Source: Spirochaetales bacterium (lineage in GTDB: Bacteria; Spirochaetota; Leptospiria; Leptospirales; Leptonemataceae). From it: a DNA stretch of 64,000 nucleotides. Every line of letters begins with the position of its first letter. Position 1 is the stretch's first letter. The stretch covers positions 682,001 to 746,000 of the forward strand of contig JABTUL010000001.1 of the NCBI GenBank assembly GCA_015075425.1, written 5' to 3'. A program made the translations under genes and the position numbers. Shown one piece after another: positions 1-64,000 of the stretch. The notes below the pieces were generated by a model, which saw only the letters and a list, made by a program, of their open reading frames with translations, was not told the origin of the DNA and ran no database searches.

Positions 1-279
1 GATACGAGAAATGTGCGCACCAAAGACGAAACGGTTTTTATAGCTTTTGATGTCCGTGGGATTGTTCAGGGTGTTGAGGTGGTCTCCTTTTTTGAACCGG
101 AAGACTACCTGCCTCCGGGGCGCTGGCTCTCTCTTTTCAAGGGCAAAAGTAGCGGTGCCGGACTGATTCCGGGGCGCGACCTGCCAGGGATCAGCGGGGC
201 GACGCTCACGGCCCGTGCTGTTTCACACTCTGTTCGTCTGGGTCTTGCTCTGCATGCATTGCATCAGGATGCCCCTTAG
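1..279 (+). CDS. FMN-binding domain protein, 3' part only
   Basis: The reading frame is open from the first base of the window, so the true start lies upstream; an internal GTG at 13 is not needed as a start. The visible 92 residues carry GISGATLTARAV near the C-terminus, which matches the SGATxT motif of the FMN_bind domain (RnfG/NqrC type) where a threonine is covalently flavinylated by ApbE. Such proteins act outside the cytoplasmic membrane in electron transfer. The stop overlaps the next start by one base (TAGTG), so it is translated together with the membrane proteins that follow. The electron donor and acceptor cannot be told from this fragment. Confidence 0.72.
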   Translation, partial: DTRNVRTKDETVFIAFDVRGIVQGVEVVSFFEPEDYLPPGRWLSLFKGKSSGAGLIPGRDLPGISGATLTARAVSHSVRLGLALHALHQDAP

Positions 280-692
280 TGCGATTTCTGGCAACAGGCA
301 GCCTGCAATCAGCCCGGGGCCCGCGACGACTGGTTACTCTGGGTCTGGTATTTTTTGCGGTATTTCTCCTCTTGCAATGGGTGCGTCTGCACCTCGAAGA
401 AATTCCGCCGGAAGGTTTGCCTTCTGCCGCTTTGCTTGAGGCGCTTCACCTGGATGCCTTTTTCTTCGGTACGTTTTTCTTATTTGTGGAAGCGGTTCGC
501 CTGCGACTCCCAGGCGGAAACGAACTTTTCTTCTGGCTGGATCTTTTGTCGATCGCTCTGATAATGATTCTCAGATTCGTTGCGGGCAATTATCCTTTCC
601 TGCATTCTATGGTCCTCTGGTTTTTTGTTCCAGCTTTTCTCTGGTTGTTCCTGAGTCTGGGCCGACTGACGACCTTTATGTATCGTTCCTGA
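279..692 (+). CDS. Small polytopic membrane protein
   Basis: This 137-residue protein starts at a GTG that shares one base with the preceding TAG stop. It has about four hydrophobic segments (roughly residues 19-36, 55-72, 80-100 and 108-128) and little soluble sequence. I do not recognise a family. It lies between an FMN-binding protein and a second small membrane protein in a tight run. It may therefore be the membrane partner of the flavoprotein, but that is inference from position only. Confidence 0.6.
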   Translation: MRFLATGSLQSARGPRRLVTLGLVFFAVFLLLQWVRLHLEEIPPEGLPSAALLEALHLDAFFFGTFFLFVEAVRLRLPGGNELFFWLDLLSIALIMILRFVAGNYPFLHSMVLWFFVPAFLWLFLSLGRLTTFMYRS

Positions 693-696
693 AAAC

Positions 697-1161
697 ATGC
701 GCCGGCTCCTTCTGGTTTATTCGATTTTCTTTGCTCTGCAACTTGCTTCAGCTGCTCTGCTTTACCTGGAAAAAGTGGGCTTTCATCCGGCGCAGGTGAT
801 GGAAGCCTACCGGGGGTCTGAGGCCATGCTTGTGGCCTTCCCGGATCGCGAAGACCGATTCCGCAGCCCGCGCACCTTTTCCGCTTTGCTCGGCCTTGCC
901 AGCGGACATTTCCTGGCATTTGGTTTATGCGGTTTTGTTTTTCTGCACTGGTTTAAGTCCAGCCCCCGTCCACAGCCACTGTGGCCCGGCCAGTTTTTTT
1001 TGCTGCTGGCCTTTATGGAGGCAGCTTTTCCCCTCCTTGTGCGCTATGGATTCCATTTTTTCATTTACTTGCGGCCTGTTGTCTTTCTTTCTTTCATGGT
1101 CATGGCCACGGCCCTTTTGTTCCAGATGATTTATATACTTTATCGGGATCGTAAGGATTGA
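697..1161 (+). CDS. Small polytopic membrane protein
   Basis: This is a 154-residue protein with an ATG start four bases after the previous stop. Hydrophobic stretches lie near residues 4-22, 63-84, 95-114 and 123-146, suggesting four membrane passes with a soluble loop around residues 25-60 that contains charged and Arg-rich sequence. The family is not recognised. The stop (TGA at 1159-1161) overlaps the TTG start of the glycosyltransferase-like gene, so the four genes from the window start form one overlapping transcription unit. Confidence 0.62.
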   Translation: MRRLLLVYSIFFALQLASAALLYLEKVGFHPAQVMEAYRGSEAMLVAFPDREDRFRSPRTFSALLGLASGHFLAFGLCGFVFLHWFKSSPRPQPLWPGQFFLLLAFMEAAFPLLVRYGFHFFIYLRPVVFLSFMVMATALLFQMIYILYRDRKD

Positions 1162-2198
1162 GCGCCATTTACGTTGCTCTATCCGGTCACGGGTTTGGCC
1201 ATGCAGCCCGGACGGGAGGCATACTCAAGTATCTCAAACAAAAAAGACCGGACCTTGATTTTCACGTGGCCAGCAGGGCTCCCGCTGCCTTCTTTCCGAA
1301 ATCGGTTGTCATCCGTCCGGTTGCCCTGGATGTGGGCCTTGTTCAAAGCGATGCACTTACCATCGATGTGCGGGCCACGCTTGCAGCGTTACAGGAGAGG
1401 GGGGAAGATAGCCGGCTCCTTGAAGAGGAGGTGCGCTACATCAAGGAGCATGATATCCGATTGATGCTCGCAGATATTCCCCCGCTTGCGGCCCGCATCG
1501 CCCGGGCAGCGGACATTCCCTGCCTTATGATCGGCAATTTTGGCTGGGATTTTGTGTACGGCAGCATGGGCCCCGATTTTGCTCCAGCCGCCCGGCAGGC
1601 CAGAGCAGACTATGAACTGGCAGAACTGGTGTTTCGTTTACCGTTCCATGAAGAGATGAAAGCCTTTCGTCTACGAATGGATACGCCGCTTACCGGACAA
1701 AAGAGCCAGAGAGATAGCGAAGAGTTGCGCCAGTATTTCCATCGCGATCGATTTGAACGCTGCATTCTCTGCGCTTTTGGCGGGCTGGGTCTCTCCATTC
1801 CCCTGGAAAAAGCCCGGGAGTTCCCTGAAATTCTTTTTTTAACTTTTGAGAAGTCTCCTCTACCCAACGTACGGACGATTCCGGCAGACTGGCCGGCCCG
1901 CGACCTATTGCCTCTGGTGGATGCTGTGTTTACCAAGCCAGGCTACGGTATGTTTAGCGATATTTTGCAGGCCGGTGGCAGGACGGTTTACTGTCTCGAG
2001 CGTCCGGGTTTTGCAGAAACAGAACTTCTACTCATGGCATTGCGGCAATTTTTTCGGCATCGTCTGGTTAGCCAGGAAGAGCTGTTGCACGACTGGTCTT
2101 TTCTGAATAAGCGCCCGGACCTGCCTGCCAATGCTTTGCAGCCCGTAGGGCTGAATGGAGATGAATTTATTTCAAACCACCTGGAACGCTTTCTATAA
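1158..2198 (+). CDS. GT-B-type glycosyltransferase-like protein
   Basis: The 346-residue product begins at a TTG overlapping the previous stop (ATTGA). The N-terminus has SGHGFGHAARTGGI followed by HVASRAPAAFF, the pattern seen in MurG-like glycosyltransferases and in the N-terminal domain of plant L-arabinokinase, where GHGxGHxxR forms the first nucleotide-sugar loop. A second Rossmann-like half follows, with KPGYGMFSDILQAGG near residue 260, which resembles the donor-binding region of GT-B enzymes. The acceptor and sugar are unknown. The absence of a signal peptide points to a cytoplasmic or membrane-face enzyme. Coupling to two membrane proteins suggests an envelope glycan or glycolipid, as inference. 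Confidence 0.66.
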   Translation: MSAIYVALSGHGFGHAARTGGILKYLKQKRPDLDFHVASRAPAAFFPKSVVIRPVALDVGLVQSDALTIDVRATLAALQERGEDSRLLEEEVRYIKEHDIRLMLADIPPLAARIARAADIPCLMIGNFGWDFVYGSMGPDFAPAARQARADYELAELVFRLPFHEEMKAFRLRMDTPLTGQKSQRDSEELRQYFHRDRFERCILCAFGGLGLSIPLEKAREFPEILFLTFEKSPLPNVRTIPADWPARDLLPLVDAVFTKPGYGMFSDILQAGGRTVYCLERPGFAETELLLMALRQFFRHRLVSQEELLHDWSFLNKRPDLPANALQPVGLNGDEFISNHLERFL

Positions 2199-2281
2199 CC
2201 TGCGGGTCCTACAGGCAGCCGGGAACACATTTTTTTCTTTACTTTTTCTTTGCCTGTTCCCGTATTTCGGATGGGTCCTGT

Positions 2282-3646
2282 ATGAAACTCTATTTTTTCA
2301 GTGAGGCCGGCGCGCTCGCAATGCTCCTGTTTTTTTCCTGTCAGGCCGTTGACGGAGGGTTTTGCTCTGGAAGGGATCCTGTCTGTCAGCCCTGGGGCAG
2401 CCTGCTTTTTGCCGGTGCCGGGCCTGGTCCTTCCTTTCATCGTACCCTGACCTCTGGGGCATCCCACGTTTGTGTTACCGTGCGCAGCGGCGTTGTACGT
2501 TGCTTTGGGTCGGCTACGAATGGAGAATTAGGCTACAATACCACGACGTCTGTGGGTGATGGAGTGGGCCCTTCCATTCAGGAGGCCGGTGACGTGCCTG
2601 TTGGTGAGGCTGTGGGTCAGATCAAGAACGGGGGTGGACATGTTTGCGTTCGGTTTGACCGCGATGCTATCCGCTGCTGGGGGGACGGGAACCTGGGGCA
2701 ACTGGGCTATGATTCTACTGTGGCTGTGGGCAATGGACTGGGGTTGAGCATCATAGCGGCCGGCGATGTTCCTGTGGGTGAGGCGGTGAAAGAAGTGAGT
2801 CCAGGGAACGGTCACACCTGTGCGCTGCTTTATAGCGGCAACGTGCGTTGCTGGGGGAATGGGGCCCGCGGTCGACTGGGGTACAATGCGACAGCAGCGG
2901 TTGGCAACGGAATCGGCCTGAGTATTAGCGCTGCCGGAGATGTTCCTGTTGGAGCCACGGTCCGTCAAATCGTTGCCGGCGGCAATCACACCTGCGCCCT
3001 CCTTGAGACGGGAGCGGTACGCTGCTGGGGAAGGGGGACGGAAGGGCAACTGGGTCAGAATGCATCTGCGGATATTGGCGGTGGCGGAACGACGATCATG
3101 GCAGCTGGCGATGTGCCTCTGGGCGGAACGGCCACAGCCCTTGCCCTGGGATTGGACCATACCTGTGCCCTGATGGATACAGGTTCCATCCGTTGCTTTG
3201 GCCAGGCAGGCAGTGGTCAGCTCGGCTATGGAAATACAAGCATCATTGGTGATGGTGGGATCAGCATTATCGCGGCCGGCGATGTGCCTCTGGGTGGGAA
3301 AGCCATAGCCATCGCTGCTCGCTGGGGGACCACCTGTGCCATCCTGGAAGGTGGTGGGCTGCGTTGCTGGGGGCAGGGGACGAGCGGTCAGCTGGGCCAC
3401 AATAACGCCAGCAACATAGGCGACGGCATTGGTTTGAGCATCATGGATGCCGGCGATATTCCCGTTGGTGGACCGGTGACGGCTGTTGCCGTGGGCAATG
3501 AATCGGTATGTGCGCTGCTGGCTGACAATAACGTGCGTTGCTGGGGAAACGGAACCAGCGGTCGACTGGGATACAACTCTACGGACAGTATAGGCAATGG
3601 CATTGGCCTGAGTATCCTGCAAGCAGGAAATGTGCCCCTGCCCTGA
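2282..3646 (+). CDS. Seven-repeat RCC1-type beta-propeller lipoprotein
   Basis: The 454-residue product has a short hydrophobic N-terminus ending LLFFSC-Q, a plausible spirochaetal lipobox with the lipidated Cys at residue 20. From residue 62 to the end there are seven repeats of about 57-58 residues of the form HTCALL-x4-VRCWG-xG-xxGQLGYN, which is the RCC1 repeat; seven units make a closed propeller. Each unit holds two Cys ten residues apart, unusual for cytoplasmic RCC1 proteins and consistent with export. The last repeat is shortened and the chain ends right after it. Function is not predictable; surface display and protein binding are inference. The downstream macro-domain gene is convergent and abuts it. 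Confidence 0.8.
   Translation: MKLYFFSEAGALAMLLFFSCQAVDGGFCSGRDPVCQPWGSLLFAGAGPGPSFHRTLTSGASHVCVTVRSGVVRCFGSATNGELGYNTTTSVGDGVGPSIQEAGDVPVGEAVGQIKNGGGHVCVRFDRDAIRCWGDGNLGQLGYDSTVAVGNGLGLSIIAAGDVPVGEAVKEVSPGNGHTCALLYSGNVRCWGNGARGRLGYNATAAVGNGIGLSISAAGDVPVGATVRQIVAGGNHTCALLETGAVRCWGRGTEGQLGQNASADIGGGGTTIMAAGDVPLGGTATALALGLDHTCALMDTGSIRCFGQAGSGQLGYGNTSIIGDGGISIIAAGDVPLGGKAIAIAARWGTTCAILEGGGLRCWGQGTSGQLGHNNASNIGDGIGLSIMDAGDIPVGGPVTAVAVGNESVCALLADNNVRCWGNGTSGRLGYNSTDSIGNGIGLSILQAGNVPLP
2465..3640 (+). repeat. Seven tandem coding repeats (about 174 bp each)
   Basis: Diverged tandem units encode the RCC1 blades. Recognisable anchors at DNA level are cacacctgtgc-type and cgttgctggggg-type segments repeating at about 174-bp spacing, with gccgg(c/a)gatgt(g/t)cct near the end of each unit. 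Units differ at many third positions, so this is an old repeat held by protein selection and not a recent slippage array. Confidence 0.78.
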
Positions 3647-4186
3647 CTATGGCCCTTTTAACAGTTGCTGGTAGAGTTTTAGATCGCGCTCCTGAAAACA
3701 ACAAAACAGGATGGTTTCAAAGATCTCCTTTCCGTTCTCTGTCAGGTAAGACCGGACGCTGTCCACCGCAATCGTTGCCGCTTTTTCGGGCGGATAGCCA
3801 TAGACTCCCGTGCTGATGCAGGGAAAAGCAATGCTCCGCACGCTGTGATTCCGGGCCAGAGCCAGACTGTTGCGGTAGCATAAAGAAAGGAGCCCCGCCT
3901 CGCCATGGTTTCCACCTTTGTAGATCGGTCCCACAGTATGGATTACGTATCGTGCGGGCAGGCGAAAGCCGGGCGTGATACGCGCTTCTCCGGTGGGACA
4001 GCCGCCGATTTCTTTGCAGGCAAGGAGAAGTTCAGCACCGGCCCGACGATGGATGGCTCCGTCCACTCCACCGCCGCCAAGCAAAGTTTCATTGGCTGCA
4101 TTCACAATGGCATCGAAAGCCAGTGAGGTGATGTCAGTTAGCTCTGCTTGTAGAAGACCCATGCTCTTGTTCTTTATCATCAGCAA
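3647..4186 (-). CDS. Macro-domain protein, ADP-ribosyl deacylase type
   Basis: A 179-residue single-domain macro protein of the YmdB/AF1521 class. Visible family features are DAIVNAANETLLGGGGVDGAIHRRAG (the NAAN and GGGVDGAIH loops that bind ADP-ribose), RYVIHTVGPIYKGG, and FPCISTGVYGYPPEKAA (the second phosphate-binding loop). Such enzymes hydrolyse O-acetyl-ADP-ribose or remove mono-ADP-ribose from proteins in the cytoplasm. Several starts are possible within the first ten residues (4186, 4180, 4162). It is divergent from lysC and convergent with the RCC1 gene, so it is probably monocistronic. Confidence 0.93.
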   Translation of the reverse strand: MLMIKNKSMGLLQAELTDITSLAFDAIVNAANETLLGGGGVDGAIHRRAGAELLLACKEIGGCPTGEARITPGFRLPARYVIHTVGPIYKGGNHGEAGLLSLCYRNSLALARNHSVRSIAFPCISTGVYGYPPEKAATIAVDSVRSYLTENGKEIFETILFCCFQERDLKLYQQLLKGP

Positions 4187-4240
4187 GGGGTGTAAAGCGC
4201 TAAATCCAGGCTTGCCAGGGGAAATGCCCCTGGATTTTTG
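4167..4240 (+). promoter_or_regulatory. lysC leader: possible promoter plus alternative hairpins
   Basis: A weak sigma-70-like pair, TTGTTC (4167-4172) and TGTAAA (4191-4196) with an 18-bp spacer, would start lysC mRNA near 4203. Immediately after comes a strong stem CCAGGGG (4215-4221)/CCCCTGG (4227-4233) with loop AAATG, followed by ATTTTTG, which looks like an intrinsic terminator. AAATCCAGG (4202-4210) is perfectly complementary to CCTGGATTT (4229-4237), giving a competing pairing. This could attenuate lysC, but there is no leader peptide and no lysine-riboswitch-sized structure. Confidence 0.4.
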
Positions 4241-4245
4241 ACCGT

Positions 4246-5466
4246 GTGGCTTTGATCGTTCAAAAATACGGTGGCACTTCCGTGGGCAGCACGGACCTGA
4301 TTATGAACGTTGCCAATCGTATCAAAACCTACTATGACCAGGGGCATGATCTGGTTGTCGTTGTCTCTGCTATGGGTGACTCGACAGATCGCTTGATTGA
4401 GATGGCCAGGCGTATTATGAACAATCCGCCGCCGCGCGAAATGGACATGCTCATGTCCAGCGGTGAGCAGGTGTCCGTGGCCCTGCTGGCCATGGCTCTT
4501 TCCCGCCTGGGCGTGAAGGCACGCTCGTTCACCGGCGGGCAGGTGCGTATCATGACGGATGACGCTCATATGGAAGCGCGCATCGAATCCATTGATGCAG
4601 GCGTGGTGCGTCAGGCTTTGCAGGAGCGTTACGTTTGCATTGTTGCCGGATTTCAGGGTGTGGATGCACGGGGGAATATAACAACTCTTGGTCGCGGCGG
4701 CAGCGATACGTCTGCTGTGGCCATGGCCGCCGCTCTCAGTGCCGATGAATGCGAAATATTTACAGATGTCGATGGAGTCTACACAACGGATCCCAATAAG
4801 GTGCCGGGTGCTCGCAAAGTATCGCGGATTTCTTATGATGAAATGTTGGAGCTGGCCCGATTAGGTGCTGGAGTCCTGCACAGTCGCAGTGTAGAGTTTG
4901 CCTCGAAGTACGGCATTGTTCTTCATGTGCGCTCGAGTTTCAATAATTTGCCCGGAACCCTTGTGGTCAGGGAGGAGGATGTTATGGAGAAAGCTCTGGT
5001 TCGCGGAGTATCCCTCAAAACAGATGAGGCTCGCATTGCCGTAAAGGATATTCCGGATCGACCGGGCCTTGCGGCCAACCTTTTTGGCCGGCTGGCGCGC
5101 TCGCGTGTCAACGTGGATATGATCGTCCAGAGCTCCGGCAAGGAAAATCGCAACACGATAGCCTTTACCGTGCCGGAAAAGGATCTCCTCCTCACCCGGC
5201 AGGTGGCGGATGAATTTTTCAAAGAAATCCAGTCGGGAAGCCTTGAAGTCGATGAGCGTATTGCCATTGTCTCTGCTGTGGGTGTGGGTATGAAATCTCA
5301 CTCCGGTGTGGCAGCGGATATGTTTGGTGCGCTGGCAGCAGAAAATATCAATATCGAAATGATCAGCACTTCAGAAATTAAAATTTCTGTAGTAGTTCAT
5401 ATCGAGCAGGGTAAGAAAGCCCTGGAAGCCGTTCACCGGGCATTTGGTCTGGAGCGGCCGGCATAG
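4246..5466 (+). CDS. lysC: Aspartate kinase
   Basis: A 406-residue monofunctional aspartokinase that phosphorylates aspartate as the first step to lysine, threonine, methionine and diaminopimelate. It opens with VQKYGGTSVGS (ATP/aspartate-binding Lys), has RGGSDTSAVAMAAAL near residue 150, and FTDVDGVYTTDPNKVPGA around residue 175. Two ACT regulatory domains follow from about residue 265 (SLKTDEARIAVKDIPDRPGLA) to the end. Length matches single-chain bacterial LysC proteins. The GTG start directly precedes ALIVQKYGG, as expected. It lies 19 bases upstream of murI, so diaminopimelate supply and D-glutamate supply for peptidoglycan are linked. Confidence 0.96.
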   Translation: MALIVQKYGGTSVGSTDLIMNVANRIKTYYDQGHDLVVVVSAMGDSTDRLIEMARRIMNNPPPREMDMLMSSGEQVSVALLAMALSRLGVKARSFTGGQVRIMTDDAHMEARIESIDAGVVRQALQERYVCIVAGFQGVDARGNITTLGRGGSDTSAVAMAAALSADECEIFTDVDGVYTTDPNKVPGARKVSRISYDEMLELARLGAGVLHSRSVEFASKYGIVLHVRSSFNNLPGTLVVREEDVMEKALVRGVSLKTDEARIAVKDIPDRPGLAANLFGRLARSRVNVDMIVQSSGKENRNTIAFTVPEKDLLLTRQVADEFFKEIQSGSLEVDERIAIVSAVGVGMKSHSGVAADMFGALAAENINIEMISTSEIKISVVVHIEQGKKALEAVHRAFGLERPA

Positions 5467-5485
5467 ACCCGGAGGCCGGCGGCCT

Positions 5486-6292
5486 GTGGAAAAACCCATC
5501 GGCATTTTTGATTCTGGCATGGGCGGGCTGACCGTTCTGGCGGAGCTGCGCCGAACGCTGCCGGATGAAGATTTTATCTACCTGGGCGACACCGCCCGTG
5601 TCCCTTACGGTTCACGGTCGGCACGGACTGTTGAGCGCTACAGTTTAGAAGTAGCCGATTACCTGATGCAACAGGGCGTGAAGATGCTGGTAATTGCCTG
5701 CAATACGGCTACGGCACATGCTTATAAATCTTTAAGACAGAAGTTGCCCGTTCCCGTTGTGGGAGTGATTGAACCAGGAGTGGCTGCGCTTCTTCGGGCA
5801 ACAAAAAATCGTCGGGTTGGAATCATCGGAACCCGGTCCACCATCCGTTCTGGCAGCTATGAGCAGGCCCTGAAAGCGCACGATCCTGAACTTTCCGTTT
5901 TCAGCAAGGCCTGTCCCCTCTTTGTTCCGCTCATCGAGGAAGGCTGGATGGATAAAAAGATTACCGCTCTGGTGATTGAAGAGTACCTATCTGAAATGGT
6001 GCGAGAAGAAATCGATAGCATTGTCCTTGGCTGTACCCATTACCCGTTGCTGCGGCCGGCAATCCAGAAAATCTATCCCGATTTGCAGCTCATTGATTCT
6101 TCTGTCGAAGTGGCCCGCAGTGTGGCCCGGGAGCTTCTGGAAAGAAAGTTACAGCACATTGAAAAACGCGAAAGAGGGAAGCTCAGAATTCTCCTTACAG
6201 ATGTAACCGATCAGCTGCGTCAGCTGGAGCAGCTCTTTTTGGGTATGACGGTTGAGCATCTGGAAGAAGTGCAAATTGATCCACACGCATGA
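5486..6292 (+). CDS. murI: Glutamate racemase
   Basis: This enzyme makes D-glutamate for peptidoglycan. The frame is open further upstream into lysC, but GTG 5486 gives the usual N-terminus EKPIGIFDSGMGGLTVL and has GGAGG at 5471-5475. The product is 268 residues, normal for MurI. Catalytic cysteines are visible in IACNTATAHAY (about residue 72) and LGCTHYPLLRP (about residue 182), and FIYLGDTARVPYG is the conserved substrate loop. It sits between lysC and pabB in a five-gene same-strand run. Confidence 0.96.
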   Translation: MEKPIGIFDSGMGGLTVLAELRRTLPDEDFIYLGDTARVPYGSRSARTVERYSLEVADYLMQQGVKMLVIACNTATAHAYKSLRQKLPVPVVGVIEPGVAALLRATKNRRVGIIGTRSTIRSGSYEQALKAHDPELSVFSKACPLFVPLIEEGWMDKKITALVIEEYLSEMVREEIDSIVLGCTHYPLLRPAIQKIYPDLQLIDSSVEVARSVARELLERKLQHIEKRERGKLRILLTDVTDQLRQLEQLFLGMTVEHLEEVQIDPHA

Positions 6293-6305
6293 TTGGGTCC
6301 GGGCG

Positions 6306-7247
6306 ATGGACAGATTATCCGTGCAGGGTAAGAATTTCTTTTTCGCAATTGATTTTCTCAAAGAAAATGCTCTTCTTCTGGAAGAACAGGAAATCGAGCC
6401 GGCCGGCCTGTATCTGGATTGTAAGCTCTATTCCAACTGGCCTGTGGCCACGGCCGCTCCCTCCGGCGTCCCCTTCCGGGCAGCAAGGCAGTCGGCGTCG
6501 GACCTTCTGCGGATGCAAAATTGCATAGAGCAACTCCAGGATAAACAACGCGCTGGCTTCTCTTACCTGGCCAACCTGTGTTTCCGCTTTGAGCTGGAAC
6601 TGGCAGATGATTTTCTGTCTTTTCTTCCGTATGTGCAAGCACCTTATCGCCTTTACTGGAAAGATCATTTTTTGTGTTTTTCTCCAGAGGGGTTTATTCA
6701 TGTTCACGCGGGGCGCATCTGCACCTATCCCATGAAAGGTACACTGGCAGCAGATCGTCCACTGAGTGAACTTCTCGAAGATCCCAAAGAAACGGCAGAA
6801 CACTTTACGGTTGTGGACCTTTTGCGCAATGATCTGGGTCGCGTGGCCCGCCATGTTACTGTGGAACGATTCCGTTATGTGGAAAAAATCGATCACCGCG
6901 AGGGGCAATTGTATCAGACGAGTTCGGAAATTTCAGGGCTGCTTCAACCGGGCTTTGAAAATCGCTTTGGCTCCCTGCTGGATCAGCTCCTGCCAGCGGG
7001 CTCTGTGACCGGTGCTCCTAAAAAGGAAACGGTAGAAATCTTAACCGATCTGGAGGATACACCGCGCGGCTTTTTTTGTGGAGTTGCAGGTTTTGTTCGT
7101 GGGGATGAGCTCGTAAGTTTTGTATTGATTCGCTTTGTGGATCTCAAAGATCGTTCTTACCGTTGCGGGGCCGGAATAACGGTCTACAGTGATCCCTTAC
7201 GGGAGTGCCGGGAGATCCTGGATAAAATCTATGTCCCTTCTTCTTGA
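6306..7247 (+). CDS. pabB: Aminodeoxychorismate synthase component I-like
   Basis: A chorismate-binding enzyme that aminates chorismate toward p-aminobenzoate and folate. Signature segments are YPMKGTLAADRP (chorismate-binding loop), VVDLLRNDLGRVARHVTVE, LPAGSVTGAPKKETVEIL and RCGAGITVYSDP. At 313 residues it is short and lacks the N-terminal half of full-length PabB/TrpE, as in the compact PabB forms often paired with PabC. ATG 6306 is preferred; the frame extends back into murI. The pabC frame begins inside its last codons, supporting assignment to folate and not tryptophan or menaquinone synthesis. No glutamine amidotransferase (PabA) lies nearby. Confidence 0.86.
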   Translation: MDRLSVQGKNFFFAIDFLKENALLLEEQEIEPAGLYLDCKLYSNWPVATAAPSGVPFRAARQSASDLLRMQNCIEQLQDKQRAGFSYLANLCFRFELELADDFLSFLPYVQAPYRLYWKDHFLCFSPEGFIHVHAGRICTYPMKGTLAADRPLSELLEDPKETAEHFTVVDLLRNDLGRVARHVTVERFRYVEKIDHREGQLYQTSSEISGLLQPGFENRFGSLLDQLLPAGSVTGAPKKETVEILTDLEDTPRGFFCGVAGFVRGDELVSFVLIRFVDLKDRSYRCGAGITVYSDPLRECREILDKIYVPSS

Positions 7248-7860
7248 AACGATCTGCATCCAGGATCAAAAGATTTGCCACTGGCCCTCTCATGCGAAAC
7301 GAATGGAGCGCTCCCTTGCTGCTTTAGGGTTACCCCTCCATTTTGATTTGACGGAGCTTGAGCATACGGTTGAGCAGAAATTTCAAGTCTGGCCAGGCGG
7401 AGAGGGAAAGAGGCGCATCAAATGTCGTTTGCTTTACTCTTCCCAACTGGAATCGATTACCTTCATTCCTTATGATTTGCCACAGATCCGAACTCTGGAA
7501 ATAGTAGAATCAGCGCTGGATTACTCCTGTAAGTTTGCGGATCGTCGGGCTCTGGAAGTTCTGCGTTCGCACAGTCAGGCTGATGATGTCCTGATTGTGA
7601 AAAGCGGTTTTGTTACAGATAGTACTTTTTGCAACGTCGCTTTCCGCAGCGGTGGAGATTGGCTCACTCCGCGGAACCCTTTGCTTTACGGTACCCGACG
7701 CGAGACGCTGCTCCAGGAGAGCCTCATCAAGGAGGCCGATTTGCCTTGTGACTCCCTTGCACGATTTACAGAGGTGATGCTCTTCAACGCCATGATCGGG
7801 CCGTTTGAGATCGTCCTGCCCTGGCCTGAATGTCTCAGCGGGCGTACCCGCTGTTTGTAG
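7231..7860 (+). CDS. pabC: Aminotransferase class IV, probable aminodeoxychorismate lyase
   Basis: A 209-residue PLP fold-type IV protein. HAKRMERSLAALGL near residue 20 matches the conserved HxxRL/HxxRM entry segment. SCKFADR around residue 100 offers the PLP lysine (compare LKTxxR in the family), and VTDSTFCNVAF near residue 130 corresponds to the VTExxxxN phosphate-binding stretch. ATG 7231 overlaps pabB by 17 nt, so translation is coupled. Pairing with PabB makes 4-amino-4-deoxychorismate lyase the best call, releasing pyruvate to give p-aminobenzoate. The protein is shorter than typical PabC (about 270), and its 3' end runs into an inverted repeat. Confidence 0.78.
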   Translation: MSLLLETICIQDQKICHWPSHAKRMERSLAALGLPLHFDLTELEHTVEQKFQVWPGGEGKRRIKCRLLYSSQLESITFIPYDLPQIRTLEIVESALDYSCKFADRRALEVLRSHSQADDVLIVKSGFVTDSTFCNVAFRSGGDWLTPRNPLLYGTRRETLLQESLIKEADLPCDSLARFTEVMLFNAMIGPFEIVLPWPECLSGRTRCL

Positions 7861-7923
7861 TTTCCGGAAAACCTGTCGGGTGCTTTTTATAAATCCTGTA
7901 AAACGCGGGTACGCCCTGTCTCA
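7831..7923. repeat. Inverted repeat flanking the pabC stop codon
   Basis: GGGCGTACCCGC (7840-7851) inside the end of pabC is exactly complementary to GCGGGTACGCCC (7904-7915), and TGTCTCAG occurs in direct orientation beside both arms (7831-7838 and 7916-7923). The left arm also folds on itself (CAGCGGG/CCCGCTG, loop CGTA). No T-run follows, so a plain intrinsic terminator is unlikely; a small REP-like element or mRNA-stabilising structure is possible. Confidence 0.45.
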
Positions 7924-7955
7924 GGCAGGAGTAGATTGCCAGAAACAAACAGGTC

Positions 7956-8516
7956 GTGTTTTATGGTTCCATGGAACTCACGCAGCCCACTCAGGCAAAA
8001 GTCTCTGAGTATGTAGAAGCCTGGCAGGAAGTACGCCAGAATACAATCGGATTTTTAGAAGATCATAAAAACGATTTTGCTTTGCGGCCTGATGATGGTA
8101 GCTGGACCATTGCGGAGAATGCCGAGCATATTTACTTAAGTCAGTTCTTTTTAGCGCGCTCCATTCCCATAGTGCTGGCCGGAAAATTCGGGCAGGATTT
8201 TTCCGGGAATCCCACGGCCGACTATGGCAGCCTTGCCGGGAAATTCGTGCGCGGCGCGGCTCGCAATCCCGAAGCTGTGGCTCCGCAGGGAAAATGGACC
8301 TGTGAAGAAGCTCTCCTGAAACTTTCTGAGGCAATGGCTCGTTTTGAAAAAGCCGTGCGCGGCAAAGAGCGCGATGCACTATTGAGGAGAGGTTATGAGC
8401 ATCCCATCCAGGGTCCGATCAGCCTGATGGAGTGGATCTGGATGATGATCCGGCATGAACATATGCATTTGCAGATCATGGCTGAGAAATTTGGGACGCT
8501 CAGTCCAGATCGGTGA
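7956..8516 (+). CDS. DinB-fold protein
   Basis: A 186-residue protein resembling the DinB/YfiT-like four-helix family (metal-dependent, often thiol-transferase-like enzymes). NAEHIYLSQFFLARS near residue 50 supplies the first His, and IRHEHMHLQIMAEKFG close to the end gives the typical paired His motif; together they would coordinate a divalent metal. GTG 7956 and ATG 7971 are both possible starts and neither has a clear ribosome site. It follows pabC by 95 bp on the same strand and overlaps the convergent lipoprotein gene by 17 bp. Substrate unknown. Confidence 0.72.
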   Translation: MFYGSMELTQPTQAKVSEYVEAWQEVRQNTIGFLEDHKNDFALRPDDGSWTIAENAEHIYLSQFFLARSIPIVLAGKFGQDFSGNPTADYGSLAGKFVRGAARNPEAVAPQGKWTCEEALLKLSEAMARFEKAVRGKERDALLRRGYEHPIQGPISLMEWIWMMIRHEHMHLQIMAEKFGTLSPDR

Positions 8517-9999
8517 TGTAAAGATTTTTTATACTTTCGCTGGTTTTCTTTAATATCTCTGCGGTGTGCGGTCCGTGCAGCCATTTGAGGCCGCCGGCGT
8601 TGCCTGCGCTGCGCGCAATCAGAATCAGTTCAAAAGCCTCCGGCGGCAGTCCGCCGCGATCTCCGCCGAGCCCCTTTTGAACAAAGGTGTTGGGGGCTAC
8701 AACCCGGCGGCCGGCAATGGTGCTGACCGGGAAGCTGAATTTCCCGCCCAGGCGGCCATACACCTGGTAGATAAGTTCAGTGCACACGATGCTTGCCGTG
8801 GTGGAGAAATCGAAATCAAAATCATAGGGCGTTCCCAGAAAATGATGTGCACGCCGTACGGCGTCCAGCCGCTCCGCAGCGGAAAGACCCGAGGGCCGCA
8901 GAACCACAACGTAATTTGAGGTGAGGCTTGTGGCCAGATCTGATACCACAACTCCCTCGCCAACGGCTTCAACAGTGAATCCTGTTTCCTTTCCCGGGCG
9001 AGATCCGCTGCGCACGTATTCTTTGATTTTTTTGGCAATAGACTCATCAGCGTGGAGGGTACTCAGATCACCTTCCTTACCGGCATACAGAATGGCATGT
9101 TTCCAGAAGCCGGGCAGGAACAGGTTGCTAATATAGCCGCTGGACCGCGTGATCAAAACATCGCCTGGCTGTAAGTAGGATTCAATATTCTGCACAGCTC
9201 TGGTATTGAACACTTTTTCTGCTGTCGGAGATTTTGTATGACCAAAAAACATGGAGATTCCCGATTGAATAGCGTAGAAGGGTTTGCGGACCACTTTCAA
9301 AATGCTGTCGACTGGCATTTGAAGTTGGGCTGTTCCTGGCATCTCCCGGTGCAGAAGCGCAATTTCCAGCGGTAATTTCTCGATGCGCTTTTCCAGATCC
9401 GGGATGGTTTGGGAAAGCATAGTGTTGGTCTGCAATTCTTCCCGGCCACCCATGTACAGCTCAAGTCCGGTTACAGCCTGCTTGAAATTGCGTGCGTCGG
9501 CAGCGATGCCGTAGAGCACATTGAAGCTATGTTCTTCAATACCAAAGGGTATGCTCTCTTCATTGAGCTTGGCGCGTGCTGTTTTATTTTTCTCAAATAA
9601 TCGGGTCACAAGCAGGCTGTTGCGATAAAAAGTCAGCCCGGCCAACAGAAATGAACTGAAAGCCAGCTGCCTTTCTGTACCGTTCAAACGATGAAAATCT
9701 TTGTAAGTGCTGTGAATACGGATGAGCTGATTATTGATAAAAAGAAAATGGCTCCACTCCCCGAGGATTCTTTCTTCCTGCGCCGGCGAATACAGTCCCT
9801 TCTGGCCGGCGGGCACGCTCATTAAAGCGGCGAGGTCAATGAGCCGATCCTTGAGCTTCTCACTCTCACGGACGTGCGCCGAAAGTTCCAGCAAATGGTT
9901 GCGGCCGGGAACTGCCGGCGGGGGTGGCTCCGGTTTCTTCGTGAATCGGGCGCACTGCAAAAGAAACAGGGAGTAAAGGCAGATGAGGATCGTTCGCAC
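8500..9999 (-). CDS. Lipoprotein with C-terminal permuted NlpC/P60 (YiiX-like) domain
   Basis: About 499 residues. The frame extends to 10032, but a GTG at 9999 behind AAGGGGG gives a compact signal sequence RTILICLYSLFLLQC, with Cys as probable lipid anchor. The N-terminal 250 residues are helical and unassigned. The C-terminal half has QPGDVLITRSSGY, WKHAILYAG (His) and, about 110 residues later, VCTELIYQVYG (Cys). This His-before-Cys order is the circularly permuted papain-like fold of YiiX/YebB hydrolases. These act on peptide or lipid-linked amide/ester bonds in the envelope; the substrate here is unknown. It overlaps the convergent DinB-like gene by 17 bp. Confidence 0.77.
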   Translation of the reverse strand: MRTILICLYSLFLLQCARFTKKPEPPPPAVPGRNHLLELSAHVRESEKLKDRLIDLAALMSVPAGQKGLYSPAQEERILGEWSHFLFINNQLIRIHSTYKDFHRLNGTERQLAFSSFLLAGLTFYRNSLLVTRLFEKNKTARAKLNEESIPFGIEEHSFNVLYGIAADARNFKQAVTGLELYMGGREELQTNTMLSQTIPDLEKRIEKLPLEIALLHREMPGTAQLQMPVDSILKVVRKPFYAIQSGISMFFGHTKSPTAEKVFNTRAVQNIESYLQPGDVLITRSSGYISNLFLPGFWKHAILYAGKEGDLSTLHADESIAKKIKEYVRSGSRPGKETGFTVEAVGEGVVVSDLATSLTSNYVVVLRPSGLSAAERLDAVRRAHHFLGTPYDFDFDFSTTASIVCTELIYQVYGRLGGKFSFPVSTIAGRRVVAPNTFVQKGLGGDRGGLPPEAFELILIARSAGNAGGLKWLHGPHTAEILKKTSESIKNLYITDLD

Positions 10000-10081
10000 A
10001 ACCTGGATTTTCCCCCTTAAATAACAGAGCAAGCAGGAGTTTTAGTTGCCTTTCTGAGCGCTCCTGGAAAGGAGTCTGCCC

Positions 10082-11449
10082 ATGACACAGCCCGCAGCGG
10101 TGCAGAGTTCAAGGCGAAGTTTTCTGGCAGGAGCGGCCGGAGTAATCCTTTCGACGGCGATCCCTGTCTCTGCTAAAAAAAGGGAATCGGTAATGATTGT
10201 GGGGGCGGGGATTGCCGGGCTTGCAGCCGCTCACGAACTCAAAGGCAACGGATTTGAGGTCACAATCCTTGAAGCGCGCAGTCGTCCGGGCGGCCGGATC
10301 TGGACCGATACCACTCTGGGTGTGCCTGTTGATCTGGGGGCTGCCTGGATCCACGGCCCGCGCGGTAATCCCGTTTTTGAACTGGCCAGGTCCCACGGCC
10401 TGCCATTGCATACCAGGGATTTCAGCGAGCTTGCTCTGCATGCAGAAGGTAAATTCCTTACGGACGGGCTACTAAGCCAGGTGGATCGGGAATACCGGAA
10501 GGTTTATCGGGCTTTGAATGCCGCAAAATCCAGAGCCCGACAGAACGAGTCCCTTGCCGGGGCTCTCGATGGCGCGCTGGCTGATGTCCCGGCCGGGATT
10601 ATACGTCAGGGCGTGCGTTTCATGGCCGCCTCAGAGCTGGAAATTTCCTACGCAGAGGATGCCACGAGACTTTCGCTCAAGCATTTTGAGGAGGACGATG
10701 GCTTTGAGGGTGGTGACATCCTGTTTAAGAATGGTTTTGGTGCGCTTCCCCTTCGTCTGGCTGCCGGGCTTGATATTCGCTACGGACATAGCGTAAGTCG
10801 TATTGATGCTAAAACTTCACGCCTGCGCCTTACCACCTCTCAGGGGATACTGGAAACCGATCGTGTGCTGGTAACTGTCCCGCTGGGTGTTCTTAAAGCC
10901 GGTCGCATTGTTTTCTCCCCTGTTCTGCCAGCGGAGAAAATTCAGGCCATTGGACGACTGGGTATGGGCACCATGAACAAGATCGTGCTGCTCTTTGAAA
11001 AATCCTTCTGGCCTGCTGACCTGGAAATGTTCGCCCGCCTGAGGCCCGAGGGCATTAAATTCAGAGAATTCTTCAATTTTCAAAAAATCTTGGGGCAGCC
11101 TGTCATCGCAGGACTGGCGGCCGGGGATTTTGCCCGTTACCTGGATGGCCTGGGCCGGGAAGAGGCTCTAAAAATTGCCCTTGCTGATCTGCAGGCCATG
11201 TTTGGTAAACTTCCCGCCGTGAAGGGTTTTCTCTTGAGTAGCTGGAGTCGGGACCCCTTTGCTCTGGGTAGTTATTCCCACATTCCGCCGGGGGCAAGCT
11301 TTGCCGACTACAAGCATTTGGCCCGGCCTGTTGCCGAACGACTTTTCTTTGCCGGTGAGGCCACACATGAAGACTACCCGGCCACCGTTCACGGGGCATT
11401 TCTATCGGGAAAGAGAGCGGCCCGCCAGGTCACAGAGGCTGCCTCATAG
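10082..11449 (+). CDS. Tat-exported flavin amine oxidase
   Basis: A 455-residue FAD-dependent amine oxidase (monoamine oxidase/polyamine oxidase superfamily). A twin-arginine signal SSRRSFLAGAAGVILSTA spans residues 9-26 and implies export of the folded flavoprotein. The dinucleotide-binding motif VMIVGAGIAGLAAAHEL follows, then LEARSRPGGRIWT and the C-terminal FAD loop LFFAGEATHEDYPATVHGAFLSGKRAA. AAGGAG lies 6-10 bases before the ATG. The substrate could be a primary amine, polyamine or amino acid; sequence alone does not decide. It stands alone, 82 bp from the divergent lipoprotein start. Confidence 0.88.
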   Translation: MTQPAAVQSSRRSFLAGAAGVILSTAIPVSAKKRESVMIVGAGIAGLAAAHELKGNGFEVTILEARSRPGGRIWTDTTLGVPVDLGAAWIHGPRGNPVFELARSHGLPLHTRDFSELALHAEGKFLTDGLLSQVDREYRKVYRALNAAKSRARQNESLAGALDGALADVPAGIIRQGVRFMAASELEISYAEDATRLSLKHFEEDDGFEGGDILFKNGFGALPLRLAAGLDIRYGHSVSRIDAKTSRLRLTTSQGILETDRVLVTVPLGVLKAGRIVFSPVLPAEKIQAIGRLGMGTMNKIVLLFEKSFWPADLEMFARLRPEGIKFREFFNFQKILGQPVIAGLAAGDFARYLDGLGREEALKIALADLQAMFGKLPAVKGFLLSSWSRDPFALGSYSHIPPGASFADYKHLARPVAERLFFAGEATHEDYPATVHGAFLSGKRAARQVTEAAS

Positions 11450-11503
11450 AAGTAAAAGGCCAGGGTGCGGCTGAATCAAAGCACCAGGATTAAGGAGAAA
11501 AAA

Positions 11504-12265
11504 ATGGAAACCAACACAAATGCTGGATGGAAGGATAGGCTGCTACTTCACATTGACGTGATAGCGGCATGCGTTCTTGGTCTGGCCACCATCGCAGCCG
11601 CCTTCGCGGCGTACCAGTCAGCTCTCTGGGGCGGAAATTGTCTAACGGCATATAACCAGGCCGTAATTCGCTTTGGCGATGCGAATCGAGAGTATTTGAA
11701 CGGTGCGCTGGGTACATCATTTGATACAATGATCTATCTGGAGTCCCTGCGCGAAGACGGCCGAACCAAAGAAGATGTGGATAAAATGATGACAAAAGAT
11801 CTGGTCCGGGCAATCACCTGGTCGGATACGAGTTACGATAAAAAGCGGCAAGCCCTGACGGCCGTACAAATCGCGGAGCTGGAAGGTCAGATTGAAGAAA
11901 AGTGGGGAGCCTTTGAGGAAGCGAAGACCCCGGCTGAGGAAGAGAAGGTCCTTGCTGAAATTCTGGAAATGGAGAAAAAAGTGGCCTATTTGCCCTTTCT
12001 GGAGAGCGACTCTTACAAGCAGGGCAAGCGCAGCACGGGTGATGCCATGACCAGAGAAGCTCAGGTAAAACTGGAAGAGGGGATCAAGGCGAATATGACC
12101 GGCGATGCTTTCACCTTGATGACAGTCTATTTTACAATAGCCCTTTTCTTCGCCGGTATGGCCAGCGTGTTGAAAGAGGACCGGATTCGTCTGGGCTTTC
12201 TTGCAGGTTCCGTGGTGGTTTTTTTATTCGCCTTTGTGCGCATGATTTTGATGCCATTCGCTTAA
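11504..12265 (+). CDS. Membrane protein, DUF4337-like
   Basis: 253 residues from ATG 11504, chosen because TAAGGAGAAAAAA precedes it; the frame is open 39 nt further upstream. It has one N-terminal membrane span (residues 14-33, IDVIAACVLGLATIAAAFAAY), a long charged helical middle likely to be coiled (residues 75-190), and two C-terminal spans (about residues 203-220 and 228-250). This one-plus-two arrangement with a conserved AAYQSALWGG after the first helix resembles DUF4337 membrane proteins. No enzymatic motif is visible. It ends before a perfect palindrome. Confidence 0.66.
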   Translation: METNTNAGWKDRLLLHIDVIAACVLGLATIAAAFAAYQSALWGGNCLTAYNQAVIRFGDANREYLNGALGTSFDTMIYLESLREDGRTKEDVDKMMTKDLVRAITWSDTSYDKKRQALTAVQIAELEGQIEEKWGAFEEAKTPAEEEKVLAEILEMEKKVAYLPFLESDSYKQGKRSTGDAMTREAQVKLEEGIKANMTGDAFTLMTVYFTIALFFAGMASVLKEDRIRLGFLAGSVVVFLFAFVRMILMPFA

Positions 12266-12272
12266 ACCCGGC

Positions 12273-12300
12273 ATGAGCAGGCCAGCGCTGGCCTGCTCAT
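12273..12300. terminator. Perfect 28-bp palindrome, possible terminator
   Basis: The half-site ATGAGCAGGCCAGC is followed directly by its exact complement, giving a 14-bp stem with essentially no loop. It starts seven bases after the stop of the membrane protein gene. There is no immediate T-run, although a GCATTTTTTTCC stretch lies about 20 bases on. It may act as a terminator hairpin or as a dimeric protein-binding site. Confidence 0.5.
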
Positions 12301-12369
12301 TCATAGCGCTCGACGTTCAGGGCATTTTTTTCCTTTTGACAGGTGGCGCGCTCTTTGCAGACTCTGTTT

Positions 12370-12669
12370 ATGAAGAGAATTCTGTTTTTACTTGTTTTGT
12401 TGTTGATTGCCGGATGTTCCTCGCTACCGGGGCTATCCGGAAAAACGAAAGTAGCCGGAGATTCCTGCGTTTTGCCGGGGAACACAACCTGTGCTGCTAT
12501 CCCGCAAGTCGGTTGTCAGGCCGCTAAAGGCCGTTACCAGGCTTACACCTGTGCATCTGTTGGTTTCCCGGAAGGCCCCTGCGGCAGCGGTCGTTTTGGA
12601 AGTCTGTACACTTCTTCCACGCTGGAGTGCTACAAGCTCAAAGCCGCACAGAAAGCCCTGGGGCAGTAA
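12370..12669 (+). CDS. Small cysteine-rich lipoprotein
   Basis: 99 residues from ATG 12370, which begins KRILFLLVLLLIAGC, a textbook signal peptide and lipobox (LIAGC). Upstream in-frame codons would spoil the signal peptide. The mature part holds seven further cysteines (for example GDSCVLPGNTTCAAIPQVGC), suggesting disulfides in the periplasm or at the surface. No family is recognised. It is convergent with leuA, 36 bp away. Confidence 0.68.
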   Translation: MKRILFLLVLLLIAGCSSLPGLSGKTKVAGDSCVLPGNTTCAAIPQVGCQAAKGRYQAYTCASVGFPEGPCGSGRFGSLYTSSTLECYKLKAAQKALGQ

Positions 12670-12705
12670 AACGACAGGAGTCTTTTTCGACCGCCCGGCA
12701 ACACG

Positions 12706-14370
12706 TCAATCCTTTGTGGGAGCGTGAAGAGCCCGGTTGATTGCGGAGAACAGAGCCTTCACCGAGGCCAGGGCAATGTTTCCGTCTTTCCCCGCTCCCC
12801 AGGACCTGTTTGCACCCGATTCAATCAAAACGTATGCGCAGGCAACCGCTTCCGATCCGCGAGAAAGGGCGTGTTCGTTGTAATCCAGGATTTTAAAATC
12901 CGCCATGCGGTTCTGGGCAAAAGCATCCACGGCAGCGGCGATGGGGCCATTGCCACTTCCCTTGATGCGTTTTTCCTGTCCGTTTTCTTTGAGAACAAGA
13001 GTCGTGGTCGTGCGCCCGGCTGCCGTGTCGGATAAGAAATCCACCAGTTCAAAACGACCTTTGTGCTCCAGGTATTCTTCTTCAAAGGTGCGCAGGATGG
13101 TTCGCGGCAGAATTTCCGTGCCGTGTTCATCAGCGATTCTCTGGATGCGTGCAGCCAGTTCGATCTGCAATTCGCGGGGCAGAGTGTAGCCATAATTTTG
13201 TTCCAGCACATAGGCCATGCCGCCTTTTCCGGACTGGCTGTTGATGCGAATGATAGCTTCATACGTGCGGCCCAGGTCTCCCGGATCGATGGGGAGGTAG
13301 GGAACGTCCCAGGGCCGGGAGGCGCCGCCATTCTGCCGGTGTGCAAGGCCCTTGTTGATAGCATCCTGGTGGCTGCCGGAGAAGGCCGTGTAAACCAGCT
13401 CTCCCACGTAGGGATGACGGGAAGGGATACGCATGCCGGTGCACCGTTCATAAACCGATTGAATGTGATCCATCTGTCTGAAATCAAGGCCCGTCTCGAT
13501 GCCATGAGAATACATATTCAGAGCGATGGTGACCAGATCAGCATTGCCCGTCCGTTCGCCGTTGCCAAAGAGAGTGCCTTCCACCCGATCCGCACCGGCA
13601 AGAAGGGCAAGCTCTGATGCGGCAACGCCGGTGCCACGATCATTGTGCGTGTGTAATGATATGATGGCCGATTCCCGCTGGTCCAGATTCTCTATGAACC
13701 ATTCGATTTGATCGGCATACACATTGGGCATGGTGACTTCCACTGTGGCCGGCAGATTCAAGATGACCCGGCGCCCGGCGCTTGCTCCCCAGGCTTCCAT
13801 TACCCGCGAGCAAATCTCCAGGGCAAATTCTGGTTCGGTGGCGGAAAAGCTCTCCGGTGAGTATTCAAGACGGATCTGGCTGTCCGAATGGGCAGCCAGA
13901 TCCGCGATCTGTTTGACGGCATCCACGGCAATGGCAATGATTTCCTTTTTGCTTTTCTGAAATACAATTTCCCGCTGCGCCGGGGATGTCGAATTGTAAA
14001 CGTGAAAGATGATGTGACGGGCACCCTTGAGTGCGGAGAAGCTGGCATCGATGAGATGTGACCTGGCCTGGCAGAGAATTTGCACGTGGACGTCGTCGGG
14101 AATCAAGTTTTGCTCAATGAGGTGTCGGGTAAATTCCAGTTCCACCTGGCTTGCCGCCGGGAAACCGATTTCAATTTCTTTAAAGCCAATTTCCAGCAGC
14201 AACTGCCACATTGCGAGTTTCTGCTCCAGGTCCATGGGTATGATCAACGCCTGATTGCCATCGCGCAGATCCACACTGCACCAGGCGGGAGCTTTCTCTA
14301 AAGTGCGATCGGGCCAGTTACGTGTGGTCAGATGAAGGGGTCGAAACGGTCTGTATTTGGTTGCCTGCAT
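12706..14370 (-). CDS. leuA: 2-Isopropylmalate synthase, long (type 2) form
   Basis: 554 residues. The enzyme condenses acetyl-CoA with 2-ketoisovalerate, committing carbon to leucine. The N-terminal motif RDGNQAL is the DRE-TIM metal/catalytic signature variant of the actinobacterial/fungal-type enzyme (WCSVDLRDGNQALIIPM). SLHTHNDRGTGVAASELAL and GNGERTGNADLVTIALN are further signatures. A C-terminal regulatory region of about 130 residues (from LEHKGRFELVDF) would bind leucine for feedback control. The SD is AAGGA, six bases before the ATG. It is transcribed from its own promoter with a short leader and is not adjacent to leuB/leuC/leuD. Confidence 0.95.
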   Translation of the reverse strand: MQATKYRPFRPLHLTTRNWPDRTLEKAPAWCSVDLRDGNQALIIPMDLEQKLAMWQLLLEIGFKEIEIGFPAASQVELEFTRHLIEQNLIPDDVHVQILCQARSHLIDASFSALKGARHIIFHVYNSTSPAQREIVFQKSKKEIIAIAVDAVKQIADLAAHSDSQIRLEYSPESFSATEPEFALEICSRVMEAWGASAGRRVILNLPATVEVTMPNVYADQIEWFIENLDQRESAIISLHTHNDRGTGVAASELALLAGADRVEGTLFGNGERTGNADLVTIALNMYSHGIETGLDFRQMDHIQSVYERCTGMRIPSRHPYVGELVYTAFSGSHQDAINKGLAHRQNGGASRPWDVPYLPIDPGDLGRTYEAIIRINSQSGKGGMAYVLEQNYGYTLPRELQIELAARIQRIADEHGTEILPRTILRTFEEEYLEHKGRFELVDFLSDTAAGRTTTTLVLKENGQEKRIKGSGNGPIAAAVDAFAQNRMADFKILDYNEHALSRGSEAVACAYVLIESGANRSWGAGKDGNIALASVKALFSAINRALHAPTKD

Positions 14371-14433
14371 AAAATATCCTTTGCCCTGCCGGGAAGTAGT
14401 AAAAGAAAATAAAGAGATAGGAGAAGAATGTAT

Positions 14434-14517
14434 TTAGCCCTGGCGGGCTAGGAACAATGCTGTGCGGAAGGAGTGGCACATGAGGCTCATATAAGGCAGA
14501 ATCGGCAGATTTGTCAA
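14434..14517 (-). promoter_or_regulatory. leuA promoter and possible leader peptide
   Basis: On the minus strand TTGACA (14517-14512) and TTATAT (14494-14489) are separated by exactly 17 bp, a near-consensus sigma-70 promoter. Starting at about the predicted +1 is a 15-codon frame (ATG 14481 to TAA 14434), MCHSFRTALFLARQG, containing Leu codons TTG and CTA. A small stem AGCCC/GGGCT (14436-14449) overlaps its last codons. The promoter is well supported; attenuation by this peptide is inference. Confidence 0.62.
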
Positions 14518-14528
14518 TCAAAATAAAT

Positions 14529-16037
14529 CTAATCTTCCCGGTGGCCATGAAAGGTAGCGTAGTTCTCCCGTCCTGTGCGCAAGACATCCAGTTCCTGCCG
14601 TAAAGCGGGCAAGGCCGGGTCATCCGGGGCAACATCTTCGAGCGCGCGCAGAGCTTTTTCAAATCTCCAGGCACCTTTTGCAGGACTTTCCTGGCCGGAG
14701 AGGATGGAGGATCGTAAATTTTGTAGTATGGCCAGCCGTTTGCTGCGTGCCTGTTCCGCACTTTCCATCCGGGCCGGGACGGCCTCGGAGTAGAGCGAGT
14801 TCCACAGGCCCACGTAGCGGCTTTTGAGGTAGAAATCTTCCCAGTGACCAAAGTGGACGGCTGAAGCTGCCGGCCGCACAGCATGCTCATAATTCCAGCC
14901 GCCAAGGAGAATTGCCAGGCAAAGAACAGGCACTGCCAGAAGGGATTCCGGGCGCAGTCTACCGCCCGGGTTGAAATTGCGCCGGTTCTGACAAAATCCG
15001 AGTCCCGTTGCCAGGCACAGTATGGCCGTGGGGCTGACCCAGTGCTCAAAGTAGATCGGCTCCCACCAGAAGGAGAGGGCTGCTTCCAGCAGAAACCACA
15101 GAAATGCCAGCAGGGCCACAGCATTGCGGCGCCAGAAAGCGATGAGCAGGGCAAAGAGAGCCACAGAGAAAAAAAAGCCCAGCAGCAGAGATTCAGGATC
15201 ATCGGCACCAAAGGTTTTTTTTCTGGTGTAGACGATTGCCTGGAAAAATCCCTGCCAGCCGGCCACCGGGTCGAAGTCCTTGCCCCAGCTGTTGCCATAG
15301 TGGCTGTACAGAAAAATCCAATCAAAAAAGTCACCGCCCTTTTCCACGCCAGGTAAATAAGTGCGACCGCTCAGTGGATAACCGTGATGAATGGCACCGG
15401 CAAAAAAGTAGCAAAGACCGATGAGCAGCAAAGACAGGGAGAGGAAAAGAGCTGCCGGGAAAAATCGAGGGAGGCCAGAGTCCCGACTTTTGTACACAGT
15501 AAGCAAAGCAGCGGGGAACAGGAGCAGGAAGTGCTTCTGGTGAAAGGCAAGTGTTAAGGCCATGAGTAGAGCCGAGCCCATCGTTTGCCGGACGGTGGCC
15601 GTTCCTCTGGCAATGTTGATAAAAGTGATGAGGCCAAGGCAGGTCGGCAGGATGGGCGTGTCATAAATGTGGCTGTACACCCAGAAGCCGCGCAGGCTAA
15701 AAAGCAGGCCGCCCACAGAGAGAGCCAGAAAAAAGGAATGGCTCTGCTGCTGCAATGTATAGCAGAAATACAGAATGGTAAGGGTGGCCACGCTCAGATG
15801 CACCAGCTGAAAGAGGAACATGGTGCTGTGTGGCCAGTCGGCCAGAGCCAGAGTCAATGCCCGACCGTAGATCGTGAAGAGCAAATGATGGGGGTTGAAG
15901 AAAAAATGTCGCCGGGTATGTTCATAGTAAGCAACGACATCATGATCCAGAAACAAAGAAAGATGGGCCAGCTGGAAGGCCATGATCGCCGGGAAAAAGA
16001 AAAGCCAGGGCAGGAAAGCTAAAGTGGAGCGGATCAT
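14529..16037 (-). CDS. Polytopic membrane protein, glycosyltransferase-like
   Basis: 502 residues with about ten hydrophobic segments in the first 360 residues and a soluble C-terminal tail of about 130 residues rich in Arg/Glu/Leu. After the first helix come LFLDHDVVAYYEHTRR and NPHHLLFTIYGR, acidic/aromatic segments of the sort found in the first periplasmic loop of GT-C mannosyl-type transferases, where an Asp acts with a metal and lipid-linked sugar. I recognise no specific family, so the glycosyltransferase label is tentative. It is divergent from topA and lies upstream of leuA, whose promoter begins within 12 bp of its stop. Confidence 0.6.
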   Translation of the reverse strand: MIRSTLAFLPWLFFFPAIMAFQLAHLSLFLDHDVVAYYEHTRRHFFFNPHHLLFTIYGRALTLALADWPHSTMFLFQLVHLSVATLTILYFCYTLQQQSHSFFLALSVGGLLFSLRGFWVYSHIYDTPILPTCLGLITFINIARGTATVRQTMGSALLMALTLAFHQKHFLLLFPAALLTVYKSRDSGLPRFFPAALFLSLSLLLIGLCYFFAGAIHHGYPLSGRTYLPGVEKGGDFFDWIFLYSHYGNSWGKDFDPVAGWQGFFQAIVYTRKKTFGADDPESLLLGFFFSVALFALLIAFWRRNAVALLAFLWFLLEAALSFWWEPIYFEHWVSPTAILCLATGLGFCQNRRNFNPGGRLRPESLLAVPVLCLAILLGGWNYEHAVRPAASAVHFGHWEDFYLKSRYVGLWNSLYSEAVPARMESAEQARSKRLAILQNLRSSILSGQESPAKGAWRFEKALRALEDVAPDDPALPALRQELDVLRTGRENYATFHGHRED

Positions 16038-16135
16038 CTTTTGCTGGCCTGCAGAACCGCCATAAAAAAGATGCTCCCCTTGATCAACGTTGACATTTTA
16101 TTCGGAAGAGAACCAGAATTTCCGATGGAACCAGC

Positions 16136-18280
16136 ATGGCAATAGCTAAGGCAGAGACCAAAAAGAAGGCGGGCAAGCCCCGCAAGAAGGGTTCGGGTAA
16201 GGACAAGACCCTGGTGATCGTGGAATCTCCGGCCAAGGCCCGGACCATCAATAAATATCTGGGCAACAGCTATATTATAGAAGCCTCCATGGGCCACATC
16301 ATTGATCTACCCAAATCCCGGATTGCCGTGGATGTGGAGAATGACTTCAAGCCGGAGTACATCACGGTCCGGGGCCGGGCCAAGATCTTAAATCGTCTCA
16401 AGAAGCTGGCCTCCAGCAGCCGCAATGTACTCCTCGCGGCGGACCCGGACCGTGAAGGGGAAGCCATTTCCTGGCATCTGGCCAATGCACTGCGCGATAA
16501 AAACAGTGATATCAAACGCATCGAATTCAATGAAATTACCCAGTCGGCGGTGAAAGAGGCTGTTCTCCAGCCCCGCGATATTGACATCAAGCGAGTGGAG
16601 GCCCAGCAGGCGCGACGCATTCTGGACCGCCTCGTCGGCTACAATATTTCTCCTATTCTATGGAAGAAAATCAAGCGCGGTCTCTCTGCCGGTAGGGTGC
16701 AATCCGTGGCGCTGCGGCTGATCTGTGAACGCGAAAAGGAAATCGAGGCCTTTGTTCCGGTGGAATACTGGACGGTGGACGGCAAGTTTCAGGCAGAGAA
16801 AGGCAAATCCCTTGAGGCAACTCTGGCCTTTCATAACGGACAGAAAATCGATCTGCGTGATGAGGCCAGCACCACCGCTGTGGTGGATGAGGCCACGGGA
16901 AAAACCTACTCGGTCAAAGAAATCAGCAGGAAGGAGCGCAAACGCCAGCCCTCTGCTCCCTACACCACTTCCAGGCTCCAGCAGGACGCAGCTAACAAGC
17001 TGGGATTTACCTCGCAAAAAACGATGATGGTGGCTCAGCAGCTTTATGAAGGCATCGAGATCGCCGGATCCGGTGTGGTGGGTCTCATAAGCTACATGCG
17101 CACAGACTCCACGCGCATATCTGACGGGGCACTTGCGTCCATTCGCGATTTCATCACGAAAGAAGTGGGCCCGGATTTCCTGTCTCCTGCCGTGCGGACG
17201 TATAAGGCCGGCAAATCAGCTCAGGAAGCTCATGAGGCGATTCGTCCCACGGATGTATTTCGTACTCCCGAAAGCATTGCCGCCTCTTTGAGTCGCGATC
17301 AGTACCGGCTGTACAATCTGGTCTGGCAGAAGGCCGTTTCTTCCCAGATGGCAGATGAGATCAGCGATCATACCACGGTTACCATTGAAAATAGCGATGG
17401 TCCTTCTACCTTTACCTTTCGAGCCAGCGGCAAGACGGTAAAGTTTCCCGGGTTTGCCCGCATCTTCGATCTGGAAGATAAAAAGAAAAGTGGCAGCGAT
17501 TTACCCCAGCTGAATGAAGGCCAGCCCCTGGAACTTAAAAAACTGAGTCCGGAACAACATTTCACCCAACCGCCGCCGCGCTTTTCTGATGCTTCAATGG
17601 TAAAGACTCTGGAGGAGAGCGGGGTGGGTCGTCCCAGTACCTATGCTCCAACCATTAACACCCTGCTCAAGCGATTCTATTGTGTTCGTTTGCAGAAGGC
17701 CCTCAAGCCTACGGAACTGGGAATGCTGGTCAATCAGATCCTGACCAATCACTTCAGCCACCTGGTGGACATTGATTTTACGGCCCGCATGGAAGATGAT
17801 CTTGATAAAATCGCCACGTCAGATATGAACTGGGTGGAAATGTTACGCCAGTTTTACAATCCCTTTGCCCTGACCGTGGAAACAGCACAGACCAATATTG
17901 CAGAAATGCGCGGGATACTGGACGTTGATACGGATTTAACCTGTGAGAAGTGCGGGCGCAAGATGGTCCGTAAAATCGGGCGTAATGGCTACTTTTTGGC
18001 CTGCTCGGGATTTCCAGAATGCCGCAATGCCCGCGCCATTCCTCTGGGTAAATGCCCGGTTTGCACTGATGGGGATGTGGTCAAACGCGCGACCAAGCGT
18101 GGCCGGCCTTTTTACGGGTGCAATCGCTATCCGGATTGCGATTTTTCCACCTGGGATCGGCCCGTTGAGGAGACCTGTCCGGAGTGTGGCAAACTGCTGC
18201 TTGAGAAATCCAGCCGGGAGAAAGGGAAATACATAGGCTGTTCAAGTTGCAGCTATGAGGCCGCCAGCCAGAGTGCTTAA
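16136..18280 (+). CDS. topA: DNA topoisomerase I
   Basis: 714-residue type IA topoisomerase that relaxes negative supercoils. After a basic tail (AKAETKKKAGKPRKKG) comes the Toprim domain: LVIVESPAKARTINKYLG and AADPDREGEAISWHLA (about residues 100-116) with the metal-binding Asp residues. The active-site Tyr is in LISYMRTDSTRIS (about residue 320). SGVGRPSTYAPTI is the later conserved block. The C-terminus carries three four-cysteine zinc ribbons (CEKCG/CSGFPEC, CPVC/CNRYPDC, CPECG/CSSC) from about residue 600. A weak promoter with TTGACA at 16090-16095 lies upstream. Confidence 0.97.
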   Translation: MAIAKAETKKKAGKPRKKGSGKDKTLVIVESPAKARTINKYLGNSYIIEASMGHIIDLPKSRIAVDVENDFKPEYITVRGRAKILNRLKKLASSSRNVLLAADPDREGEAISWHLANALRDKNSDIKRIEFNEITQSAVKEAVLQPRDIDIKRVEAQQARRILDRLVGYNISPILWKKIKRGLSAGRVQSVALRLICEREKEIEAFVPVEYWTVDGKFQAEKGKSLEATLAFHNGQKIDLRDEASTTAVVDEATGKTYSVKEISRKERKRQPSAPYTTSRLQQDAANKLGFTSQKTMMVAQQLYEGIEIAGSGVVGLISYMRTDSTRISDGALASIRDFITKEVGPDFLSPAVRTYKAGKSAQEAHEAIRPTDVFRTPESIAASLSRDQYRLYNLVWQKAVSSQMADEISDHTTVTIENSDGPSTFTFRASGKTVKFPGFARIFDLEDKKKSGSDLPQLNEGQPLELKKLSPEQHFTQPPPRFSDASMVKTLEESGVGRPSTYAPTINTLLKRFYCVRLQKALKPTELGMLVNQILTNHFSHLVDIDFTARMEDDLDKIATSDMNWVEMLRQFYNPFALTVETAQTNIAEMRGILDVDTDLTCEKCGRKMVRKIGRNGYFLACSGFPECRNARAIPLGKCPVCTDGDVVKRATKRGRPFYGCNRYPDCDFSTWDRPVEETCPECGKLLLEKSSREKGKYIGCSSCSYEAASQSA

Positions 18281-18297
18281 AAAAAGCTTGCTTTCCG

Positions 18298-18678
18298 GTG
18301 CCCACCTATCATGCACATGGTGTGCTGCCCGTGAACAATCTGGAAATCCAGCGCCGGGAAGAGGGAGCCGCTGACGTTCTCTATTTGAAGGGTGAGGTAA
18401 ATCTCTTCAACTGTCCGGAAGTCAAAGAAAGTATCGATGAACTGGTTGGCCGGGGTCGTACGCGCATCGTTTTGAATCTGGAGCACGTTTCTTTCATCGA
18501 CTCCTCCGGACTGGGGGCATTGATCAGCGGACATACAAATTTGCGGAAATCCGGCAGTGCGCTACGGCTGGCCTGTGTTCCGGCCAACATCATGAAAACT
18601 TTTGAATTGACCAACCTACAGTCGTTCTTTGGTATCTTTCCCACAGAGGAGCAGGCCCTGCAGTCCTTTCCCGATTAG
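18298..18678 (+). CDS. STAS-domain anti-sigma factor antagonist
   Basis: 126 residues of the SpoIIAA/RsbV class. The phosphorylation site is in HVSFIDSSGLGALIS (Ser within DSSGLG), preceded by a beta strand RIVLNLE. These proteins release a partner from a kinase-type anti-sigma factor, switching with serine phosphorylation. GTG 18298 is the longest start; GTG 18331 (before NNLEIQRREEG) is equally plausible, and neither has a good ribosome site. It follows topA by 17 bp. No anti-sigma kinase or PP2C phosphatase gene lies in the window. Confidence 0.87.
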   Translation: MPTYHAHGVLPVNNLEIQRREEGAADVLYLKGEVNLFNCPEVKESIDELVGRGRTRIVLNLEHVSFIDSSGLGALISGHTNLRKSGSALRLACVPANIMKTFELTNLQSFFGIFPTEEQALQSFPD

Positions 18679-18718
18679 CCCGGATTATCCATGAAAGCTG
18701 TAGGCGCACGCGCCGGTC

Positions 18719-19720
18719 TTACCCCTGACCTTCTTCCGCCTGGCGGAGCGGATTGTACCACACCCAGAAAGAACGCAATCGGTACACCGTGAAGGTAAAC
18801 AGACTCACAATGGTCAGTGCGCCGTAGAGCCACAGGGCCAGCATGCCCTGCACAGGCCAGAGAAGGACGGAGAGAATTGCCAGCCAGAGCAGCGGATCGG
18901 TAAAGTATTCTTTACCATTGATCAGGTGACCGTACATGACCGTGCCAATGTAGGAACCGGCAGCCAGAGTAAAACTAAGAATGGCCTGATGTACATTGAA
19001 GTGACCGGTCTGCCACAGCAAGAATATGGTGACCTGCAGGGCCGCAAAAGAATAGAACTTGATTCCCGGTGCACCGCTGCGCCGACTGATGGTGAAGAGG
19101 GTGCCCAGGCCGCCCAGAGAGGCCAGAAGCAAGATCACGGAAAATACAGAGAGACCACCCAGCGGAATAATGAAGGCCATCAGCTGGCGAACGGCATCGA
19201 TGCCGCTTCCGGCCAGAAACAGAACGCATAAAAGCACTCCCTCAAGAGAGCCGATCTTTTCAAAAACCAGCCATCCCGTGCGATACTGCTCATGCATGGT
19301 CATAGCATGCGCCAGATAGGTGGAGCCGGCCAGGACCACAACCAACCAGGAATGGCTGGCGGGATAGGCATTGGCCAGCAGAAAAACAACGATGCCGCTG
19401 TTGAATACGTCAAGATAGTGATCCAGGTATTCTCCCAGAGGGGAACCGGTCCCGGTTTTTTTGGCCTGCATTCCATCAAGGTGATCTCCCAGGGTGTACA
19501 GAAAAAGACAGAGAGGCAGGAGCCAGAAGTTGTAGGGATGATCGGGAGAGCTCAGTTGACGGAACAAAGCGTAGTAGATAAAAAGATTGGAGAACAGGGT
19601 AATAAAATTGGCCGGCAGAAATCCGGGCAGCATACGCGCCACGGGGCCGGCCACGTACTTTCGCATGTAGGGCGTCAGGATCGAATGATCAATGACTCTG
19701 TATTTGTAAGGCCGGATCAA
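18719..19720 (-). CDS. CDP-alcohol phosphatidyltransferase family protein
   Basis: 333 residues with about eight to ten membrane helices. The catalytic motif is present as [19 protein letters not shown] followed by EYLDHYLD, i.e. DG-x2-A-x-x8-G-x3-D-x3-D with Lys where Arg is usual. Length and helix number suit the eukaryote-like choline/ethanolamine phosphotransferase group better than short PgsA. It would transfer a phospho-alcohol group to a diacylglycerol-type acceptor in the inner membrane. The TTG start overlaps the stop of the carboxyltransferase gene (TTGA), so the two genes are translationally coupled. Confidence 0.84.
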
Positions 19721-21378
19721 TGGAATTCGCGCTGTGGTCCGGTCATGGCCGCTGGAGTGTAGCGCCGCATCAAATAGTTCAAATTTTCACTGAGCACCTG
19801 GCGGCTGTAGCCGGGCATAATGACCCGGGAAATGGATCCCAGAGCCAGGGCTTCTTTAGGATTCATAAGATCTTTTTCATAGCGACTGGAAAGTTCAGCG
19901 AGAGTTGCCTGGAGTTCCTGATCAGCCCGGGCCCCCTCACCGGCCGCTGTCATCTCCCTGTGTTTCTTCCGGGCCTTCTGCAGCTCATCCTTAAAAACGA
20001 ATTCCTTACCGGCAGGGCCCATGACAGCCACTCTTGCTGTGGGCAGGGTAAAAACCATATCCGCTCCCGTATGGTAGGAGTTCCAGGTGGCATAAGCACC
20101 ACCGAAGGCGTTACGCACAATGAGTAGCAGTCGCGGTACGCGCAGGTCGATGATGGAATCAAGGAGGGCACGGCCGGCCTGAACAATTCCCCCTGATTCC
20201 TGTTCTTTGCCCGGTAGAAAACCGGTCGTGTCTTCAAGAAAGATAACCGGTATATTGTAAAGATTGGCAAAACGGATGAATCGCGCAGCCTTATAGGCTG
20301 CAGCGATGTCGATTTGCCCCGACGCTACGGCACTGTTATTGGCTAAAAAGGCGACCACGTGTCCCCCCAGTCGCCCAAAGGCAGTAACCATATTGCGCGC
20401 GCGCTGCGGCTGCAGTTCGAAATATTCCCCGTGATCGCAGATCAACTGAATGAGCAGCGTGATATCAAAAGGCGTATTGAATCCGGTGGGAGAATTGAAC
20501 GTCCTGCGAAACAGGATATCTTCCTCATAGGTGATCCGGTCCAGAGGATCCGATGTTGGGTGGAACGGAGCAAAGCTTCTATTATTGTCCGGCAGGTAGG
20601 CCAGCAGCCGCAGAGCCTTGCGCAGCGCTCCCAATTCATCCGGAGCCACCAGATCGACAACGCCGCTCTGTCCATGTACACGCGGTCCGCCCAGTTCATC
20701 CGGCGTCACCTCTTCCCCCAGGACGTCCTTGACCACTCCAGGGCCGGTCAGTCCAAAGAACGTATTCTCCGGCTGGATCATGAAAGATCCCTGGCGAGGC
20801 AGGTAGGAGCCTCCGCCTGCATTGTAGCCAAACATGAGCATAATACTGGGGACCAGACCGGAGATCTTGCGCAGGGCACAGAATGCTTCTGAATAGCCAT
20901 CGAGTCCTCCCACGCCGGCGGGGACATAGGCGCCTGCGGAATCGTTCATGCCGATGAGCGGGATACCATGTTCACCGGCCATGTAGATCAAGCGGGCGAG
21001 TTTGGCACCGTTTGTAGCATCCATCGAGCCGGCCCGAACAGTGAAATCATGGCCATAGATGGCCACATCGCGCCCGCCAATCTTGATGATCCCGGTGACT
21101 ATGCTTGCTCCATCCAGATTGGGACCCCAGTTCTGGAACAGTATATTGGGATTCTCCGTGGTCAGCACCTTAATGCGCTCCCAGACGGTCATGCGCCCCT
21201 TGCTGTGCTGCACCATGACGCGCCCGATCCCGCCGCTTTTCCCGGGTCGCGCGAGAAGTTCCCGGCCCATCGCCAGAGTTTCTTCATAAAGCGATGGCGG
21301 CGCTGCGTTCAGATCGGCATTTTCTGAGCCTTGCAGAGGGTTATCCAGAGAATAAACAGGGCCGGATTGCACAGTCAT
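19717..21378 (-). CDS. Acyl-CoA carboxylase carboxyltransferase subunit
   Basis: 553 residues from ATG 21378; the frame runs another 96 bases upstream, overlapping the divergent gene's region, and no ribosome site decides the start. Two crotonase-like carboxyltransferase domains are visible: [18 protein letters not shown] near the start; [21 protein letters not shown] and [15 protein letters not shown] in the first half; [27 protein letters not shown] and [15 protein letters not shown] in the second. This is the propionyl-/methylcrotonyl-/geranyl-CoA carboxylase beta family. The biotin carboxylase partner is not in the window, so the substrate is open. Coupling to a phosphatidyltransferase is unusual and may reflect lipid metabolism. 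Confidence 0.9.
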
Positions 21379-21465
21379 CGGTGGAGGATCGTCAAGGCAC
21401 AACTGGCGGTCAATCGTAAAAAAGAAAAGGCTTTCAGGCTGCGTCCGGACTGGAATGTTGGCATC

Positions 21466-23295
21466 ATGCCGCACAGGGAAGGTCCCAAGCGACCGGTATG
21501 GAAAGACATTCTGCGTTATCTGATCTATGTCTTTCCGGGAGCCACGCTTCCCTTGTTTTTATTTTCGCGCAATGCTTTCCGGGCCCATCCCGATGATGGC
21601 TTTTCCGCCAGCTTCAGTACCTTCAGTGCTTATGTTTTTTACTGGAGTTTCTATACTATCATGCAGCGCGCGCCATTCACTCTGGCCGCGCTCATCTCCC
21701 CTCTGGCCAGTTTTTGCTTCTTTGCCCTGATCTTTGTCCACAGAGAGACAGGACGGATGATTCCGGTGTACTATCTGGCAGACAATCTTTCAGAGGTTTT
21801 TGCTACGGCCATCTACAGTGGCCTTTTGCAGTTAGTGATCGTGGGCCTTGTGGTGTATGCCCTTTTTCTGGCGGCCTTTTTCCTGTTGCGCCGGCGCATG
21901 TCCCGCTTTCGTCTGGACTACAACCTGGACTATTGGCCGGCACGGGCAATTCTTACTGTCGCTTTGCTCACTGTCGCTCTGGGCTGGCTTGCCCCTTCCC
22001 ACATGGGCTATTTTGTGCGCTCCGGCTGGAATGCTTACCGGATGGAAAAAACTCTGCAGAGTTATGACATCAAAGCCAGTGCACCTCTTGTTTCTGCGCT
22101 CGGATTACCCGCCGCGTCCGATCCTTCCTTTCCTTTGCTGCGCAGTCTGCCAGGAAATCCGCGGGCGGAGCGCGATGTTTTCATTGTGGTCCTGGAATCT
22201 TTCAGCGGGCTGTACCCGGAAGATACTCCCTTCCTGACCGGCCTCGTTCGTGAATCGATTAGCGCCGATCAAGCCTACTCCGTGTCTATCAATACTCCGC
22301 GCGGTTATCTGTCGATTCTCTGCGGGATCTACCCCAGCTTTCAACAGAAGGCCTTTGTGCATTTTGCTGACAATCGCTACCGCTGCCTGAGTGGCATCCT
22401 GGGGGATGCCGGTTATGCAACCTACTTCTTTTATGATATCCCCAATCTGGGCTTTGATAACACTTACAATTTCTTAAAACATATCGGCTTTGAGCAAGTG
22501 CACAACAATCTGGGCAGTGAATCAGAGCGCCGTCCTTCCGCTGACGCCTGGTCGAGCGCGGGGGATGCCGTCTTTTACAAAGATGTATTCCGCTTCCTAA
22601 GAGAGGCCGGGCATCCCCGTCCCGCTCTTGTAGCCATTGGCACCAATGGTAACCACTGGCCTTTTCATGAAGGAGAGGAGTCTTACCGCACGCCGGGACT
22701 TTCTGCCGCGAGAATGAATGAGCTGTACCGCAAATCGTTACGGAAAACGGATGATGCCCTGCGTTTGTTTTTCCGTGAGCTGACTCTCAGTCCCTATCGT
22801 GATGCTCTCGTTGTGGTTGTGGGCGACCATCCTTTTCCAGCCGGCGAGCATGGCAATTTCTGGAATGAAAACCGGGCCTATGAAGAAAGCTTTCGCACAG
22901 TGCTTTTGATTCATGGCACCGGCCGGAAAAGCCATCCGGTTGCCAGTCAGGTGGACATCATGCCCACGATTCTGGACGCTTTGAATCTGCGCGCCCGAAG
23001 CCACATGGCCGGAGTTTCCCTGCTACGCGAGCCGGAAAAAAGACTCATCCAGTACACCCAGCCCTATGATGGAAAGTTTCTTTGTTCTCTGTACTGGCCG
23101 TACAAACGCTGTCATGAGATTGAGCGCAGCCAGACGCGGATTTTTGATCTGAGTCGGGATCCACGGGAGGAGAAATCGCTCAATGAATCCGATCTACCGC
23201 CTGAAGTTCTGGAGAAACTCCGTCAGGGGCAGGAACTGTGGCTCTTGAACCAGGCGCTCTTTCTACAAGACGCCTTCCTGCCCCAGAGCCGCTAA
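21466..23295 (+). CDS. LtaS-like membrane phosphoglycerol transferase/sulfatase-fold enzyme
   Basis: 609 residues from ATG 21466; the frame is open further upstream but that part is low quality. Four to five N-terminal membrane helices (residues about 20-190) precede an alkaline-phosphatase-superfamily domain: [12 protein letters not shown] (first metal site), [20 protein letters not shown] (Thr nucleophile), [11 protein letters not shown] and [15 protein letters not shown] (second metal site). This is the lipoteichoic acid synthase/OpgB architecture, which moves phosphoglycerol or phosphoethanolamine onto envelope glycans in the periplasm. A diderm spirochaete has no LTA, so the acceptor is unknown. 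It overlaps the convergent glycosylase gene by 33 bp. Confidence 0.86.
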
Positions 23296-23958
23296 ATACT
23301 TTTGCACGTAGTCGGCCCGGTTGCGGGAACGGTATTGCATGATGAAACGCGGATGATCCAGGGGCGTAATTCTTTCGAAGAAACCGTGGGTGCGATTGAG
23401 TTTTTTTAGAAAAGTATAGTTCTTGTCCCGGCCCAGGCAGAAGACCTCCCTGCTGTCCACCATGGCCAGCTGGGCTTTTAGATTTTCTACAATGAAAGGA
23501 AGAAGAGACTGTAGAATTTCCGGTGAGTCGTAGTAGTTGCAATTTTTTATTGTCCCGAATTCCTTCTTTATGAGACCCAGCGGACAGGTTGCACCCACAA
23601 AAAAAGAGTGATAGAATTTTTCCGCTCCGCCAGAGGCGCTGACCACTTCGTAAAAGAAAACGGAAGAAGGCTCATACAGTTGAAAGGAGGTGGAAATGTT
23701 ACAGAACTCCCGAAGCCTGCGGGTATCGCTGAAAGGGATACCTGTGGTGCCGCCTCCCAGCCGTCCGGGATTGATACCCAGAATCAGCCGCCGGGGGCCG
23801 GGGGCGGTGTAGTATTTATGGTAGAAAGTGCGTGCAATCTGCAGGGCTTCACTCCCCGGCGCGTAAGGGCTGAGGATTTCTATCGAAGCCGGAAGCTTGC
23901 CTTTGAATTGCAGATTTTCCAGCCAGTGCAGAATCTTTTGAGCCAGAGTCGTTTTCAT
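23263..23958 (-). CDS. SMUG2-like uracil-DNA glycosylase family protein
   Basis: 231 residues. The substrate loop reads ILGINPGRLGGGTTGIPFSD and the later His motif LDHPRFIMQYR; both match the SMUG2/DUF4918 branch of the uracil-DNA glycosylase superfamily, in which GxNPGxxG activates water and HPS/HPR inserts into DNA. EPSSVFFYEVVSASGG lies between. Members excise uracil or related deaminated bases. The gene stands alone, convergent with the LtaS-like gene (33-bp overlap) and 37 bp from the divergent repeat-protein start. Function is by family, not shown here. Confidence 0.83.
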   Translation of the reverse strand: MKTTLAQKILHWLENLQFKGKLPASIEILSPYAPGSEALQIARTFYHKYYTAPGPRRLILGINPGRLGGGTTGIPFSDTRRLREFCNISTSFQLYEPSSVFFYEVVSASGGAEKFYHSFFVGATCPLGLIKKEFGTIKNCNYYDSPEILQSLLPFIVENLKAQLAMVDSREVFCLGRDKNYTFLKKLNRTHGFFERITPLDHPRFIMQYRSRNRADYVQKYLAALGQEGVL

Positions 23959-23995
23959 GATAGCCAGCCCGGCCAGACAGAATAATTAAGACCCC

Positions 23996-25438
23996 GTGCA
24001 GAAAAAAGTCATTCTCTTGATTTTCTTTCTGCTTCCGGCCCTTGTAGAGGCCAGGGAAGAGCAGACTGTCCATGGTGATTTACGCCGCAGCTACTGGCAA
24101 TTCCTGTTTCTTTATGAACAGACGCGGGCACCAGGTCAATCGGAATTCATCATCCATCCATTCTATGGCCGTTATCGCAACAGGGAATCGGCTTACAGCT
24201 ATCATTACATTCTGTACCCTCTGTTCTACAGTCACGGGACCAATTACTGGCGTAAGTGGAAATTCCTGGGTCTTTTCATTGGCGATGATTTCTACCATGT
24301 AGATAAGGGCAAAGACCGCGATATCATGCTCAGTCCTCTATTGCATTGGGGTCGGGGGGATACGGAAGAAGAGCGTTACTTTGGCTTCTTTCCTTTTTAC
24401 GGCAAGGTCAAGGACAAGATTTCCTACGCAGAGATTCAATATGTGCTTTTTCCCCTCTACGCACGCTGGAAATGGAGCGATTATCAGGCCACGGCCATCC
24501 TCTGGCCTTTTGTTATGTGGGGTAAAGGGAAGGCGCGTGATGAATTGCGTATCTTTCCTTTCTACAGCCGTAAAGTTCACACGGGGAAGTACCGCCGCTA
24601 TTCTGTCCTCTGGCCCTTTTTTCAATGGGGCCACGAAGATCTGGATAAAAGAGAGCCGCGCAGTTATGTGTTTTTCTGGCCTTTTTACGGCCGCAAATGG
24701 TCGCGTGACGGCAACCTGAATGTGCATTCTTTCCTCCCGCTGCTTATCTGGCCTGTGGTGGCTTACGGGTCGGACAAGAAGGCCGGTTCCTTTGATCTGA
24801 AAGTGCTCTGGTTTTTATTTCAGCGCAGCTACAGCCGTAAACCTTTTATGGATAAGTTGATTGTTTTTCCATTTTACGGGCGCTACACTTTTGGTTCCTT
24901 TGAAGAAGAAAGTTCCGATGTCCTGTCCTACTCCCGGGAGGGTATTTTTATCACGCCTTTTTTTACCCGGCTGGCCACGCACTCCGCTGTCCTTGAGGGA
25001 GTTTACACTTCCCTGTTTCCCTTCTACCATGAAAGCCAGCGTTTTTTCCGGAGGGATCGGACTACGGAAGTGTTCTATAAGGTCTGGCCCCTCTACCAGT
25101 ACATGCGCGACAGTGAAGGCAATAGCAGCTTCCGCAGTCTGGTGCTCTGGCCTGGTCGGGCCGACCATTTTGAGCGGGTCTGGGGCACTTTTTATTCACT
25201 CATTGAGTACAATCGCTATTCGAACGGGGATCGTTACTTCTCACTCCTTTTTAGACTTTACTCCCAGTACTGGAATGAAAAAGAGTTTCATCTGTTTCTT
25301 CTGGGGCTCTTTGAATTTCATCGAACGCCGGAGTACTGGTCTTTTGAAATTCTGGGCGGCTTTCTGGGTTACAGGAGGGACTACCTGGCGGAGCAACGGG
25401 TGGACAATGTAGTGCGCTTGCTCTGGATGGATTTGTGA
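23996..25438 (+). CDS. Exported aromatic-repeat protein (FPFYGR/LWPF repeats)
   Basis: 480 residues from GTG 23996. A signal peptide (KKVILLIFFLLPALVEA) is followed by at least nine loosely repeated units of about 30-45 residues, each with an FPFYGR/FPLYxR box and a following LWPFxxWG or LSPLLHWG box. The pattern of alternating aromatic strands with basic turns suggests an antiparallel beta structure, perhaps an outer-membrane barrel or a beta-solenoid. I know of no assigned function. The TGA stop overlaps the GTG of the MlaE permease gene (GTGA), so the two are co-translated and may share a lipid-transport role. Confidence 0.68.
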   Translation: MQKKVILLIFFLLPALVEAREEQTVHGDLRRSYWQFLFLYEQTRAPGQSEFIIHPFYGRYRNRESAYSYHYILYPLFYSHGTNYWRKWKFLGLFIGDDFYHVDKGKDRDIMLSPLLHWGRGDTEEERYFGFFPFYGKVKDKISYAEIQYVLFPLYARWKWSDYQATAILWPFVMWGKGKARDELRIFPFYSRKVHTGKYRRYSVLWPFFQWGHEDLDKREPRSYVFFWPFYGRKWSRDGNLNVHSFLPLLIWPVVAYGSDKKAGSFDLKVLWFLFQRSYSRKPFMDKLIVFPFYGRYTFGSFEEESSDVLSYSREGIFITPFFTRLATHSAVLEGVYTSLFPFYHESQRFFRRDRTTEVFYKVWPLYQYMRDSEGNSSFRSLVLWPGRADHFERVWGTFYSLIEYNRYSNGDRYFSLLFRLYSQYWNEKEFHLFLLGLFEFHRTPEYWSFEILGGFLGYRRDYLAEQRVDNVVRLLWMDL

Positions 25439-26208
25439 AACAGGCGCGGGAAGCAATTCTTTCTCCCTTACGAACTTCCGGTGAGACGCTGCTGCTCATC
25501 TATCATACGTTCCGCCATCTGCCTTATATCTGGTTCAAAAGGCACGAGACTTTGCGTCAGATGTACGTGTCCGGTTTCAAGAGTCTATTCACCGTCAGCG
25601 TGGTGGCCCTTTTTACGGGCATGATCATCGGTTTGCAAACAGGGCTCGCGCTCAAGACCTACGGGCAGCAGGACTTAATCGGTCAAATCATCACGATCAC
25701 CCTGACCCGGGAGATGTCTCCGTTTATGTCCGCTTTGATTCTGTCTGCGGCCGTCGGGTCGGCGATGGCGGCAGAAATTGGAACGATGACGGTTTCGGAA
25801 GAAGTCGATGCCCTGGAAGTGATGTCCATCGATCCCGTGCGTTATCTGGTTTTACCCCGCCTGGTGGGCTTTACTTTGATCGTTCCGGTCCTGGCCACCT
25901 ACGCCACTTTGCTCGGCGTTCTGGGTGGTGGACTGGTGGCCAATACGCAGCTGGGGGTGGAACTACCCACCTACTTCAACGTGGTTCTTGAGGTGCTCCG
26001 CAGCAAGGAAGGTCTTAAGGATATTTATGTGGGGCAGCTCAAAGCGTTTGTGTATGGAATCACCATTGCCTCGATCAGTTGCCAGCAGGGTCTGGCCGCC
26101 AGTGGTGGAGCGATAGGCGTGGGCATTGCAGTGCGGCAGAGTGTGGTGTCCTCTTTTCTCATGGTGATTGTCCTCGGGTATTTTATCACGTCGGTGTTCT
26201 ATCGATGA
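25435..26208 (+). CDS. MlaE-family ABC transporter permease
   Basis: 257 residues with five or six membrane helices. LTREMSPFMSALILSAAVGSAMAAEIGTM and EEVDALEVMSIDPVRYLVLPRLV are the hallmark MlaE (YrbE) segments, the second acting as coupling helix to the ATPase. The family moves phospholipid or other lipids between inner and outer membranes with MlaF, MlaD and partners. Here no MlaF or MlaD gene is adjacent; instead the gene is wedged between an aromatic-repeat exported protein and a lipoprotein, each sharing overlapping stop/start codons with it. Confidence 0.9.
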   Translation: MKQAREAILSPLRTSGETLLLIYHTFRHLPYIWFKRHETLRQMYVSGFKSLFTVSVVALFTGMIIGLQTGLALKTYGQQDLIGQIITITLTREMSPFMSALILSAAVGSAMAAEIGTMTVSEEVDALEVMSIDPVRYLVLPRLVGFTLIVPVLATYATLLGVLGGGLVANTQLGVELPTYFNVVLEVLRSKEGLKDIYVGQLKAFVYGITIASISCQQGLAASGGAIGVGIAVRQSVVSSFLMVIVLGYFITSVFYR

Positions 26209-26807
26209 AGCGCGGCAGGACCAGGAGACTGTTTGCCATTGTCTCTTTTTTCTTCTTTCTTTCCAGTTGCGGGGTGAATACAGACAGCCCCGTATATCCC
26301 ATCTTTACCAGTGCTTTTTTCAATGTAGTGGGGGCACCGGCCATCGTCAGTCTGACACCGCGGCTATCGAGTGAGGAATCCAAAGATTTATCCTACGCAG
26401 TCGATCTGAGCGGACAGTATATCATTCAATTCGATCTGGACTACTACGTCACCAATCTGGACGAGGGGTTCCTGGGATACAACCTGTACATCACTTCTTC
26501 CACGACTTCAGCAGAGGCGGCAGTAACCGGTATTGGCGTGGGGCCGTATTTGCCACTGGGCGTTGAGCCATCATTCGCGCACACTCGCGCAGATACTTCC
26601 ACCAAGGCCAGCGACATCCGGACCCGTCGGATTACCCATCAAATTCCCCCGCCCGGAGAGAAGCACTTCTTCCTGTGTGAGAAGTATTTCTTCCGACTGG
26701 CTGCCTACACCCGTAGCGGAGTGGAGTCGCAGGCCGGCCCGGAAGCGGCAGCCTGCGCTGCCAAAGACCGTTCCCTGTGTCCTGATACCAGTATCTGCAA
26801 ACTATAA
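26205..26807 (+). CDS. Lipoprotein of unknown function
   Basis: 200 residues from ATG 26205, overlapping the MlaE stop (ATGA). The N-terminus KRGRTRRLFAIVSFFFFLSSC ends in a lipobox-like LSSC-G. The mature part contains VDLSGQYIIQFDLDYYVTNLDEGFLGYNLYI, a beta-rich stretch like a fibronectin-type or Ig-like strand pair, and a Cys-rich C-terminus. The C-terminal section ends in SLCPDTSICKL. No family is recognised. Coupling to MlaE suggests an envelope role. It is followed after one base by rsmI. Confidence 0.66.
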   Translation: MKRGRTRRLFAIVSFFFFLSSCGVNTDSPVYPIFTSAFFNVVGAPAIVSLTPRLSSEESKDLSYAVDLSGQYIIQFDLDYYVTNLDEGFLGYNLYITSSTTSAEAAVTGIGVGPYLPLGVEPSFAHTRADTSTKASDIRTRRITHQIPPPGEKHFFLCEKYFFRLAAYTRSGVESQAGPEAAACAAKDRSLCPDTSICKL

Positions 26808-26808
26808 G

Positions 26809-27534
26809 ATGGAAGAGCTGGTCCGACCGGCGCTGTATGTGGTTGCCTCGCCTATCGGTCACCTGGATGATTTGACTGTGCGAGCGCGCCATCTTCTTTC
26901 CCGGGTGGATTTGATTCTCTGCGAAGATACGCGCCAGTCGGTCAAGCTACTCGATCACCATGGCATCGCCACGCCCCGGAAATCCTTTCGCATTCATCGG
27001 CTGCGCGAAGATATGGCCTTTGCCCTGAGCAAAATCCAGGAAGGGCAGGCCCTGGCCTTTCTATCCGATGCCGGCACTCCGGGCATTTCCGATCCCGGTG
27101 CGGAACTGGTGCGTTACTTGCGAGAGGCGTTGCCCGATCTTACGATCCGGCCGCTGCCTGGAGCTTCGGCTCTCACTGCTGCTCTTTCTGTCTGTGGTTT
27201 CAGCGCTTCTCCCATGGTGTTTCTGGGATTTCTGTCACCCCGTAGCGGTCGTCGGGAGCGGGAATTGACCGCTTACCGGGACTTTCCGGGAATCATCGTC
27301 TTTTTTGAATCTGTGCACCGGATTCTGGCCACCCTGGATCAGGTGAGCCAGATCTTCCCCCATAGAGAAGTTTTCCTTGCCAGGGAAATCAGCAAAAAAT
27401 TTGAGGAGCTAAGGCTCTGGAAGGGCGCTGCAGACTCGTTTTCTGCTGTGAAAGGCGAGTTTACGGTCGTTCTGGGGCCAGAAAAGGCAAAAGATAAAAA
27501 AAAGCATTATGTTGTCGAGCACCTTGACCGATAG
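26809..27534 (+). CDS. rsmI: 16S rRNA (cytidine1402-2'-O)-methyltransferase
   Basis: 241 residues of the tetrapyrrole-methylase fold. Recognisable segments: LYVVASPIGHLDDLTVRA at the N-terminus, ILCEDTRQSVKLLDHHGI, LAFLSDAGTPGISDPGAELV (SAM/substrate region) and LPGASALTAALSVCGF. RsmI 2'-O-methylates C1402 in the 30S decoding centre. ATG 26809 is one base past the lipoprotein stop; the frame is open upstream but only as an antisense-like shadow. The protein is slightly shorter than the E. coli enzyme (about 286), lacking part of the C-terminal extension. Confidence 0.94.
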   Translation: MEELVRPALYVVASPIGHLDDLTVRARHLLSRVDLILCEDTRQSVKLLDHHGIATPRKSFRIHRLREDMAFALSKIQEGQALAFLSDAGTPGISDPGAELVRYLREALPDLTIRPLPGASALTAALSVCGFSASPMVFLGFLSPRSGRRERELTAYRDFPGIIVFFESVHRILATLDQVSQIFPHREVFLAREISKKFEELRLWKGAADSFSAVKGEFTVVLGPEKAKDKKKHYVVEHLDR

Positions 27535-27557
27535 TGAGGGTGTAGGGTGGTTCAACT

Positions 27558-27854
27558 ATGGTAATTGATAAAATCGGTGGCATTGGCCCCAGTTATGAGC
27601 CCAGAAAAGCGGACGCTGCGCGGGATACGTCAGGTAGCCGTGCCGGTCAGGATAATATCGTGATCTCAGCGGAAGCCAGCCGGGCCCAGGAAGTGGCCCG
27701 GATTTCACGAGCCGCCCGTGAGACAGAAGAAACGGGCCGTGCAGATAGACTCAAGGAAGTCAAGGCAAAGCTTTCCAGCGGTGCCTATGACAATCTTTCC
27801 GATGAAGTTCTTTCTACCGTAGCGGATCGCGTTACGGAAAGTTTTCTGGGATAG
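27558..27854 (+). CDS. flgM: FlgM-like anti-sigma-28 factor
   Basis: 98 residues. The N-terminal two thirds are polar and probably disordered; the C-terminal RADRLKEVKAKLSSGAYDNLSDEVLSTVADRVTESF contains the FlgM helix pair (RxxxVxxIKxxLxxGxY, then a helix before the end) that clamps sigma-28 (FliA). FlgM holds late flagellar transcription until the hook is complete. It follows rsmI by 23 bp and ends at a strong hairpin. Similarity is mostly in the C-terminal half, so it could be a FlgM-type homologue with another partner. Confidence 0.8.
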   Translation: MVIDKIGGIGPSYEPRKADAARDTSGSRAGQDNIVISAEASRAQEVARISRAARETEETGRADRLKEVKAKLSSGAYDNLSDEVLSTVADRVTESFLG

Positions 27855-27871
27855 CTTTCCCCTCTTTTTAG

Positions 27872-27900
27872 TCTGGCCGGGATCTCCGGCCAGATTTCCT
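27872..27900 (+). terminator. Intrinsic terminator after flgM
   Basis: TCTGGCCGG (27872-27880) pairs perfectly with CCGGCCAGA (27886-27894) across a five-base loop, followed by TTTCCTCGTTT. It closes the repeat-protein/mlaE/lipoprotein/rsmI/flgM run and lies between the convergent flgM and mrp genes. Confidence 0.75.
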
Positions 27901-27904
27901 CGTT

Positions 27905-28945
27905 TCAGTAGCGGTATTTTTCCACTTCGACTTCCAGTTGCAGAGCGATTTGCTCAAAAGCTTTAGCTACCGGGCCTTCAGGATCGGACAGCACCAGCGG
28001 TTCGCCTTTCTCTCCCGATTCCATAATCGCTTTAACAATGGGCACGCTTCCTAAAAAGCGGGCGCTGCTTTCTGCGGCCAGGTGATCTCCGCCCCCTTGA
28101 GCAAAAATATGCGTGGCCGTGCCGCAGGCGGGGCAGATGAATTCGCTCATATTTTCAATCACGCCCAGTATGGGAATGTTGACCTGCTTGAACATGTTGA
28201 TGGCTCGCTCCGCATCCTGCAACGCCACATTCTGCGGAGTTGTGACGATCACCGCGCCATCCAGACTGATGAGTTGAGCCAGGCTCAGTTGGACATCCCC
28301 CGTGCCCGGCGGCAGATCCAGCACCAGGTAGTCGAGTTCACCCCAGAGCACATCATAGAGGAATTGTTCCACGGCCTTGCCCAGCATTGGCCCCCGCCAG
28401 ACCACGGCCTGACCTGGATCCAGAAGGAAAGCAAAGGAGATGAGTTTGAGACCGAATTTTTCCATGGGATAGATCTTTTTCTCTCCATCCCCGGATAGAG
28501 CGGTTTTGCCGCTAAAACCAAAAAGTCGCCCCAGGGAAGGGCCGTAGATATCGGCGTCAAGGAGGCCCACCCGGTAGCCCTTGCGCAAAAGACTGATGGC
28601 CAGATTGGCTGCCACAGTTGATTTTCCAACCCCGCCTTTCCCGGATGCCACGGCAATCACGGTGCGAACACCGGGAATCCGTCCTTCCTGGGGTTGTTCG
28701 TTGCGTAAAGAGGGATCCACGCGGAATTTGATGACCAGCTTGCCTGGAATATCCTGCTTGAGCAGGCCGCGGATCTGTGCTTCCAGGGTCATCTGCGTGC
28801 GTTTGTCTTCATCCGGGGTGCGCAACAGCAGTCGTATTCTGTCATCTTCCTGCTCGATTTTTTCAAACATTCCGAGGCTTATCAGATCCTGTTTGAGCGT
28901 GGGGTGCTTGATTTTGGCCAGAGCCTCTTTGATCCGTTCTTCCAT
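27905..28945 (-). CDS. mrp: Mrp/NBP35-type iron-sulfur carrier ATPase
   Basis: 346 residues from ATG 28945 (MEERIKEAL); the frame runs 36 bases further. An N-terminal MIP18/DUF59-like domain (residues about 1-85) precedes the deviant Walker A VIAVASGKGGVGKSTVAANLA, then LLDADIYGPSLGRLFG and LDLPPGTGDVQLSLAQ. FICPACGTATHIF holds the CxxC that binds a shared 4Fe-4S cluster at the dimer interface. The protein would deliver Fe-S clusters to apoproteins in the cytoplasm. It is divergent from the chemoreceptor gene. Confidence 0.93.
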   Translation of the reverse strand: MEERIKEALAKIKHPTLKQDLISLGMFEKIEQEDDRIRLLLRTPDEDKRTQMTLEAQIRGLLKQDIPGKLVIKFRVDPSLRNEQPQEGRIPGVRTVIAVASGKGGVGKSTVAANLAISLLRKGYRVGLLDADIYGPSLGRLFGFSGKTALSGDGEKKIYPMEKFGLKLISFAFLLDPGQAVVWRGPMLGKAVEQFLYDVLWGELDYLVLDLPPGTGDVQLSLAQLISLDGAVIVTTPQNVALQDAERAINMFKQVNIPILGVIENMSEFICPACGTATHIFAQGGGDHLAAESSARFLGSVPIVKAIMESGEKGEPLVLSDPEGPVAKAFEQIALQLEVEVEKYRY

Positions 28946-29031
28946 GGTGCACGCTTCTGCCGGCCCTTCTGCCAGAAACAAAAAAAAGCCCGCCTTGCCT
29001 GCAGAGGCCAGCCATCCGATAATGTCAGGGC

Positions 29032-31065
29032 ATGAGTTTCTGGCGTCGATTCCGCATCAACAGTCGCTTCAATATAGCGCTGATACTCGTGATGATTCCC
29101 TTCGTTAGTATGATGATCTATTCCGTGCTTCTGGAAGAGGCGGAAAGAGATTTTACCGGCAAGGAAATCGAAGGTGTGAAAATCAATCGGGCCGCGGTTA
29201 TCCTGATGCATGCCGTGCAGGACCTTCGTGGGGCACGCTACCAGGGAAAGGCGGAGGAAGAGGAATTGCGGCGCCATGAAGCCGCCTGGGCTGAGCTGAT
29301 GGGCTTGACCGCCGAGTACGGTGAGCACCTCGAACTGGGTGCAGATGTCGAGCGACTGACTTCTCCCTGTGCTCCAGGGAAAGTCGAGACTCCAGAGGCT
29401 TCGAGTCGTTGTCTTGAAAGTATGCTCGTTCTTATTGAGGTTATTGGTGACCGATCCAATCTGCTCTTTGACCCCGTGCGCCTTACCTATTTTTTTACTG
29501 ATCTACTCATTCTTCGCCTTCCGGAACTTGCGGAACAGTTAGCCCATGCTCGCGGTCGTGGTGCCCGGGCGCTTACGGCAGACAATGCCGACAATCTTCG
29601 CGATATCTTTATTCGAGAAGAGTCCATGCTCTTCTATCAGGAGGAAAAACTCCGGGAAAGCGTAGCGCGGATCACCGGGATGGATGGCGCCCTGGCTACG
29701 GAACTGCGGACGGAAGAATCTCTGGCGGCTGTTTCTGCTTTTTTTCTGCTACTGGATGCAACGTTTGTCAAGCAAACAGACCGGCCTGAGAGTGCGGAAT
29801 TTTTTGCTGTGGGAAGCCGGGCTCTTACCGCTCTATACGATCTTCATGACAAGGGCAGCGTCATTCAACTGCGTTTGCTGGAAGAACGCAATCGTCAGAC
29901 CACGATCCGGGAGATCATTTATCTGGCCGTTGTTTCCGTCATTGCCATTCTGTCTTTTCTTGTGCAGCTGAGTATTGCTCGCAGCGTTACCCGGCCTCTT
30001 TCCTTATTTCAGTCCAAAATTGATGAACTGGCTTCGGCAGAAAGTGATCTCACCCGGCGCATAGAATACGACGGGCAGGACGAGCTGGGCCAGATCGCCC
30101 TGTCGATAAATATATTCATAAAAAGTCTTGAAGAAATAGTGCGCTCCATCGGGACGGAGGCCGGCCGGGTAGCGGAAGCTGCCGCGGGGCTGAGTCGGGC
30201 GCTGGGTCTCTTCAGCACTGCTGCTCAGGACCAGGCCTCCGCCACAGAAGAGTCCGCCGCAGCCATTGAGGAGTTGACCTCTTCCATTGAGAATGTCCTT
30301 GTTTCCGTGCAACACCAGAATCAAAGCGTGGGTCGGGCCAATGAAAATCTAACCGAACTCAATTCCGCGACTGCTTCCAGTCGTCTGTCCATTGAAAGCC
30401 TGAGCAGTGTTGCCAATGATTCGGCCCGGGATACGGAGAAGGGACGTGAATCCGTGGCTCTGCTGGAAGACGCCATGCAGTCCATCCAGGAAAAATCGCA
30501 GAAAATTGAAGAAATACTGGGAATCATTGATGGAATTTCTGAACAAACGAGCCTGCTGGCTCTCAATGCCAGCATTGAGGCAGCCCGGGCCGGTGAGCAC
30601 GGCCGCGGCTTTGCCGTCGTTGCGGAAGAGATTTCCCAGCTGGCGGAAAAGACAGCGCGTAATACCCGGCACATTCAGGAACTGGTCCGGGAAACCGGAC
30701 AGGCCGTCTCCGAGGGCGCCAGTCGCGTCAAAGGATCCACCGGAATTTTTGTCAGTATGGCTCGCTCCGTAACGGAGATTGCCAGACAAACCAAAGATGT
30801 AGAGGACCGGCTGGGTCTCATTGCCCGGGGCTCGGAAGGAATTGCCTCGAGTATGCAATCTGTAACGGCCCTGGCCGGTGAGATTGAGGCCGCCAGCCGG
30901 GAGCAATCGCGCGGGGGCAATGAGATCAACCAGGCTGTTTCCAGCATTTCGCGCAGTGCCGATGACCTCCAGAAGGAGACGGAGCGGATGAGTAAATCGG
31001 CCCAGGAGCTTTTGTCTGTCGCAGAAAAGCTAAAAGCTCTTGTGTCTCGATTTCAAACTTCTTAA
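29032..31065 (+). CDS. Methyl-accepting chemotaxis protein
   Basis: 677 residues. TM1 spans residues 13-33 and TM2 about 296-316, enclosing a helical periplasmic sensor of about 260 residues that lacks a recognisable Cache or PAS signature and may be a nitrate/nitrite-sensor-like four-helix module. A HAMP domain follows ([19 protein letters not shown]), then a long coiled-coil signalling domain with the conserved hairpin tip [20 protein letters not shown] and [10 protein letters not shown] near residue 505. It would feed CheA/CheW to steer the periplasmic flagella. The ligand is unknown. The TTG of the next gene comes two bases after its stop. Confidence 0.94.
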
Positions 31066-31067
31066 AC

Positions 31068-31793
31068 TTGGACCTTTCCTTCTGCACATACAATCTATGG
31101 AATACAGAGCGCTGGAGTGAGCGGCGTCCCGTATTCCTGGATTTTCTCCGGCGTCATCGTCCGGATATTCTGGCGCTCCAGGAGGTCCGGCAGGTCCATC
31201 TGGATGCCTCCGTTCTCTGTGCCGGGTACCGCTACATTCAAGATTCTTTCCCTGGCTTTCAAACGGAAGGAAATATCGTCTATAATAGTGAACGTTTTAT
31301 TTTGATGGAATACGGTGCTCTGGATGTTGGCCTTTCTGGTCTGCGCCGATTGTTCTGGGCGCAACTGCGGGAGGGAGAAGAGGACTGTTTGATTGCCACC
31401 GCCCATTTTACCTACCAGGCCCTTTTGCCGGAAGCGCGCACCGGTCAGAGTCCGCGCCTTGAGCAGGCCCGGCGCACAGCCGCTGCCCTTCAGGAATTGC
31501 TACAGAAGTTTCCGGGTGCACCACTCCTTTTAGGTGCCGATCTCAACGATTTTCTAAATCCGGTGCATATTTTACGGGAGGCCGGCTTCGAAGATGTTTA
31601 CAGTGCTCTCGGGCGCTCCCCGCTTTTCAGCTGGCCTGTTGCGGGAATGGATCAGGGAGCGCCGGAGGTGGATGACTGGATTTTCTTTCAGGGGCCGGTC
31701 CGACCGCTGCTGATCGATCGTGCGGAATTCTATAAGAATGGTGTTTCCGGATCGGATCACTATCCGTTGCTGTGTGTGTTCAGGCGAACCTAA
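31068..31793 (+). CDS. Endonuclease/exonuclease/phosphatase-family protein
   Basis: 241 residues from a TTG start two bases after the chemoreceptor stop. Conserved EEP-superfamily residues are visible: FCTYNLWN (Asn), ILALQEVRQ (Glu metal ligand), GADLNDFLNP (Asp/Asn) and VSGSDHYPLLCVF (catalytic Asp-His). The superfamily includes Mg-dependent nucleases, sphingomyelinases and inositol phosphatases. No signal peptide is seen, so a cytoplasmic phosphodiesterase is likelier than a secreted sphingomyelinase. Substrate undetermined. Confidence 0.85.
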   Translation: MDLSFCTYNLWNTERWSERRPVFLDFLRRHRPDILALQEVRQVHLDASVLCAGYRYIQDSFPGFQTEGNIVYNSERFILMEYGALDVGLSGLRRLFWAQLREGEEDCLIATAHFTYQALLPEARTGQSPRLEQARRTAAALQELLQKFPGAPLLLGADLNDFLNPVHILREAGFEDVYSALGRSPLFSWPVAGMDQGAPEVDDWIFFQGPVRPLLIDRAEFYKNGVSGSDHYPLLCVFRRT

Positions 31794-31832
31794 TCTGCTT
31801 TACGAGTCCGTCCATTTCCGAAACAAGGGTTC

Positions 31833-32219
31833 ATGCGTCCTGCTCTGCGGTTGGCCCGTGTGCTCTGTATTCTGACGGCCGTGCTCCTGACTCTGGTCGG
31901 ACTCTTAAGTCTCATTGCGGCGATCCTCTCCCTGCTCGGGCTCAGGCAATCTCTTGCCGGGCAAACCCACGCAGCGCTGGGAGCGGGTATCATGTTCGTT
32001 CTGGCGGCTCTTCCCGGCTGGCTGGCGATCCTTTCCCGTGGCAAGCGAGGAAACCACCTGGCATTAATCTATGGTATCTTTCTTATCTGTGCGGGGGGCG
32101 GAATTCCTTTTGTGCTGGGGCTGGATCTCTTTCTTACGGGAATGCTTTTTTTTCTTTCCGCTGCCGGACTGTGGATTATTATAGTGGTGTATCGATCCCT
32201 GCCTGAGGAGACCGCATGA
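31833..32219 (+). CDS. Small membrane protein
   Basis: 128 residues with four hydrophobic segments (about residues 9-36, 47-65, 75-91 and 97-118). It resembles generic small four-helix membrane proteins and has no motif I can name. Its stop overlaps the start of the next gene (ATGA at 32216-32219), so it is translated with the SRPBCC-like protein. Confidence 0.6.
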   Translation: MRPALRLARVLCILTAVLLTLVGLLSLIAAILSLLGLRQSLAGQTHAALGAGIMFVLAALPGWLAILSRGKRGNHLALIYGIFLICAGGGIPFVLGLDLFLTGMLFFLSAAGLWIIIVVYRSLPEETA

Positions 32220-32761
32220 AATTCATTAAGCGAATCTTTATTTTTATTATAGTTCTGGCTGCCGTTTCTGCGGGTGCCATGCTGATCCTTCCCGGCACCT
32301 ATGAGGCCCGCCGTGAGGTGTCCGTTAAGGCCCATCCGTTAAAGGTGTTTGCCGTGGCCCGGATCCTTGCCAGCTGGAATACTCTGGCCAGCATGAGTAG
32401 GCTAAAAGATATGCCGGAACTGCCAGCCGGAGTTCTGGATCAGCTGCCCATCCCTGGCGGCCAGGGAGCTGGCAAGCTGCTCAAAGGGATGATGGAAACG
32501 CAGAAAAAACTGGCCAGCTCTCTCAAGGTGACGGAAACCCGCTTCCCCGAATCGTTCCGTTATGAGCTGGAAGGGGGTGCCTACGATGGCTTGAAGGCAC
32601 AGGTGGTTATCAAAAGCGCTGATGGCGGAGCCCTGGTAAGCCTTGAGGAGACTCTTGTTTATGAAGGGTTCTTTGCACCGGTCAAAGCTTTCACCACAAA
32701 GCTCAGCCGTCAAAGTCTTATGGAGAGCGATCTTCAGAAATTGAAAGAGGCAGTTGAGTAG
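32216..32761 (+). CDS. Membrane-anchored SRPBCC-like protein
   Basis: 181 residues. An uncleaved N-terminal helix (KFIKRIFIFIIVLAAVSAGAM) leads into YEARREVSVKAHPLKVFAVA, the opening strand and helix typical of SRPBCC/polyketide-cyclase-like proteins (usually IxAPxExVF). A C-terminal helix SLMESDLQKLKEAVE closes the fold as expected. Such domains bind hydrophobic ligands in a deep pocket; no ligand can be proposed. It overlaps the small membrane protein gene by 4 bp. Confidence 0.64.
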   Translation: MKFIKRIFIFIIVLAAVSAGAMLILPGTYEARREVSVKAHPLKVFAVARILASWNTLASMSRLKDMPELPAGVLDQLPIPGGQGAGKLLKGMMETQKKLASSLKVTETRFPESFRYELEGGAYDGLKAQVVIKSADGGALVSLEETLVYEGFFAPVKAFTTKLSRQSLMESDLQKLKEAVE

Positions 32762-32764
32762 GCC

Positions 32765-33205
32765 TTGAGGGTTCTGTTCGGTTGCTTGCTGACTTTTGCG
32801 TTGCTGGCAACGTCAGCGCGTTTCCGGCTTGAGGGGCGCATGGTTTTAGACGATGAACTGGATTTGCTCTGGGATCGTTGCGCGTACGGCCAGACGTTCA
32901 GTGGTATCACCTGCATGGGTCCGGCGCAAAGGCTGAGTATCCTTGAGGCAGGTCGTGTGTGCAGTCGGGCCCGCGGGCGGTTGCCCTTGCAAGAAGAACT
33001 GGAGGCACTGCTCACCCAGCGCTCAGCAAGCAACTACTGGGACCCGCATCTTTTCCCGGGCAGTCCGCCCGACAAATTCTGGACGGCATCACGATTCTTG
33101 AGCAATCCAGGCATCCAGTACAAAATTGTGGATTTTTACACCGGTCAGACAGCGGCAGCACGCAGTGGACAATACTACGTGCGCTGTGTGCGCAATTTGA
33201 TATGA
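32765..33205 (+). CDS. Exported DUF1566 (Lcl)-like protein
   Basis: 146 residues from TTG 32765, three bases after the previous stop. A signal peptide (RVLFGCLLTFALLATSA) is followed by LDLLWDRCAYGQTFSG, GRLPLQEELEALL, FWTASRFLS and QYYVRCVRNLI. These match the DUF1566/Lcl pattern: tW..C..G, WRLPt..EL..L, FWtSt, YVRCVR. That domain is common in exported proteins and lipoproteins of Leptospira and other bacteria. The role is unknown; C-type-lectin-like folding and surface exposure are inference. It ends the chain that starts at the chemoreceptor. Confidence 0.72.
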   Translation: MRVLFGCLLTFALLATSARFRLEGRMVLDDELDLLWDRCAYGQTFSGITCMGPAQRLSILEAGRVCSRARGRLPLQEELEALLTQRSASNYWDPHLFPGSPPDKFWTASRFLSNPGIQYKIVDFYTGQTAAARSGQYYVRCVRNLI

Positions 33206-33290
33206 AATGATCAACACAAAGCATAAAGGCATCGCTTCCGCCCATGCCTTAAAAGAAATTTCATTTCCATTGGCACACGCCTTGTTGCAT

Positions 33291-33500
33291 TTATCTCTTT
33301 TTCTCCAGCCCCGGGCTCGCGCGGGATGCAGTCCACGGACCACACCACCGCAAATAACAAATAACAGTAATATGTTTGTGGTTGATTTCATAAACCAATC
33401 CTGTATCGCGTTCCCGTAATTTCCTGATCAAATCCGCCGTAGCAATAAACCCGTAGCGTGCATAAAAATACCAGGCCACCGCTGATGCGTTCGCCGCTGG
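33291..33500 (-). pseudogene. Possible GNAT acetyltransferase remnant
   Basis: The minus-strand frame contains ASAVAWYFYARYGFIATAD, which resembles the A-x2-FYxxxGF segment near the end of GNAT acetyltransferases. Upstream the frame is closed by TGA (33501-33503) and no acetyl-CoA-binding motif is found. Downstream residues do not look like a GNAT tail. The identification rests on one short motif and is weak. Confidence 0.25.
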
Positions 33501-33583
33501 TCAGATGGAAGGTCTTCTCGCACCGTTAAAACGTCTATATACCGTTGCCGCCTGATTCCAGCAGCTTCCCACCCGGTTCTAAT

Positions 33584-33661
33584 TCACAACTGAGAACCTT
33601 CGCCTATAGAGCGCGGAATGCAACTTAAAAGAACTGCTGCAAACAGTATACAATATTTCAT
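33584..33661 (-). CDS. 25-residue lipoprotein-like small frame
   Basis: The frame ATG 33661 to TGA 33584 encodes KYCILFAAVLLSC followed by IPRSIGEGSQL, i.e. a signal peptide and lipobox-like LLSC with almost no mature part. GGGGAC lies six bases before the ATG. It may be a genuine tiny lipoprotein (lysis-protein-like in shape) or the 5' stump of a lost gene. Nothing else supports expression. Confidence 0.3.
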   Translation of the reverse strand: MKYCILFAAVLLSCIPRSIGEGSQL

Positions 33662-33694
33662 AGCAGTCCCCATTTGATCGCTGAAATGCTATGG

Positions 33695-33823
33695 TCAAAG
33701 ATCGTGTTTTTGAGATGCCAAGTCTAAACGGGAACGAGGTTTCGGACCTAAATGCTTGGTCATAAACCCAAAGGCCTTAGCTTGATCCGAAGTGATCATT
33801 GTCCGCGCTCCATCAGTAGGCAT
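33695..33823 (-). CDS. Small hypothetical protein of 42 residues
   Basis: ATG 33823 follows GGAAGGAGATCGCG, one of the better ribosome sites in the window. The peptide (starting PTDGARTMITSDQAKAFGF and ending LDLASQKHDL) is basic and hydrophilic, without a recognisable domain. It may be an intact small protein or the first part of a truncated antitoxin-like gene, given the possible acetyltransferase remnant downstream. Confidence 0.35.
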   Translation of the reverse strand: MPTDGARTMITSDQAKAFGFMTKHLGPKPRSRLDLASQKHDL

Positions 33824-33920
33824 CGCGATCTCCTTCCGCAATAATCTTCTGCTTGGCCGCGCTTGGAAGTCGGATGCAGCGGTTGACACTGACGGCTTAC
33901 AGGAGCGGAGGCCGTGGCAC

Positions 33921-34268
33921 CTACTCCGCTGCTCTACGTCCCTTCAGTACAATAAGCCCGATCAGGATCAGAAAAATCCCGATTCCATAGACGGTCCCCG
34001 CAACCATGCCTACGGAAAATGTGCTCAGGCTCCGGCCGGCCTGCGAGCCTGGATCCACGCAGGACCAGTTGCCGGTGAGAACATTTTTACCAGGATAGGG
34101 TTGATACACTCGGGATGCAAATTCTATGTTGCCCTCCGGGCAGAGCACGGGAGCAGCTATCCGGTTCAGGGCCGGGAAGGCAGCTCCCAGGCCAACAGAG
34201 ACAGCCGTTATGCCCATAAAAAGAGAGAAGATGAAGAGGATCAGAATGACAGACTTTCGCGATTTCAT
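33921..34268 (-). CDS. Small two-helix membrane protein
   Basis: 115 residues from ATG 34268 (KSRKSVILILFIFSLFMG); the frame is open 69 bases further but that part is poor. An N-terminal hydrophobic helix (residues 5-29) and a C-terminal helix (about residues 84-108) flank a periplasmic segment with two Cys (VLCPEGNIEF and NWSCVDPGS) about 30 residues apart, which could form a disulfide. No family recognised. It is 90 bp downstream of purC on the same strand. Confidence 0.6.
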   Translation of the reverse strand: MKSRKSVILILFIFSLFMGITAVSVGLGAAFPALNRIAAPVLCPEGNIEFASRVYQPYPGKNVLTGNWSCVDPGSQAGRSLSTFSVGMVAGTVYGIGIFLILIGLIVLKGRRAAE

Positions 34269-34358
34269 ACCTGAATCGAGAGGGAAGGCCGACGGGCTGG
34301 CAAGCGAAAATGTCAGGCCTGACCTATGAAAACGCACTCCACAGTCGGTTGGCGTGGT

Positions 34359-35237
34359 TCAAGATAGAGCCGCGATGATTCGTTTGCGGGCATGCTGATA
34401 GAGCTGCCGGGTTTCTTCCACAATCTCTGGTGGCAGTGGCGGCGGAGGCGGCTCTTTATTCCAGTTGAGTCCTTCCAGGTAATGGCGCAGGAACTGTTTG
34501 TCGAGTTTGCTGGATAAGGGATTTGTGCTGGAATCATCGGCTTCGCGCAGGCGGCTTGAGTCCGGAGTAAGGATTTCATCGATCAGTACGATCTTTTCTC
34601 CCAGCAGGCCGAATTCGAACTTTGTGTCCAGCAGCAGTAGACCCTGCCTCGCCAGTTTTCCGGCGGCGAAATCAAAGATAGCCAGGGAAATTGTTTCTAA
34701 TCGCTCTGCCAGCGGTCCGAGTTCTTTCTGCATGGCACGGCGCTCAATGGGCAGATCATGGCCGTTGTCTGCCTTGGTGGTGGGTGTGAAAATGGGCACA
34801 GGCAGGCGATCACCGGCCCCAAGGCCCGCCGGCAGACTGTGGTCCAGGAATTTTCCGGAGCGACGGTATTCTTTGTAGGCGGACCCGGCGAGGTAGCCAC
34901 GCACGATGCACTCAAAGTCAATCCGCTGGCAGCGCTGGACCAGGACGCTCTGGCCCCGCAGCGCCTCTTCCTGGCAAAAAGGTTCCGGAAAATCTTCCAG
35001 CCGATCCGTGATGAGATGATCCTGGAAATCCAGTGACTCCGGCAAAGGGCTCTGCCGCAGCGCCTTAAACCATGCGCAGGAAATGGCGGTCAGAGCCTCC
35101 CCTTTGCCGGCGATCCTCTCCGCAAAGATCACGTCAAATGCGGAGATACGATCGCTGGCCACAAGCAGCATGCGATCTGCGTCGATGTAATAAATGTCGC
35201 GAACTTTCCCGCGGTAGTCAGGCGAAGGTAAAATCAT
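34359..35237 (-). CDS. purC: Phosphoribosylaminoimidazole-succinocarboxamide synthase
   Basis: 292 residues, the SAICAR synthetase step of purine synthesis joining aspartate to CAIR with ATP. Motifs: YRGKVRDIYYID, LLVASDRISAFDVIF, FECIVRGYLAGSAYKEY (CAIR-binding), FTPTTKADNGHD, LLLDTKFEFGLLGEKIVLIDEILTPDSSR (ATP/metal site) and LDKQFLRHYL near the end. Length fits the longer (yeast-like, about 300-residue) form and not the 237-residue E. coli type. The ATG overlaps the stop of the YkgJ-like gene by 4 bp. Confidence 0.95.
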   Translation of the reverse strand: MILPSPDYRGKVRDIYYIDADRMLLVASDRISAFDVIFAERIAGKGEALTAISCAWFKALRQSPLPESLDFQDHLITDRLEDFPEPFCQEEALRGQSVLVQRCQRIDFECIVRGYLAGSAYKEYRRSGKFLDHSLPAGLGAGDRLPVPIFTPTTKADNGHDLPIERRAMQKELGPLAERLETISLAIFDFAAGKLARQGLLLLDTKFEFGLLGEKIVLIDEILTPDSSRLREADDSSTNPLSSKLDKQFLRHYLEGLNWNKEPPPPPLPPEIVEETRQLYQHARKRIIAALS

Positions 35238-35716
35238 AAACTTACAGGTGCTCCCTCTCCTTCCTGGTCTTTCTGGAAATCCCGCTCCGTGCGCTTGATC
35301 CGCTGGAATACTTTCTCTGCGCTAAAGGACGGTCCCTTTTCCCTGGCGCTGCCCGGGCAGGATTTCTGCAATTCTTTAAGAGTTTTCTGACTGCGGAAAT
35401 GGGATGGCCAGAAGGGGAACGTCCGGCATTGCAGCGGACGAACCGGATAGATTGAACATTTATTGTTCTTTAAGAAAATACAGGCAGAGCCGGCACTGTG
35501 AACAAAAAGGCCTTTGCGCACACCCTGGATGAGGGCCAGCTTCAATTCTTGCCAGTCTTTTTTACTTTTATTTAAAAATCGTGCTATCTTTGCCAGTTCC
35601 GTGCGGGAGAAAAAGACGTCTCCCTGGCCATCGCAGCAGAGCCCGCAGGCCGTGCAGCGGAAGTGAAACTCTTTGCCACGGAGGGTGGCGGTGAGTTGTT
35701 CAAGCGACGGAATCAT
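35234..35716 (-). CDS. YkgJ-family cysteine-cluster protein
   Basis: 160 residues. FRCTACGLCCDGQGDVFFS gives a CxxCxxCC cluster, followed by CIFLKNNKCSIYPVRPLQCRTFPFWP. This Cys array is the UPF0153/YkgJ zinc- or iron-sulfur-binding signature. Family members are widespread and mostly uncharacterised. It is the upstream gene of a two-gene unit with purC (4-bp overlap) and is divergent from fliK. Confidence 0.87.
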   Translation of the reverse strand: MIPSLEQLTATLRGKEFHFRCTACGLCCDGQGDVFFSRTELAKIARFLNKSKKDWQELKLALIQGVRKGLFVHSAGSACIFLKNNKCSIYPVRPLQCRTFPFWPSHFRSQKTLKELQKSCPGSAREKGPSFSAEKVFQRIKRTERDFQKDQEGEGAPVSL

Positions 35717-35745
35717 TCCCTCTTACTTCCGGTCTGGCAGGTTTT

Positions 35746-37266
35746 ATGTCGCTTCCGGCGCATTACCGGGCCACAATATTTACCAAATCTACTCAAGCAA
35801 TTGCCTTTTTGATCGAAATTGGGTATGTGGAAGTGAAAATTGCCGCCAGGCTATCCGAGCCTATTGCCAGTCCCGAAGCGCCGTTCTCCGGTCAGTCAGA
35901 ACCAGCAGAGTCATTCGACGCTGTTCTTCGTGAAGTCAAAGAAGAATTGCGCGGCCAGGAATCTGCGGCAGAAATGAGGGCCAGAGAGAAATCCATTCAA
36001 GAAACACCGGAAGGCCAGTCTGCTCGCCTCCAGCCTGACGAGGATAAAACGGAAGAGGGCGCAAAGAAAGCCGATGCGTCTAAAGGTGGCCAAAAGGCAG
36101 ACGAAAGCAAAGCAGACGAAAGTAAAGCTGGCGCGGGCAAAGCGGAAGCAAGCAAAGAGAGTGAAAAGCCAAAATCGGCGGATGCCGCCCGGTCAGAAAA
36201 GAAGAAAGAGGATCTGGAAGAAAAATCCGGCGAAGCCCATAATGGTTCGATAGCACCGAAAGGCGCGAAAGTTCGCTCTCTGGATGAGCTATTTTCTGTA
36301 ATTCCCGATCAAGGGCTTCGTTTCCCGGAAAAAGAGGTGAAACGCCTTTTGACCGAGAAGGAGTCCGCAGATTCCCCCCGCAAAGCCCTGGCACCGGAAG
36401 GTCTGGAGCTCAAGGCATTCGTCAAACAGATCCTCCGCCCGGAGGAGCCTCTTGATCGTAAGATTCCCGCCGGTAAAGGGCGGGAGACTGCTGCCAGGCC
36501 GGAAAATTCGGCGCAGGAAAAAGAGAGTCGATGGAATAAGTTGTCCCAGGAAAGCCCAAGGGTTTCCACAGAGGAACTGCTCACCCGGATGCGGGCCCTT
36601 GAAGAGCCGCGCCAGAATTCCAGAGAAGCAGCCGCAGAACGCCTGGATATATTTAAGAATACAGACGCGCGTTCCCGGGATAAAGTGGTCATCCGTGCTG
36701 AAGAAAGGAATTTCCATGGCAGCAAGGAGGAGGGCAATTCGTCCTTACTTTTTTCCCAGCAGGTGCATGTCCGTCAGGGAGAGGCCCTGCGCACAGAGGC
36801 GATGCGTACGCTGGATCCGCGCGATTTCAAAGGAATGCTGGAGAAGGCTCGCTTTGAACTGGAAGATACGGGGCGCTCGACTGCTTCCATTCGCCTGCGC
36901 CCGGAATCCCTGGGCGTCATGACTGTCAACCTGGAGACGCGCGGGGAGACGGTGAAAGGCAGCGTGATTGTGGAAAGCCAGGCAGCGCTGAAAGCAGTGG
37001 AACGTGAACTCGAAACCCTGCGGGCTGATTTACGTTTGCAGGGCATTTCCGTAACAGAATTTTCTGTAAAAATCAAAGAATCCTTCTTCAGTTCGCAAGA
37101 ATTTTCTCGCGAGAGCGGCTTTGAGATGACCGGGCAGTTCCAGCCTGGTCGGGATCAGGAGCCGGCAGAGAGCGGATTTTTTCACTTTAATGGTTATCAT
37201 TTTGAAGAAAATACCGAACCGTACAATAACCAGCACAGCACTGGCCTCATCAATGTGAGCGCCTGA
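35746..37266 (+). CDS. fliK: FliK-like flagellar hook-length control protein
   Basis: 506 residues from ATG 35746; GTG at about 35827 (before [11 protein letters not shown]) is an alternative. The long N-terminal and central part is low-complexity and charged, with a Lys/Ala/Glu/Ser-rich stretch ([20 protein letters not shown]) around residues 105-145. The C-terminal domain (about residues 365-445) has [20 protein letters not shown] and [18 protein letters not shown], the Flg_hook domain in which the LxPxxLGxVxV core interacts with FlhB. FliK is exported through the flagellar apparatus and switches export from hook to filament. It is directly upstream of flgD and flgE. Confidence 0.88.
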
Positions 37267-37276
37267 GGGGGACAAT

Positions 37277-38008
37277 CTGGAAGCGATAACAAAAGAACAG
37301 GAACTTAACCGCTATATTGGACAGAATAAATCGGTCAATATTCAGGAGACCATCCAGCGACGGGAGAAACTGGAGGACAGCGGCCTTGCCGGAATTGAGA
37401 TCCGCAAAAAAGCCAAAGAGCTGGGTAAAGATGATTTCCTCAAGCTCCTCGTGTCCCAGCTGACCCACCAGGACCCCACAGAACCCATCAAAGATCAGAA
37501 TTTCATCGCCCAGATGGCTCAGTTTTCCGCGCTCGAACAAATGCAAAATATGTCGGTTGCCGTAAGCTCACTGGCAGATCGACAGGCCCTCGGGCTTGTT
37601 GGAAAATTTGTAGCCGGCACAGAAGCAGAAACCGGCGAGACGGTTAGCGGTGTGGCCCGTGCTCTCTTTTATGAGGAGGGTCAGGCCTTCCTTGAGGTCA
37701 GTGGTCGGGCCATTGCCTTGAAAGATATCAAGATGATCAGTGAGCCCGAGCAGGTGCGCCAGGAATTTGGCGGACAGGCCCCGGCTGCGCCTGCAGCAAC
37801 CCCGGCTTCACCCAACGTCCAAGCGGCCGCCCCGGCCGCCCCGGCCGTATCTGCCGTTCCGGCGCAAAAGCCAGAGGTTAAGTCTCTGGAGCAAAATCCG
37901 GCAGCGGTGCCGCCTGCGCCGGTTAAAAAGGCAGAGCAGCCGGCCGGGCCAACGGGCTGGCAACTGCGCAATTTTCAACGAACGCTTGCTGCACTGGAAA
38001 GCAATTAA
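37277..38008 (+). CDS. flgD: Flagellar hook-capping protein FlgD, unusual start
   Basis: FlgD scaffolds hook polymerisation. The conserved N-terminal block [41 protein letters not shown] is intact and extends upstream of the first ordinary start (GTG 37451), which would cut off DDFLKLL. The frame is open back to a TGA at 37256-37258 with no ATG, GTG or TTG. CTG 37277 stands five bases after AGGGGG and would give a 243-residue protein, so a CTG start is my choice; a sequencing error is the alternative. After the FlgD core the tail (residues about 165-225) is Ala/Pro-rich. The FLG_D Tudor/Fn domains seem shortened. Confidence 0.82.
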
Positions 38009-38053
38009 TATTTAAATAAAAAGGTAACAAGAGGGAAAGGGGAAAAAAATACT

Positions 38054-39445
38054 ATGATGCGATCGCTTTATTCCGGTGTGTCCGGTTTAAAAAATCATCA
38101 AACACGAATGGATGTAATCGGTAACAACGTATCGAATGTCAATACGCATGGCTTCAAAACCGAGCGCGTGACTTTCATGGATATGCTCAGCCAGGAAATG
38201 GCCGGTGCCGCCGAGCCTCGCGAGAATATTGGCGGGATCAACCCGCAACAGGTGGGTCTTGGTAGCATGATTGCGTCTATTGATAAGATCATGACTCAGG
38301 GGAGCCTGCAGACCACAGGGAAGAATACGGATGTTGCCATCTCCGGTGATGGCTTCTTTATCATCAAAGACGGCGACAAAGAATACTATACCCGTGCCGG
38401 GCAGTTCGATCTGGACCGCAACGGCTACTATGTCCATCCGGGAACGGGACTTAAGGTGCAGGGCTGGAATGCTCGCGCGGATGCGAACGGAAACACTTCC
38501 ATCAACTCTGCCGGAGGTCTTGAAGATATTGTCATTCCCATCTATTCCAAGAAACCGGCCAAAGCTACCACGGAAGTTGTGTATGCCTCCAACCTCAACC
38601 AGGCTGTTGAAGCGGTTCCGCCCGACGCCACTCCTGAACAGATTCGGGACTTTCTTTACGGTGCCGCTGATAAGCGTCGCGGCCATGTAACCACCATCAA
38701 TATCTTTGATGACCAGGGCAACAAAAGAGAATTGCGTCTGGAGGCCTACAAGACTGCAGACAATCGCTGGAGCGTGCGGGCAGAGCTGGATGATGCTACC
38801 AATGTGAGTGCGAATGTGATTGGTCCGGGAGGTCAGGATACGGCCATTGGCGGTTCCAATGAATTTGAGCTGGGTTTTTCTTCTGACGGCAGACTCCTGT
38901 CTGTCAGTGATGGTGTAGATAGCTTAAATTCTGGAAAACTGGATGTTCAGCTTTCTTTCAGGATTCCCGGCAATCCGGCCGTGCAGACCGTAAAGCTCAA
39001 TATGGGTGAGGCAGGGCAGGTTAGCGGAGTTACCCAGTACGCATCGGCTTTTACGACAAGAGCAAAGGAGCAGGACGGCTATCCCATGGGTTATATGGAA
39101 GCGTTCAGCATTGATAATACGGGAACGATCGTGGGAACGTATTCCAATGGTGTCAAGGAACCCATCGCTCGCCTGGCGATGGCAGTCTTTACCAACCCGG
39201 GAGGCCTGACCAAGGAAAGTGAAACCAAGTTCGCCGTTTCTATGAACTCGGGCGATGCGAACATCGGCGAAGCCGGTATTGGCGGTCGCGGCAAAATCAA
39301 TGCCGGGCTTCTGGAAATGTCCAATGTGGATCTGGCCGATCAGTTCACCGATATGATTGTGACCCAGCGCGGCTTTCAGGCCAATTCACGCACGATCACC
39401 ACCAGTGATCAGATGATTCAGGAATTGCTCGGCCTGAAGCGATAA
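38054..39445 (+). CDS. flgE: Flagellar hook protein FlgE
   Basis: 463 residues (ATG 38054; ATG 38057 is equally possible). Typical ends: [29 protein letters not shown] at the N-terminus and [26 protein letters not shown] at the C-terminus, which form the D0 coiled coil. Spirochaete hooks are known to be cross-linked by lysinoalanine between Lys165 and Cys178 of Treponema denticola FlgE. Here the matching stretch [19 protein letters not shown] has Lys166, Ser179 and Asn180 (165/178/179 from the second Met), and the whole protein contains no cysteine. Purine-rich AGAGGGAAAGGGG precedes the start. Confidence 0.96.
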
Positions 39446-39462
39446 GTTTAATTTTACTTATC
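39441..39462. terminator. Weak hairpin between convergent flgE and hmuV
   Basis: GATAAGT (39441-39447) pairs with ACTTATC (39456-39462) across TTAATTTT. The arms cover the stop codons of both convergent genes, whose ends are only 8 bp apart. It is AT-rich and weak, but is the only candidate for stopping read-through between the flagellar and haem operons. Confidence 0.3.
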
Positions 39463-40230
39463 ATCGTTTAACCGAAAGGCAAAGAGGGCCCGGCCATCGT
39501 GCAGGGCCCTTTCTGCTCTGACATCAAAGGCGGCCTGAATCGTTTCTGCGGTTAAAGTAGAGGCGGGTGGACCAGAAGCCACCATACGTCCGCCGGCCAG
39601 AAGCAACACCCTGTCCGCGGTGTTGAAGCATAAATCCAGGTCATGCAGAATGGCGATGATTCCATAGCCTTCCTCAGCTCTTTCTTTAAGAAAATGTATG
39701 GTTTGCAGCCGATGTTTTATGTCCAGGGCGCTGGTGGGTTCATCCAGAAAAAGATAAGGATGTTTTTGCCCGAGAATCTGGGTGTAGGTGCGTGAAAGTT
39801 GTATTCTTTGCTTCTCCCCGCCGGACAGGGTAAGGTATTCCTGGGAGGCGAACGGGAGTGCGTCCGTCGCCCGCAGGGCAGCATCGGCGTGGTTGTTGCT
39901 TTCCTCGCTGCTTTCCTGGTAAGGGTAGCGTCCCAGCATGACTACTTCCTTTGCCTTGAAGGGAAATTGCAGACTTGATGATTGTAAAAGGACGGAGCGC
40001 TTGCGTGCCAGGGACTCAGGCATGATTTGTTCCAGTGGTTGACCATCCAGATGTATCGAACCTGTCTCTCCCGAAAGGTCGCCCGTCAAAAGAGCAAGCA
40101 GGGTAGACTTACCCGCTCCATTGGGACCCACAATTACCGTGAATTCACCCGGCCCGGAAATAAATGAAATATTATCGACTATTTTTTTGCCGCCCGCGCG
40201 ATAGGACAAGGATTCGACCACGAGACTCAT
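39454..40230 (-). CDS. hmuV: Haem ABC transporter ATP-binding protein
   Basis: 258 residues from ATG 40230; the longer frame upstream is antisense-like junk overlapping hmuU. Walker A VGPNGAGKSTLLALL, signature LSGGEKQRIQLSR and Walker B PYLFLDEPTSALD are intact, with the switch His in ILHDLDLC. Length and the LLQSSSLQFPFKAKEVVMLGRYPY segment (Q-loop to coupling region) fit the HmuV/FecE group. It powers HmuU for haem import. Its ATG overlaps the hmuU stop (ATGA). It is the last gene of the minus-strand haem operon. Confidence 0.93.
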   Translation of the reverse strand: MSLVVESLSYRAGGKKIVDNISFISGPGEFTVIVGPNGAGKSTLLALLTGDLSGETGSIHLDGQPLEQIMPESLARKRSVLLQSSSLQFPFKAKEVVMLGRYPYQESSEESNNHADAALRATDALPFASQEYLTLSGGEKQRIQLSRTYTQILGQKHPYLFLDEPTSALDIKHRLQTIHFLKERAEEGYGIIAILHDLDLCFNTADRVLLLAGGRMVASGPPASTLTAETIQAAFDVRAERALHDGRALFAFRLNDDK

Positions 40231-41201
40231 AGAAGCCTGGACCTTTCCCGTAAGAGTAAGTAAAGAAAGAAAGGTCCGCCAATCCCGGCCGTCACCACAC
40301 CCAGGGGTAGTTCTGCCGGGAGTACGGTTGTGCGTGCCACTAAATCGGCCAGGGGAAGAAGGATGGCGCCACCAATCCCGGACGTGGCAATGAGCGTGCG
40401 ATGGTCCGATCCTGTAATCATGCGAACAATATTGGGAACAACCAGGCCGATAAACTGGATGCTGCCGGCGAGTGCCGTGGCCCCTCCCGTGGTCAGGGCC
40501 GCAGCAGTAATGATCAGCCACTTGATCCTTTCCACTCGAATTCCCGCATGATAAGCCTCGCGCTCGCCCAGAAGAATCAGATTGAGTGGCCGGGCTACCA
40601 GCAAGCAGATCAGTGAACCCAGAACAAGCGGAGGGGCTGACAGGGTGATCTCTTTATAGCCCACACCACCCAGGCTCCCCAGAGTCCAGAAAGTTATGGA
40701 ACGCAGTTGCGCATCCCCGGCCAGAAAAATCAGATAACCTGTGACGGCCATCGCCAGAGCACTGAGTGCGACTCCAGATAAAAGAAGTATCGATGTGCGT
40801 GTCTGTCCACCACTCGTCGCAATACGATAAGCGAAGGCGGCCACGCAAAGACTACCTGAAAATGCAGCCACAGGCAGGCCGATCGTCCCGGGCAGATAAG
40901 TGCCAAGGACCACAATGTACAGTACGGCTCCAATGGTTGCTCCCGAAGTCATACCGATGAGCGATGGCGCTGCGAGAGGGTTGCGAAAAAGTCCCTGCGT
41001 TACGGCTCCCGCCATAGCCAATGCCGCTCCGGCCATGGCAGCACCCAGCAAGCGGGGCAGTCGCAATTCAAAAAAAAGGCGCGACCCGGGGGAATCGCTA
41101 AGTCGTATATCGGCGAGGGTTAGCGGAATCGAACCCAGAAAAAGCGCCGCTGCCCAGGCGATCAACAGGAGGGGCAGAAGGCTCAGTGTGAAGCGATTCA
41201 C
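40227..41201 (-). CDS. hmuU: Haem ABC transporter permease, FecCD family
   Basis: 324 residues with about ten membrane helices. Family marks include RLPRLLGAAMAGAALAMAGAVTQGLFRNPLAAPSLIGM near the N-terminus, GSLGGVGYKEI, and GSIQFIGLVVPNIVRMITGSDHR, followed by the coupling LPLADLVARTTVLPAELPLGVVTAGIGGPFFLYLL. It forms the homodimeric inner-membrane channel for haem with HmuV. Start overlaps the hmuT stop by 4 bp. The gene order T-U-V matches haem uptake loci in other bacteria. Confidence 0.94.
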   Translation of the reverse strand: MNRFTLSLLPLLLIAWAAALFLGSIPLTLADIRLSDSPGSRLFFELRLPRLLGAAMAGAALAMAGAVTQGLFRNPLAAPSLIGMTSGATIGAVLYIVVLGTYLPGTIGLPVAAFSGSLCVAAFAYRIATSGGQTRTSILLLSGVALSALAMAVTGYLIFLAGDAQLRSITFWTLGSLGGVGYKEITLSAPPLVLGSLICLLVARPLNLILLGEREAYHAGIRVERIKWLIITAAALTTGGATALAGSIQFIGLVVPNIVRMITGSDHRTLIATSGIGGAILLPLADLVARTTVLPAELPLGVVTAGIGGPFFLYLLLRERSRLL

Positions 41202-42094
41202 AGAAGAGTGCCGGCCGCCTGCTGCAGTGCCAGAACGGCTTCACCCAGACGATGGGTGAAGCCGCTGAAAAGTAAATCGTCCATAACGATCAGCCGATTT
41301 TCTTTTCCCGCCCGTGTCTGGGCCACACCCGGAAGACTCAATGCCTTCTCCTTGCCTCCCAGAGATTGTACAGCCTCTTGAAGCATGACGATCAGGTCCG
41401 GATCGGCAAGAACAATGGCCTCTGCCGATGTTGGTTTCATCCCCTTAAAACCTTGCATGGCATTCCGGAGTCCAGCCAGCTCAAACATCGTGGCCGCTCC
41501 CGTCTCTTCACCGGCGGCCAGCAGCAGCCCTGAACCTCTGGCGTAAAGGAACAGCGCTTTGCGGACATCCTTGCCTGGCGCAGCCCGATTTTTTTCCGCT
41601 TGCTTGAGATCGTTTTCCATTTTGTTGATGAGCTCGTCTGCTTGCTCTGATCTACCCAGCAGGACTCCCAGCTTTTTCAGGCGTTCTTTCGCGGCGGCCG
41701 GTGTGAAGGCTTCGGGAATGGTTTCCACGCGGGTCCCCAGAGAGCGCACTTTTTCGATCGCGGCCGGTGGACCGGCTTCACTGGATGCCAGCAAGAGATC
41801 GGGCTTTAAGCCGATGATCCCTTCCACGGGGATATTGCGAAAGTAGCCGAGGCGCGGCAGCTTTTGTGCCTCCTCCGGGAAAACGCTGGTGATGTCTGTG
41901 GCGACAAGCTTTGAGCCCTGGTTCAAGGCATAGACAATCTCAGTGATGCTGCCACCGAGCGTGATGATTCGCTGGCCGTTTGCAGAGCCTGCCTGTTCTT
42001 TGCAAGAGGCCAGAAGCAAAAAGCCCACACTGAGCTTAAGGATTCTTGCGTTTAAAATTCTGAAAATCGTGAAACTCTCGTATTTCATATTCAT
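41198..42094 (-). CDS. hmuT: Haem-binding periplasmic lipoprotein
   Basis: 298 residues. The N-terminus ends in VGFLLLASC-KE, so this substrate-binding protein is probably lipid-anchored. IITLGGSITEIVYALNQGSKLVATDITSVFPEEAQKLPRLGYFRNIPVEGIIGLKPDLLLAS is the classical HmuT/BtuF-like opening. HmuT hands haem to HmuU. The start (42094 or 42088) lies 53-59 bases inside the end of the TonB-dependent receptor gene, in another frame, implying tight translational coupling. There is no later start that keeps the signal peptide. Confidence 0.92.
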   Translation of the reverse strand: MNMKYESFTIFRILNARILKLSVGFLLLASCKEQAGSANGQRIITLGGSITEIVYALNQGSKLVATDITSVFPEEAQKLPRLGYFRNIPVEGIIGLKPDLLLASSEAGPPAAIEKVRSLGTRVETIPEAFTPAAAKERLKKLGVLLGRSEQADELINKMENDLKQAEKNRAAPGKDVRKALFLYARGSGLLLAAGEETGAATMFELAGLRNAMQGFKGMKPTSAEAIVLADPDLIVMLQEAVQSLGGKEKALSLPGVAQTRAGKENRLIVMDDLLFSGFTHRLGEAVLALQQAAGTLL

Positions 42095-44456
42095 CCTTCA
42101 ATTGTTTATTTTCCGGGCTATCGAGATACCGGTTGTAGTGCGGATCTTCGCGAAATCGCTGAAAATCGTCCGTATTGCGCAACTCATCAGCTGCGGGTGA
42201 GGGGGTATGGCTGAACGTACTCTTAAACCCGGCATAAAAAAAACGGGGCCGCATTCGATTGAGCGTTGTATGATAATGATCGAGAACGTTGTTCACTCCA
42301 AAAAATAGCTCGTAATCATTTTCTATTTTTTTATGAATACGGAAATTTATCAGATTATAGGGGTTGCGCATCACGATCCCGTAGTCAGGCTCAGAAGAGC
42401 AGGGTGCAATGATGAGTGTATCACACAATTCGATGGTTCTGGCATCCAGCTTCTGTAAAAGGAGTTCGCGCCGATTGTAGCGGAAATCCGTATAAGCTTC
42501 GCGATCCACACACCAGACGGGAGATTTTTCGCAGTAGTAGGGTTGTTTGCCGTAGATACTGCCACCAAGGAAGATGCCCAGCTGCCAGGCAGTGATTTCC
42601 CAGCCCAGGGTAAAAGTCGCGCGATGGTAAGGGCGGCCTTCCATCGGTAGATCTTTTTGCAAATCGCGGGTGTTGTTGTAAGTGTAAGTCAAATCCAGGC
42701 TGAGATGAGAAAGCGGTCGCAGGGTAATTGACGTTTCCGCTCCCTGGCTCTGGACCCTGCGGAAATTGCTGGCCCTGTAGGTGATGAGTTCTTGAGACTG
42801 CGGGTCCGGTGTTCTGCGATAGTCGATGAGATTTCTTATAGAATGGTGAAAGAGGTTGAAGGAAAGCCAGACGTTGCGACTCAGGCTGAGCTCAAGGCCA
42901 CCGTTGCCACTTTCTGAAGTTTCCGGACGCAGATCGGGATTGCCCACTACCTGGTAGCCTACTCCTGGATTTTGAAAATTGAAGTAGAGATCCTTGAAAG
43001 AAGGGGCGCGAAATCCCCGGCCAGCACTCAATCGCAGTGTAAGCCCGTCTGCGGCATCCCAGCGCACGGCTGCTCGCGGCAGGGTTGCCGATCCAAATTG
43101 CGAATCAGCCTCATGACGGGCACCGATCAGAAAATGGAATGTCCGGGACAAACGCCACTCGTCCTGTAAGAAAGCAGAGGTGCGCCGACGCTCGGCAAAG
43201 CCGCTACTCTGCGCCGGGGGAAGTTCGAGTTCCTCTGTAAAACATTTGAAAGGGAACTTTCGTTTGCAGTCCGGGGCAATGCGCGGTGAGGTCAATTCCT
43301 CTGCTATACCTTCCGCTCCGGTGCTCAGGGAATGATCCCTGATAAGATAATTCAGGTCAACACGCAATTCAGAAAGTTTATCATCTGTTACTTCTTTGAC
43401 GTCGCGTTCATCAGAATAACGTTGGTGGAGCGTATAGGTATCCAGAAATCTTGAATAGGTATAAAATGTTCGTAGTTTGAAACGGTCACTTTCCCATTCC
43501 GGTCCCAGGCCAAGCATGGTGTCATGCGTGCGCGAGCGGCGATCAAAGGTGGCCGCAGGTGGCGCTTGGTCGACACCTTCCTGATCCAGGTAGCGGTAGC
43601 TGGCCAGGCCCTTCCAGCGGTAGTCCTCGCGGGCAAAATATGTGGTGGAAAGCCCGCCGGTCAAATCCCGGTAAGCATTGCCCGTGGTGTCTTCCCGGGG
43701 TTCTTTGTCGATCAGGTCCTGGCGCTTCAGGTGCAGGGCGGCCAGTTTTTTTTCTACAGGCAGGTCACGTCGTGTGGGATCATACACGGCGGAGAGGGAT
43801 GCAATACGGTCATTTTCCGGTCCTCGTGAAGCATCGGGAGTGAGATCCCATCCATCGCTTTTATGCCAGCCAGCATAGAAAGAAGAGGCCAGTTTTTCTG
43901 ATCGACTGGAGAGAAATGCACTGGCTTCCCCTTCTCCACCGGATCCAAAATGCAGATCGCGGCCGGATCCATACTGCACTTCAGCGCCCGCACGAATCCC
44001 GGTAGCGGGCTCCCTCAGTATGATATTGATGATTCCGCCAATGGCATCAGCGCCGTAGAGGGCCGTACTGGTCCCGCGCAAGATTTCTATACGTTCAATT
44101 TCTTCAATTTTTATACGGGTCAGGTCTACAGCTTCGCTGAATCGTCCGGCAATACGCGCCCCATTGATCAAAATCAAGACATAGCGGGGATCAAGTCCCT
44201 GCAGGCGAATGACCTGTCCTCTCTGTCCGGCCTCTGCCGGGCGCACTTCAATGCCGGGCGTATAGGTTAAGGCTTCGGCCAGGTTCCGTGCATTCTGCCG
44301 TTCCAGTTGCTTGCGGCCAATGACTTCGACATTTTCAGTGCGATCCAGCGTTCGGCCGCGGACCCTCCCTTCTACGAGAATTTCGTCCACTTCTTGTCCG
44401 GACAGACCTGCCATGAACAGGAGGGAGCTTGCGAACAGTAGGGAGGAGCGGTTCAA
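42036..44456 (-). CDS. TonB-dependent haem receptor
   Basis: 806 residues: signal peptide (RSSLLFASSLLFMAGLSG), a TonB-box-like EVDEILVEG, a plug domain (residues about 40-160: NLAEALTYTPGIEVR, RIEILRGTSTALYGADAIGGIINI) and a 22-strand barrel. In the barrel GRGFRAPSFKDLYF and VVGNPDLRPETSESG correspond to the FRAP and NPNL boxes typical of haem receptors. It imports haem across the outer membrane using the TonB/ExbBD genes upstream. The C-terminal residues are not a canonical aromatic end (FHDFQNFKRKNP), so the last part may extend beyond the barrel. Its start overlaps the HmuY-like stop (ATGA). Confidence 0.94.
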   Translation of the reverse strand: MNRSSLLFASSLLFMAGLSGQEVDEILVEGRVRGRTLDRTENVEVIGRKQLERQNARNLAEALTYTPGIEVRPAEAGQRGQVIRLQGLDPRYVLILINGARIAGRFSEAVDLTRIKIEEIERIEILRGTSTALYGADAIGGIINIILREPATGIRAGAEVQYGSGRDLHFGSGGEGEASAFLSSRSEKLASSFYAGWHKSDGWDLTPDASRGPENDRIASLSAVYDPTRRDLPVEKKLAALHLKRQDLIDKEPREDTTGNAYRDLTGGLSTTYFAREDYRWKGLASYRYLDQEGVDQAPPAATFDRRSRTHDTMLGLGPEWESDRFKLRTFYTYSRFLDTYTLHQRYSDERDVKEVTDDKLSELRVDLNYLIRDHSLSTGAEGIAEELTSPRIAPDCKRKFPFKCFTEELELPPAQSSGFAERRRTSAFLQDEWRLSRTFHFLIGARHEADSQFGSATLPRAAVRWDAADGLTLRLSAGRGFRAPSFKDLYFNFQNPGVGYQVVGNPDLRPETSESGNGGLELSLSRNVWLSFNLFHHSIRNLIDYRRTPDPQSQELITYRASNFRRVQSQGAETSITLRPLSHLSLDLTYTYNNTRDLQKDLPMEGRPYHRATFTLGWEITAWQLGIFLGGSIYGKQPYYCEKSPVWCVDREAYTDFRYNRRELLLQKLDARTIELCDTLIIAPCSSEPDYGIVMRNPYNLINFRIHKKIENDYELFFGVNNVLDHYHTTLNRMRPRFFYAGFKSTFSHTPSPAADELRNTDDFQRFREDPHYNRYLDSPENKQLKDEYEIREFHDFQNFKRKNP

Positions 44457-45133
44457 AGAAGTTCCCAGCGAAAGGTTGGATAACCGGAAGTTCCGGCCTG
44501 ATCGTAGTAGTCAGTCATCTGTAGCTTGTAATGAGCTGTGCCGTCGTTTGCCCGGATGATGTAGACCCGGTCTTTTGCGGTAAGGACATGCGTGTCGGAA
44601 TTGTAATCGTACCATTGCACGAGGGCAGCTGCACCATCCCATTCAACAGCGGAACTACCTGAGGCTCCACCGGACTCGGCAGAGACTCTCTGGTCGATGG
44701 CGATGGTGCAAGTGACGCTCTTTACTCCGGCAAAGTCGTCTGACCCTGTATCACAGGAGCCGCCGCTGCCACTCCATGCCGTGCCGCTGTTTGTGCTGAT
44801 GCGAAAACGCTGAAAGCGTAGATCCCAGACGGTGCTCGCCGCATTCACGGTGGAAAGGGATCCCAGATCGCAGTAGGTCCAGTTGACACCGGATACCGCT
44901 TTTACCACTGTGCGCCGGGTGTTACCGCTGAGTTCCGTATTGCATCCGTTGCTATTTAAGTCGTCCGGCACGCGGATGCCCAGCATGAGCAGCATGGCTG
45001 CCCCGTCTTCGCCCGGGTCCTGCCTTTTCCCCCAGGGATTCAGGCTGTTCACACAACTCGCGAAACCCAGGGAAAAAGTAAGGACGACGAAAAACCGGAC
45101 AGCCATCAGTTTAATTTTTTTGTAAAGTCGCAT
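44453..45133 (-). CDS. hmuY: HmuY-family haem-binding lipoprotein
   Basis: About 226 residues from ATG 45133 (GTG 45139 and ATG 45106 are also possible). Lipobox LGFASC-V. The mature protein shows the HmuY pattern: STVWDLRFQRFRISTNSG, QWYDYNSDTHVLTAKDRVYIIRANDG and AHYKLQMTDYYDQAGTSGYPTFRWELL at the C-terminus. In Porphyromonas HmuY two His ligate haem; candidates here are in DTHVL and TAHYK, but alignment is needed. It would capture haem at the cell surface for the receptor encoded immediately downstream. It overlaps the preceding lipoprotein gene. Confidence 0.86.
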   Translation of the reverse strand: MRLYKKIKLMAVRFFVVLTFSLGFASCVNSLNPWGKRQDPGEDGAAMLLMLGIRVPDDLNSNGCNTELSGNTRRTVVKAVSGVNWTYCDLGSLSTVNAASTVWDLRFQRFRISTNSGTAWSGSGGSCDTGSDDFAGVKSVTCTIAIDQRVSAESGGASGSSAVEWDGAAALVQWYDYNSDTHVLTAKDRVYIIRANDGTAHYKLQMTDYYDQAGTSGYPTFRWELL

Positions 45134-45689
45134 TCGCACCGTTACCCGTGCCAGCTCCGCTACCGGTGTAGAATTGTACTATGTAGGCACCGGCTGTATT
45201 GAAAGTGATGGTCCGATCTCCCGTTCCACCGCCGACAGTAATCGCAGTCCCGGCTGCCCGGCCGCCGCCTGATGTGGTGTCCAGAGGGCAGTGATTCCCC
45301 GTGTAGCCCGAGATGGTTCCTTCACCGCTATTGGCCGGATAGGATCCAAAGTTCTTTACCAGCCACGCTTCACCGGCAGTCGCAGAGTCAAAGACCACAT
45401 AGACTGCGCTCTGGGCCCGGGCATCGTCTCCTTTGAAAAGGTTGAAGGCCGTAGATGTGGGAATGATGAGCGTTTCCTGAGACGTGACCGTGCTCGAACC
45501 GGCCGTTGCAGTGACGGCGCAATTCAGATTGCGACCGCTGTCGCTGGAAGCGCTGAGCGCGACCAGAGCAGCCCCCAGTAGTGCCGGACTTACCCCCTTT
45601 TGTTTTTCCTGCCCCGGAAGCTCAATGCCCAGCTCCGTGCAGTGCAAAAAGAGCCCGAGTAGCAAAGGTAGTGCCAATTGTGGTTTCAA
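45111..45689 (-). CDS. Unknown lipoprotein in the haem operon
   Basis: 192 residues from TTG 45689, chosen because TTTTTTGGAGGA precedes it and it yields the clean signal KPQLALPLLLGLFLHC-TELG; the frame is open to 45749. The mature chain is small-residue and Thr/Gly-rich with SAVYVVFDSATAGEAWLVKNFGSY, TGNHCPLDTTSGGG and TITFNTAGAYIVQFYTGSG, i.e. a beta-rich fold. No known family. It is the first gene after the Fur-like operator at 45728-45742 and overlaps hmuY, so a part in haem or iron capture is a fair inference. Confidence 0.72.
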   Translation of the reverse strand: MKPQLALPLLLGLFLHCTELGIELPGQEKQKGVSPALLGAALVALSASSDSGRNLNCAVTATAGSSTVTSQETLIIPTSTAFNLFKGDDARAQSAVYVVFDSATAGEAWLVKNFGSYPANSGEGTISGYTGNHCPLDTTSGGGRAAGTAITVGGGTGDRTITFNTAGAYIVQFYTGSGAGTGNGANATLQKN

Positions 45690-45720
45690 GATAATGTTCC
45701 TCCAAAAAAGAATTTGCGGC

Positions 45721-45749
45721 ATATATTTGAGAATGCGTCTCAGAGTCAA
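45721..45749 (-). promoter_or_regulatory. Promoter with embedded Fur-like operator (haem operon)
   Basis: On the minus strand TTGACT (45749-45744) and ATATAT (45726-45721) are 17 bp apart. Between them lies the inverted repeat TGAGA-ATGCG-TCTCA (45728-45742), which matches 11 of 15 positions of the 7-1-7 Fur box TGATAATGATTATCA. The promoter would drive the unknown lipoprotein, hmuY, receptor and hmuTUV. Binding inside the spacer would block RNA polymerase, so repression by iron is expected. Confidence 0.68.
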
Positions 45750-45779
45750 TTTATTTGAGATAGATTTTGCGTCTTGGTC

Positions 45780-46340
45780 TCATTTGCTGGTCGACTCGGG
45801 TATGGTGGGATTTTCCGCCAGAGAATAAACCAGCCGCACTTCTAAGGTTAGCTCTTTTTGAGGCATATTCTGAGGAAAAGGCGGGAATGGGGCCGCTCGA
45901 CGTGCGCTGTAGAGGGCTCCCCGGTTCAGCCCAGCGTGCATGCTGGGACGGATTATACTGACATTTTGTAGAGTGCCATCGCTTTGGATGACAAGGCGTA
46001 AAAGGACGCTCCCTTCATGGCGCGCCTCCTGTTCCTCCACTGGATAGTAGCGCGATCGGGAAAGGGCGGAGAGAATGAGCAGCCTGTAGGAGGGAAGTGC
46101 GGTTTCCGCCGGCCCTGCCGGCGCGCTTTCCTGTGGTGGACTGTGTTCGAGCGGGCCGGGTCCTTTAGCTGCCGGCGGCCGCAACTGGAAGGCCATCGTG
46201 ATAGCGCCCGGTTGCTTCGTCGGGCTTTCCGGTAGCCTGGCTCCATAGGCCAGAAGGGAGAGAGAAAGCAGAAGAGCCGGGCTCGCCACGGTGTAGATCC
46301 GGCCGCGAAGAACCAATCTATGGAGCGGGTCGGTACTCAA
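45780..46340 (-). CDS. tonB: TonB-like energy transducer
   Basis: 186 residues from TTG 46340, which has GGAGATCAACA before it and overlaps exbD by 23 bp. One N-terminal membrane helix (residues about 16-33), a short Pro-rich linker (RPPAAKGPGPLEHSPPQES) and a C-terminal TonB domain with YYPVEEQEARHEGSVLLRLVIQSDGTLQNVSIIRPS. It carries proton-motive energy from ExbBD to the haem receptor. The linker is short for a diderm cell, suggesting a narrow local periplasm or a helper protein. It is the last gene of the exbB-exbD-tonB unit. Confidence 0.9.
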   Translation of the reverse strand: MSTDPLHRLVLRGRIYTVASPALLLSLSLLAYGARLPESPTKQPGAITMAFQLRPPAAKGPGPLEHSPPQESAPAGPAETALPSYRLLILSALSRSRYYPVEEQEARHEGSVLLRLVIQSDGTLQNVSIIRPSMHAGLNRGALYSARRAAPFPPFPQNMPQKELTLEVRLVYSLAENPTIPESTSK

Positions 46341-46701
46341 TGTTGATCTCCTTCAAACCGGCAGCGCGTGCATGATCGAGCAGGCGTACAAAATGCCGGA
46401 AGGGTACTGCCTGATCGGCGCGGATGGTGAGAGGCTGCTTGTGCCGATTCTGCAAGAAACTCGCCAGGTCTGCCGGCAGGATGGCCCGACCGGCCGAGCT
46501 ATAGTCACCCCGCGCATCTACAAGAATGATAAGCGCTTCCCCGGGTCCGGAGCTGCCGGATCTGGCCTCGGGCAGAGCAATGTCCAGAACGGGCGGGGAA
46601 AACTGGCTGGCCAACAGGAAGAAAATGAGAAGCAGAAAAGTCAGGTCCACCATGGGTGCCAGGTCAATGCGCCGCCCGGTAGGCGCGGGCATCTGGAACA
46701 T
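46318..46701 (-). CDS. exbD: Biopolymer transport protein ExbD
   Basis: 127 residues. A single N-terminal membrane helix contains the functional Asp (IDLAPMVDLTFLLLIFFLL), followed by a small periplasmic domain ending KEINIEYRPAP. It forms the proton channel with ExbB for TonB action. The start shares a base with the exbB stop (TGATG). Confidence 0.92.
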   Translation of the reverse strand: MFQMPAPTGRRIDLAPMVDLTFLLLIFFLLASQFSPPVLDIALPEARSGSSGPGEALIILVDARGDYSSAGRAILPADLASFLQNRHKQPLTIRADQAVPFRHFVRLLDHARAAGLKEINIEYRPAP

Positions 46702-47360
46702 CAGGGATGTTCCTCCGCTGGCCCGGCCAGAAAAAGCCCGCTGATGGAGTTCATCAGATGAATGCGCCGGGCTGCGAGGCGTTCGAGAATCGCATGCCCT
46801 GCCTGAGCCGGGATGGCTACAATCAGACCTGCTGCCGTGGTAATCAAGGCTTCCCAGATACCGGTGGCCAGGCTGGCCATGGAGGGTGATTCCGTCTGGC
46901 TAATGGTGGAAAAGGCGACGATCATACCTGTAATTGTGCCCAAAAGTCCTATCAGGGGAGAAAGCTGGCTTAAGGTGGCCAGGGCCGGGGTGCGCCGATT
47001 CATCCGCCAGATTAAATCCTCACCAAAGCGGCGCACTTCCTGCGGGTGTACGCCCGGATGATCCAGTAAAAAGCGGGCCAGCCTTAGCGGTTCGTTTTCC
47101 TTCCATAAAAAGAAGGCCCGGCGCTCAATGGGCCTGAGCGACAGATCCAGGTGTTCCAGAAGTTTCTCTGAACTACCCGGCAGGCGGTCGTACTCTGCCA
47201 GTCGCCGTTCCCAGTGTTCCGCCATGGAGCTGCGCGGAAGGCTTGTGGAAAGAAAGTAGATGCACCGATCCAGAAGAACTCCGACCGTTAGAGCCAGCAG
47301 GATGAGCAACACCCACATGAGCGGGCCGCCGCGTTCAAAAAGGGAGACCATTTCTGTCAT
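46701..47360 (-). CDS. exbB: Biopolymer transport protein ExbB (MotA/TolQ/ExbB family)
   Basis: 219 residues from ATG 47360, preceded by GAGAGAG; a TTG at 47396 is the longest alternative. Three membrane helices: residues about 12-33 (GGPLMWVLLILLALTVGVLL), then LIGLLGTITGMIVAFSTI and ITTAAGLIVAIPAQAGHAIL, which are the conserved ExbB/TolQ helices lining the channel. First gene of exbB-exbD-tonB, divergent from hugZ across the shared operator region. Confidence 0.92.
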   Translation of the reverse strand: MTEMVSLFERGGPLMWVLLILLALTVGVLLDRCIYFLSTSLPRSSMAEHWERRLAEYDRLPGSSEKLLEHLDLSLRPIERRAFFLWKENEPLRLARFLLDHPGVHPQEVRRFGEDLIWRMNRRTPALATLSQLSPLIGLLGTITGMIVAFSTISQTESPSMASLATGIWEALITTAAGLIVAIPAQAGHAILERLAARRIHLMNSISGLFLAGPAEEHP

Positions 47361-47386
47361 AAACTCTCTCAATGTGCGCAAAATAC

Positions 47387-47427
47387 TTGACACCAAATAT
47401 TGATACTGAGAATGAGTCGCAAATCAA
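47387..47427. promoter_or_regulatory. Divergent promoters sharing a Fur-like operator
   Basis: TGAGAATGAGTCGCA (47407-47421) differs at two of 15 positions from the operator at 45728-45742. For exbB, minus-strand TTGATT (47427-47422) and TATCAA (47405-47400) flank it with a 16-bp spacer. For hugZ, plus-strand TTGACA (47387-47392) would place the -10 over the box, although that -10 is poor. One repressor dimer could control both directions. Confidence 0.6.
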
Positions 47428-47459
47428 GCAAGCTGCGGTCAAGCGAAAAAGGAGAGTGT

Positions 47460-48002
47460 ATGTCGGAAAAAGAAAGTGAAGAGCAAAAACTCAAGGAGGC
47501 CCGCAGTGAAGCGCAACGGTTGCTTGAGGCAAAGTCGGTTATCCTGGCAAGCGCCGATCAAAATGCTGAGCCGCATGCCAGTTACGCTCCTTTTGTCCGT
47601 GACGCTGAGGGTGCCATCTATGTTTATTTGAGTGAACTGGCCCGGCACTACCACACTCTCACAGAGAATTCCCGCGCCAGTGCCTTTTTTGTGGAGGATG
47701 AGGCGCTTTCCGCCAATATCTTTGCCCGTAAACGTCTTACCGTGCAATGCTCTGTGCAGCCGCTTCCCCGTGAAGAAGAACAGGCCGCCCGGGTTTTTGA
47801 CCTCTTCAGCGAGCGCTACGGCAAGTTTTTCGCTCACTTAAAGGATATGAAGGATTTTCATCTTTTCCGCTTATCGCCCGAGAATGCGACTCTGGTCATT
47901 GGCTTTGGTGCAGCGTACAGGCTCGATAAAGGCGATCTGAGTAACATAGCCTGGCTGCGCGGTGAACACGGGAAGGCTGGAGCGGGACTGGCTCATGCTT
48001 GA
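47460..48002 (+). CDS. hugZ: HugZ-type haem utilisation protein
   Basis: 180 residues from ATG 47460, preceded by AAAAGGAGAG. A split-barrel flavin-reductase-like fold: AQRLLEAKSVILASADQNAEPHASYAPFV, IYVYLSELARHYHTLTENSRASAFFVEDE and the C-terminal LVIGFGAAYRLDKGD, which matches the GFGxAF/Y motif of HugZ. HugZ proteins bind and degrade haem in the cytoplasm, releasing iron. It faces exbB across the shared operator and is followed by hutX. Confidence 0.9.
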   Translation: MSEKESEEQKLKEARSEAQRLLEAKSVILASADQNAEPHASYAPFVRDAEGAIYVYLSELARHYHTLTENSRASAFFVEDEALSANIFARKRLTVQCSVQPLPREEEQAARVFDLFSERYGKFFAHLKDMKDFHLFRLSPENATLVIGFGAAYRLDKGDLSNIAWLRGEHGKAGAGLAHA

Positions 48003-48041
48003 TCCGGGATTCGTCGCTTTGAGCTCTGAATAAGGAAAAAT

Positions 48042-48554
48042 ATGACAAAAATTGCAGAAGACTATAATGCCGATTTAAAAGAACACCTGGCCCGGAAGCC
48101 GGGCGAAATTCTCGAAAGCGTGGCCGGGCAATATGGACTCTCTCTTTTTGCAACCATCCGGCATCTGCCAGCAGAAATGTGGAAAGTGGTACCGGGCGCA
48201 GAGGCGCTGAATATTCTTGCTGATGTGGCCAGCTGGGGCGATGTCACGACCATCATTCACACGGAGGATGTGATTTTTGAATTCAAAGGGCCCTTCCCGG
48301 AAGGAAAAAGCGGCCGGGGCTACTATAACTTAATCGGCTCCGGAACGCCGGAAATGAGCGGCCACCTGAGTATGCAAAATTGCCAGCATGTCGTCTTCCT
48401 CGAACGCCCCTTTATGGGACGCCCCAGCGCTGCTATCATCTTTTTCAATGCCCGGGGCGCAGCCATGTTCAAGATCTTTGTGGGCCGGGATGAAGCGCGC
48501 GAACTGAAAAGAGATCAACTGGAGCGTTTTGAGCAATGGAAAAATCGTAAATGA
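48042..48554 (+). CDS. hutX: HutX-type cytoplasmic haem carrier
   Basis: 170 residues. LPAEMWKVVPGAEALNILADVASWGDVTTIIHTEDVIFEFKGPFP and NLIGSGTPEMSGHLSMQNCQHVVFLERPFMGRPSAAIIFFNARGAAMFKIFVGRDE match the HutX/HuvX family, which stores or passes haem to degradation enzymes. AAGGAAAA precedes the ATG. It lies 39 bp downstream of hugZ and completes the intracellular arm of the haem system. Confidence 0.91.
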   Translation: MTKIAEDYNADLKEHLARKPGEILESVAGQYGLSLFATIRHLPAEMWKVVPGAEALNILADVASWGDVTTIIHTEDVIFEFKGPFPEGKSGRGYYNLIGSGTPEMSGHLSMQNCQHVVFLERPFMGRPSAAIIFFNARGAAMFKIFVGRDEARELKRDQLERFEQWKNRK

Positions 48555-48587
48555 TTGACTTTTCCAGCAGGAAAGAGAAAGCAAGAT

Positions 48588-48809
48588 ATGCTTAACTTTT
48601 TCTCCATTTTGCTGGGGCTGATAAGTTGCCTTGTCATGCTCATTGGTATTATTCCACTCCTCGGGTGGCTTAACTGGCTGATGATGGGATTTGCTACCTT
48701 TGGCGTCATACTGGGAGCTCTCTCGGATAAAAAGAGCGGACTCATCATCAACATTGTAGCGATTGTAATTGGCGGATTGCGCCTCCTGCTGGGCGGCGGC
48801 ATTCTATGA
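48588..48809 (+). CDS. Small two-to-three-helix membrane protein
   Basis: 73 residues from ATG 48588 (LNFFSILLGLISCLVML). Almost entirely hydrophobic, with helices near residues 4-22, 25-40 and 52-70. LNWLMMGFATFGVILGALSDKKSG is like small spirochaete/Bacteroidota membrane proteins without assigned function. It follows hutX by 33 bp on the same strand and so may belong to the haem regulon. Confidence 0.6.
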   Translation: MLNFFSILLGLISCLVMLIGIIPLLGWLNWLMMGFATFGVILGALSDKKSGLIINIVAIVIGGLRLLLGGGIL

Positions 48810-48813
48810 TAAC

Positions 48814-48831
48814 CGTCTCCTGGGAGACGGA
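48814..48831. terminator. Hairpin between convergent genes
   Basis: CCGTCTC (48814-48820) pairs with GAGACGG (48825-48831) across CTGG, just after the small membrane protein stop and 7 bp from the end of the convergent gene. No T-run follows in either direction, so termination strength is uncertain. Confidence 0.45.
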
Positions 48832-48837
48832 TCCACT

Positions 48838-50388
48838 TCAGTAGTGTTGTAGCTGGGCAGCGATGTCTTCAAGTTGAGAACGCATACTCCCGGCTGAACT
48901 CAGGAAATCCCGCAGCTCGGCATCCTGAAAAACGTAGCGGAAATAGAACGTATCGATCAATAAATCGCGCAGAACTTCCTCTATTTTCAGACCACGCAGC
49001 CTTGTGTTCACAAGGAGAGTACGGCTGTGGTAGGGAATGTAGCGGATGCCCTTGTCCAGTTTTTCCATAGGAGTACGCGCAGAAGCTGTGAGTTCCTCAC
49101 TTCGTCTTCCAGACCACTCCTCTTTCAGTGCCAGGCGGTGGTTCTGGATGATGGTGTCCAGGTCTGCCCCCAGCCGACGGAAAAAAACCACGGAGCGGTG
49201 GACCAGATCTACCAGATGCCGGCGCAACTGATCCGCGATTTCCTTGTCCGATTGCAGGTCACGTGCCAGATCCTCAAAAGAGTATTCGTTCAATTCTTTG
49301 TATTTACTTACAGCCCGATCCGCACTGGACAGCACCAGTTGCAATGATTCCAGAACCCCACGAAATAGATCTGGTTTAAAGACAAAAACATCCTCAAAAG
49401 TCGAACCGCTTCTTTCCGGTGCAACACGAATGAGGCCGGAGAGAAGCGGCCGGTAGGTTACATCGAAATCTTTGAGCAGAAAAAAAAGCAGGGGTAGCGG
49501 GCGACTCAGGCTTTCCACGCTGTTGATTCCCGAGCCACGCAGGGCGGCGGCGAGTGAATTCAAACGTCCGGCAAAATCCTCACGCACTGCCCGGCCAGAG
49601 GCATCCAGATGAAGATACTCACGGGAGATGGTATCGATTTCCTGTAGTTTGGATTCAATATGGTTTGTTTTGCTTTTGAGAGCGGCAACGTGCTCGTCGA
49701 TGATTGGTTTTACGCTGTCCGGCGCCTGGTAACGGGCGCTGACCGGTTCACCCACATTCCAGCCTTTCTGCAGATCCTTCCAGTGAACCAGTTGATCCAG
49801 TTTCAACGAATAATGGGCTACAATGGTATCCACCAGCCGGGGGTTGCGCGAATCGTAGCGTGCCAGGGTATTCATGACTTTGCGACAGGGCTCGGCAAAG
49901 GGGAGCATTTTCTCGTGTTTCTCCAGCCAGGCAGGCAATTCAATGCACAAAAATTCCCGGAATCCCTGGTACTGTCTGAGCCTGGCATAAGCGATTTGCA
50001 TTTTTTCCGTGCGCTTGATCCAGTCGGACACTGATTCGCCTTTGCGAATGAGAGGCAGGCAGCGCAGAAACTCTTCCATAAACTCTGTGGCTGCGACAGC
50101 GGTATTGTATTCATAGGGCTTGAAATGATGCCACCCCTGGGCCAGGACGGTTTTGAGTGCGGCTATGGCAGCACGGCTTTCCTTTTCTTCCAGCTGAGAC
50201 TGGAAATCAAACGTAATGCCCAGGAAGGGATGCAGGTAAGGGGCCCGGCCTAAAAAGCCGGGCATAAGGGTGCCCGTCTCGATCCCCCACAGAGCCACAT
50301 CAGAGCCCAGGAGTTTGAGCCAGAAGGGTGTACGGCGGCTGGCAGAGCCAGCCAGAAGAGGAGCGTCCAGAGTCTGATTATGTAGCAT
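48838..50388 (-). CDS. Large helical protein of spirochaete type (DUF5312-like)
   Basis: 516 residues, mostly alpha-helical and cytoplasmic by appearance, with no signal peptide, membrane span or enzymatic motif. The best-conserved-looking pieces are RAPYLHPFLGITFDFQSQLEEKE, LSRPLPLLFFLLKDFDVTYRPLL, RRLGADLDTIIQNHRLALKEEW and KGIRYIPYHSRTLLVNTRLRG. It resembles large uncharacterised proteins seen in Treponema and Leptospira genomes (DUF5312 group, from memory). Function unknown. It is convergent with the haem-regulon plus-strand genes and divergent from doxX. Confidence 0.65.
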   Translation of the reverse strand: MLHNQTLDAPLLAGSASRRTPFWLKLLGSDVALWGIETGTLMPGFLGRAPYLHPFLGITFDFQSQLEEKESRAAIAALKTVLAQGWHHFKPYEYNTAVAATEFMEEFLRCLPLIRKGESVSDWIKRTEKMQIAYARLRQYQGFREFLCIELPAWLEKHEKMLPFAEPCRKVMNTLARYDSRNPRLVDTIVAHYSLKLDQLVHWKDLQKGWNVGEPVSARYQAPDSVKPIIDEHVAALKSKTNHIESKLQEIDTISREYLHLDASGRAVREDFAGRLNSLAAALRGSGINSVESLSRPLPLLFFLLKDFDVTYRPLLSGLIRVAPERSGSTFEDVFVFKPDLFRGVLESLQLVLSSADRAVSKYKELNEYSFEDLARDLQSDKEIADQLRRHLVDLVHRSVVFFRRLGADLDTIIQNHRLALKEEWSGRRSEELTASARTPMEKLDKGIRYIPYHSRTLLVNTRLRGLKIEEVLRDLLIDTFYFRYVFQDAELRDFLSSAGSMRSQLEDIAAQLQHY

Positions 50389-50566
50389 ATATCAGAGGCG
50401 ACGAATTTTTTCCACCGTGGTTCGGCCTGTCCCGGAAAAAAATTTCCGCCGGAGGTTAGATTGACGCTGCAAGGCGCCTCTTTCCCGCAAAATGTAACCC
50501 CGGTGGTGCTTTGACATCCAAGTATCAGGGCCTCTGAGGCTCGAAAATTTCTTTCTGGAGATGTAT

Positions 50567-50923
50567 ATGCAAATTCTAACTACAACTGTGGCCCGGGTGC
50601 TGTTTGCAGGACCGCTGGCGATCTTTGGCCTTTTTCACTTCGTCAACAGCGCTGATATGAGCGGGATGCTCGCTGGCTGGCCGGCCGCAACCTTTCTGGT
50701 CTATTTGACCGGCTTGTGTCTGATTGCGGGCGCCGTGGCCATTATTTCCGGGAAGATGGCCCGTCTGGCCTCTTTGCTTCTGGCTTTGCTCATGGTTATC
50801 TTTGTGGCCGCCATTCATCTGCCGGCCCTCATTGGTGGAGATCAGATGGCTATGGTTAGTCTGCTCAAAGATATTATCATCGCCGGTGGAGCGCTGGGCT
50901 TTGCCGGAACATTCAAAGAGTAA
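50567..50923 (+). CDS. DoxX-family membrane protein
   Basis: 118 residues from ATG 50567, which has GGAG at a proper distance; ATG 50561 touches that site. Four membrane helices (about residues 8-24, 35-57, 63-83 and 93-112). ARVLFAGPLAIFGLFHFVN at the start is the usual DoxX opening helix. Family members are tied loosely to redox or sulfur metabolism; no specific role is evident. A strong terminator follows. Confidence 0.75.
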   Translation: MQILTTTVARVLFAGPLAIFGLFHFVNSADMSGMLAGWPAATFLVYLTGLCLIAGAVAIISGKMARLASLLLALLMVIFVAAIHLPALIGGDQMAMVSLLKDIIIAGGALGFAGTFKE

Positions 50924-50934
50924 ACACGGACATC

Positions 50935-50958
50935 CTCCCGCATCCAGGGATGCGGGAG
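50935..50958. terminator. Bidirectional intrinsic terminator
   Basis: CTCCCGCATCC (50935-50945) pairs perfectly with GGATGCGGGAG (50948-50958) with a two-base gap, then TAGACTTTT. It sits between the convergent doxX and SET-domain genes and can serve both. Confidence 0.8.
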
Positions 50959-50966
50959 TAGACTTT

Positions 50967-51470
50967 TCACTTGAGTAGTGCCAGAACTGTCTGGCAGGAA
51001 CGTATCAGCGACTCGCGCCATTCATAGCCCACCAGTGGATCGCCGGTTTCATCGACAAGATCCCCGTCCGGCCCCCACTGTGGAGAATCAAGGAAGCGAT
51101 AATCAATGGTTAACTCTTCATTTTTTTCAATATTCCGCAAGGCAAAGTAATAGCCCAGGTGAAAATGTAGATTGGGATCCAGTGAATGATTTAGAAAATC
51201 AAATCCTTCGCGTTCCCGTTTGCGGGTATCAAAACAAATGTGCTCGATGCGCCGTTCGCAGCCATAGCGGCTTTCCGGCGTAACATCGGATTCTGCTATG
51301 AGCATGTCCGCGCTGGAAAAATCCATGCCCACAAAACTTCCGCGGGGAACGGCCTCCAGAGTAAATACTCCGCGACCGGCGCCTTCTATGAGACTGGATC
51401 GGACTTCAATGGGAATGGTGCGAATGGATTTGGCTGAGACAATGTAGCCCGGATGGATTTCAGGATTCAT
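50967..51470 (-). CDS. SET-domain protein, probable lysine methyltransferase
   Basis: 167 residues. The SET core is visible: IEGAGRGVFTLEAVPRGSFVGMDF (SAM-binding GxG), DFLNHSLDPNLHFHLGYYFALRNIEKNEELTIDYRFL (the pseudoknot NHSxxPN and ELTIDY, with catalytic Tyr). No post-SET Cys cluster. Bacterial SET proteins methylate lysines on ribosomal, histone-like or surface proteins. Its neighbour on the same strand upstream is a FlaA-like lipoprotein, 26 bp away, so an envelope or flagellar substrate is a possible but untested link. Confidence 0.87.
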   Translation of the reverse strand: MNPEIHPGYIVSAKSIRTIPIEVRSSLIEGAGRGVFTLEAVPRGSFVGMDFSSADMLIAESDVTPESRYGCERRIEHICFDTRKREREGFDFLNHSLDPNLHFHLGYYFALRNIEKNEELTIDYRFLDSPQWGPDGDLVDETGDPLVGYEWRESLIRSCQTVLALLK

Positions 51471-51496
51471 AACTCCCGCTGTTTTTTATTTCCGCC

Positions 51497-52231
51497 TCAT
51501 TCCCAGACGTCTGCCTGTTCATAGCCCGGGTAGGCGAATTCCTTGATGTCGCTGAGCACCAGGAAATTGTCAAGCATGATCGCAAAATCTGAAGCCTCCG
51601 CCAATGGGTGTGATTCAATCAGGAAGCCGGTAAAATAATGGGCGTAACGATTGTCGGCGCGCTGGCTTCTGTGGTAGAGTTCGACGGGCAGGGCCACATC
51701 ATGCCGTTTCCAGCCATGGTAGTTCAGGTAGGTGACCGGCACCCGGACCTCACGGCCGCGTACGCTGCGGAAAACCAGGGAAAAGCCATGCCTTGAACCT
51801 GAGCTATGGATCCACAAAGAGGCCCGGATAAGCTGACCGTCGATGCGCACCGGCCGCTCCGGTCGCAGGTGGTAGTGCTGACGACCGGGAAGTTCAAAGG
51901 AAGTATGCAGAAAGAGCGACTTTTCAAAACCCACTTCTCCGCTGGCCCAGCCGGAAACCATATCCATTTCGAGGCGGTAGGCCTTATCGTCAGGCTTTCT
52001 ATAAAGGAAACGAACATCTTCCAGAGCGGCGGTGGCTGCGCGACTGCGGTAGGGAATGGCTCCTTCGAACATATCGACGACGGCCAGATTGTAGTTGGTG
52101 GGCTTGAGAGCCAGAAGGGCATCCCAGCGCTTGATCTGGCCTTCCGGATCTGCGGGGTAGGTCACCTCAGAAGCCTGGCTTTCCTGGCAGGCGGAAAGAA
52201 CCAGAATTAGCAGCAAAGAGAGCAGGCGCAC
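51497..52231 (-). CDS. FlaA-like lipoprotein
   Basis: 244 residues with signal RLLSLLLILVLSAC-Q (lipobox). The mature region resembles the spirochaete flagellar filament outer-layer protein FlaA: FELPGRQHYHLRPERPVRIDGQLIRASLWIHSSGSRHGFSLVFRSVRGREVRVPVTYLNYHGWKRHDVALP, then TGFLIESHPLAEASDFAIMLDNFLVLSD, which parallels the FlaA carbohydrate-module-like core (GWK...P, then a final strand with DNxxVLxD). FlaA itself is secreted into the periplasm and is not lipidated, so this is probably a paralogue. It is paired with a SET-domain gene. Confidence 0.72.
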   Translation of the reverse strand: MRLLSLLLILVLSACQESQASEVTYPADPEGQIKRWDALLALKPTNYNLAVVDMFEGAIPYRSRAATAALEDVRFLYRKPDDKAYRLEMDMVSGWASGEVGFEKSLFLHTSFELPGRQHYHLRPERPVRIDGQLIRASLWIHSSGSRHGFSLVFRSVRGREVRVPVTYLNYHGWKRHDVALPVELYHRSQRADNRYAHYFTGFLIESHPLAEASDFAIMLDNFLVLSDIKEFAYPGYEQADVWE

Positions 52232-52291
52232 ATTCTTAGATACGACCGGTTTATTGATTTCCTTTACGCCACTTCACTGGATCAAGACCAC

Positions 52292-53011
52292 ATGTCCTCC
52301 TCCCTTGCCCGCTTTCTGTGTTTTTTTCTCATTCCGGGGCTCCTTTTTCCCGCAACTCTGGAGTTGCAGGATGGCCAGAGGGCCCGTGTTGAAATGGTGG
52401 AGGATCGTACTGACAGTTTGATCGTACGTCAGGACGGGAAGCTCTTCCGCATTCCTATGGAAGACATCCGTGATTTTCAACTCGCCGATCTACCCGATAG
52501 CACGGCCCGCCTGCCCGACCGATACGAACATCGAGACACAGGAGCTTACCGCGAGGGCCGGATTGGTGGCTTTCTTTTTGGTGGTGCCAACGCGGGTCCG
52601 GCCCGGGAGACCTATCCTTATGGCCTCGGCGGGGGCCTGTTCCTCGAGCCGCACTTTGCCCGTTTTTCCTTCTGGGGCTTTGGCTTTCAGGGCAGTGCCT
52701 ATGTTCTGCCCGGGGAGCGCAGCCGTATCAATGCCGGTTCGTTATTTCTCTACAGTTACTTTGATATAAAATTTTCTAAACTGGCCTATTTTTACGCGGA
52801 TCTGGGCGCCGGCGGTACCTATTTGCAATGGCTGCCGGCTGATGGCCGTCGCTGGGTTCCGGCGGCCACCATGGCTCTGGGCTGGCAGGGGCTTTCCACA
52901 GATACCATTCGACTGCGCTTCAACCTGCGGGCTTACTATGCGGACAAGACCGACTTTTCACGGCCGGTGATCCCGGTTGGTCTGGAAATAGCCTTGATGG
53001 CTCTGTACTGA
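52292..53011 (+). CDS. Exported beta-rich protein, possible small outer-membrane barrel
   Basis: 239 residues. Signal peptide (SSLARFLCFFLIPGLLFPA), then a short SH3-like module LELQDGQRARVEMVEDRTDSLIVRQDGKLFRIPMEDIRDFQ, then alternating aromatic/Gly strands such as GFLFGGANAGPARE, YGLGGGLFLEPHFARFSFWGFGFQGSAYV and LYSYFDIKFSKLAYFYADLGAGG. Such patterns fit an eight-strand outer-membrane barrel; the end IPVGLEIALMALY gives an aromatic last residue as barrels often do. No family recognised. Confidence 0.63.
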   Translation: MSSSLARFLCFFLIPGLLFPATLELQDGQRARVEMVEDRTDSLIVRQDGKLFRIPMEDIRDFQLADLPDSTARLPDRYEHRDTGAYREGRIGGFLFGGANAGPARETYPYGLGGGLFLEPHFARFSFWGFGFQGSAYVLPGERSRINAGSLFLYSYFDIKFSKLAYFYADLGAGGTYLQWLPADGRRWVPAATMALGWQGLSTDTIRLRFNLRAYYADKTDFSRPVIPVGLEIALMALY

Positions 53012-53062
53012 AAAAAGGGTCGTATCAGGGATCCGGTACTGCTGTTTCCGCGTAAAAAAAAA

Positions 53063-53087
53063 GCGCCCCACTAACGGGACGCTTTTT
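53063..53087. terminator. Bidirectional intrinsic terminator
   Basis: GCGCCCC (53063-53069) pairs with GGGACGC (53076-53082) with one G-U or mismatch, followed by TTTTTCTT on the plus strand and by a long T-run (complement of AAAAAAAAA at 53054-53062) on the minus strand. It lies between convergent genes and serves both. Confidence 0.85.
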
Positions 53088-53111
53088 CTTAAGCGGATTT
53101 TCCGGTCCGGA

Positions 53112-54785
53112 TCAATTGGGCTTGGGAACGATGACTCTTGACTGCTTCAGGTCTGCTTTATTGAAAACCTGAATGGTTGTGTCTTTGTTGGCGGCCGTTC
53201 CCTTCCCGGTAACGTAGATCTTTTCCTGAAAGAATGTGATCTTGGAATCTTCGCTAATGGGTGCGCTGGATTTGGCTTCGAGTGCCAGAGCCGGCGTGTG
53301 ACGGGCCAGGTAGTAGCTGCCGTTTTCCTGAATGATGCTGTAAATCTTGCCATCGCGAAAATCCAGAGATGAGCGCCAGAAGATTTTTTCAGCCGACTGG
53401 GCTTTGACAGAGAGGTCCTTGGGATCGAGAAGTACCAGATTATGGTCTGTGTCATTGTGTGCAGAACCTTTGTAGCCTGACACAACGATGCCGCCATCAG
53501 TTACCAGGAAATCACGGCCGCAGATGTTGCTGAAGGGACCACGGAAGAGTGCATCGTCTTTGGCCGCATCCACCCACCACAGCTCATTCTGGTAGTGGCC
53601 GCCCTGGATGTAGCGGACCACTCGCAGGAAGAGGATTTTATCGCCCATGACGTTTTCTGATTTCTCTTCTTTTTCCTTCTTTTCCTTCTCCAGCTCTTCC
53701 TTCTCTTTTTTCATGGCAGCCAGTTCAGCTTCTTTTTCTTTGTCCAGGTCACGCCCTTCTTCTTTGGCGATTTCCTTTTTGGCTTCCGCTACTTCTTTTT
53801 GCTCGGATTTGATGGCCTCTTCTTTTTTGGCCGCTTCTTTGCTGGCTGCAGCTACCTCTTGTTCTTTTTTCTGCAGTTCTTCTTCTTTTTTCTCAGCCTT
53901 GGCGATTTCTTCTTTGTTGGCTTCCGGATCTTTGCGCAGCTCCTGCAGCTTTTTGCCTGTATCAGCCAGTTCCTTTTTTACTTCCCCGGATTCTTTTTTG
54001 AGGGTTTCCTGTTCTTTTTTTACAACGGCTGCTTCTTTTTTCAGTTCCTCGCCTTTCTTTTCCAGAAGTTTCTTGTCTTCTGTGCGCCGACGATCTTCAA
54101 TTTCTTGCATTTTTTTAAGTTCAGCCGGATCGATGGGTCCGGAGTTTTTGCGCAGTTCTTTATTTTCAATGTCTTTGCGGCCTGGCCGGACAATGCTTTT
54201 GCGTAGCGGCAAAAGGAGCTGGGTGCGGCCGGCCCAGTTCTGGTAAGAGCGGTCGATACCCACTTTTTGCGGAGATACAGCGGCCATCACGGCCGGGGAG
54301 TATTTCTCTTTGAGTTTTTCTGCTTCGCCGCGATTGCGGGCATTGTAATAGAGAACAAATTGCGAGAGGGTATCCGCATCCGCTTCATTGTACTGAAAAG
54401 CTTCTTGTAGATAACCTTTCAGAACTCTCTGCAATACGTTGATGTGTCCAAAGGCATTGTTGACGTCGACCACGTCCGCACCAAAGCCCGCCTGCTGTTC
54501 ATCAAAGATGCGCTGAATGTCCACCCGGTTCTTGCTGGCTTTGTTCTTTTCAATGGTTTCACGCGCCAGGTCCCGGCCGAGTGCACCGTCCCCGGCCCTG
54601 GCCGCTTCACTGGCCCGTGCATTGGTCCGATTGATGAATCGAACCCGGGGCACCTTTACTTCTTCTTCTGAAAGGGCGGGTCTATTTCCGGTAGTTCTTC
54701 CTGCCGGAGTCAGGCGTGTTTCCTCCTGAGCCCAGAGCAGGGCGGGCAGAAGGGCAAGGGATAAGGCCAGATGTCTCATATACAT
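53112..54785 (-). CDS. P83/100-family protein
   Basis: 557 residues. Signal peptide (MRHLALSLALLPALLWAQ), an N-terminal globular region (residues about 50-210), a very long Lys/Glu coiled coil (about residues 215-380, with repeated KKEEELQKKEQE-like heptads) and a C-terminal beta-rich domain with WRSSLDFRDGKIYSIIQENG and KITFFQEKIYVTGKG. This three-part layout is that of the Borrelia p83/100 antigen family, which also occurs in other spirochaetes. It is probably periplasmic or surface-associated; function unknown. The terminator beyond its stop is shared with the convergent gene. Confidence 0.87.
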   Translation of the reverse strand: MYMRHLALSLALLPALLWAQEETRLTPAGRTTGNRPALSEEEVKVPRVRFINRTNARASEAARAGDGALGRDLARETIEKNKASKNRVDIQRIFDEQQAGFGADVVDVNNAFGHINVLQRVLKGYLQEAFQYNEADADTLSQFVLYYNARNRGEAEKLKEKYSPAVMAAVSPQKVGIDRSYQNWAGRTQLLLPLRKSIVRPGRKDIENKELRKNSGPIDPAELKKMQEIEDRRRTEDKKLLEKKGEELKKEAAVVKKEQETLKKESGEVKKELADTGKKLQELRKDPEANKEEIAKAEKKEEELQKKEQEVAAASKEAAKKEEAIKSEQKEVAEAKKEIAKEEGRDLDKEKEAELAAMKKEKEELEKEKKEKEEKSENVMGDKILFLRVVRYIQGGHYQNELWWVDAAKDDALFRGPFSNICGRDFLVTDGGIVVSGYKGSAHNDTDHNLVLLDPKDLSVKAQSAEKIFWRSSLDFRDGKIYSIIQENGSYYLARHTPALALEAKSSAPISEDSKITFFQEKIYVTGKGTAANKDTTIQVFNKADLKQSRVIVPKPN

Positions 54786-54849
54786 TTCCTCAGTAAGCTT
54801 GGGCTGACAATAGTTGTATTATCGGATGAGGTGGGCCACTAATTTTTGA

Positions 54850-57800
54850 ATGCAGCGCTTTTTTTTGGAAAAAGCTTTCCATCTGGTTCAAGTCATTTGC
54901 TTCTCAGTCCACTCCGCTGAAATATTCTGCCATTTCCCCATGAAAACGGGCACCAGAGGGCAGGTTTACCAGCTACCGGTGGGCGCTGAAGCCTGCTTTT
55001 TATCCCGGCAGATAGGATCAGAGGGGGAAGGGGCGCTGCTTCTCATCGCTCCTGACGCTGTGCGGGTGCTGGAACTGGAGCGGGAGTTTCATTTTTTTGC
55101 TCCGGATCTGTCCCTGGCCATACTTCCTGGTCGCGGCATCATCCCCTACGAACCGATTCGGATGGACTCTTTTGTGGCCGCGCAAAGGATGCAGGCTTTT
55201 TCCAGGCTGACCTCGGGGAACCTGGATATTCTGCTGGTTACACCGGAAGCATGGCTTGGAAGAATTCCGGATCCGACACGCTGGCCCGGCCTTGATCTCT
55301 CTGTGGGCAATTTCTATGCCCGTGACGCATTGCTTTCATCTCTTGTAGAGCTCGGTTACAGCAGGGTAGATCTGGTCGAGACGGTGGGGCAGTTCTCCGT
55401 TAAGGGCTCGGTGCTGGATCTTTTTGCGGCGCAAGTAGAACAACCACTCCGACTCGATTTTCTGGACGATGAACTGGAAAGTATCCATACCTTTGATCTC
55501 GAATCCCAGAGGCGCCGGCAGGAGCGCACTTCTGTGGCAATCGGACCCGTGCAGGAATTTGTTCTTAAAGAAAAGGAGCGACTGCGCTTCCGGAAGGAAT
55601 GTCTTTCGCGCGGATGGCCCGCTGACAATGAAGCTCTGTCGACTTTTTTGCCTCTGGGTTTTCCTTTGATCACAAAAGCCCTGACCCTGCCCGATCTTCC
55701 CGGTATTAAAGGTTTCTGTGTGGTGGAGTGGGAACGAACACGTGAGCGGTTTGCTGCGCTGCTCACGGAAATCCAGGCCTTGCATGAACGCAGTGCCACG
55801 GGTTTGCCACCCGCCCGGCTTTTCTTCAGCGAAGCTCTGGACTGGCTGGAAGATAAGGCCGACAGGTTCAGTGCCTTAACCGGAAGTCCCAGTGGATTTC
55901 AACCGGCAACTGCCTTCAACGGACGCATCCCCCAGGTACGCGCCGCTCTTGCGGAACTGGTTGGGCAGGGAGCCCGGATTGTGGTGACATCTCCCCACGA
56001 GGCCCAGCAGAAGCGGATCGCCAGTTTCTTACAGACGGAAGGAAATCCCGTGCATTTTCTTTCGCAGTACAGAGAGCTAAATGACCATCCAGACGCAGCG
56101 CTTTACGTAGCTCTGGCATTTCAAAAACAGGGTTTTTCTTTCCCGGAGGAGCAGCTCTATTTCTGGACAGACAACGAAATCTTTGGCCGCAGCGCCCGCA
56201 CAGCCCGCTTTAAGAGTGAATTTTCCAGTGCCCTATCATCCTTCATCGATCTAAAAGAAAACGACTTTGTAGTACATATTAAGCACGGTGTGGGTAAATT
56301 TCTGCGTCTGGAGCGCGTTACCGCAGATCAAAAGGAACGTGATTTTCTGGTGCTCGAATATGCAGGCGGTGACATTCTCTATGTTCCCTTGGACCAGATC
56401 TCTCTCGTGCAGCGTTATGTGGCCCCGGTTCAGGAGCCGCGTCTTGATTCGCTGGGAAAAGCATCGTTTCAGAAAGTGCGGGAGAGAGTTGCCCGCCGGG
56501 TAGAGGAGCTGGCCGGTACACTCATAGAAATCTATGCCGCGCGCATGGCCCGCAAAGGCTATGCCTACCCGGCAGATTCACCTTTCCAGATGGAATTTGA
56601 GGCCGATTTTGCCTTCGAGGAAACACCCGATCAGATCACGGCCATAGCCGCCATCAAAGGAGACATGGAATCGGAACGGCCCATGGATCGTCTGGTTTGC
56701 GGTGATGTGGGCTACGGCAAAACGGAAGTGGCCATGCGGGCCATGTTCAAAGCGGTGATGGCCGGCAAGCAGGTAGTGTTTATCGCTCCCACCACAATTC
56801 TGGTGTTACAGCATTTTCGCACCATGCTTGAGCGGTTCAAGAATTTTCCCGTAACCATCGAGCAAATCTCGCGCTTTAAGACGGCCGGGGAAATCCGGGC
56901 GGTACGCCAGGGCCTGAAAGAGGGCCAGGTGGATATTGTCGTGGGTACGCACGCCCTGCTCAATCGCTATGTTCGTTATAAAAATTTAGGTTTATTGATC
57001 ATTGATGAAGAACAAAGATTCGGTGTAGCTCATAAAGAAGAGATCAAACGCCTGAAGAATACGGTAGATGTCTTAACTTTGAGCGCCACGCCCATTCCCC
57101 GTACCCTGCACATGTCTCTTGTAGGTATTCGGGACCTTTCCATAATCCAGACACCGCCGCGCAATCGTTTGCCCATCCAGACACATGTGGTCGAAGATCG
57201 CGATGAACTGATTCGTGATGCCATACTTCATGAGATGGATCGCCAGGGGCAGGTTTTTTTCCTGCACAATCGTATCGATTCTCTGCCGCTGGTGGAAGCC
57301 CGTTTGCAGGCCCTGTTGCCACAAGCCAGGCTGGCCGTGCTTCACGGCCAGTTGAGTGAAGAAACGATAGAAGACACGATACTTGATTTTATGGAGAAGC
57401 GCTACGATGTTTTGATTACGACGACGATTATCGAAAGCGGCATTGACATGCCGGCCGTAAACACTCTGATTGTCGATCAGGCACACACCTTTGGCCTGGC
57501 TCAGCTCTACCAGATTCGTGGCCGGGTGGGCCGATCTGACCGTCAGGCTCATGCTTATATGCTCATCCCGCCGGACCGCTCTCTGACAGAGGTGGCCCAA
57601 AAACGGCTGAGTACAATTCAGGAATACCAGGAGCTGGGCAGTGGATTCAAGGTGGCCATGCGCGATCTGGAAATTCGCGGTGCCGGAAACATTATCGGTC
57701 AGGAGCAATCCGGCGATATCATGGAAGTTGGTTTTGAGCTTTATGTCAAGCTTCTCGAGGAAGCAGTCAAGCGCCAGCAGGGACAGAACATTGTAGAAGA

Positions 57801-58227
57801 AGTGCGCTGCGCCATCAATCTCAAAACCGATTTCTATTTGCCTGAAGACTACATACGGGATACGCGCCAGCGCATCGAATTTTACAAACGGTTTGAGGCA
57901 GCCCAGAATGAGGAAGAAGTGGATGCGGTGTACGCCGCTATGGTGGATCGCTTTGGTGCCGCCGATGAACGGGCCATGACTTTTGTGCGTCTGGAACGCA
58001 TTCGCGCGCTGGCCGGTCAGGCCGGGTTCGCATCGGTGTATCAGGAAACGAGCGGGCACATCCGGCTTAAGTCCGGAACTTCCTTCCGTGTGGCTGCAGA
58101 GCGACTCATCAGTGCACTGCAAACCTTTAGCGACCTTAAACTAAAACCGGGAATGCGCGATACTCTGTTTTTTCAAAGCGAAGATCTGGACACATTCATT
58201 ATGATGCTGCGCTATCTTTGCCAATGA
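54850..58227 (+). CDS. mfd: Transcription-repair coupling factor
   Basis: 1125 residues. Mfd removes RNA polymerase stalled at lesions and recruits UvrA. The UvrB-like N-terminal part spans about residues 30-330 (LPGRGIIPYEPIRMD, VEQPLRLDFLDDELESIHTFD). The polymerase-interaction (CarD-like) domain is around residues 470-545 (ENDFVVHIKHGVGKFLRLERV). The motor follows: CGDVGYGKTEVAMRA (Walker A, about residue 617), LLIIDEEQRFGV (about 716), LSATPIPRTLHMSLVGIRD, TTIIESGIDMPAVNTLIV and QLYQIRGRVGRSDRQ. A TRG/RID C-terminus follows. The first 30 residues are atypical, so translation might begin at ATG 54940 (KTGTRGQVYQLP). The 3' end overlaps the convergent acyltransferase gene by 29 bp. Confidence 0.95.
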   Translation: MQRFFLEKAFHLVQVICFSVHSAEIFCHFPMKTGTRGQVYQLPVGAEACFLSRQIGSEGEGALLLIAPDAVRVLELEREFHFFAPDLSLAILPGRGIIPYEPIRMDSFVAAQRMQAFSRLTSGNLDILLVTPEAWLGRIPDPTRWPGLDLSVGNFYARDALLSSLVELGYSRVDLVETVGQFSVKGSVLDLFAAQVEQPLRLDFLDDELESIHTFDLESQRRRQERTSVAIGPVQEFVLKEKERLRFRKECLSRGWPADNEALSTFLPLGFPLITKALTLPDLPGIKGFCVVEWERTRERFAALLTEIQALHERSATGLPPARLFFSEALDWLEDKADRFSALTGSPSGFQPATAFNGRIPQVRAALAELVGQGARIVVTSPHEAQQKRIASFLQTEGNPVHFLSQYRELNDHPDAALYVALAFQKQGFSFPEEQLYFWTDNEIFGRSARTARFKSEFSSALSSFIDLKENDFVVHIKHGVGKFLRLERVTADQKERDFLVLEYAGGDILYVPLDQISLVQRYVAPVQEPRLDSLGKASFQKVRERVARRVEELAGTLIEIYAARMARKGYAYPADSPFQMEFEADFAFEETPDQITAIAAIKGDMESERPMDRLVCGDVGYGKTEVAMRAMFKAVMAGKQVVFIAPTTILVLQHFRTMLERFKNFPVTIEQISRFKTAGEIRAVRQGLKEGQVDIVVGTHALLNRYVRYKNLGLLIIDEEQRFGVAHKEEIKRLKNTVDVLTLSATPIPRTLHMSLVGIRDLSIIQTPPRNRLPIQTHVVEDRDELIRDAILHEMDRQGQVFFLHNRIDSLPLVEARLQALLPQARLAVLHGQLSEETIEDTILDFMEKRYDVLITTTIIESGIDMPAVNTLIVDQAHTFGLAQLYQIRGRVGRSDRQAHAYMLIPPDRSLTEVAQKRLSTIQEYQELGSGFKVAMRDLEIRGAGNIIGQEQSGDIMEVGFELYVKLLEEAVKRQQGQNIVEEVRCAINLKTDFYLPEDYIRDTRQRIEFYKRFEAAQNEEEVDAVYAAMVDRFGAADERAMTFVRLERIRALAGQAGFASVYQETSGHIRLKSGTSFRVAAERLISALQTFSDLKLKPGMRDTLFFQSEDLDTFIMMLRYLCQ

Positions 58228-58981
58228 TTTCATTGGCCCGGAAGTGCAGTTGATCCAATCGTTCCTCCATCATGAGCGCGGCTTTATCCAGTTCATCTTC
58301 TTTGTAGAGAAAAGGGTCGATAGGCTCTCCAATCACCATGGCCACTCGCGAGAAGGGTAGAGGTAAAGAGAAATCATCCCAGTTGGGTCCGGTAACGTAG
58401 CGTGAGAAGGAGAAGCCCACCGGCAGAACAACGCTTTCCGATTTACGGGCCATGTAGATGACGCCGGGTTTGGCTTTGTAAATGGGGCCATGCGGTCCAT
58501 CCGGTGCAACCAGCGCGGGGGAACCGGCTTTAATCATTTTAATAAAATTAACGATGCCCGCTGATTGTTTGCCAAGGGATGCGTCCAGGACTTCAAATCC
58601 CAGAGAGCGTATGGTTTTGAGCCCGATTTCCCGAAAAAAATGGGTCCAGCTTGATTCGTACTCTTCCGTCCGTGGATGATCCGAATACACCACCAGTCCC
58701 CGCGAATGCAGGCAGAAGATAGCGGCATCCACAAAAGTATGCCAGACGGCTGCTACGTAATTTCGCGATCGGGCTTCGAGGATCCGCAGGTGATCATCCC
58801 CTTCGATTTCAAACTCAAGTGTTGCCTGATAGATAGACAGCAACAGCGAGGAAAGCCCGGAGAGACCGCTGGTACTGGCCCGGTAAAAGGAACGACGCAA
58901 GGGATGAGCAGGCAGTCCCACAATCGGCAGGAAGATGAGGTTGTCCTCTTTCTGCAAGTTTTTCCCCGCATTCAGACTCAT
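58199..58981 (-). CDS. DUF374-type lysophospholipid acyltransferase
   Basis: 260 residues. AAVWHTFVDAAIFCLHSRGLVVYSDHPR gives the acyltransferase opening (here WHT, with the catalytic His), and SPALVAPDGPHGPIYKAKPGVIYMARKSESVVLPVGFSF carries the APDGPxGP and substrate-facing segments of the DUF374/LPLAT group. Members attach acyl chains to lipid A or lysophospholipid at the inner membrane. The 3' end overlaps mfd by 29 bp. It is divergent from the permease gene. Confidence 0.84.
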   Translation of the reverse strand: MSLNAGKNLQKEDNLIFLPIVGLPAHPLRRSFYRASTSGLSGLSSLLLSIYQATLEFEIEGDDHLRILEARSRNYVAAVWHTFVDAAIFCLHSRGLVVYSDHPRTEEYESSWTHFFREIGLKTIRSLGFEVLDASLGKQSAGIVNFIKMIKAGSPALVAPDGPHGPIYKAKPGVIYMARKSESVVLPVGFSFSRYVTGPNWDDFSLPLPFSRVAMVIGEPIDPFLYKEDELDKAALMMEERLDQLHFRANEIIGKDSAAS

Positions 58982-59046
58982 TTTTCTAAGGTGTCCCCGT
59001 CCTTTTTTTGCATGACAGCATGCAGCACGCTAATGCTATAAGACCC

Positions 59047-60774
59047 ATGCAATACCGATGGGCCACCTCCGGCGATCTCAACGCCTTCTTTGCGCTGTTT
59101 CTCGATAATATTGTCAACCTGGTGCTTCTGGCATCTTTTATGATCAATATCTTTGGTTTCCCGGAAAATGTTATTTATACTTACATGATTCCTGGAACGG
59201 CGCTGGGTGTTATGTTTGGTGATCTGGTCTATACCTGGCTTGCTTTCCGTCTGGCAAAACGCGAGGGGCGGCAGGTTACAGCCATGCCTTTGGGGCTTGA
59301 CACTCCATCGACTATCGGTATGGTTTTTGCCGTCCTCGGGCCGGCCTTCCTCTATTTCAAATTTACAAAAGGGATGGATGAGCAAACGGCTGCTATGCTG
59401 ACCTGGAAAGTGGGTATGGCAACCATGATCTGGATGTCTGTAGTCAAAACGGTAACCAGCTTCTTTGGTGAAACCATCCAGCGTATCGTACCCACAGCCG
59501 GTCTTCTGGGTTCCCTGGCCGGGATAGGTCTGGTGTGGCTGGCAGCGGACTCTTTGATTCATATCTACGAGATTCCTTTTGTCGGGCTGATTTCTCTAAT
59601 TATAATTATTTTTACTTTAATGGCTCATTTTCAGTTCCCTCTGAAATTGCCCGGTGCCGCTGCCGCCGTTGTCCTGGGTTCGCTCATCTACTATGGACTG
59701 TTGTATGCCGGGTTTCTGGATCCTGTGCGCTACCGGATGCCGGAGTTTAAGGGTCTTTCTCTTCTTCTGCCGCTGCCTACCATGGCGGCCTTTGATGAAC
59801 TTTTTGGCGAAGCGCTGGCTTTTTTGCCGGTGGCCATTCCCTTTGGGTTACTCACCATCGTTGGTGGAATCAATGTAACGGAAGGAGCTCGCCTGGTGGG
59901 CGATCGTTACAAAACACGATCTATTTTGCTTACAGAGGCAGCGGCCACATTTCTTGCCGGTCTTTGTGGCGGCGTGTCACAATCCACTCCCTATATTGGT
60001 CATTCGGCTTATAAAAAGATGGGAGCCCGGGCCGCCTATACGCTTTTCACCGGCCTTGCCGTAGGTCTGGGCGGGATGTTTGGTCTGGTAGGTTTCATTG
60101 TCAGTTTGATCCCCAAGGCAGCTGTGGCGCCGCTACTGGTATTTGTGGGTTTTGAAATCATGACTCTCGCTTTTACCCATTCTCCGCGCAAGCATGCCAT
60201 GGCCGTGGTCTTTGCCATTGTACCCTCGATCTTAAACTATGGGTATATTAAACTGAAGTTACTTTTGCCCGGAGTGGCCATGACCGTCTCGCGGCTGACG
60301 GCGGAGATGCAGGGAGCGGTTGCGGAAGGTCATGTGGCGGCTCAGGGCTGGATCACCACGCTTGAAAGGATCATCCCCGCGACGGTTGCAGAAGAATACG
60401 TGCTGCTCGGGGCCCTGGGACAGGGGTTCATTCTCACGGCCATGATCTGGGGGGCCTGCGTGGCCTTTGTTCTGGATGGGCGCATCTGGCAGGCCGCGGT
60501 CAGTCTGGGAATCGCTGCCCTGTTCAGCTTCTTCGGGTTGATTCATTCGGTCATGCCCAATGGCGATCTGTACTGGCCCTTCCATCTGGCGGAAATTTCC
60601 GCCACCATGGTCAAAGAAACCGGCGTGGGATTGCATGAACGGGCCTTACACATCCCCTTTGAACTTACTGCGGCTTACCTGCTCATTGCTCTTTCTTTAC
60701 CGCTCATGTATTTCTTAAAACCCAGAGGTTCGGGGCAGATGGACGAGGAACCGGCCGTGGTCGTTCCGGAATAG
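59047..60774 (+). CDS. NCS2/AzgA-like permease, 12-14 membrane helices
   Basis: About 575 residues from ATG 59047 (QYRWATSGDLNAFFALF); ATG 59008 is the longest option. The body is nearly all membrane helix with the NCS2-like features DNIVNLVLLASFM, MPLGLDTPSTIGMVFAV, PTAGLLGSLAGIGLVWLA, GGINVTEGARLVGDRYKTRSILLTEAAATFLAGLCGGVSQSTPYIGHSAYKKMGARAAYTL. The last block resembles the GGxxxTTxYxExxG region of xanthine/guanine permeases, with SQSTPYIGHSAY replacing it. Purine or a related substrate is likely but not certain. A hydrophobic C-terminal third longer than usual is notable. Confidence 0.78.
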   Translation: MQYRWATSGDLNAFFALFLDNIVNLVLLASFMINIFGFPENVIYTYMIPGTALGVMFGDLVYTWLAFRLAKREGRQVTAMPLGLDTPSTIGMVFAVLGPAFLYFKFTKGMDEQTAAMLTWKVGMATMIWMSVVKTVTSFFGETIQRIVPTAGLLGSLAGIGLVWLAADSLIHIYEIPFVGLISLIIIIFTLMAHFQFPLKLPGAAAAVVLGSLIYYGLLYAGFLDPVRYRMPEFKGLSLLLPLPTMAAFDELFGEALAFLPVAIPFGLLTIVGGINVTEGARLVGDRYKTRSILLTEAAATFLAGLCGGVSQSTPYIGHSAYKKMGARAAYTLFTGLAVGLGGMFGLVGFIVSLIPKAAVAPLLVFVGFEIMTLAFTHSPRKHAMAVVFAIVPSILNYGYIKLKLLLPGVAMTVSRLTAEMQGAVAEGHVAAQGWITTLERIIPATVAEEYVLLGALGQGFILTAMIWGACVAFVLDGRIWQAAVSLGIAALFSFFGLIHSVMPNGDLYWPFHLAEISATMVKETGVGLHERALHIPFELTAAYLLIALSLPLMYFLKPRGSGQMDEEPAVVVPE

Positions 60775-60834
60775 AATTCCGGGCCATGAGTCCGGTTTGT
60801 TCGATTCCGGCCAGACCGATTTATAAAAATAGTA

Positions 60835-61428
60835 ATGATTAATTTTGGTCTGGAAATAAAACTGCAGAGCACGGCTGTCATTCTCCGGCCCTGGGAAGCG
60901 GGTGATGCACAGAAGATTGTAAAGTCCGTCACAGAGCCCGCCCTCTGGCAGTATACGACGGAGAAGCTGACGACAGAGGCGGACGTTAGCGCTTACGTCT
61001 CAAGGGCTATCCAGGACCGTAGCGAGGGCAGGCGCTATTCGTTCGCGATATGTGCCGGTGCAAATGATGTCATCGTCGGCAGTTCAAGCTTTGGAAACGT
61101 CTCGTCCAGGGACCGTCGCGTGGAGATTGGCTGGACATGGCTGGCAACGGAGTACCATGGAAGCGGGCTCAATACAAGGGTTAAGTTTCTCATGCTGCGC
61201 TACTCTTTCGAGCAGCTTGGAGCCCACCGTGTGGAGTTCAAAACGGACAATGCGAATCCGCGATCATGTGCAGCCCTGAAGAAGATCGGCGCGCGAAGGG
61301 AAGGGGTGTTGCGGTCCCATACACTCATGCACGATGGGAGATATCGGGACACGGTTTTTTATTCGATTCTTGAGGAGGAATGGCCGGTTGTCGGGCCTGT
61401 TCTCGCTGAGCTGGCGGAGCAGGAGTAG
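60835..61428 (+). CDS. GNAT acetyltransferase, RimJ/RimL-like
   Basis: 197 residues. VILRPWEAGDAQKIVKSVTEPALWQYTTE at the N-terminus, EIGWTWLATEYHGSGLNTRVKFLMLRYSFEQLGAHRVEFKTDNANPRSCAALKKIGARREGVLRSHTLMHDGRYRDTVFYSIL at the C-terminus; this is the RimJ-type N-acetyltransferase pattern (acetyl-CoA loop YHGSGLNT, then NxRSxxAxxKxGA). Several AGG arginine codons appear (e.g. in SRA, SSRDRR, NTRV, ARREG), unlike neighbouring genes, hinting at recent acquisition. Its last 104 bp overlap the convergent DedA-ATP-grasp gene. Confidence 0.88.
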   Translation: MINFGLEIKLQSTAVILRPWEAGDAQKIVKSVTEPALWQYTTEKLTTEADVSAYVSRAIQDRSEGRRYSFAICAGANDVIVGSSSFGNVSSRDRRVEIGWTWLATEYHGSGLNTRVKFLMLRYSFEQLGAHRVEFKTDNANPRSCAALKKIGARREGVLRSHTLMHDGRYRDTVFYSILEEEWPVVGPVLAELAEQE

Positions 61429-63028
61429 TTGACGACTCCGGCAACTTCCCGATAGCGAGGCTGAGCAAGGTCAGACACCCGGCGGGTTTTGTCCCTCTCT
61501 TTATATTTTGCAGGCCGATTTCTACGGCAATGCGCCATTGCTGGAACAGGGTTTTAAACGCATGCAGCAGTGAATGTCGGGGATCATACATCCCGGTTGC
61601 TTCCGATGTCACGCCATTGAGCTCCAGGATTCGAATGTTTCTTCCGGCTTTTAAATCTGCTTCGTTGGGAACGCGGACATCATATCGGCCAAAAAAGAAT
61701 CCATCAAAATTTTTACTGATCCTGTCGATGCGCCGGATCAGTTGCGCGGTGGAAAGGTGACTGCCATCAAGAAAGAGAGCTCCCTTGCTGTGCGTTCCGA
61801 TTTTTACCAGAGGATGCAGTTTATCCTTTTCGAGCACGCGATCTAAATCAAGACGGTGATTCTGGATATGAAATTTTGCCATAAGAATGGCCCGCCCGTC
61901 CCTTAGAATAAGTTCTTCTATTGTGCTTCTGCCGTCTCCCCTCAGCGTCAGGAGTCTTTTGTCTGTAATGGAAAGAATTTTCCCCTCCCGGTCTTCAGGA
62001 TAACGGTAGTAAAAAATCCCATATTCGTGACCGCCAATGTATTCCTGGACGATGGTGTCGGGATTCGTTTCTGCCAGATAGGCTTCTACCTGTGCCCGGT
62101 TTCTGGCGATGAGAACGCCGTTCCCTCGCTCACCGCTATCGGGTTTGAGCACAATCGGAAAAGTTAACGATTGGCGGCGCATGAACTTTTGGACAAGAAT
62201 CATTCCTTCTTCTGGAATCGTGCCCTGTCGAATCGTAATGAAGGGGGCGACATTGCCGGAGTTGTGCGGGGAGGGCATCAACCCGCGTAGTATTGCAGAC
62301 TTTGATTCGCCCCGAATTCCGGAGGCAAAGATTGCCGGGTTTGCAGCGGTGAATGCCGCGAAGCAGCGGTGTCGAAGGGCCAAATAAACCAGGTAACCTG
62401 CTACGGGAATGTATAAGACCCACATGGGCCAGAATTCCCAGCGCAATAAGCGCTGCCAGCGGGAGTACAGCAGTCGCCTGCCTCGCCAGCTACTCAGAGA
62501 AAGCGCCAGCCTGGAGAGAAGCCAGATGCATAGAATGAGTCCGGCCATACTGACAAATCTTACCAGCGGCGGCGTCTCCTGAAAGCGTTCCAGAAGATAG
62601 GAGCCGGAAAGAAACGAGACAATCACCAGAAGCGGTGTCCATAGCAAAGCCGCGACAAGAAGCAGGGCTGCAAACCGATGGACCGGCATGCGCAGGACTC
62701 CCGCAGCCACATAGGTGGGCAATCGAGTCCCTGGCAGAAACCGACTTAAAATCACCATCGCCGGTCCCTTCTGTTCAATCCAGCGCTTGCCGCGGGCGAG
62801 CGTCTCAGCCGTTAGCAGGTGTCTCCCCAGACGGGTCTTCGTGAAGAGTCCGCCGCCCGCATAACCTGCCCAGTAGAGCAAAAGATCCCCGGTGACAATG
62901 CCCAGATACGCTGCCGCTGTTGCAGCCGGCAGACCCATCTGTGCGCGTGCGGCCAGATGGCCGGCAGCAATGCAAGCGAGGTCTTCGCTAAAAAAAGTAA
63001 ATAAGGCAATACCAAAAAATTCTGCCAC
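61325..63028 (-). CDS. DedA-type membrane protein fused to an ATP-grasp domain
   Basis: 567 residues. The N-terminal 200 residues are a DedA/VTT domain: FFSEDLACIAAGHLAA (acidic residue of the reentrant helix), GIVTGDLLLYWAGYAGG and the hallmark SRFLPGTRLPTYVAAGVLRM (RxxPxxR). After another membrane segment comes a cytoplasmic ATP-grasp domain (about residues 260-510): FPIVLKPDSGERGNGV, IVQEYIGGHEYGIFYYRYP, SITDKRLLTLRGDGRST and ILELNGVTSEATGMYDP (metal-ligand ENxxSE type). DedA proteins flip or move undecaprenyl phosphate or lipids; ATP-grasp enzymes ligate carboxylates to amines. The last 35 residues are Pro/Gln-rich and lie antisense to the GNAT gene, probably a neo-terminus. Confidence 0.83.
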   Translation of the reverse strand: MAEFFGIALFTFFSEDLACIAAGHLAARAQMGLPAATAAAYLGIVTGDLLLYWAGYAGGGLFTKTRLGRHLLTAETLARGKRWIEQKGPAMVILSRFLPGTRLPTYVAAGVLRMPVHRFAALLLVAALLWTPLLVIVSFLSGSYLLERFQETPPLVRFVSMAGLILCIWLLSRLALSLSSWRGRRLLYSRWQRLLRWEFWPMWVLYIPVAGYLVYLALRHRCFAAFTAANPAIFASGIRGESKSAILRGLMPSPHNSGNVAPFITIRQGTIPEEGMILVQKFMRRQSLTFPIVLKPDSGERGNGVLIARNRAQVEAYLAETNPDTIVQEYIGGHEYGIFYYRYPEDREGKILSITDKRLLTLRGDGRSTIEELILRDGRAILMAKFHIQNHRLDLDRVLEKDKLHPLVKIGTHSKGALFLDGSHLSTAQLIRRIDRISKNFDGFFFGRYDVRVPNEADLKAGRNIRILELNGVTSEATGMYDPRHSLLHAFKTLFQQWRIAVEIGLQNIKRGTKPAGCLTLLSLAIGKLPESSTTPAPPAQREQARQPAIPPQESNKKPCPDISHRA

Positions 63029-63037
63029 GTTGCCCTG

Positions 63038-63556
63038 TCAGTTCAGCACTGCAGCCTGTCCTTCGTGATGATAGATTGTCGATGGCGCGAAGCCAAAATG
63101 GCGCGGTGTGGAAATGCCATTGAGTCTCATAATGACAGCAATCAAAGCGTAGTGATGGATGGTGTGGCTGATCTGAAACGTAAGCTCCCGGCTGATTGTA
63201 GAACGCACCGGTGTCAGACCTTCAACGGGATTTACGTTCTGAATAATTTTGATTTCTCGATCCTCCTGGCCCAACTCCCGGAGCCGGGCCAGGATTTCCC
63301 TGATGGCGGCAGATGCTTCGGTTTGACTTGTTTCAATACTTGATGTTCTATCGCGTTGATCGTAGTTGATCATGCCGGAGGGCAGGTCCTTCAAGAAAGC
63401 CTGGTAGTGCTGGACGATATGACGAAAATGTCCGCCTGGACTTGATCCGTAAGTCTCCGCCTCTGACAAACCGTAGAGTGGAACAGGAAGGATCTCTAAG
63501 ATTTCCTGTCCTTGCTCCAGCAGAAAGCGATTTTGCCCGATAAGTTTCCTTATCAT
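63038..63556 (-). CDS. DinB-fold protein
   Basis: 172 residues, four-helix DinB/YfiT-like. GGHFRHIVQHYQAFLKDL near residue 42 has the first metal His and FQISHTIHHYALIAVIMRLNG near residue 130 the paired His motif. A long Glu/Arg-rich loop is in between. It lies 9 bp upstream of the DedA-ATP-grasp start on the same strand, so the two are probably one unit. It is distinct in sequence from the DinB-like protein at 7956-8516. Confidence 0.8.
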   Translation of the reverse strand: MIRKLIGQNRFLLEQGQEILEILPVPLYGLSEAETYGSSPGGHFRHIVQHYQAFLKDLPSGMINYDQRDRTSSIETSQTEASAAIREILARLRELGQEDREIKIIQNVNPVEGLTPVRSTISRELTFQISHTIHHYALIAVIMRLNGISTPRHFGFAPSTIYHHEGQAAVLN

Positions 63557-63755
63557 TTCTCAAGGCGCTCTTTGATCTGCAATGACACCCGGGGAGTCTT
63601 CATGCGAATTAGTGCCGGGCCGGGTGGAATTCTTACAAAAAAAGGAGCTTCGCGGCTCAGGAGACCGAGCCTGGATAAGGAAACTCCGATAGATAAGCTG
63701 TATCTCTGGACACGCAAGCCCGGAATTGTCTTTTGAGCTGGCCCGCGCAGCTTTT

Positions 63756-64000
63756 TTACTCGATCCCGGCGGCTTTGAGCTCCTCCAGGGTCAGCCCGGT
63801 GTCTTCGGCAATAATTTCAAGGTTCAGGCCGCGTCCGCGCATGCGGCGCGCTGTCTCGAGCTTGCCTTCGAGTTTGCCTTCGAGTTTGCCTTCGAGTTTG
63901 CCTTCGAGTTTGCCTTCGAGTTTGCCTTCAAGCTTGCCCCTGAGTTCGCATTCCGCCCTGATTTTTTCAGGTAGGGCCTGACCAGGTCCGTGATGTCCGC
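63756..64000 (-). CDS. Rpn-type nuclease/transposase family protein, 3' end
   Basis: The frame is open to the window edge and ends at TAA 63758-63756. The visible 80 residues contain EKIRAECELRGKLEGKLEGK and continue through seven KLEG-type units to ARRMRGRGLNLEIIAEDTGLTLEELKAAGIE. This is the characteristic C-terminus of the Rpn family (PD-(D/E)XK transposase-like, recombination-promoting nuclease). The nuclease core lies beyond the window. A competing frame just upstream of the repeat reads ADITDLVRPYLKK, which also looks natural, so a frameshift in or near the repeat is possible. Confidence 0.72.
   Translation of the reverse strand, partial: GHHGPGQALPEKIRAECELRGKLEGKLEGKLEGKLEGKLEGKLEGKLETARRMRGRGLNLEIIAEDTGLTLEELKAAGIE
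63855..63938. repeat. 12-bp tandem repeat, seven units
   Basis: Plus-strand unit CTTCGAGTTTGC occurs five times exactly, with one variant unit at each end (with CTCGAGCTTGC at the left and CTTCAAGCTTGC at the right). On the minus strand it encodes KLEG in the Rpn-type protein. Copy number is expected to vary by slippage without changing the frame, since 12 is a multiple of three. Confidence 0.88.

Follow-up and report, generated by a model that had tools for sequence, protein, structure and literature searches.

A probable Fur-type iron operator in the exbB-hugZ intergenic region of a Leptonemataceae haem-uptake locus

Overview

The gap between the divergent genes exbB and hugZ holds a 15-bp palindrome, TGAGAATGAGTCGCA (operator 2, positions 47407 to 47421, forward strand), which very probably acts as a genuine switch under a Fur-type, iron-sensing repressor. 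Judging from sequence evidence, we put at about 0.77 the probability that it is the operator of the classical Fur protein encoded at C2:519533-519892. At the level of the locus this is an ordinary Fur-type operator; what is new is the variant spelling of the motif and its fixed pairing with a HemR box at hemA. No description of this operator was found in the open-licence literature searched. Unless another contig or locus is named, coordinates refer to the window, the whole stretch of 64,000 nucleotides analyzed (G000:C1:682001-746000 of a 4.13-Mb genome in four contigs).

Gene content of the haem-uptake locus

The genes around the operators form a haem-uptake locus. On the minus strand lie exbB (46701 to 47360; Pfam MotA_ExbB), whose ATG at 47360 is 46 bp from operator 2, exbD (46318 to 46701; Pfam ExbD), tonB (45780 to 46340; Pfam TonB_C), a lipoprotein-like gene (45111 to 45689, with a probable TTG start at 45689), and genes for an HmuY haem-binding protein (44453 to 45139; Pfam HmuY) and a TonB-dependent haem receptor (42036 to 44456; Pfam plug and barrel domains, with TonB-hemin as the best NCBIfam match, below its cut-off). 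Genes identified by eye as those of an ABC transporter (binding protein, permease, and ATPase) follow the receptor gene. The lipoprotein-like product matched no family in Pfam or NCBIfam; by eye, similar proteins are encoded at motif sites in three relatives (G003, G005, and G006).

On the plus strand, hugZ/hutZ (47460 to 48002; Pfam PNPOx) encodes a haem-utilization protein of the HutZ/HugZ type that scores 125 bits against TIGR04110 (HutZ), short of the cut-off of 225, and hutX (48042 to 48554) encodes a haem carrier that scores 196.8 bits against TIGR04108, above the cut-off of 110. Among the 30 genomes of the order HugZ was found in its own genome only, and a wider contig scan returned no relatives; exbB and hemA therefore served as the tests of conservation. 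The best HugZ matches in a plasmid collection were Vibrio and Arcobacter proteins at about 37% identity, which suggests that the hugZ region (47460 to 48554) may have been acquired from outside the order.

Operator sequence and chance expectation

Operator 2 is a 7-1-7 palindrome, TGAGAAT-G-AGTCGCA, called on its exact match, its score against a hemA-trained matrix, and its conservation at exbB. The sequence-only reading had placed a second copy of an operator between the divergent genes, and that copy is found exactly there, identical at 13 of 15 positions (2 differ) to operator 1 (TGAGAATGCGTCTCA, 45728 to 45742) in the promoter of the lipoprotein-like gene. Its right half, TCGCA, is unusual among motif half-sites, and its TGA..GCA ends are unlike the TGA..TCA ends of the motif. 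A weaker 7-1-7 site, TGATACTGAGAATGA (47401 to 47415; matrix score, 7.45), overlaps it at an offset of 6 bp, a spacing reminiscent of overlapping Fur dimers.

A search of the window at up to three mismatches gave seven matches against 1.61 expected, a number reached in none of 100 shuffles. The scoring matrix was built from the hemA promoter sites of 16 relatives, with no window site in the training set; the 38- or 39-bp spacing in that set was chosen according to where TCTCA was present, which amounts to a slight fit. Over the 64-kb window, the matrix ranked operator 1 first (20.9), a copy at 559 to 573 (TGATAATGATTCTCA) second (20.7), and operator 2 third (17.2), with the next-best position at 11.5. 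The second-ranked copy is coding sequence: it falls within the gene of a small membrane protein, which follows an FMN-binding-like gene. Upstream of the membrane-protein gene, just past the window edge, is a weaker site, TGAGACTGATTCTTG (L167 2199), and the motif also accompanies genes that resemble this one by eye in G012 and G013.

Random windows reached 20.9 in 2 of 300 cases and 17.2 in 19 of 300; this last frequency, like the presence of motif copies in coding sequence, speaks for operator 2 being a chance resemblance in a promoter gap. However, two of the three best positions in the window are promoter gaps of one haem locus, and the exbB promoters of six other genomes also hold the site, making coincidence very improbable.

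Promoter architecture

A putative exbB promoter (47400 to 47427, minus strand) consists of TTGATT at 47427 to 47422 and TATCAA at 47405 to 47400, separated by 16 nucleotides, of which operator 2 occupies 15. The earlier proposal that the operator falls between the exbB −35 and −10 elements is plausible as a promoter prediction, but the hexamers match at only 8 of 12 positions, and a sigma-70 promoter scan listed no promoter at operator 2. On the other side, a perfect −35 hexamer, TTGACA (47387 to 47392, plus strand), precedes hugZ. The same proposal had the operator overlapping the hugZ −10 element; the expected position does fall within the motif, but no good hexamer is present there (best, 4 of 6 matches at 15 nucleotides; 3 of 6 at 18 nucleotides), leaving the overlap unproven and the putative hugZ promoter a weak call.

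Operator 1 is similarly placed within a putative promoter of the lipoprotein-like gene (45720 to 45749, minus strand; TTGACT-18-TATATG, 9 of 12 matches), and the lipoprotein promoters of the window, G003, and G005 share TTGACN followed by one base and an operator that fills the spacer. We infer that this operator-in-spacer layout is that of a steric repressor. Paired operators 28 to 36 bp apart occur in the haem-locus promoters of several relatives (L164 12880/12916, L165 8088/8116, and L166 4996/5026), and the lipoprotein promoter of the window shows only degenerate traces of a second operator copy, near 45756 to 45782.

Conservation and regulon membership

The window ExbB, searched as 46701 to 47363 (one codon longer than the gene given above), was compared with 30 genomes, and 10 close family exbB genes were examined upstream. 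Conservation in related genomes had been named as a check on the motif, and the site is kept in 7 of these 10 promoters (its own genome, G006, G010, G016, G017, G018, and G019), with scores of 14.8 to 22.3 and at 39 to 81 bp before the start of the ExbB match; a score of 14 was reached in 16 of 5,000 shuffled 440-bp regions. The three family exbB genes without an upstream site (G011, G012, and G013) have a TonB-receptor-like gene ending 127 to 189 bp upstream. No site was found upstream of 12 more distant ExbB genes, mainly from the sister family. In G006 and, by eye, in G010, exbB faces a haem oxygenase gene across the site, in the place of hugZ; with HugZ found in none of the other order genomes searched, this shows that the operator is retained while the haem-degrading enzyme differs.

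Across the genomes, the motif is a 7-1-7 palindrome of about TGAKAYT-N-ARTMTCA. A search of the own genome with TGAGANTNANTCTCA, allowing at most one mismatch, gives 18 sites, compared with 2 for the reversed pattern. Five are at iron or haem genes (hemA, feoA-feoB, bacterioferritin, and the two window operators), the bacterioferritin site being about 230 bp before the ATG, where the previous gene ends. Three others precede a rhodanese-domain gene, precede an ABC-type binding protein gene, or lie between a cytochrome c7 gene and clpB; eight are inside genes, and two are copies of one site, TGATACTAAATCTCA, in a repeated element, with identical flanks and 9 kb apart (G000:C1:2342875 and C1:2352025; L053 and L054). 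Gene names at motif sites were assigned by eye unless a Pfam match is stated; Pfam matches at the own-genome sites comprise Ferritin, FeoA, FeoB, the hemA product, Rhodanese, and Cytochrome_C7.

Exact matches to TGAKAHTNADTMTCA number 117 in 22 family genomes against 4 for the reversed control; in 8 sister-family genomes they number 33, against 4 for the control. Pfam identified the genes adjacent to sites in relatives as encoding bacterioferritin, FeoA, rubrerythrin, haem oxygenase, ExbB, imelysin, BFD ferredoxin, HiPIP, SdhC, and cytochromes, and the motif also precedes HmuY-like lipoprotein genes. Among 42 family sites read, 12 are beside a Pfam-confirmed iron, haem, or redox gene, 7 more are so by eye, and 23 have no evident iron gene; 4 of 17 sister-family sites read were Pfam confirmed (haem oxygenase, two TonB receptors, and imelysin). 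In G003 and G005, sites precede lipoprotein-hmuTUV genes, HmuY-receptor genes, and a haem oxygenase cluster. Operator 2 is part of an iron and haem regulon that extends across the family, and the argument that it is a real regulator site gains support from its conservation at exbB and from the motif at feoA, bacterioferritin, hemA, and haem loci.

hemA promoters and the HemR hem-box

Family hemA promoters were located by protein homology and not by the motif. All 17 (16 relatives, L026 to L041, and the own genome, L025 1412-1466, G000:C2:227849 onward) hold a perfect hem-box, TGACA-N6-TGACA, with the palindrome 38 to 39 bp upstream, although the palindrome is degenerate in one of them. It was absent at five loci with weak HemA matches (four in the sister family and one G006 fragment). 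A wider contig scan with HemA found motif and hem-box at this spacing in 12 of 12 Leptospirales/Spirochaetia records, several of which resemble training genomes and so give no independent proof; at 67 other loci, 66 of them scored, 1 passed a score of 10.

The hemA operon of the own genome includes histidine kinase and response regulator genes, and HemR controls hemA and exbB (exbB1/exbD1) in Leptospira biflexa, raising the question of whether the response regulator HemR itself binds operator 2. The hem-box, however, is a direct repeat with no exact copy in the window and none at up to two mismatches in the exbB-hugZ gap, and the hemA promoters hold palindrome and hem-box as separate, adjacent boxes. 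This assignment is accordingly most unlikely and was dropped.

At hemA, the hem-box overlaps the probable −35 element, and the operator occupies a position where activators or co-regulators are more usual than blockers. One Fur-type operator might thus serve opposite jobs, blocking haem and iron uptake promoters from within the −35/−10 spacer and, with HemR, activating hemA when iron is plentiful; we regard this as possible, with the odds somewhat against it. If it is true, hemA would be a two-input promoter that receives iron signals through Fur and haem-precursor signals through HemKR. The fixed pairing of operator and HemR box suggests how iron and haem signals meet.

Candidate regulators

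The genome encodes only two Fur-family proteins. The first (C2:519533-519892) best matches Fur models and solved Fur structures, below the NCBIfam cut-off, and has an arginine in its recognition helix (IYR); the second (C1:547448) has PerRA, then IrrA and Irr, as its best NCBIfam matches and an asparagine in the helix (VYN). According to two papers, arginine versus asparagine at this position separates Fur from PerR/Irr (PMC8638967 and PMC8638851). The order yielded 80 Fur-family hits, of which 71 were read; by eye, a classical Fur is present in 27 of the 30 genomes. A DtxR-type regulator was considered and rejected, with no PF02742 match in the genome and a positive control that matched in 11 of 14. 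No site scoring above 10 was found upstream of the fur genes read (the L099 gene left out) that would indicate Fur autoregulation.

Irr regulons resemble the gene set of the motif (hemA, bacterioferritin, rubrerythrin, sdhC, and HiPIP), and the motif core AGA..TCT is reminiscent of Irr boxes. Both points favor assigning the operator to the PerRA/Irr-like protein, as part of an Irr-like regulon linking haem synthesis with iron storage and uptake, as do the NCBIfam matches of that protein and its distribution: in G007 and G021 (genomes 89% and 78% complete) the motif occurs alongside this class of protein, with no classical Fur found, and G002, conversely, has a classical Fur but lacks the exact motif. 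Nevertheless, the helix of this protein has the PerR/Irr asparagine, whereas the motif ends TGA..TCA as Fur boxes do. In addition, sister-family genomes without a PerRA/Irr-like protein among the hits read (a similar one is present in G023, and eight low-scoring sister-family hits lie outside the set read) retain the site beside genes for a haem oxygenase, TonB receptors, and an imelysin. The PerRA/Irr-like assignment is therefore unlikely, if less so than coincidence or a HemR site. Because of the helix arginine and the sister-family sites at iron genes, classical Fur is favored as the regulator, although not proven. A perfect palindrome, TTAGAATAATTCTAA, at G000:C1:406564-406578 (L006 1465), which we take to be Irr/PerR-like, lies directly before a U32-peptidase-like gene and is a candidate site for the PerRA/Irr-like protein.

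Proposed mechanism and significance

With classical Fur as the regulator, iron-bound Fur dimers would occupy 47407 to 47421 and cover both the spacer of the exbB promoter and the expected place of the hugZ −10 element. Plentiful iron would then repress the two divergent haem operons (exbB-exbD-tonB and hugZ-hutX) together, jointly shutting off the energizing of haem uptake and the breakdown of haem, and at low iron Fur would leave and both operons would fire. Few transcription factor sites have been proven in Leptospira (PMC5243855). With an operator spelling and a gene list defined, the iron circuit of this order becomes open to direct testing.

Comparison with known systems

The hut/tonB1 locus of Vibrio is divergently arranged and under Fur control. 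As in that locus, where a table in PMC7600106 lists hutZ-hutX-hutW locus tags neighboring tonB1-exbB1-exbD1, the haem-degradation genes here adjoin TonB-ExbB-ExbD genes, and HutZ is about 37% identical to Vibrio HutZ. The present locus differs in its spirochaete host, its HmuY-like proteins in the operon, its variant operator, and the lack of a visible hutW beside hutX. Haem genes of L. biflexa are under HemKR/hem-box control, as described in PMC11426443, and the two-component genes in the hemA operon and the perfect hem-box at hemA are shared features; unlike in L. biflexa, a Fur-type box lies 38 to 39 bp upstream of the hem-box, and exbB has no hem-box.

With Irr and PerR boxes the motif shares a Fur-family palindrome at iron and haem genes. 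Those boxes end TTA..TAA, a form absent from the motif, which has TGA..TCA ends: of the 40 letters in its column 2 (20 sites counted on both strands, many of them chosen by pattern), 39 are G, and G also stands there in 15 of 16 hemA sites chosen by position.

The classical E. coli-type Fur box in 7-1-7 form is TGATAATNATTATCA. Like it, the motif is an inverted repeat of two 7-base half-sites around one base, with TGA..TCA ends, and is found in the promoters of iron uptake genes, with storage genes also represented across relatives and a classical Fur encoded in the genome; at exbB-hugZ, the weaker copy 6 bp away adds to the likeness. Unlike E. coli TGATAAT, the half-site is mostly TGAGACT, TGAGATT, or TGATACT, with position 4 mostly G and position 6 more often C or T than A. 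The suspicion that the motif may differ from E. coli Fur proved right in practice: operator 2 matches the E. coli 19-mer at 13 of 19 positions, but 11 window positions do so against 5.4 expected, and the 19-mer was rejected as a finder. This chance-level performance is in keeping with canonical Fur-box searches in Leptospira, which are reported to have revealed no evident Fur targets (PMC3953431 and PMC8638967). Since the 7-1-7 format of Fur is kept, the motif is a variant of the Fur site and not a different kind of site.

Follow-up and report, generated by a model that had tools for sequence, protein, structure and literature searches.

The window, the 64,000-nucleotide stretch of DNA analysed here, carries a gene that joins a DedA/VTT membrane domain to an ATP-grasp ligase in a single chain, and the same two domains recur in six phyla as parts of a conserved cassette that is linked to genes of the OlsB, OlsA or OlsF type, with both active sites retained. 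We put the chances at about even that the fused protein sits in the membrane and tailors acyl-amino-acid lipids of the ornithine-lipid type.

The fused gene and its active-site residues

The gene (Table 1) is read from a GTG start at 63028 to a stop at 61325 with zero internal stops, and is present in single copy in the window's own genome (4.13 Mb, 4 contigs). Both domains are above the Pfam cut-offs, VTT_dom (PF09335) with 56.7 bits against 33.9 (4.4e-15, residues 21–137) and the RimK ATP-grasp family with 25.7 bits against 21 (9.9e-6, residues 280–332), confirming the original prediction that one chain holds both. The RxxPxxR motif that it had pointed to in the DedA part is present as R96-F-L-P-G-T-R102, and E15, D16, D48, R96, P99, R102 and W130 do not vary in those relatives that have a DedA domain. 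The ATP-grasp part has K295, E335, K357, H413, R448, D450, E469 and N471 invariant in the relatives, and five of these (K295, K357, D450, E469, N471) are the nucleotide lysines and metal ligands of the superfamily, in agreement with the intact nucleotide and metal motifs first described. Since the motif residues are invariant in the relatives, both active sites are preserved in the fused protein.

Table 1. Positions in the window of the fused gene, its parts and its upstream partner.
Feature	Position	Strand	Basis
Fused gene, DedA/VTT + hydrophobic segment + ATP-grasp ligase, 567 aa	61325..63028	-	ORF, Pfam, relatives, AF2 model
DedA/VTT membrane domain, residues 1–180, with E15-D16, D48, R96-FLPGT-R102, W130	62489..63028	-	Pfam, invariant residues, AF2 helices
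Basic stretch and short hydrophobic segment, residues 181–222, with WEFWPMWVLYIPVAGYLVYLALRHR	62363..62488	-	Hydropathy, AF2, invariant residues
ATP-grasp domain, residues 223–522, with K295, E335, K357, H413, R448, D450, E469, N471	61463..62362	-	Pfam, PDB profile, Foldseek
DinB-fold protein, 172 aa, upstream partner gene	63038..63556	-	Pfam, AF2, Foldseek, adjacency, co-occurrence

The AlphaFold2 model of the fused protein (7 sequences, mean pLDDT 80.5, pTM 0.61) contains membrane helices and an ATP-grasp fold, in a relative placement that is unreliable at this pTM, and residues 530–567 (about the last 38), partly overlapped by a convergent GNAT gene, are of low confidence. In profile searches of the PDB the best match of the ATP-grasp domain is of the cyanophycin synthetase type (2e-9), and Foldseek returns CphA1, GshAB and Ddl (E 2.5e-8 to 7wae). 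CphA1, GshAB, D-Ala-D-Ala ligase and RimK, the amide-forming amino-acid ligases to which the domain is nearest, have the fold and the metal and nucleotide residues in common with the fused protein but carry the usual N-terminal substrate domain, in place of which the fused protein has the hydrophobic segment and the DedA domain. None of the equivalog or subfamily cut-offs is reached by the fused protein, the scores being 27 against 850–877 bits for cyanophycin synthetase, 10–19 against 243–489 for D-Ala-D-Ala ligase and 17.7 against 143 for RimK.

Hydropathy peaks at residues 199–219, within a hydrophobic segment (198–220) that is flanked on both sides by basic residues and contains the invariant E198 and P208. 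The model has a helix only at 207–220 (14 residues), preceded by a low-confidence break at 198–205, and the segment before the ATP-grasp core is retained in stand-alone ATP-grasp relatives too. It may be a re-entrant membrane anchor, since a full crossing would place the ATP-grasp domain outside the cytoplasm.

The DinB-fold gene ends nine bases before the start of the fused gene, as was first noted; the junction reads ...GTG CTG AAC TGA CAGGGCAAC GTG..., and the AGGG seen by eye in the gap is a possible ribosome site. At the other end, the GNAT acetyltransferase gene (60835–61428, plus strand) is convergent with the fused gene, the overlap covering about 34 codons at the latter's 3' end. The window also holds a 588-aa membrane protein (59008–60774, plus strand) with no Pfam match at E 1 and a relative at another family-set locus, and a 12-base tandem repeat of 6.9 copies at 63856–63938 that encodes repeated EGKL in a minus-strand frame at the window's end.

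Distribution of the fusion and composition of the cassette

The fusion was found in Spirochaetota, Verrucomicrobiota, Planctomycetota, Acidobacteriota, Bacteroidota and Azospirillum, altogether six phyla. Searching 61 genomes gave about 26 true relatives, to which members from Verrucomicrobiota (L031, L032), Planctomycetota (L033), Acidobacteriota (L034) and Bacteroidota (L035) were added by a named scan; the relatives include a contig of the same class (G046:C346) and the Spirochaetota MAG record JAKQXK010000649.1 (L036). The ATP-grasp profile A1 matches in 28 of 247 genomes of the window's phylum (Spirochaetota), 21 of 195 of the Verrucomicrobiota and 46 of 247 of the Bacteroidota. Plasmid-class replicons with the ATP-grasp gene were seen in Azospirillum (VTT-fused), Paracoccus, Komagataeibacter, Variovorax, Salinivibrio, Vibrio and Photobacterium, where the records call the products VTT domain-containing, D-alanine--D-alanine ligase or hypothetical proteins, and named homologues are present on replicons of sequenced strains, e.g. 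the ATP-grasp gene PDEN_RS24485 in Paracoccus denitrificans PD1222 and the fused gene AZOLI_RS25065 in Azospirillum lipoferum 4B. With regard to viral carriage, no relative was found in IMG/VR.

The 77 ATP-grasp loci comprise 22 with an alpha/beta-hydrolase–VTT–ATP-grasp chain (the hydrolase domain being assigned by Pfam), 25 with VTT–ATP-grasp, 28 without VTT and 2 cut by contig ends. VTT and ATP-grasp are encoded in a single frame in 47 of the 75 scored loci, over the six phyla, and the tree has at least seven changes between the fused and unfused states, a rough count as many forks are weakly supported. The partners of the cassette are also found side by side, namely in Salinivibrio with VTT, ATP-grasp, DinB and NRDE as four genes in a row, and in Paracoccus denitrificans with ATP-grasp, alpha/beta-hydrolase and VTT as separate neighbours, VTT on the opposite strand. 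That the domains occur in some genomes side by side and in others fused argues strongly for a joint function, and a real fusion under selective retention is supported. A merger through a lost stop codon, raised at the outset, and an assembly artefact are ruled out by the recurrence of the single frame in six phyla and by the unfused neighbours in Proteobacteria.

The layout is thus widespread, but it appears uncharacterised: no paper describing a DedA/VTT–ATP-grasp protein was found in the open-access literature, and open papers on ornithine lipid with ATP-grasp, or on VTT/DedA with RimK or DinB, gave no description of the protein. This agrees with the original prediction, which knew of no characterised protein of this kind.

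The participation of the DinB-fold gene, first proposed from its position, is borne out by adjacency and co-occurrence. By HMM it is located within 3.5 kb of ATP-grasp in 47 of 76 loci, in 46 of them on the same strand. Across the phylum's 247 genomes, 26 of the 28 that carry ATP-grasp also have a member of the DinB subfamily, against 1 of the 219 others (p = 1e-31), and within the window's class the figures are 25 of 27 against 0 of 21 (p = 1e-11); these p-values, like that for PF13444 below, ignore kinship. The DinB-fold protein matches PF05163 with 25.4 bits against a cut-off of 23 (1.5e-5), and its AlphaFold2 model (pLDDT 86.4) resembles YjoA (3dka, TM 0.64–0.66), DR0053 and YfiT in Foldseek, whereas the sequences of the subfamily gave no real match in the PDB. 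Retained residues are H43, R45, H46, Y65, R68, R70, R123, E124, H131, H134 and H135, a pattern such as would be expected of a metal-site enzyme.

An NRDE/TANGO2-like gene, often the third of the cassette, is found by HMM within 3.5 kb in 27 of 76 loci (26 on the same strand). Its co-occurrence with ATP-grasp holds across the phylum but is absent within the window's class (p = 1.0), and it is therefore considered an optional part. DinB and NRDE pairs also occur without an ATP-grasp gene (L160:4679-6736, L161:3105-4187), the first of them, in genome G015, directly behind an OlsB-like gene.

Acyltransferase genes of the ornithine-lipid type

OlsB-like genes are present within 3.5 kb of ATP-grasp in 15 of 76 loci and OlsA-like genes in 13, all on the same strand (HMM) and spanning five phyla, whereas the estimated chance expectation for a nearby OlsB is well under one locus, given about one OlsB gene per 4 Mb genome. 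The gene order is olsB, olsA, DinB and triple fusion in Bacteroidota (L125, L127, L128), olsB, olsA, DinB, NRDE and VTT–ATP-grasp in Verrucomicrobiota (L145), and olsB, olsA and triple fusion in an acidobacterium (L034); at L032 the fusion is followed by olsB and olsA, a Spirochaetota locus (L044) has olsB, DinB and ATP-grasp, and Variovorax (L079) has ATP-grasp and olsB. The best NCBIfam match of the neighbouring acyltransferases scanned is ornithine N-acyltransferase OlsB (6e-40 to 2e-51), with 138–175 bits against equivalog cut-offs of 320–350, and that of the second acyltransferase is lyso-ornithine lipid O-acyltransferase OlsA (5e-35, 4e-41); as the best matches fall under the equivalog cut-offs, they are named OlsB-like and OlsA-like here. 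A glycine lipid as first substrate was considered and rejected, the nearby acyltransferase being nearer to OlsB than to GlsB (8e-7).

Among the 247 genomes of the phylum, PF13444 (OlsB/OlsF/GlsB type) is found in 27 of 28 with ATP-grasp against 28 of 219 others, and within the window's class in 26 of 27 against 13 of 21, a weak link (p = 0.006, kinship ignored). There is no OlsB-like gene within 3.5 kb in 61 of the 76 loci, the window's own included; the genome to which the window belongs does carry one, intact, at L175:7996-8754, on a contig other than that of the fused gene. Where OlsB is absent nearby, most of the ATP-grasp genomes checked have a PF13444 frame that corresponds to OlsF in length (543–661 aa), and no PF13444 match was obtained in ATP-grasp genome G007 (Spirochaetota, 81% complete) or in 3 of 12 Bacteroidota genomes checked. 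OlsB/OlsA, OlsF and GlsB/GlsA make a lipid with one headgroup, and genes of this kind are found either next to the cassette and codirectional with it, in five phyla, or at other sites of the genome; the ATP-grasp protein, which has no homology to them, would follow them in the pathway.

Proposed role in aminolipid synthesis

With ornithine-lipid acyltransferase genes beside the cassette, a membrane lipid is the likely substrate of the fused protein, in line with the lipid-linked substrate suggested originally. ATP-grasp ligases form an acyl phosphate from a carboxylate, which is then attacked by an amine, and a free carboxylate is available on the OlsBA or OlsF product; amidation of this carboxylate is the simplest reading. 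OlsB/OlsA or OlsF would first make an N-acyl amino acid lipid with a free carboxylate, and the ATP-grasp domain, kept at the inner face by the hydrophobic segment, would phosphorylate a carboxylate, most likely the lipid's own. An amine, which could be another amino acid or a molecule like taurine, would attack the activated carboxylate to give a two-headgroup aminolipid of the ornithine-taurine or glycine-serine lipid kind, which the DedA domain would carry over the inner membrane. Flipping is not always coupled, since the ATP-grasp chain of several relatives lacks a DedA domain. The DinB-fold protein, the NRDE/TANGO2-like protein and, in many relatives, the alpha/beta-hydrolase might perform further steps on the same lipid.

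A second reading has the ATP-grasp domain couple an amino acid, through its carboxylate, to the side-chain amine of the aminolipid or to a different amine in the membrane, e.g. that of phosphatidylethanolamine, giving an amide of opposite polarity in the same pathway. ATP-grasp enzymes accept many carboxylates, ornithine lipids have a free delta-amine and the OlsB/OlsA context fits equally; the nearest profile relatives, cyanophycin synthetase and glutathione synthetase, which activate the carboxylate of the growing chain, favour instead activation of the lipid carboxylate, and we regard side-chain aminoacylation as unlikely, if still a serious competitor. The PDB relatives of the DinB/YfiT fold include mycothiol and bacillithiol transferases, and an ECF sigma factor paired with an anti-sigma of the NrsF type is located upstream in some Spirochaetota loci, which would suit a cassette for a stress-linked thiol or small molecule: a peptide-like thiol would be the ATP-grasp product, the DinB-fold protein would transfer thiols, and the part of DedA would be limited to envelope homeostasis. 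This would leave the OlsB/OlsA neighbours and the conserved hydrophobic segment of the ATP-grasp members unexplained, no thiol-ligase family is over its cut-off, and the odds appear to be well against it.

It is improbable that the chain links an amino acid or a peptide to wall precursors, undecaprenyl-linked or other, with the DedA domain as their flippase. UptA-type DedA proteins carry undecaprenyl phosphate and UptA is the best NCBIfam match (4e-14), but with 53.1 bits against a cut-off of 250, and no recurrent wall, O-antigen or teichoic genes were seen beside the cassette, where the recurrent neighbours are ornithine-lipid acyltransferases. The undecaprenyl-phosphate cargo of the original prediction was rejected on these grounds. 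UptA and YqjA/YghB share with the fused protein the VTT fold, the conserved acidic residues and R-x2-P-x2-R, whereas the C-terminal ATP-grasp domain and the gene neighbours set it apart. An accidental gene merger without joint function, to which the stand-alone ATP-grasp relatives (28 of 75 loci) might point, is hardly credible with a fusion in six phyla, both sites retained, unfused partners side by side and repeated changes between the two states.

Aminolipids with two headgroups have been described, among them ornithine-taurine and glycine-serine lipids (PMC10191378, PMC12493201, PMC4484230). Gluconobacter (PMC4484230) is the source of the ornithine-taurine lipid. This acetic acid bacterium belongs to the Acetobacteraceae, as does Komagataeibacter, whose plasmids carry the ATP-grasp gene, a fit that is suggestive only. 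The text on Singulisphaera (PMC12493201) describes an ATP-dependent amide synthetase and an alpha/beta-hydrolase, OlsH and OlsI, acting on aminolipids; there OlsH is a GH3 enzyme joining a fatty acid to ornithine and not an ATP-grasp protein, and no DedA, DinB or NRDE part is reported in that text. By analogy with OlsI the alpha/beta-hydrolase of the cassette may be an acyltransferase, or else a hydrolase; in several Bacteroidota loci its nucleophile serine motif was not found and it may be degenerate.

Some bacterial lipids with two amino headgroups are sensed by the human immune system. The fused protein is a good candidate for the enzyme adding a second amine to ornithine-type lipids, and provides a candidate gene for second-headgroup addition where a 2023 review states the route to glycine-serine lipids to be unknown (PMC10191378). 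More tentatively, and at somewhat less than even odds, the DinB-fold, NRDE/TANGO2-like, alpha/beta-hydrolase, DedA and ATP-grasp parts, in varying fusions, could form a widespread undescribed system that builds and flips two-headgroup aminolipids, ATP-grasp adding the second headgroup, e.g. the taurine of the ornithine-taurine lipid or the serine of flavolipin-like lipids. If true, a DedA protein gains a defined lipid cargo, and a poorly understood DinB subfamily and the bacterial NRDE/TANGO2 proteins are placed in a pathway.

Other genes recur beside the cassette. The ECF sigma factor and NrsF-type anti-sigma are positioned directly upstream of DinB–VTT–ATP-grasp in Spirochaetota loci (L045:5550-6697, L053:6011-7394, L054, L055, L062), which suggests stress control of the cassette. 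In Variovorax (L079:5092-8878) and Komagataeibacter (L082:4100-7032) ATP-grasp adjoins genes for a methyltransferase and for an iron enzyme resembling haem oxygenase (PF14518), and this conserved pair may alter the product further. Across L036, L038, L039, L041–L043, L133, L135–L138 and L140 the recurrent neighbours are a small membrane protein of the DoxX type, in Spirochaetota an adenylate/guanylate cyclase-like protein, and in Bacteroidota a YHS-domain protein.
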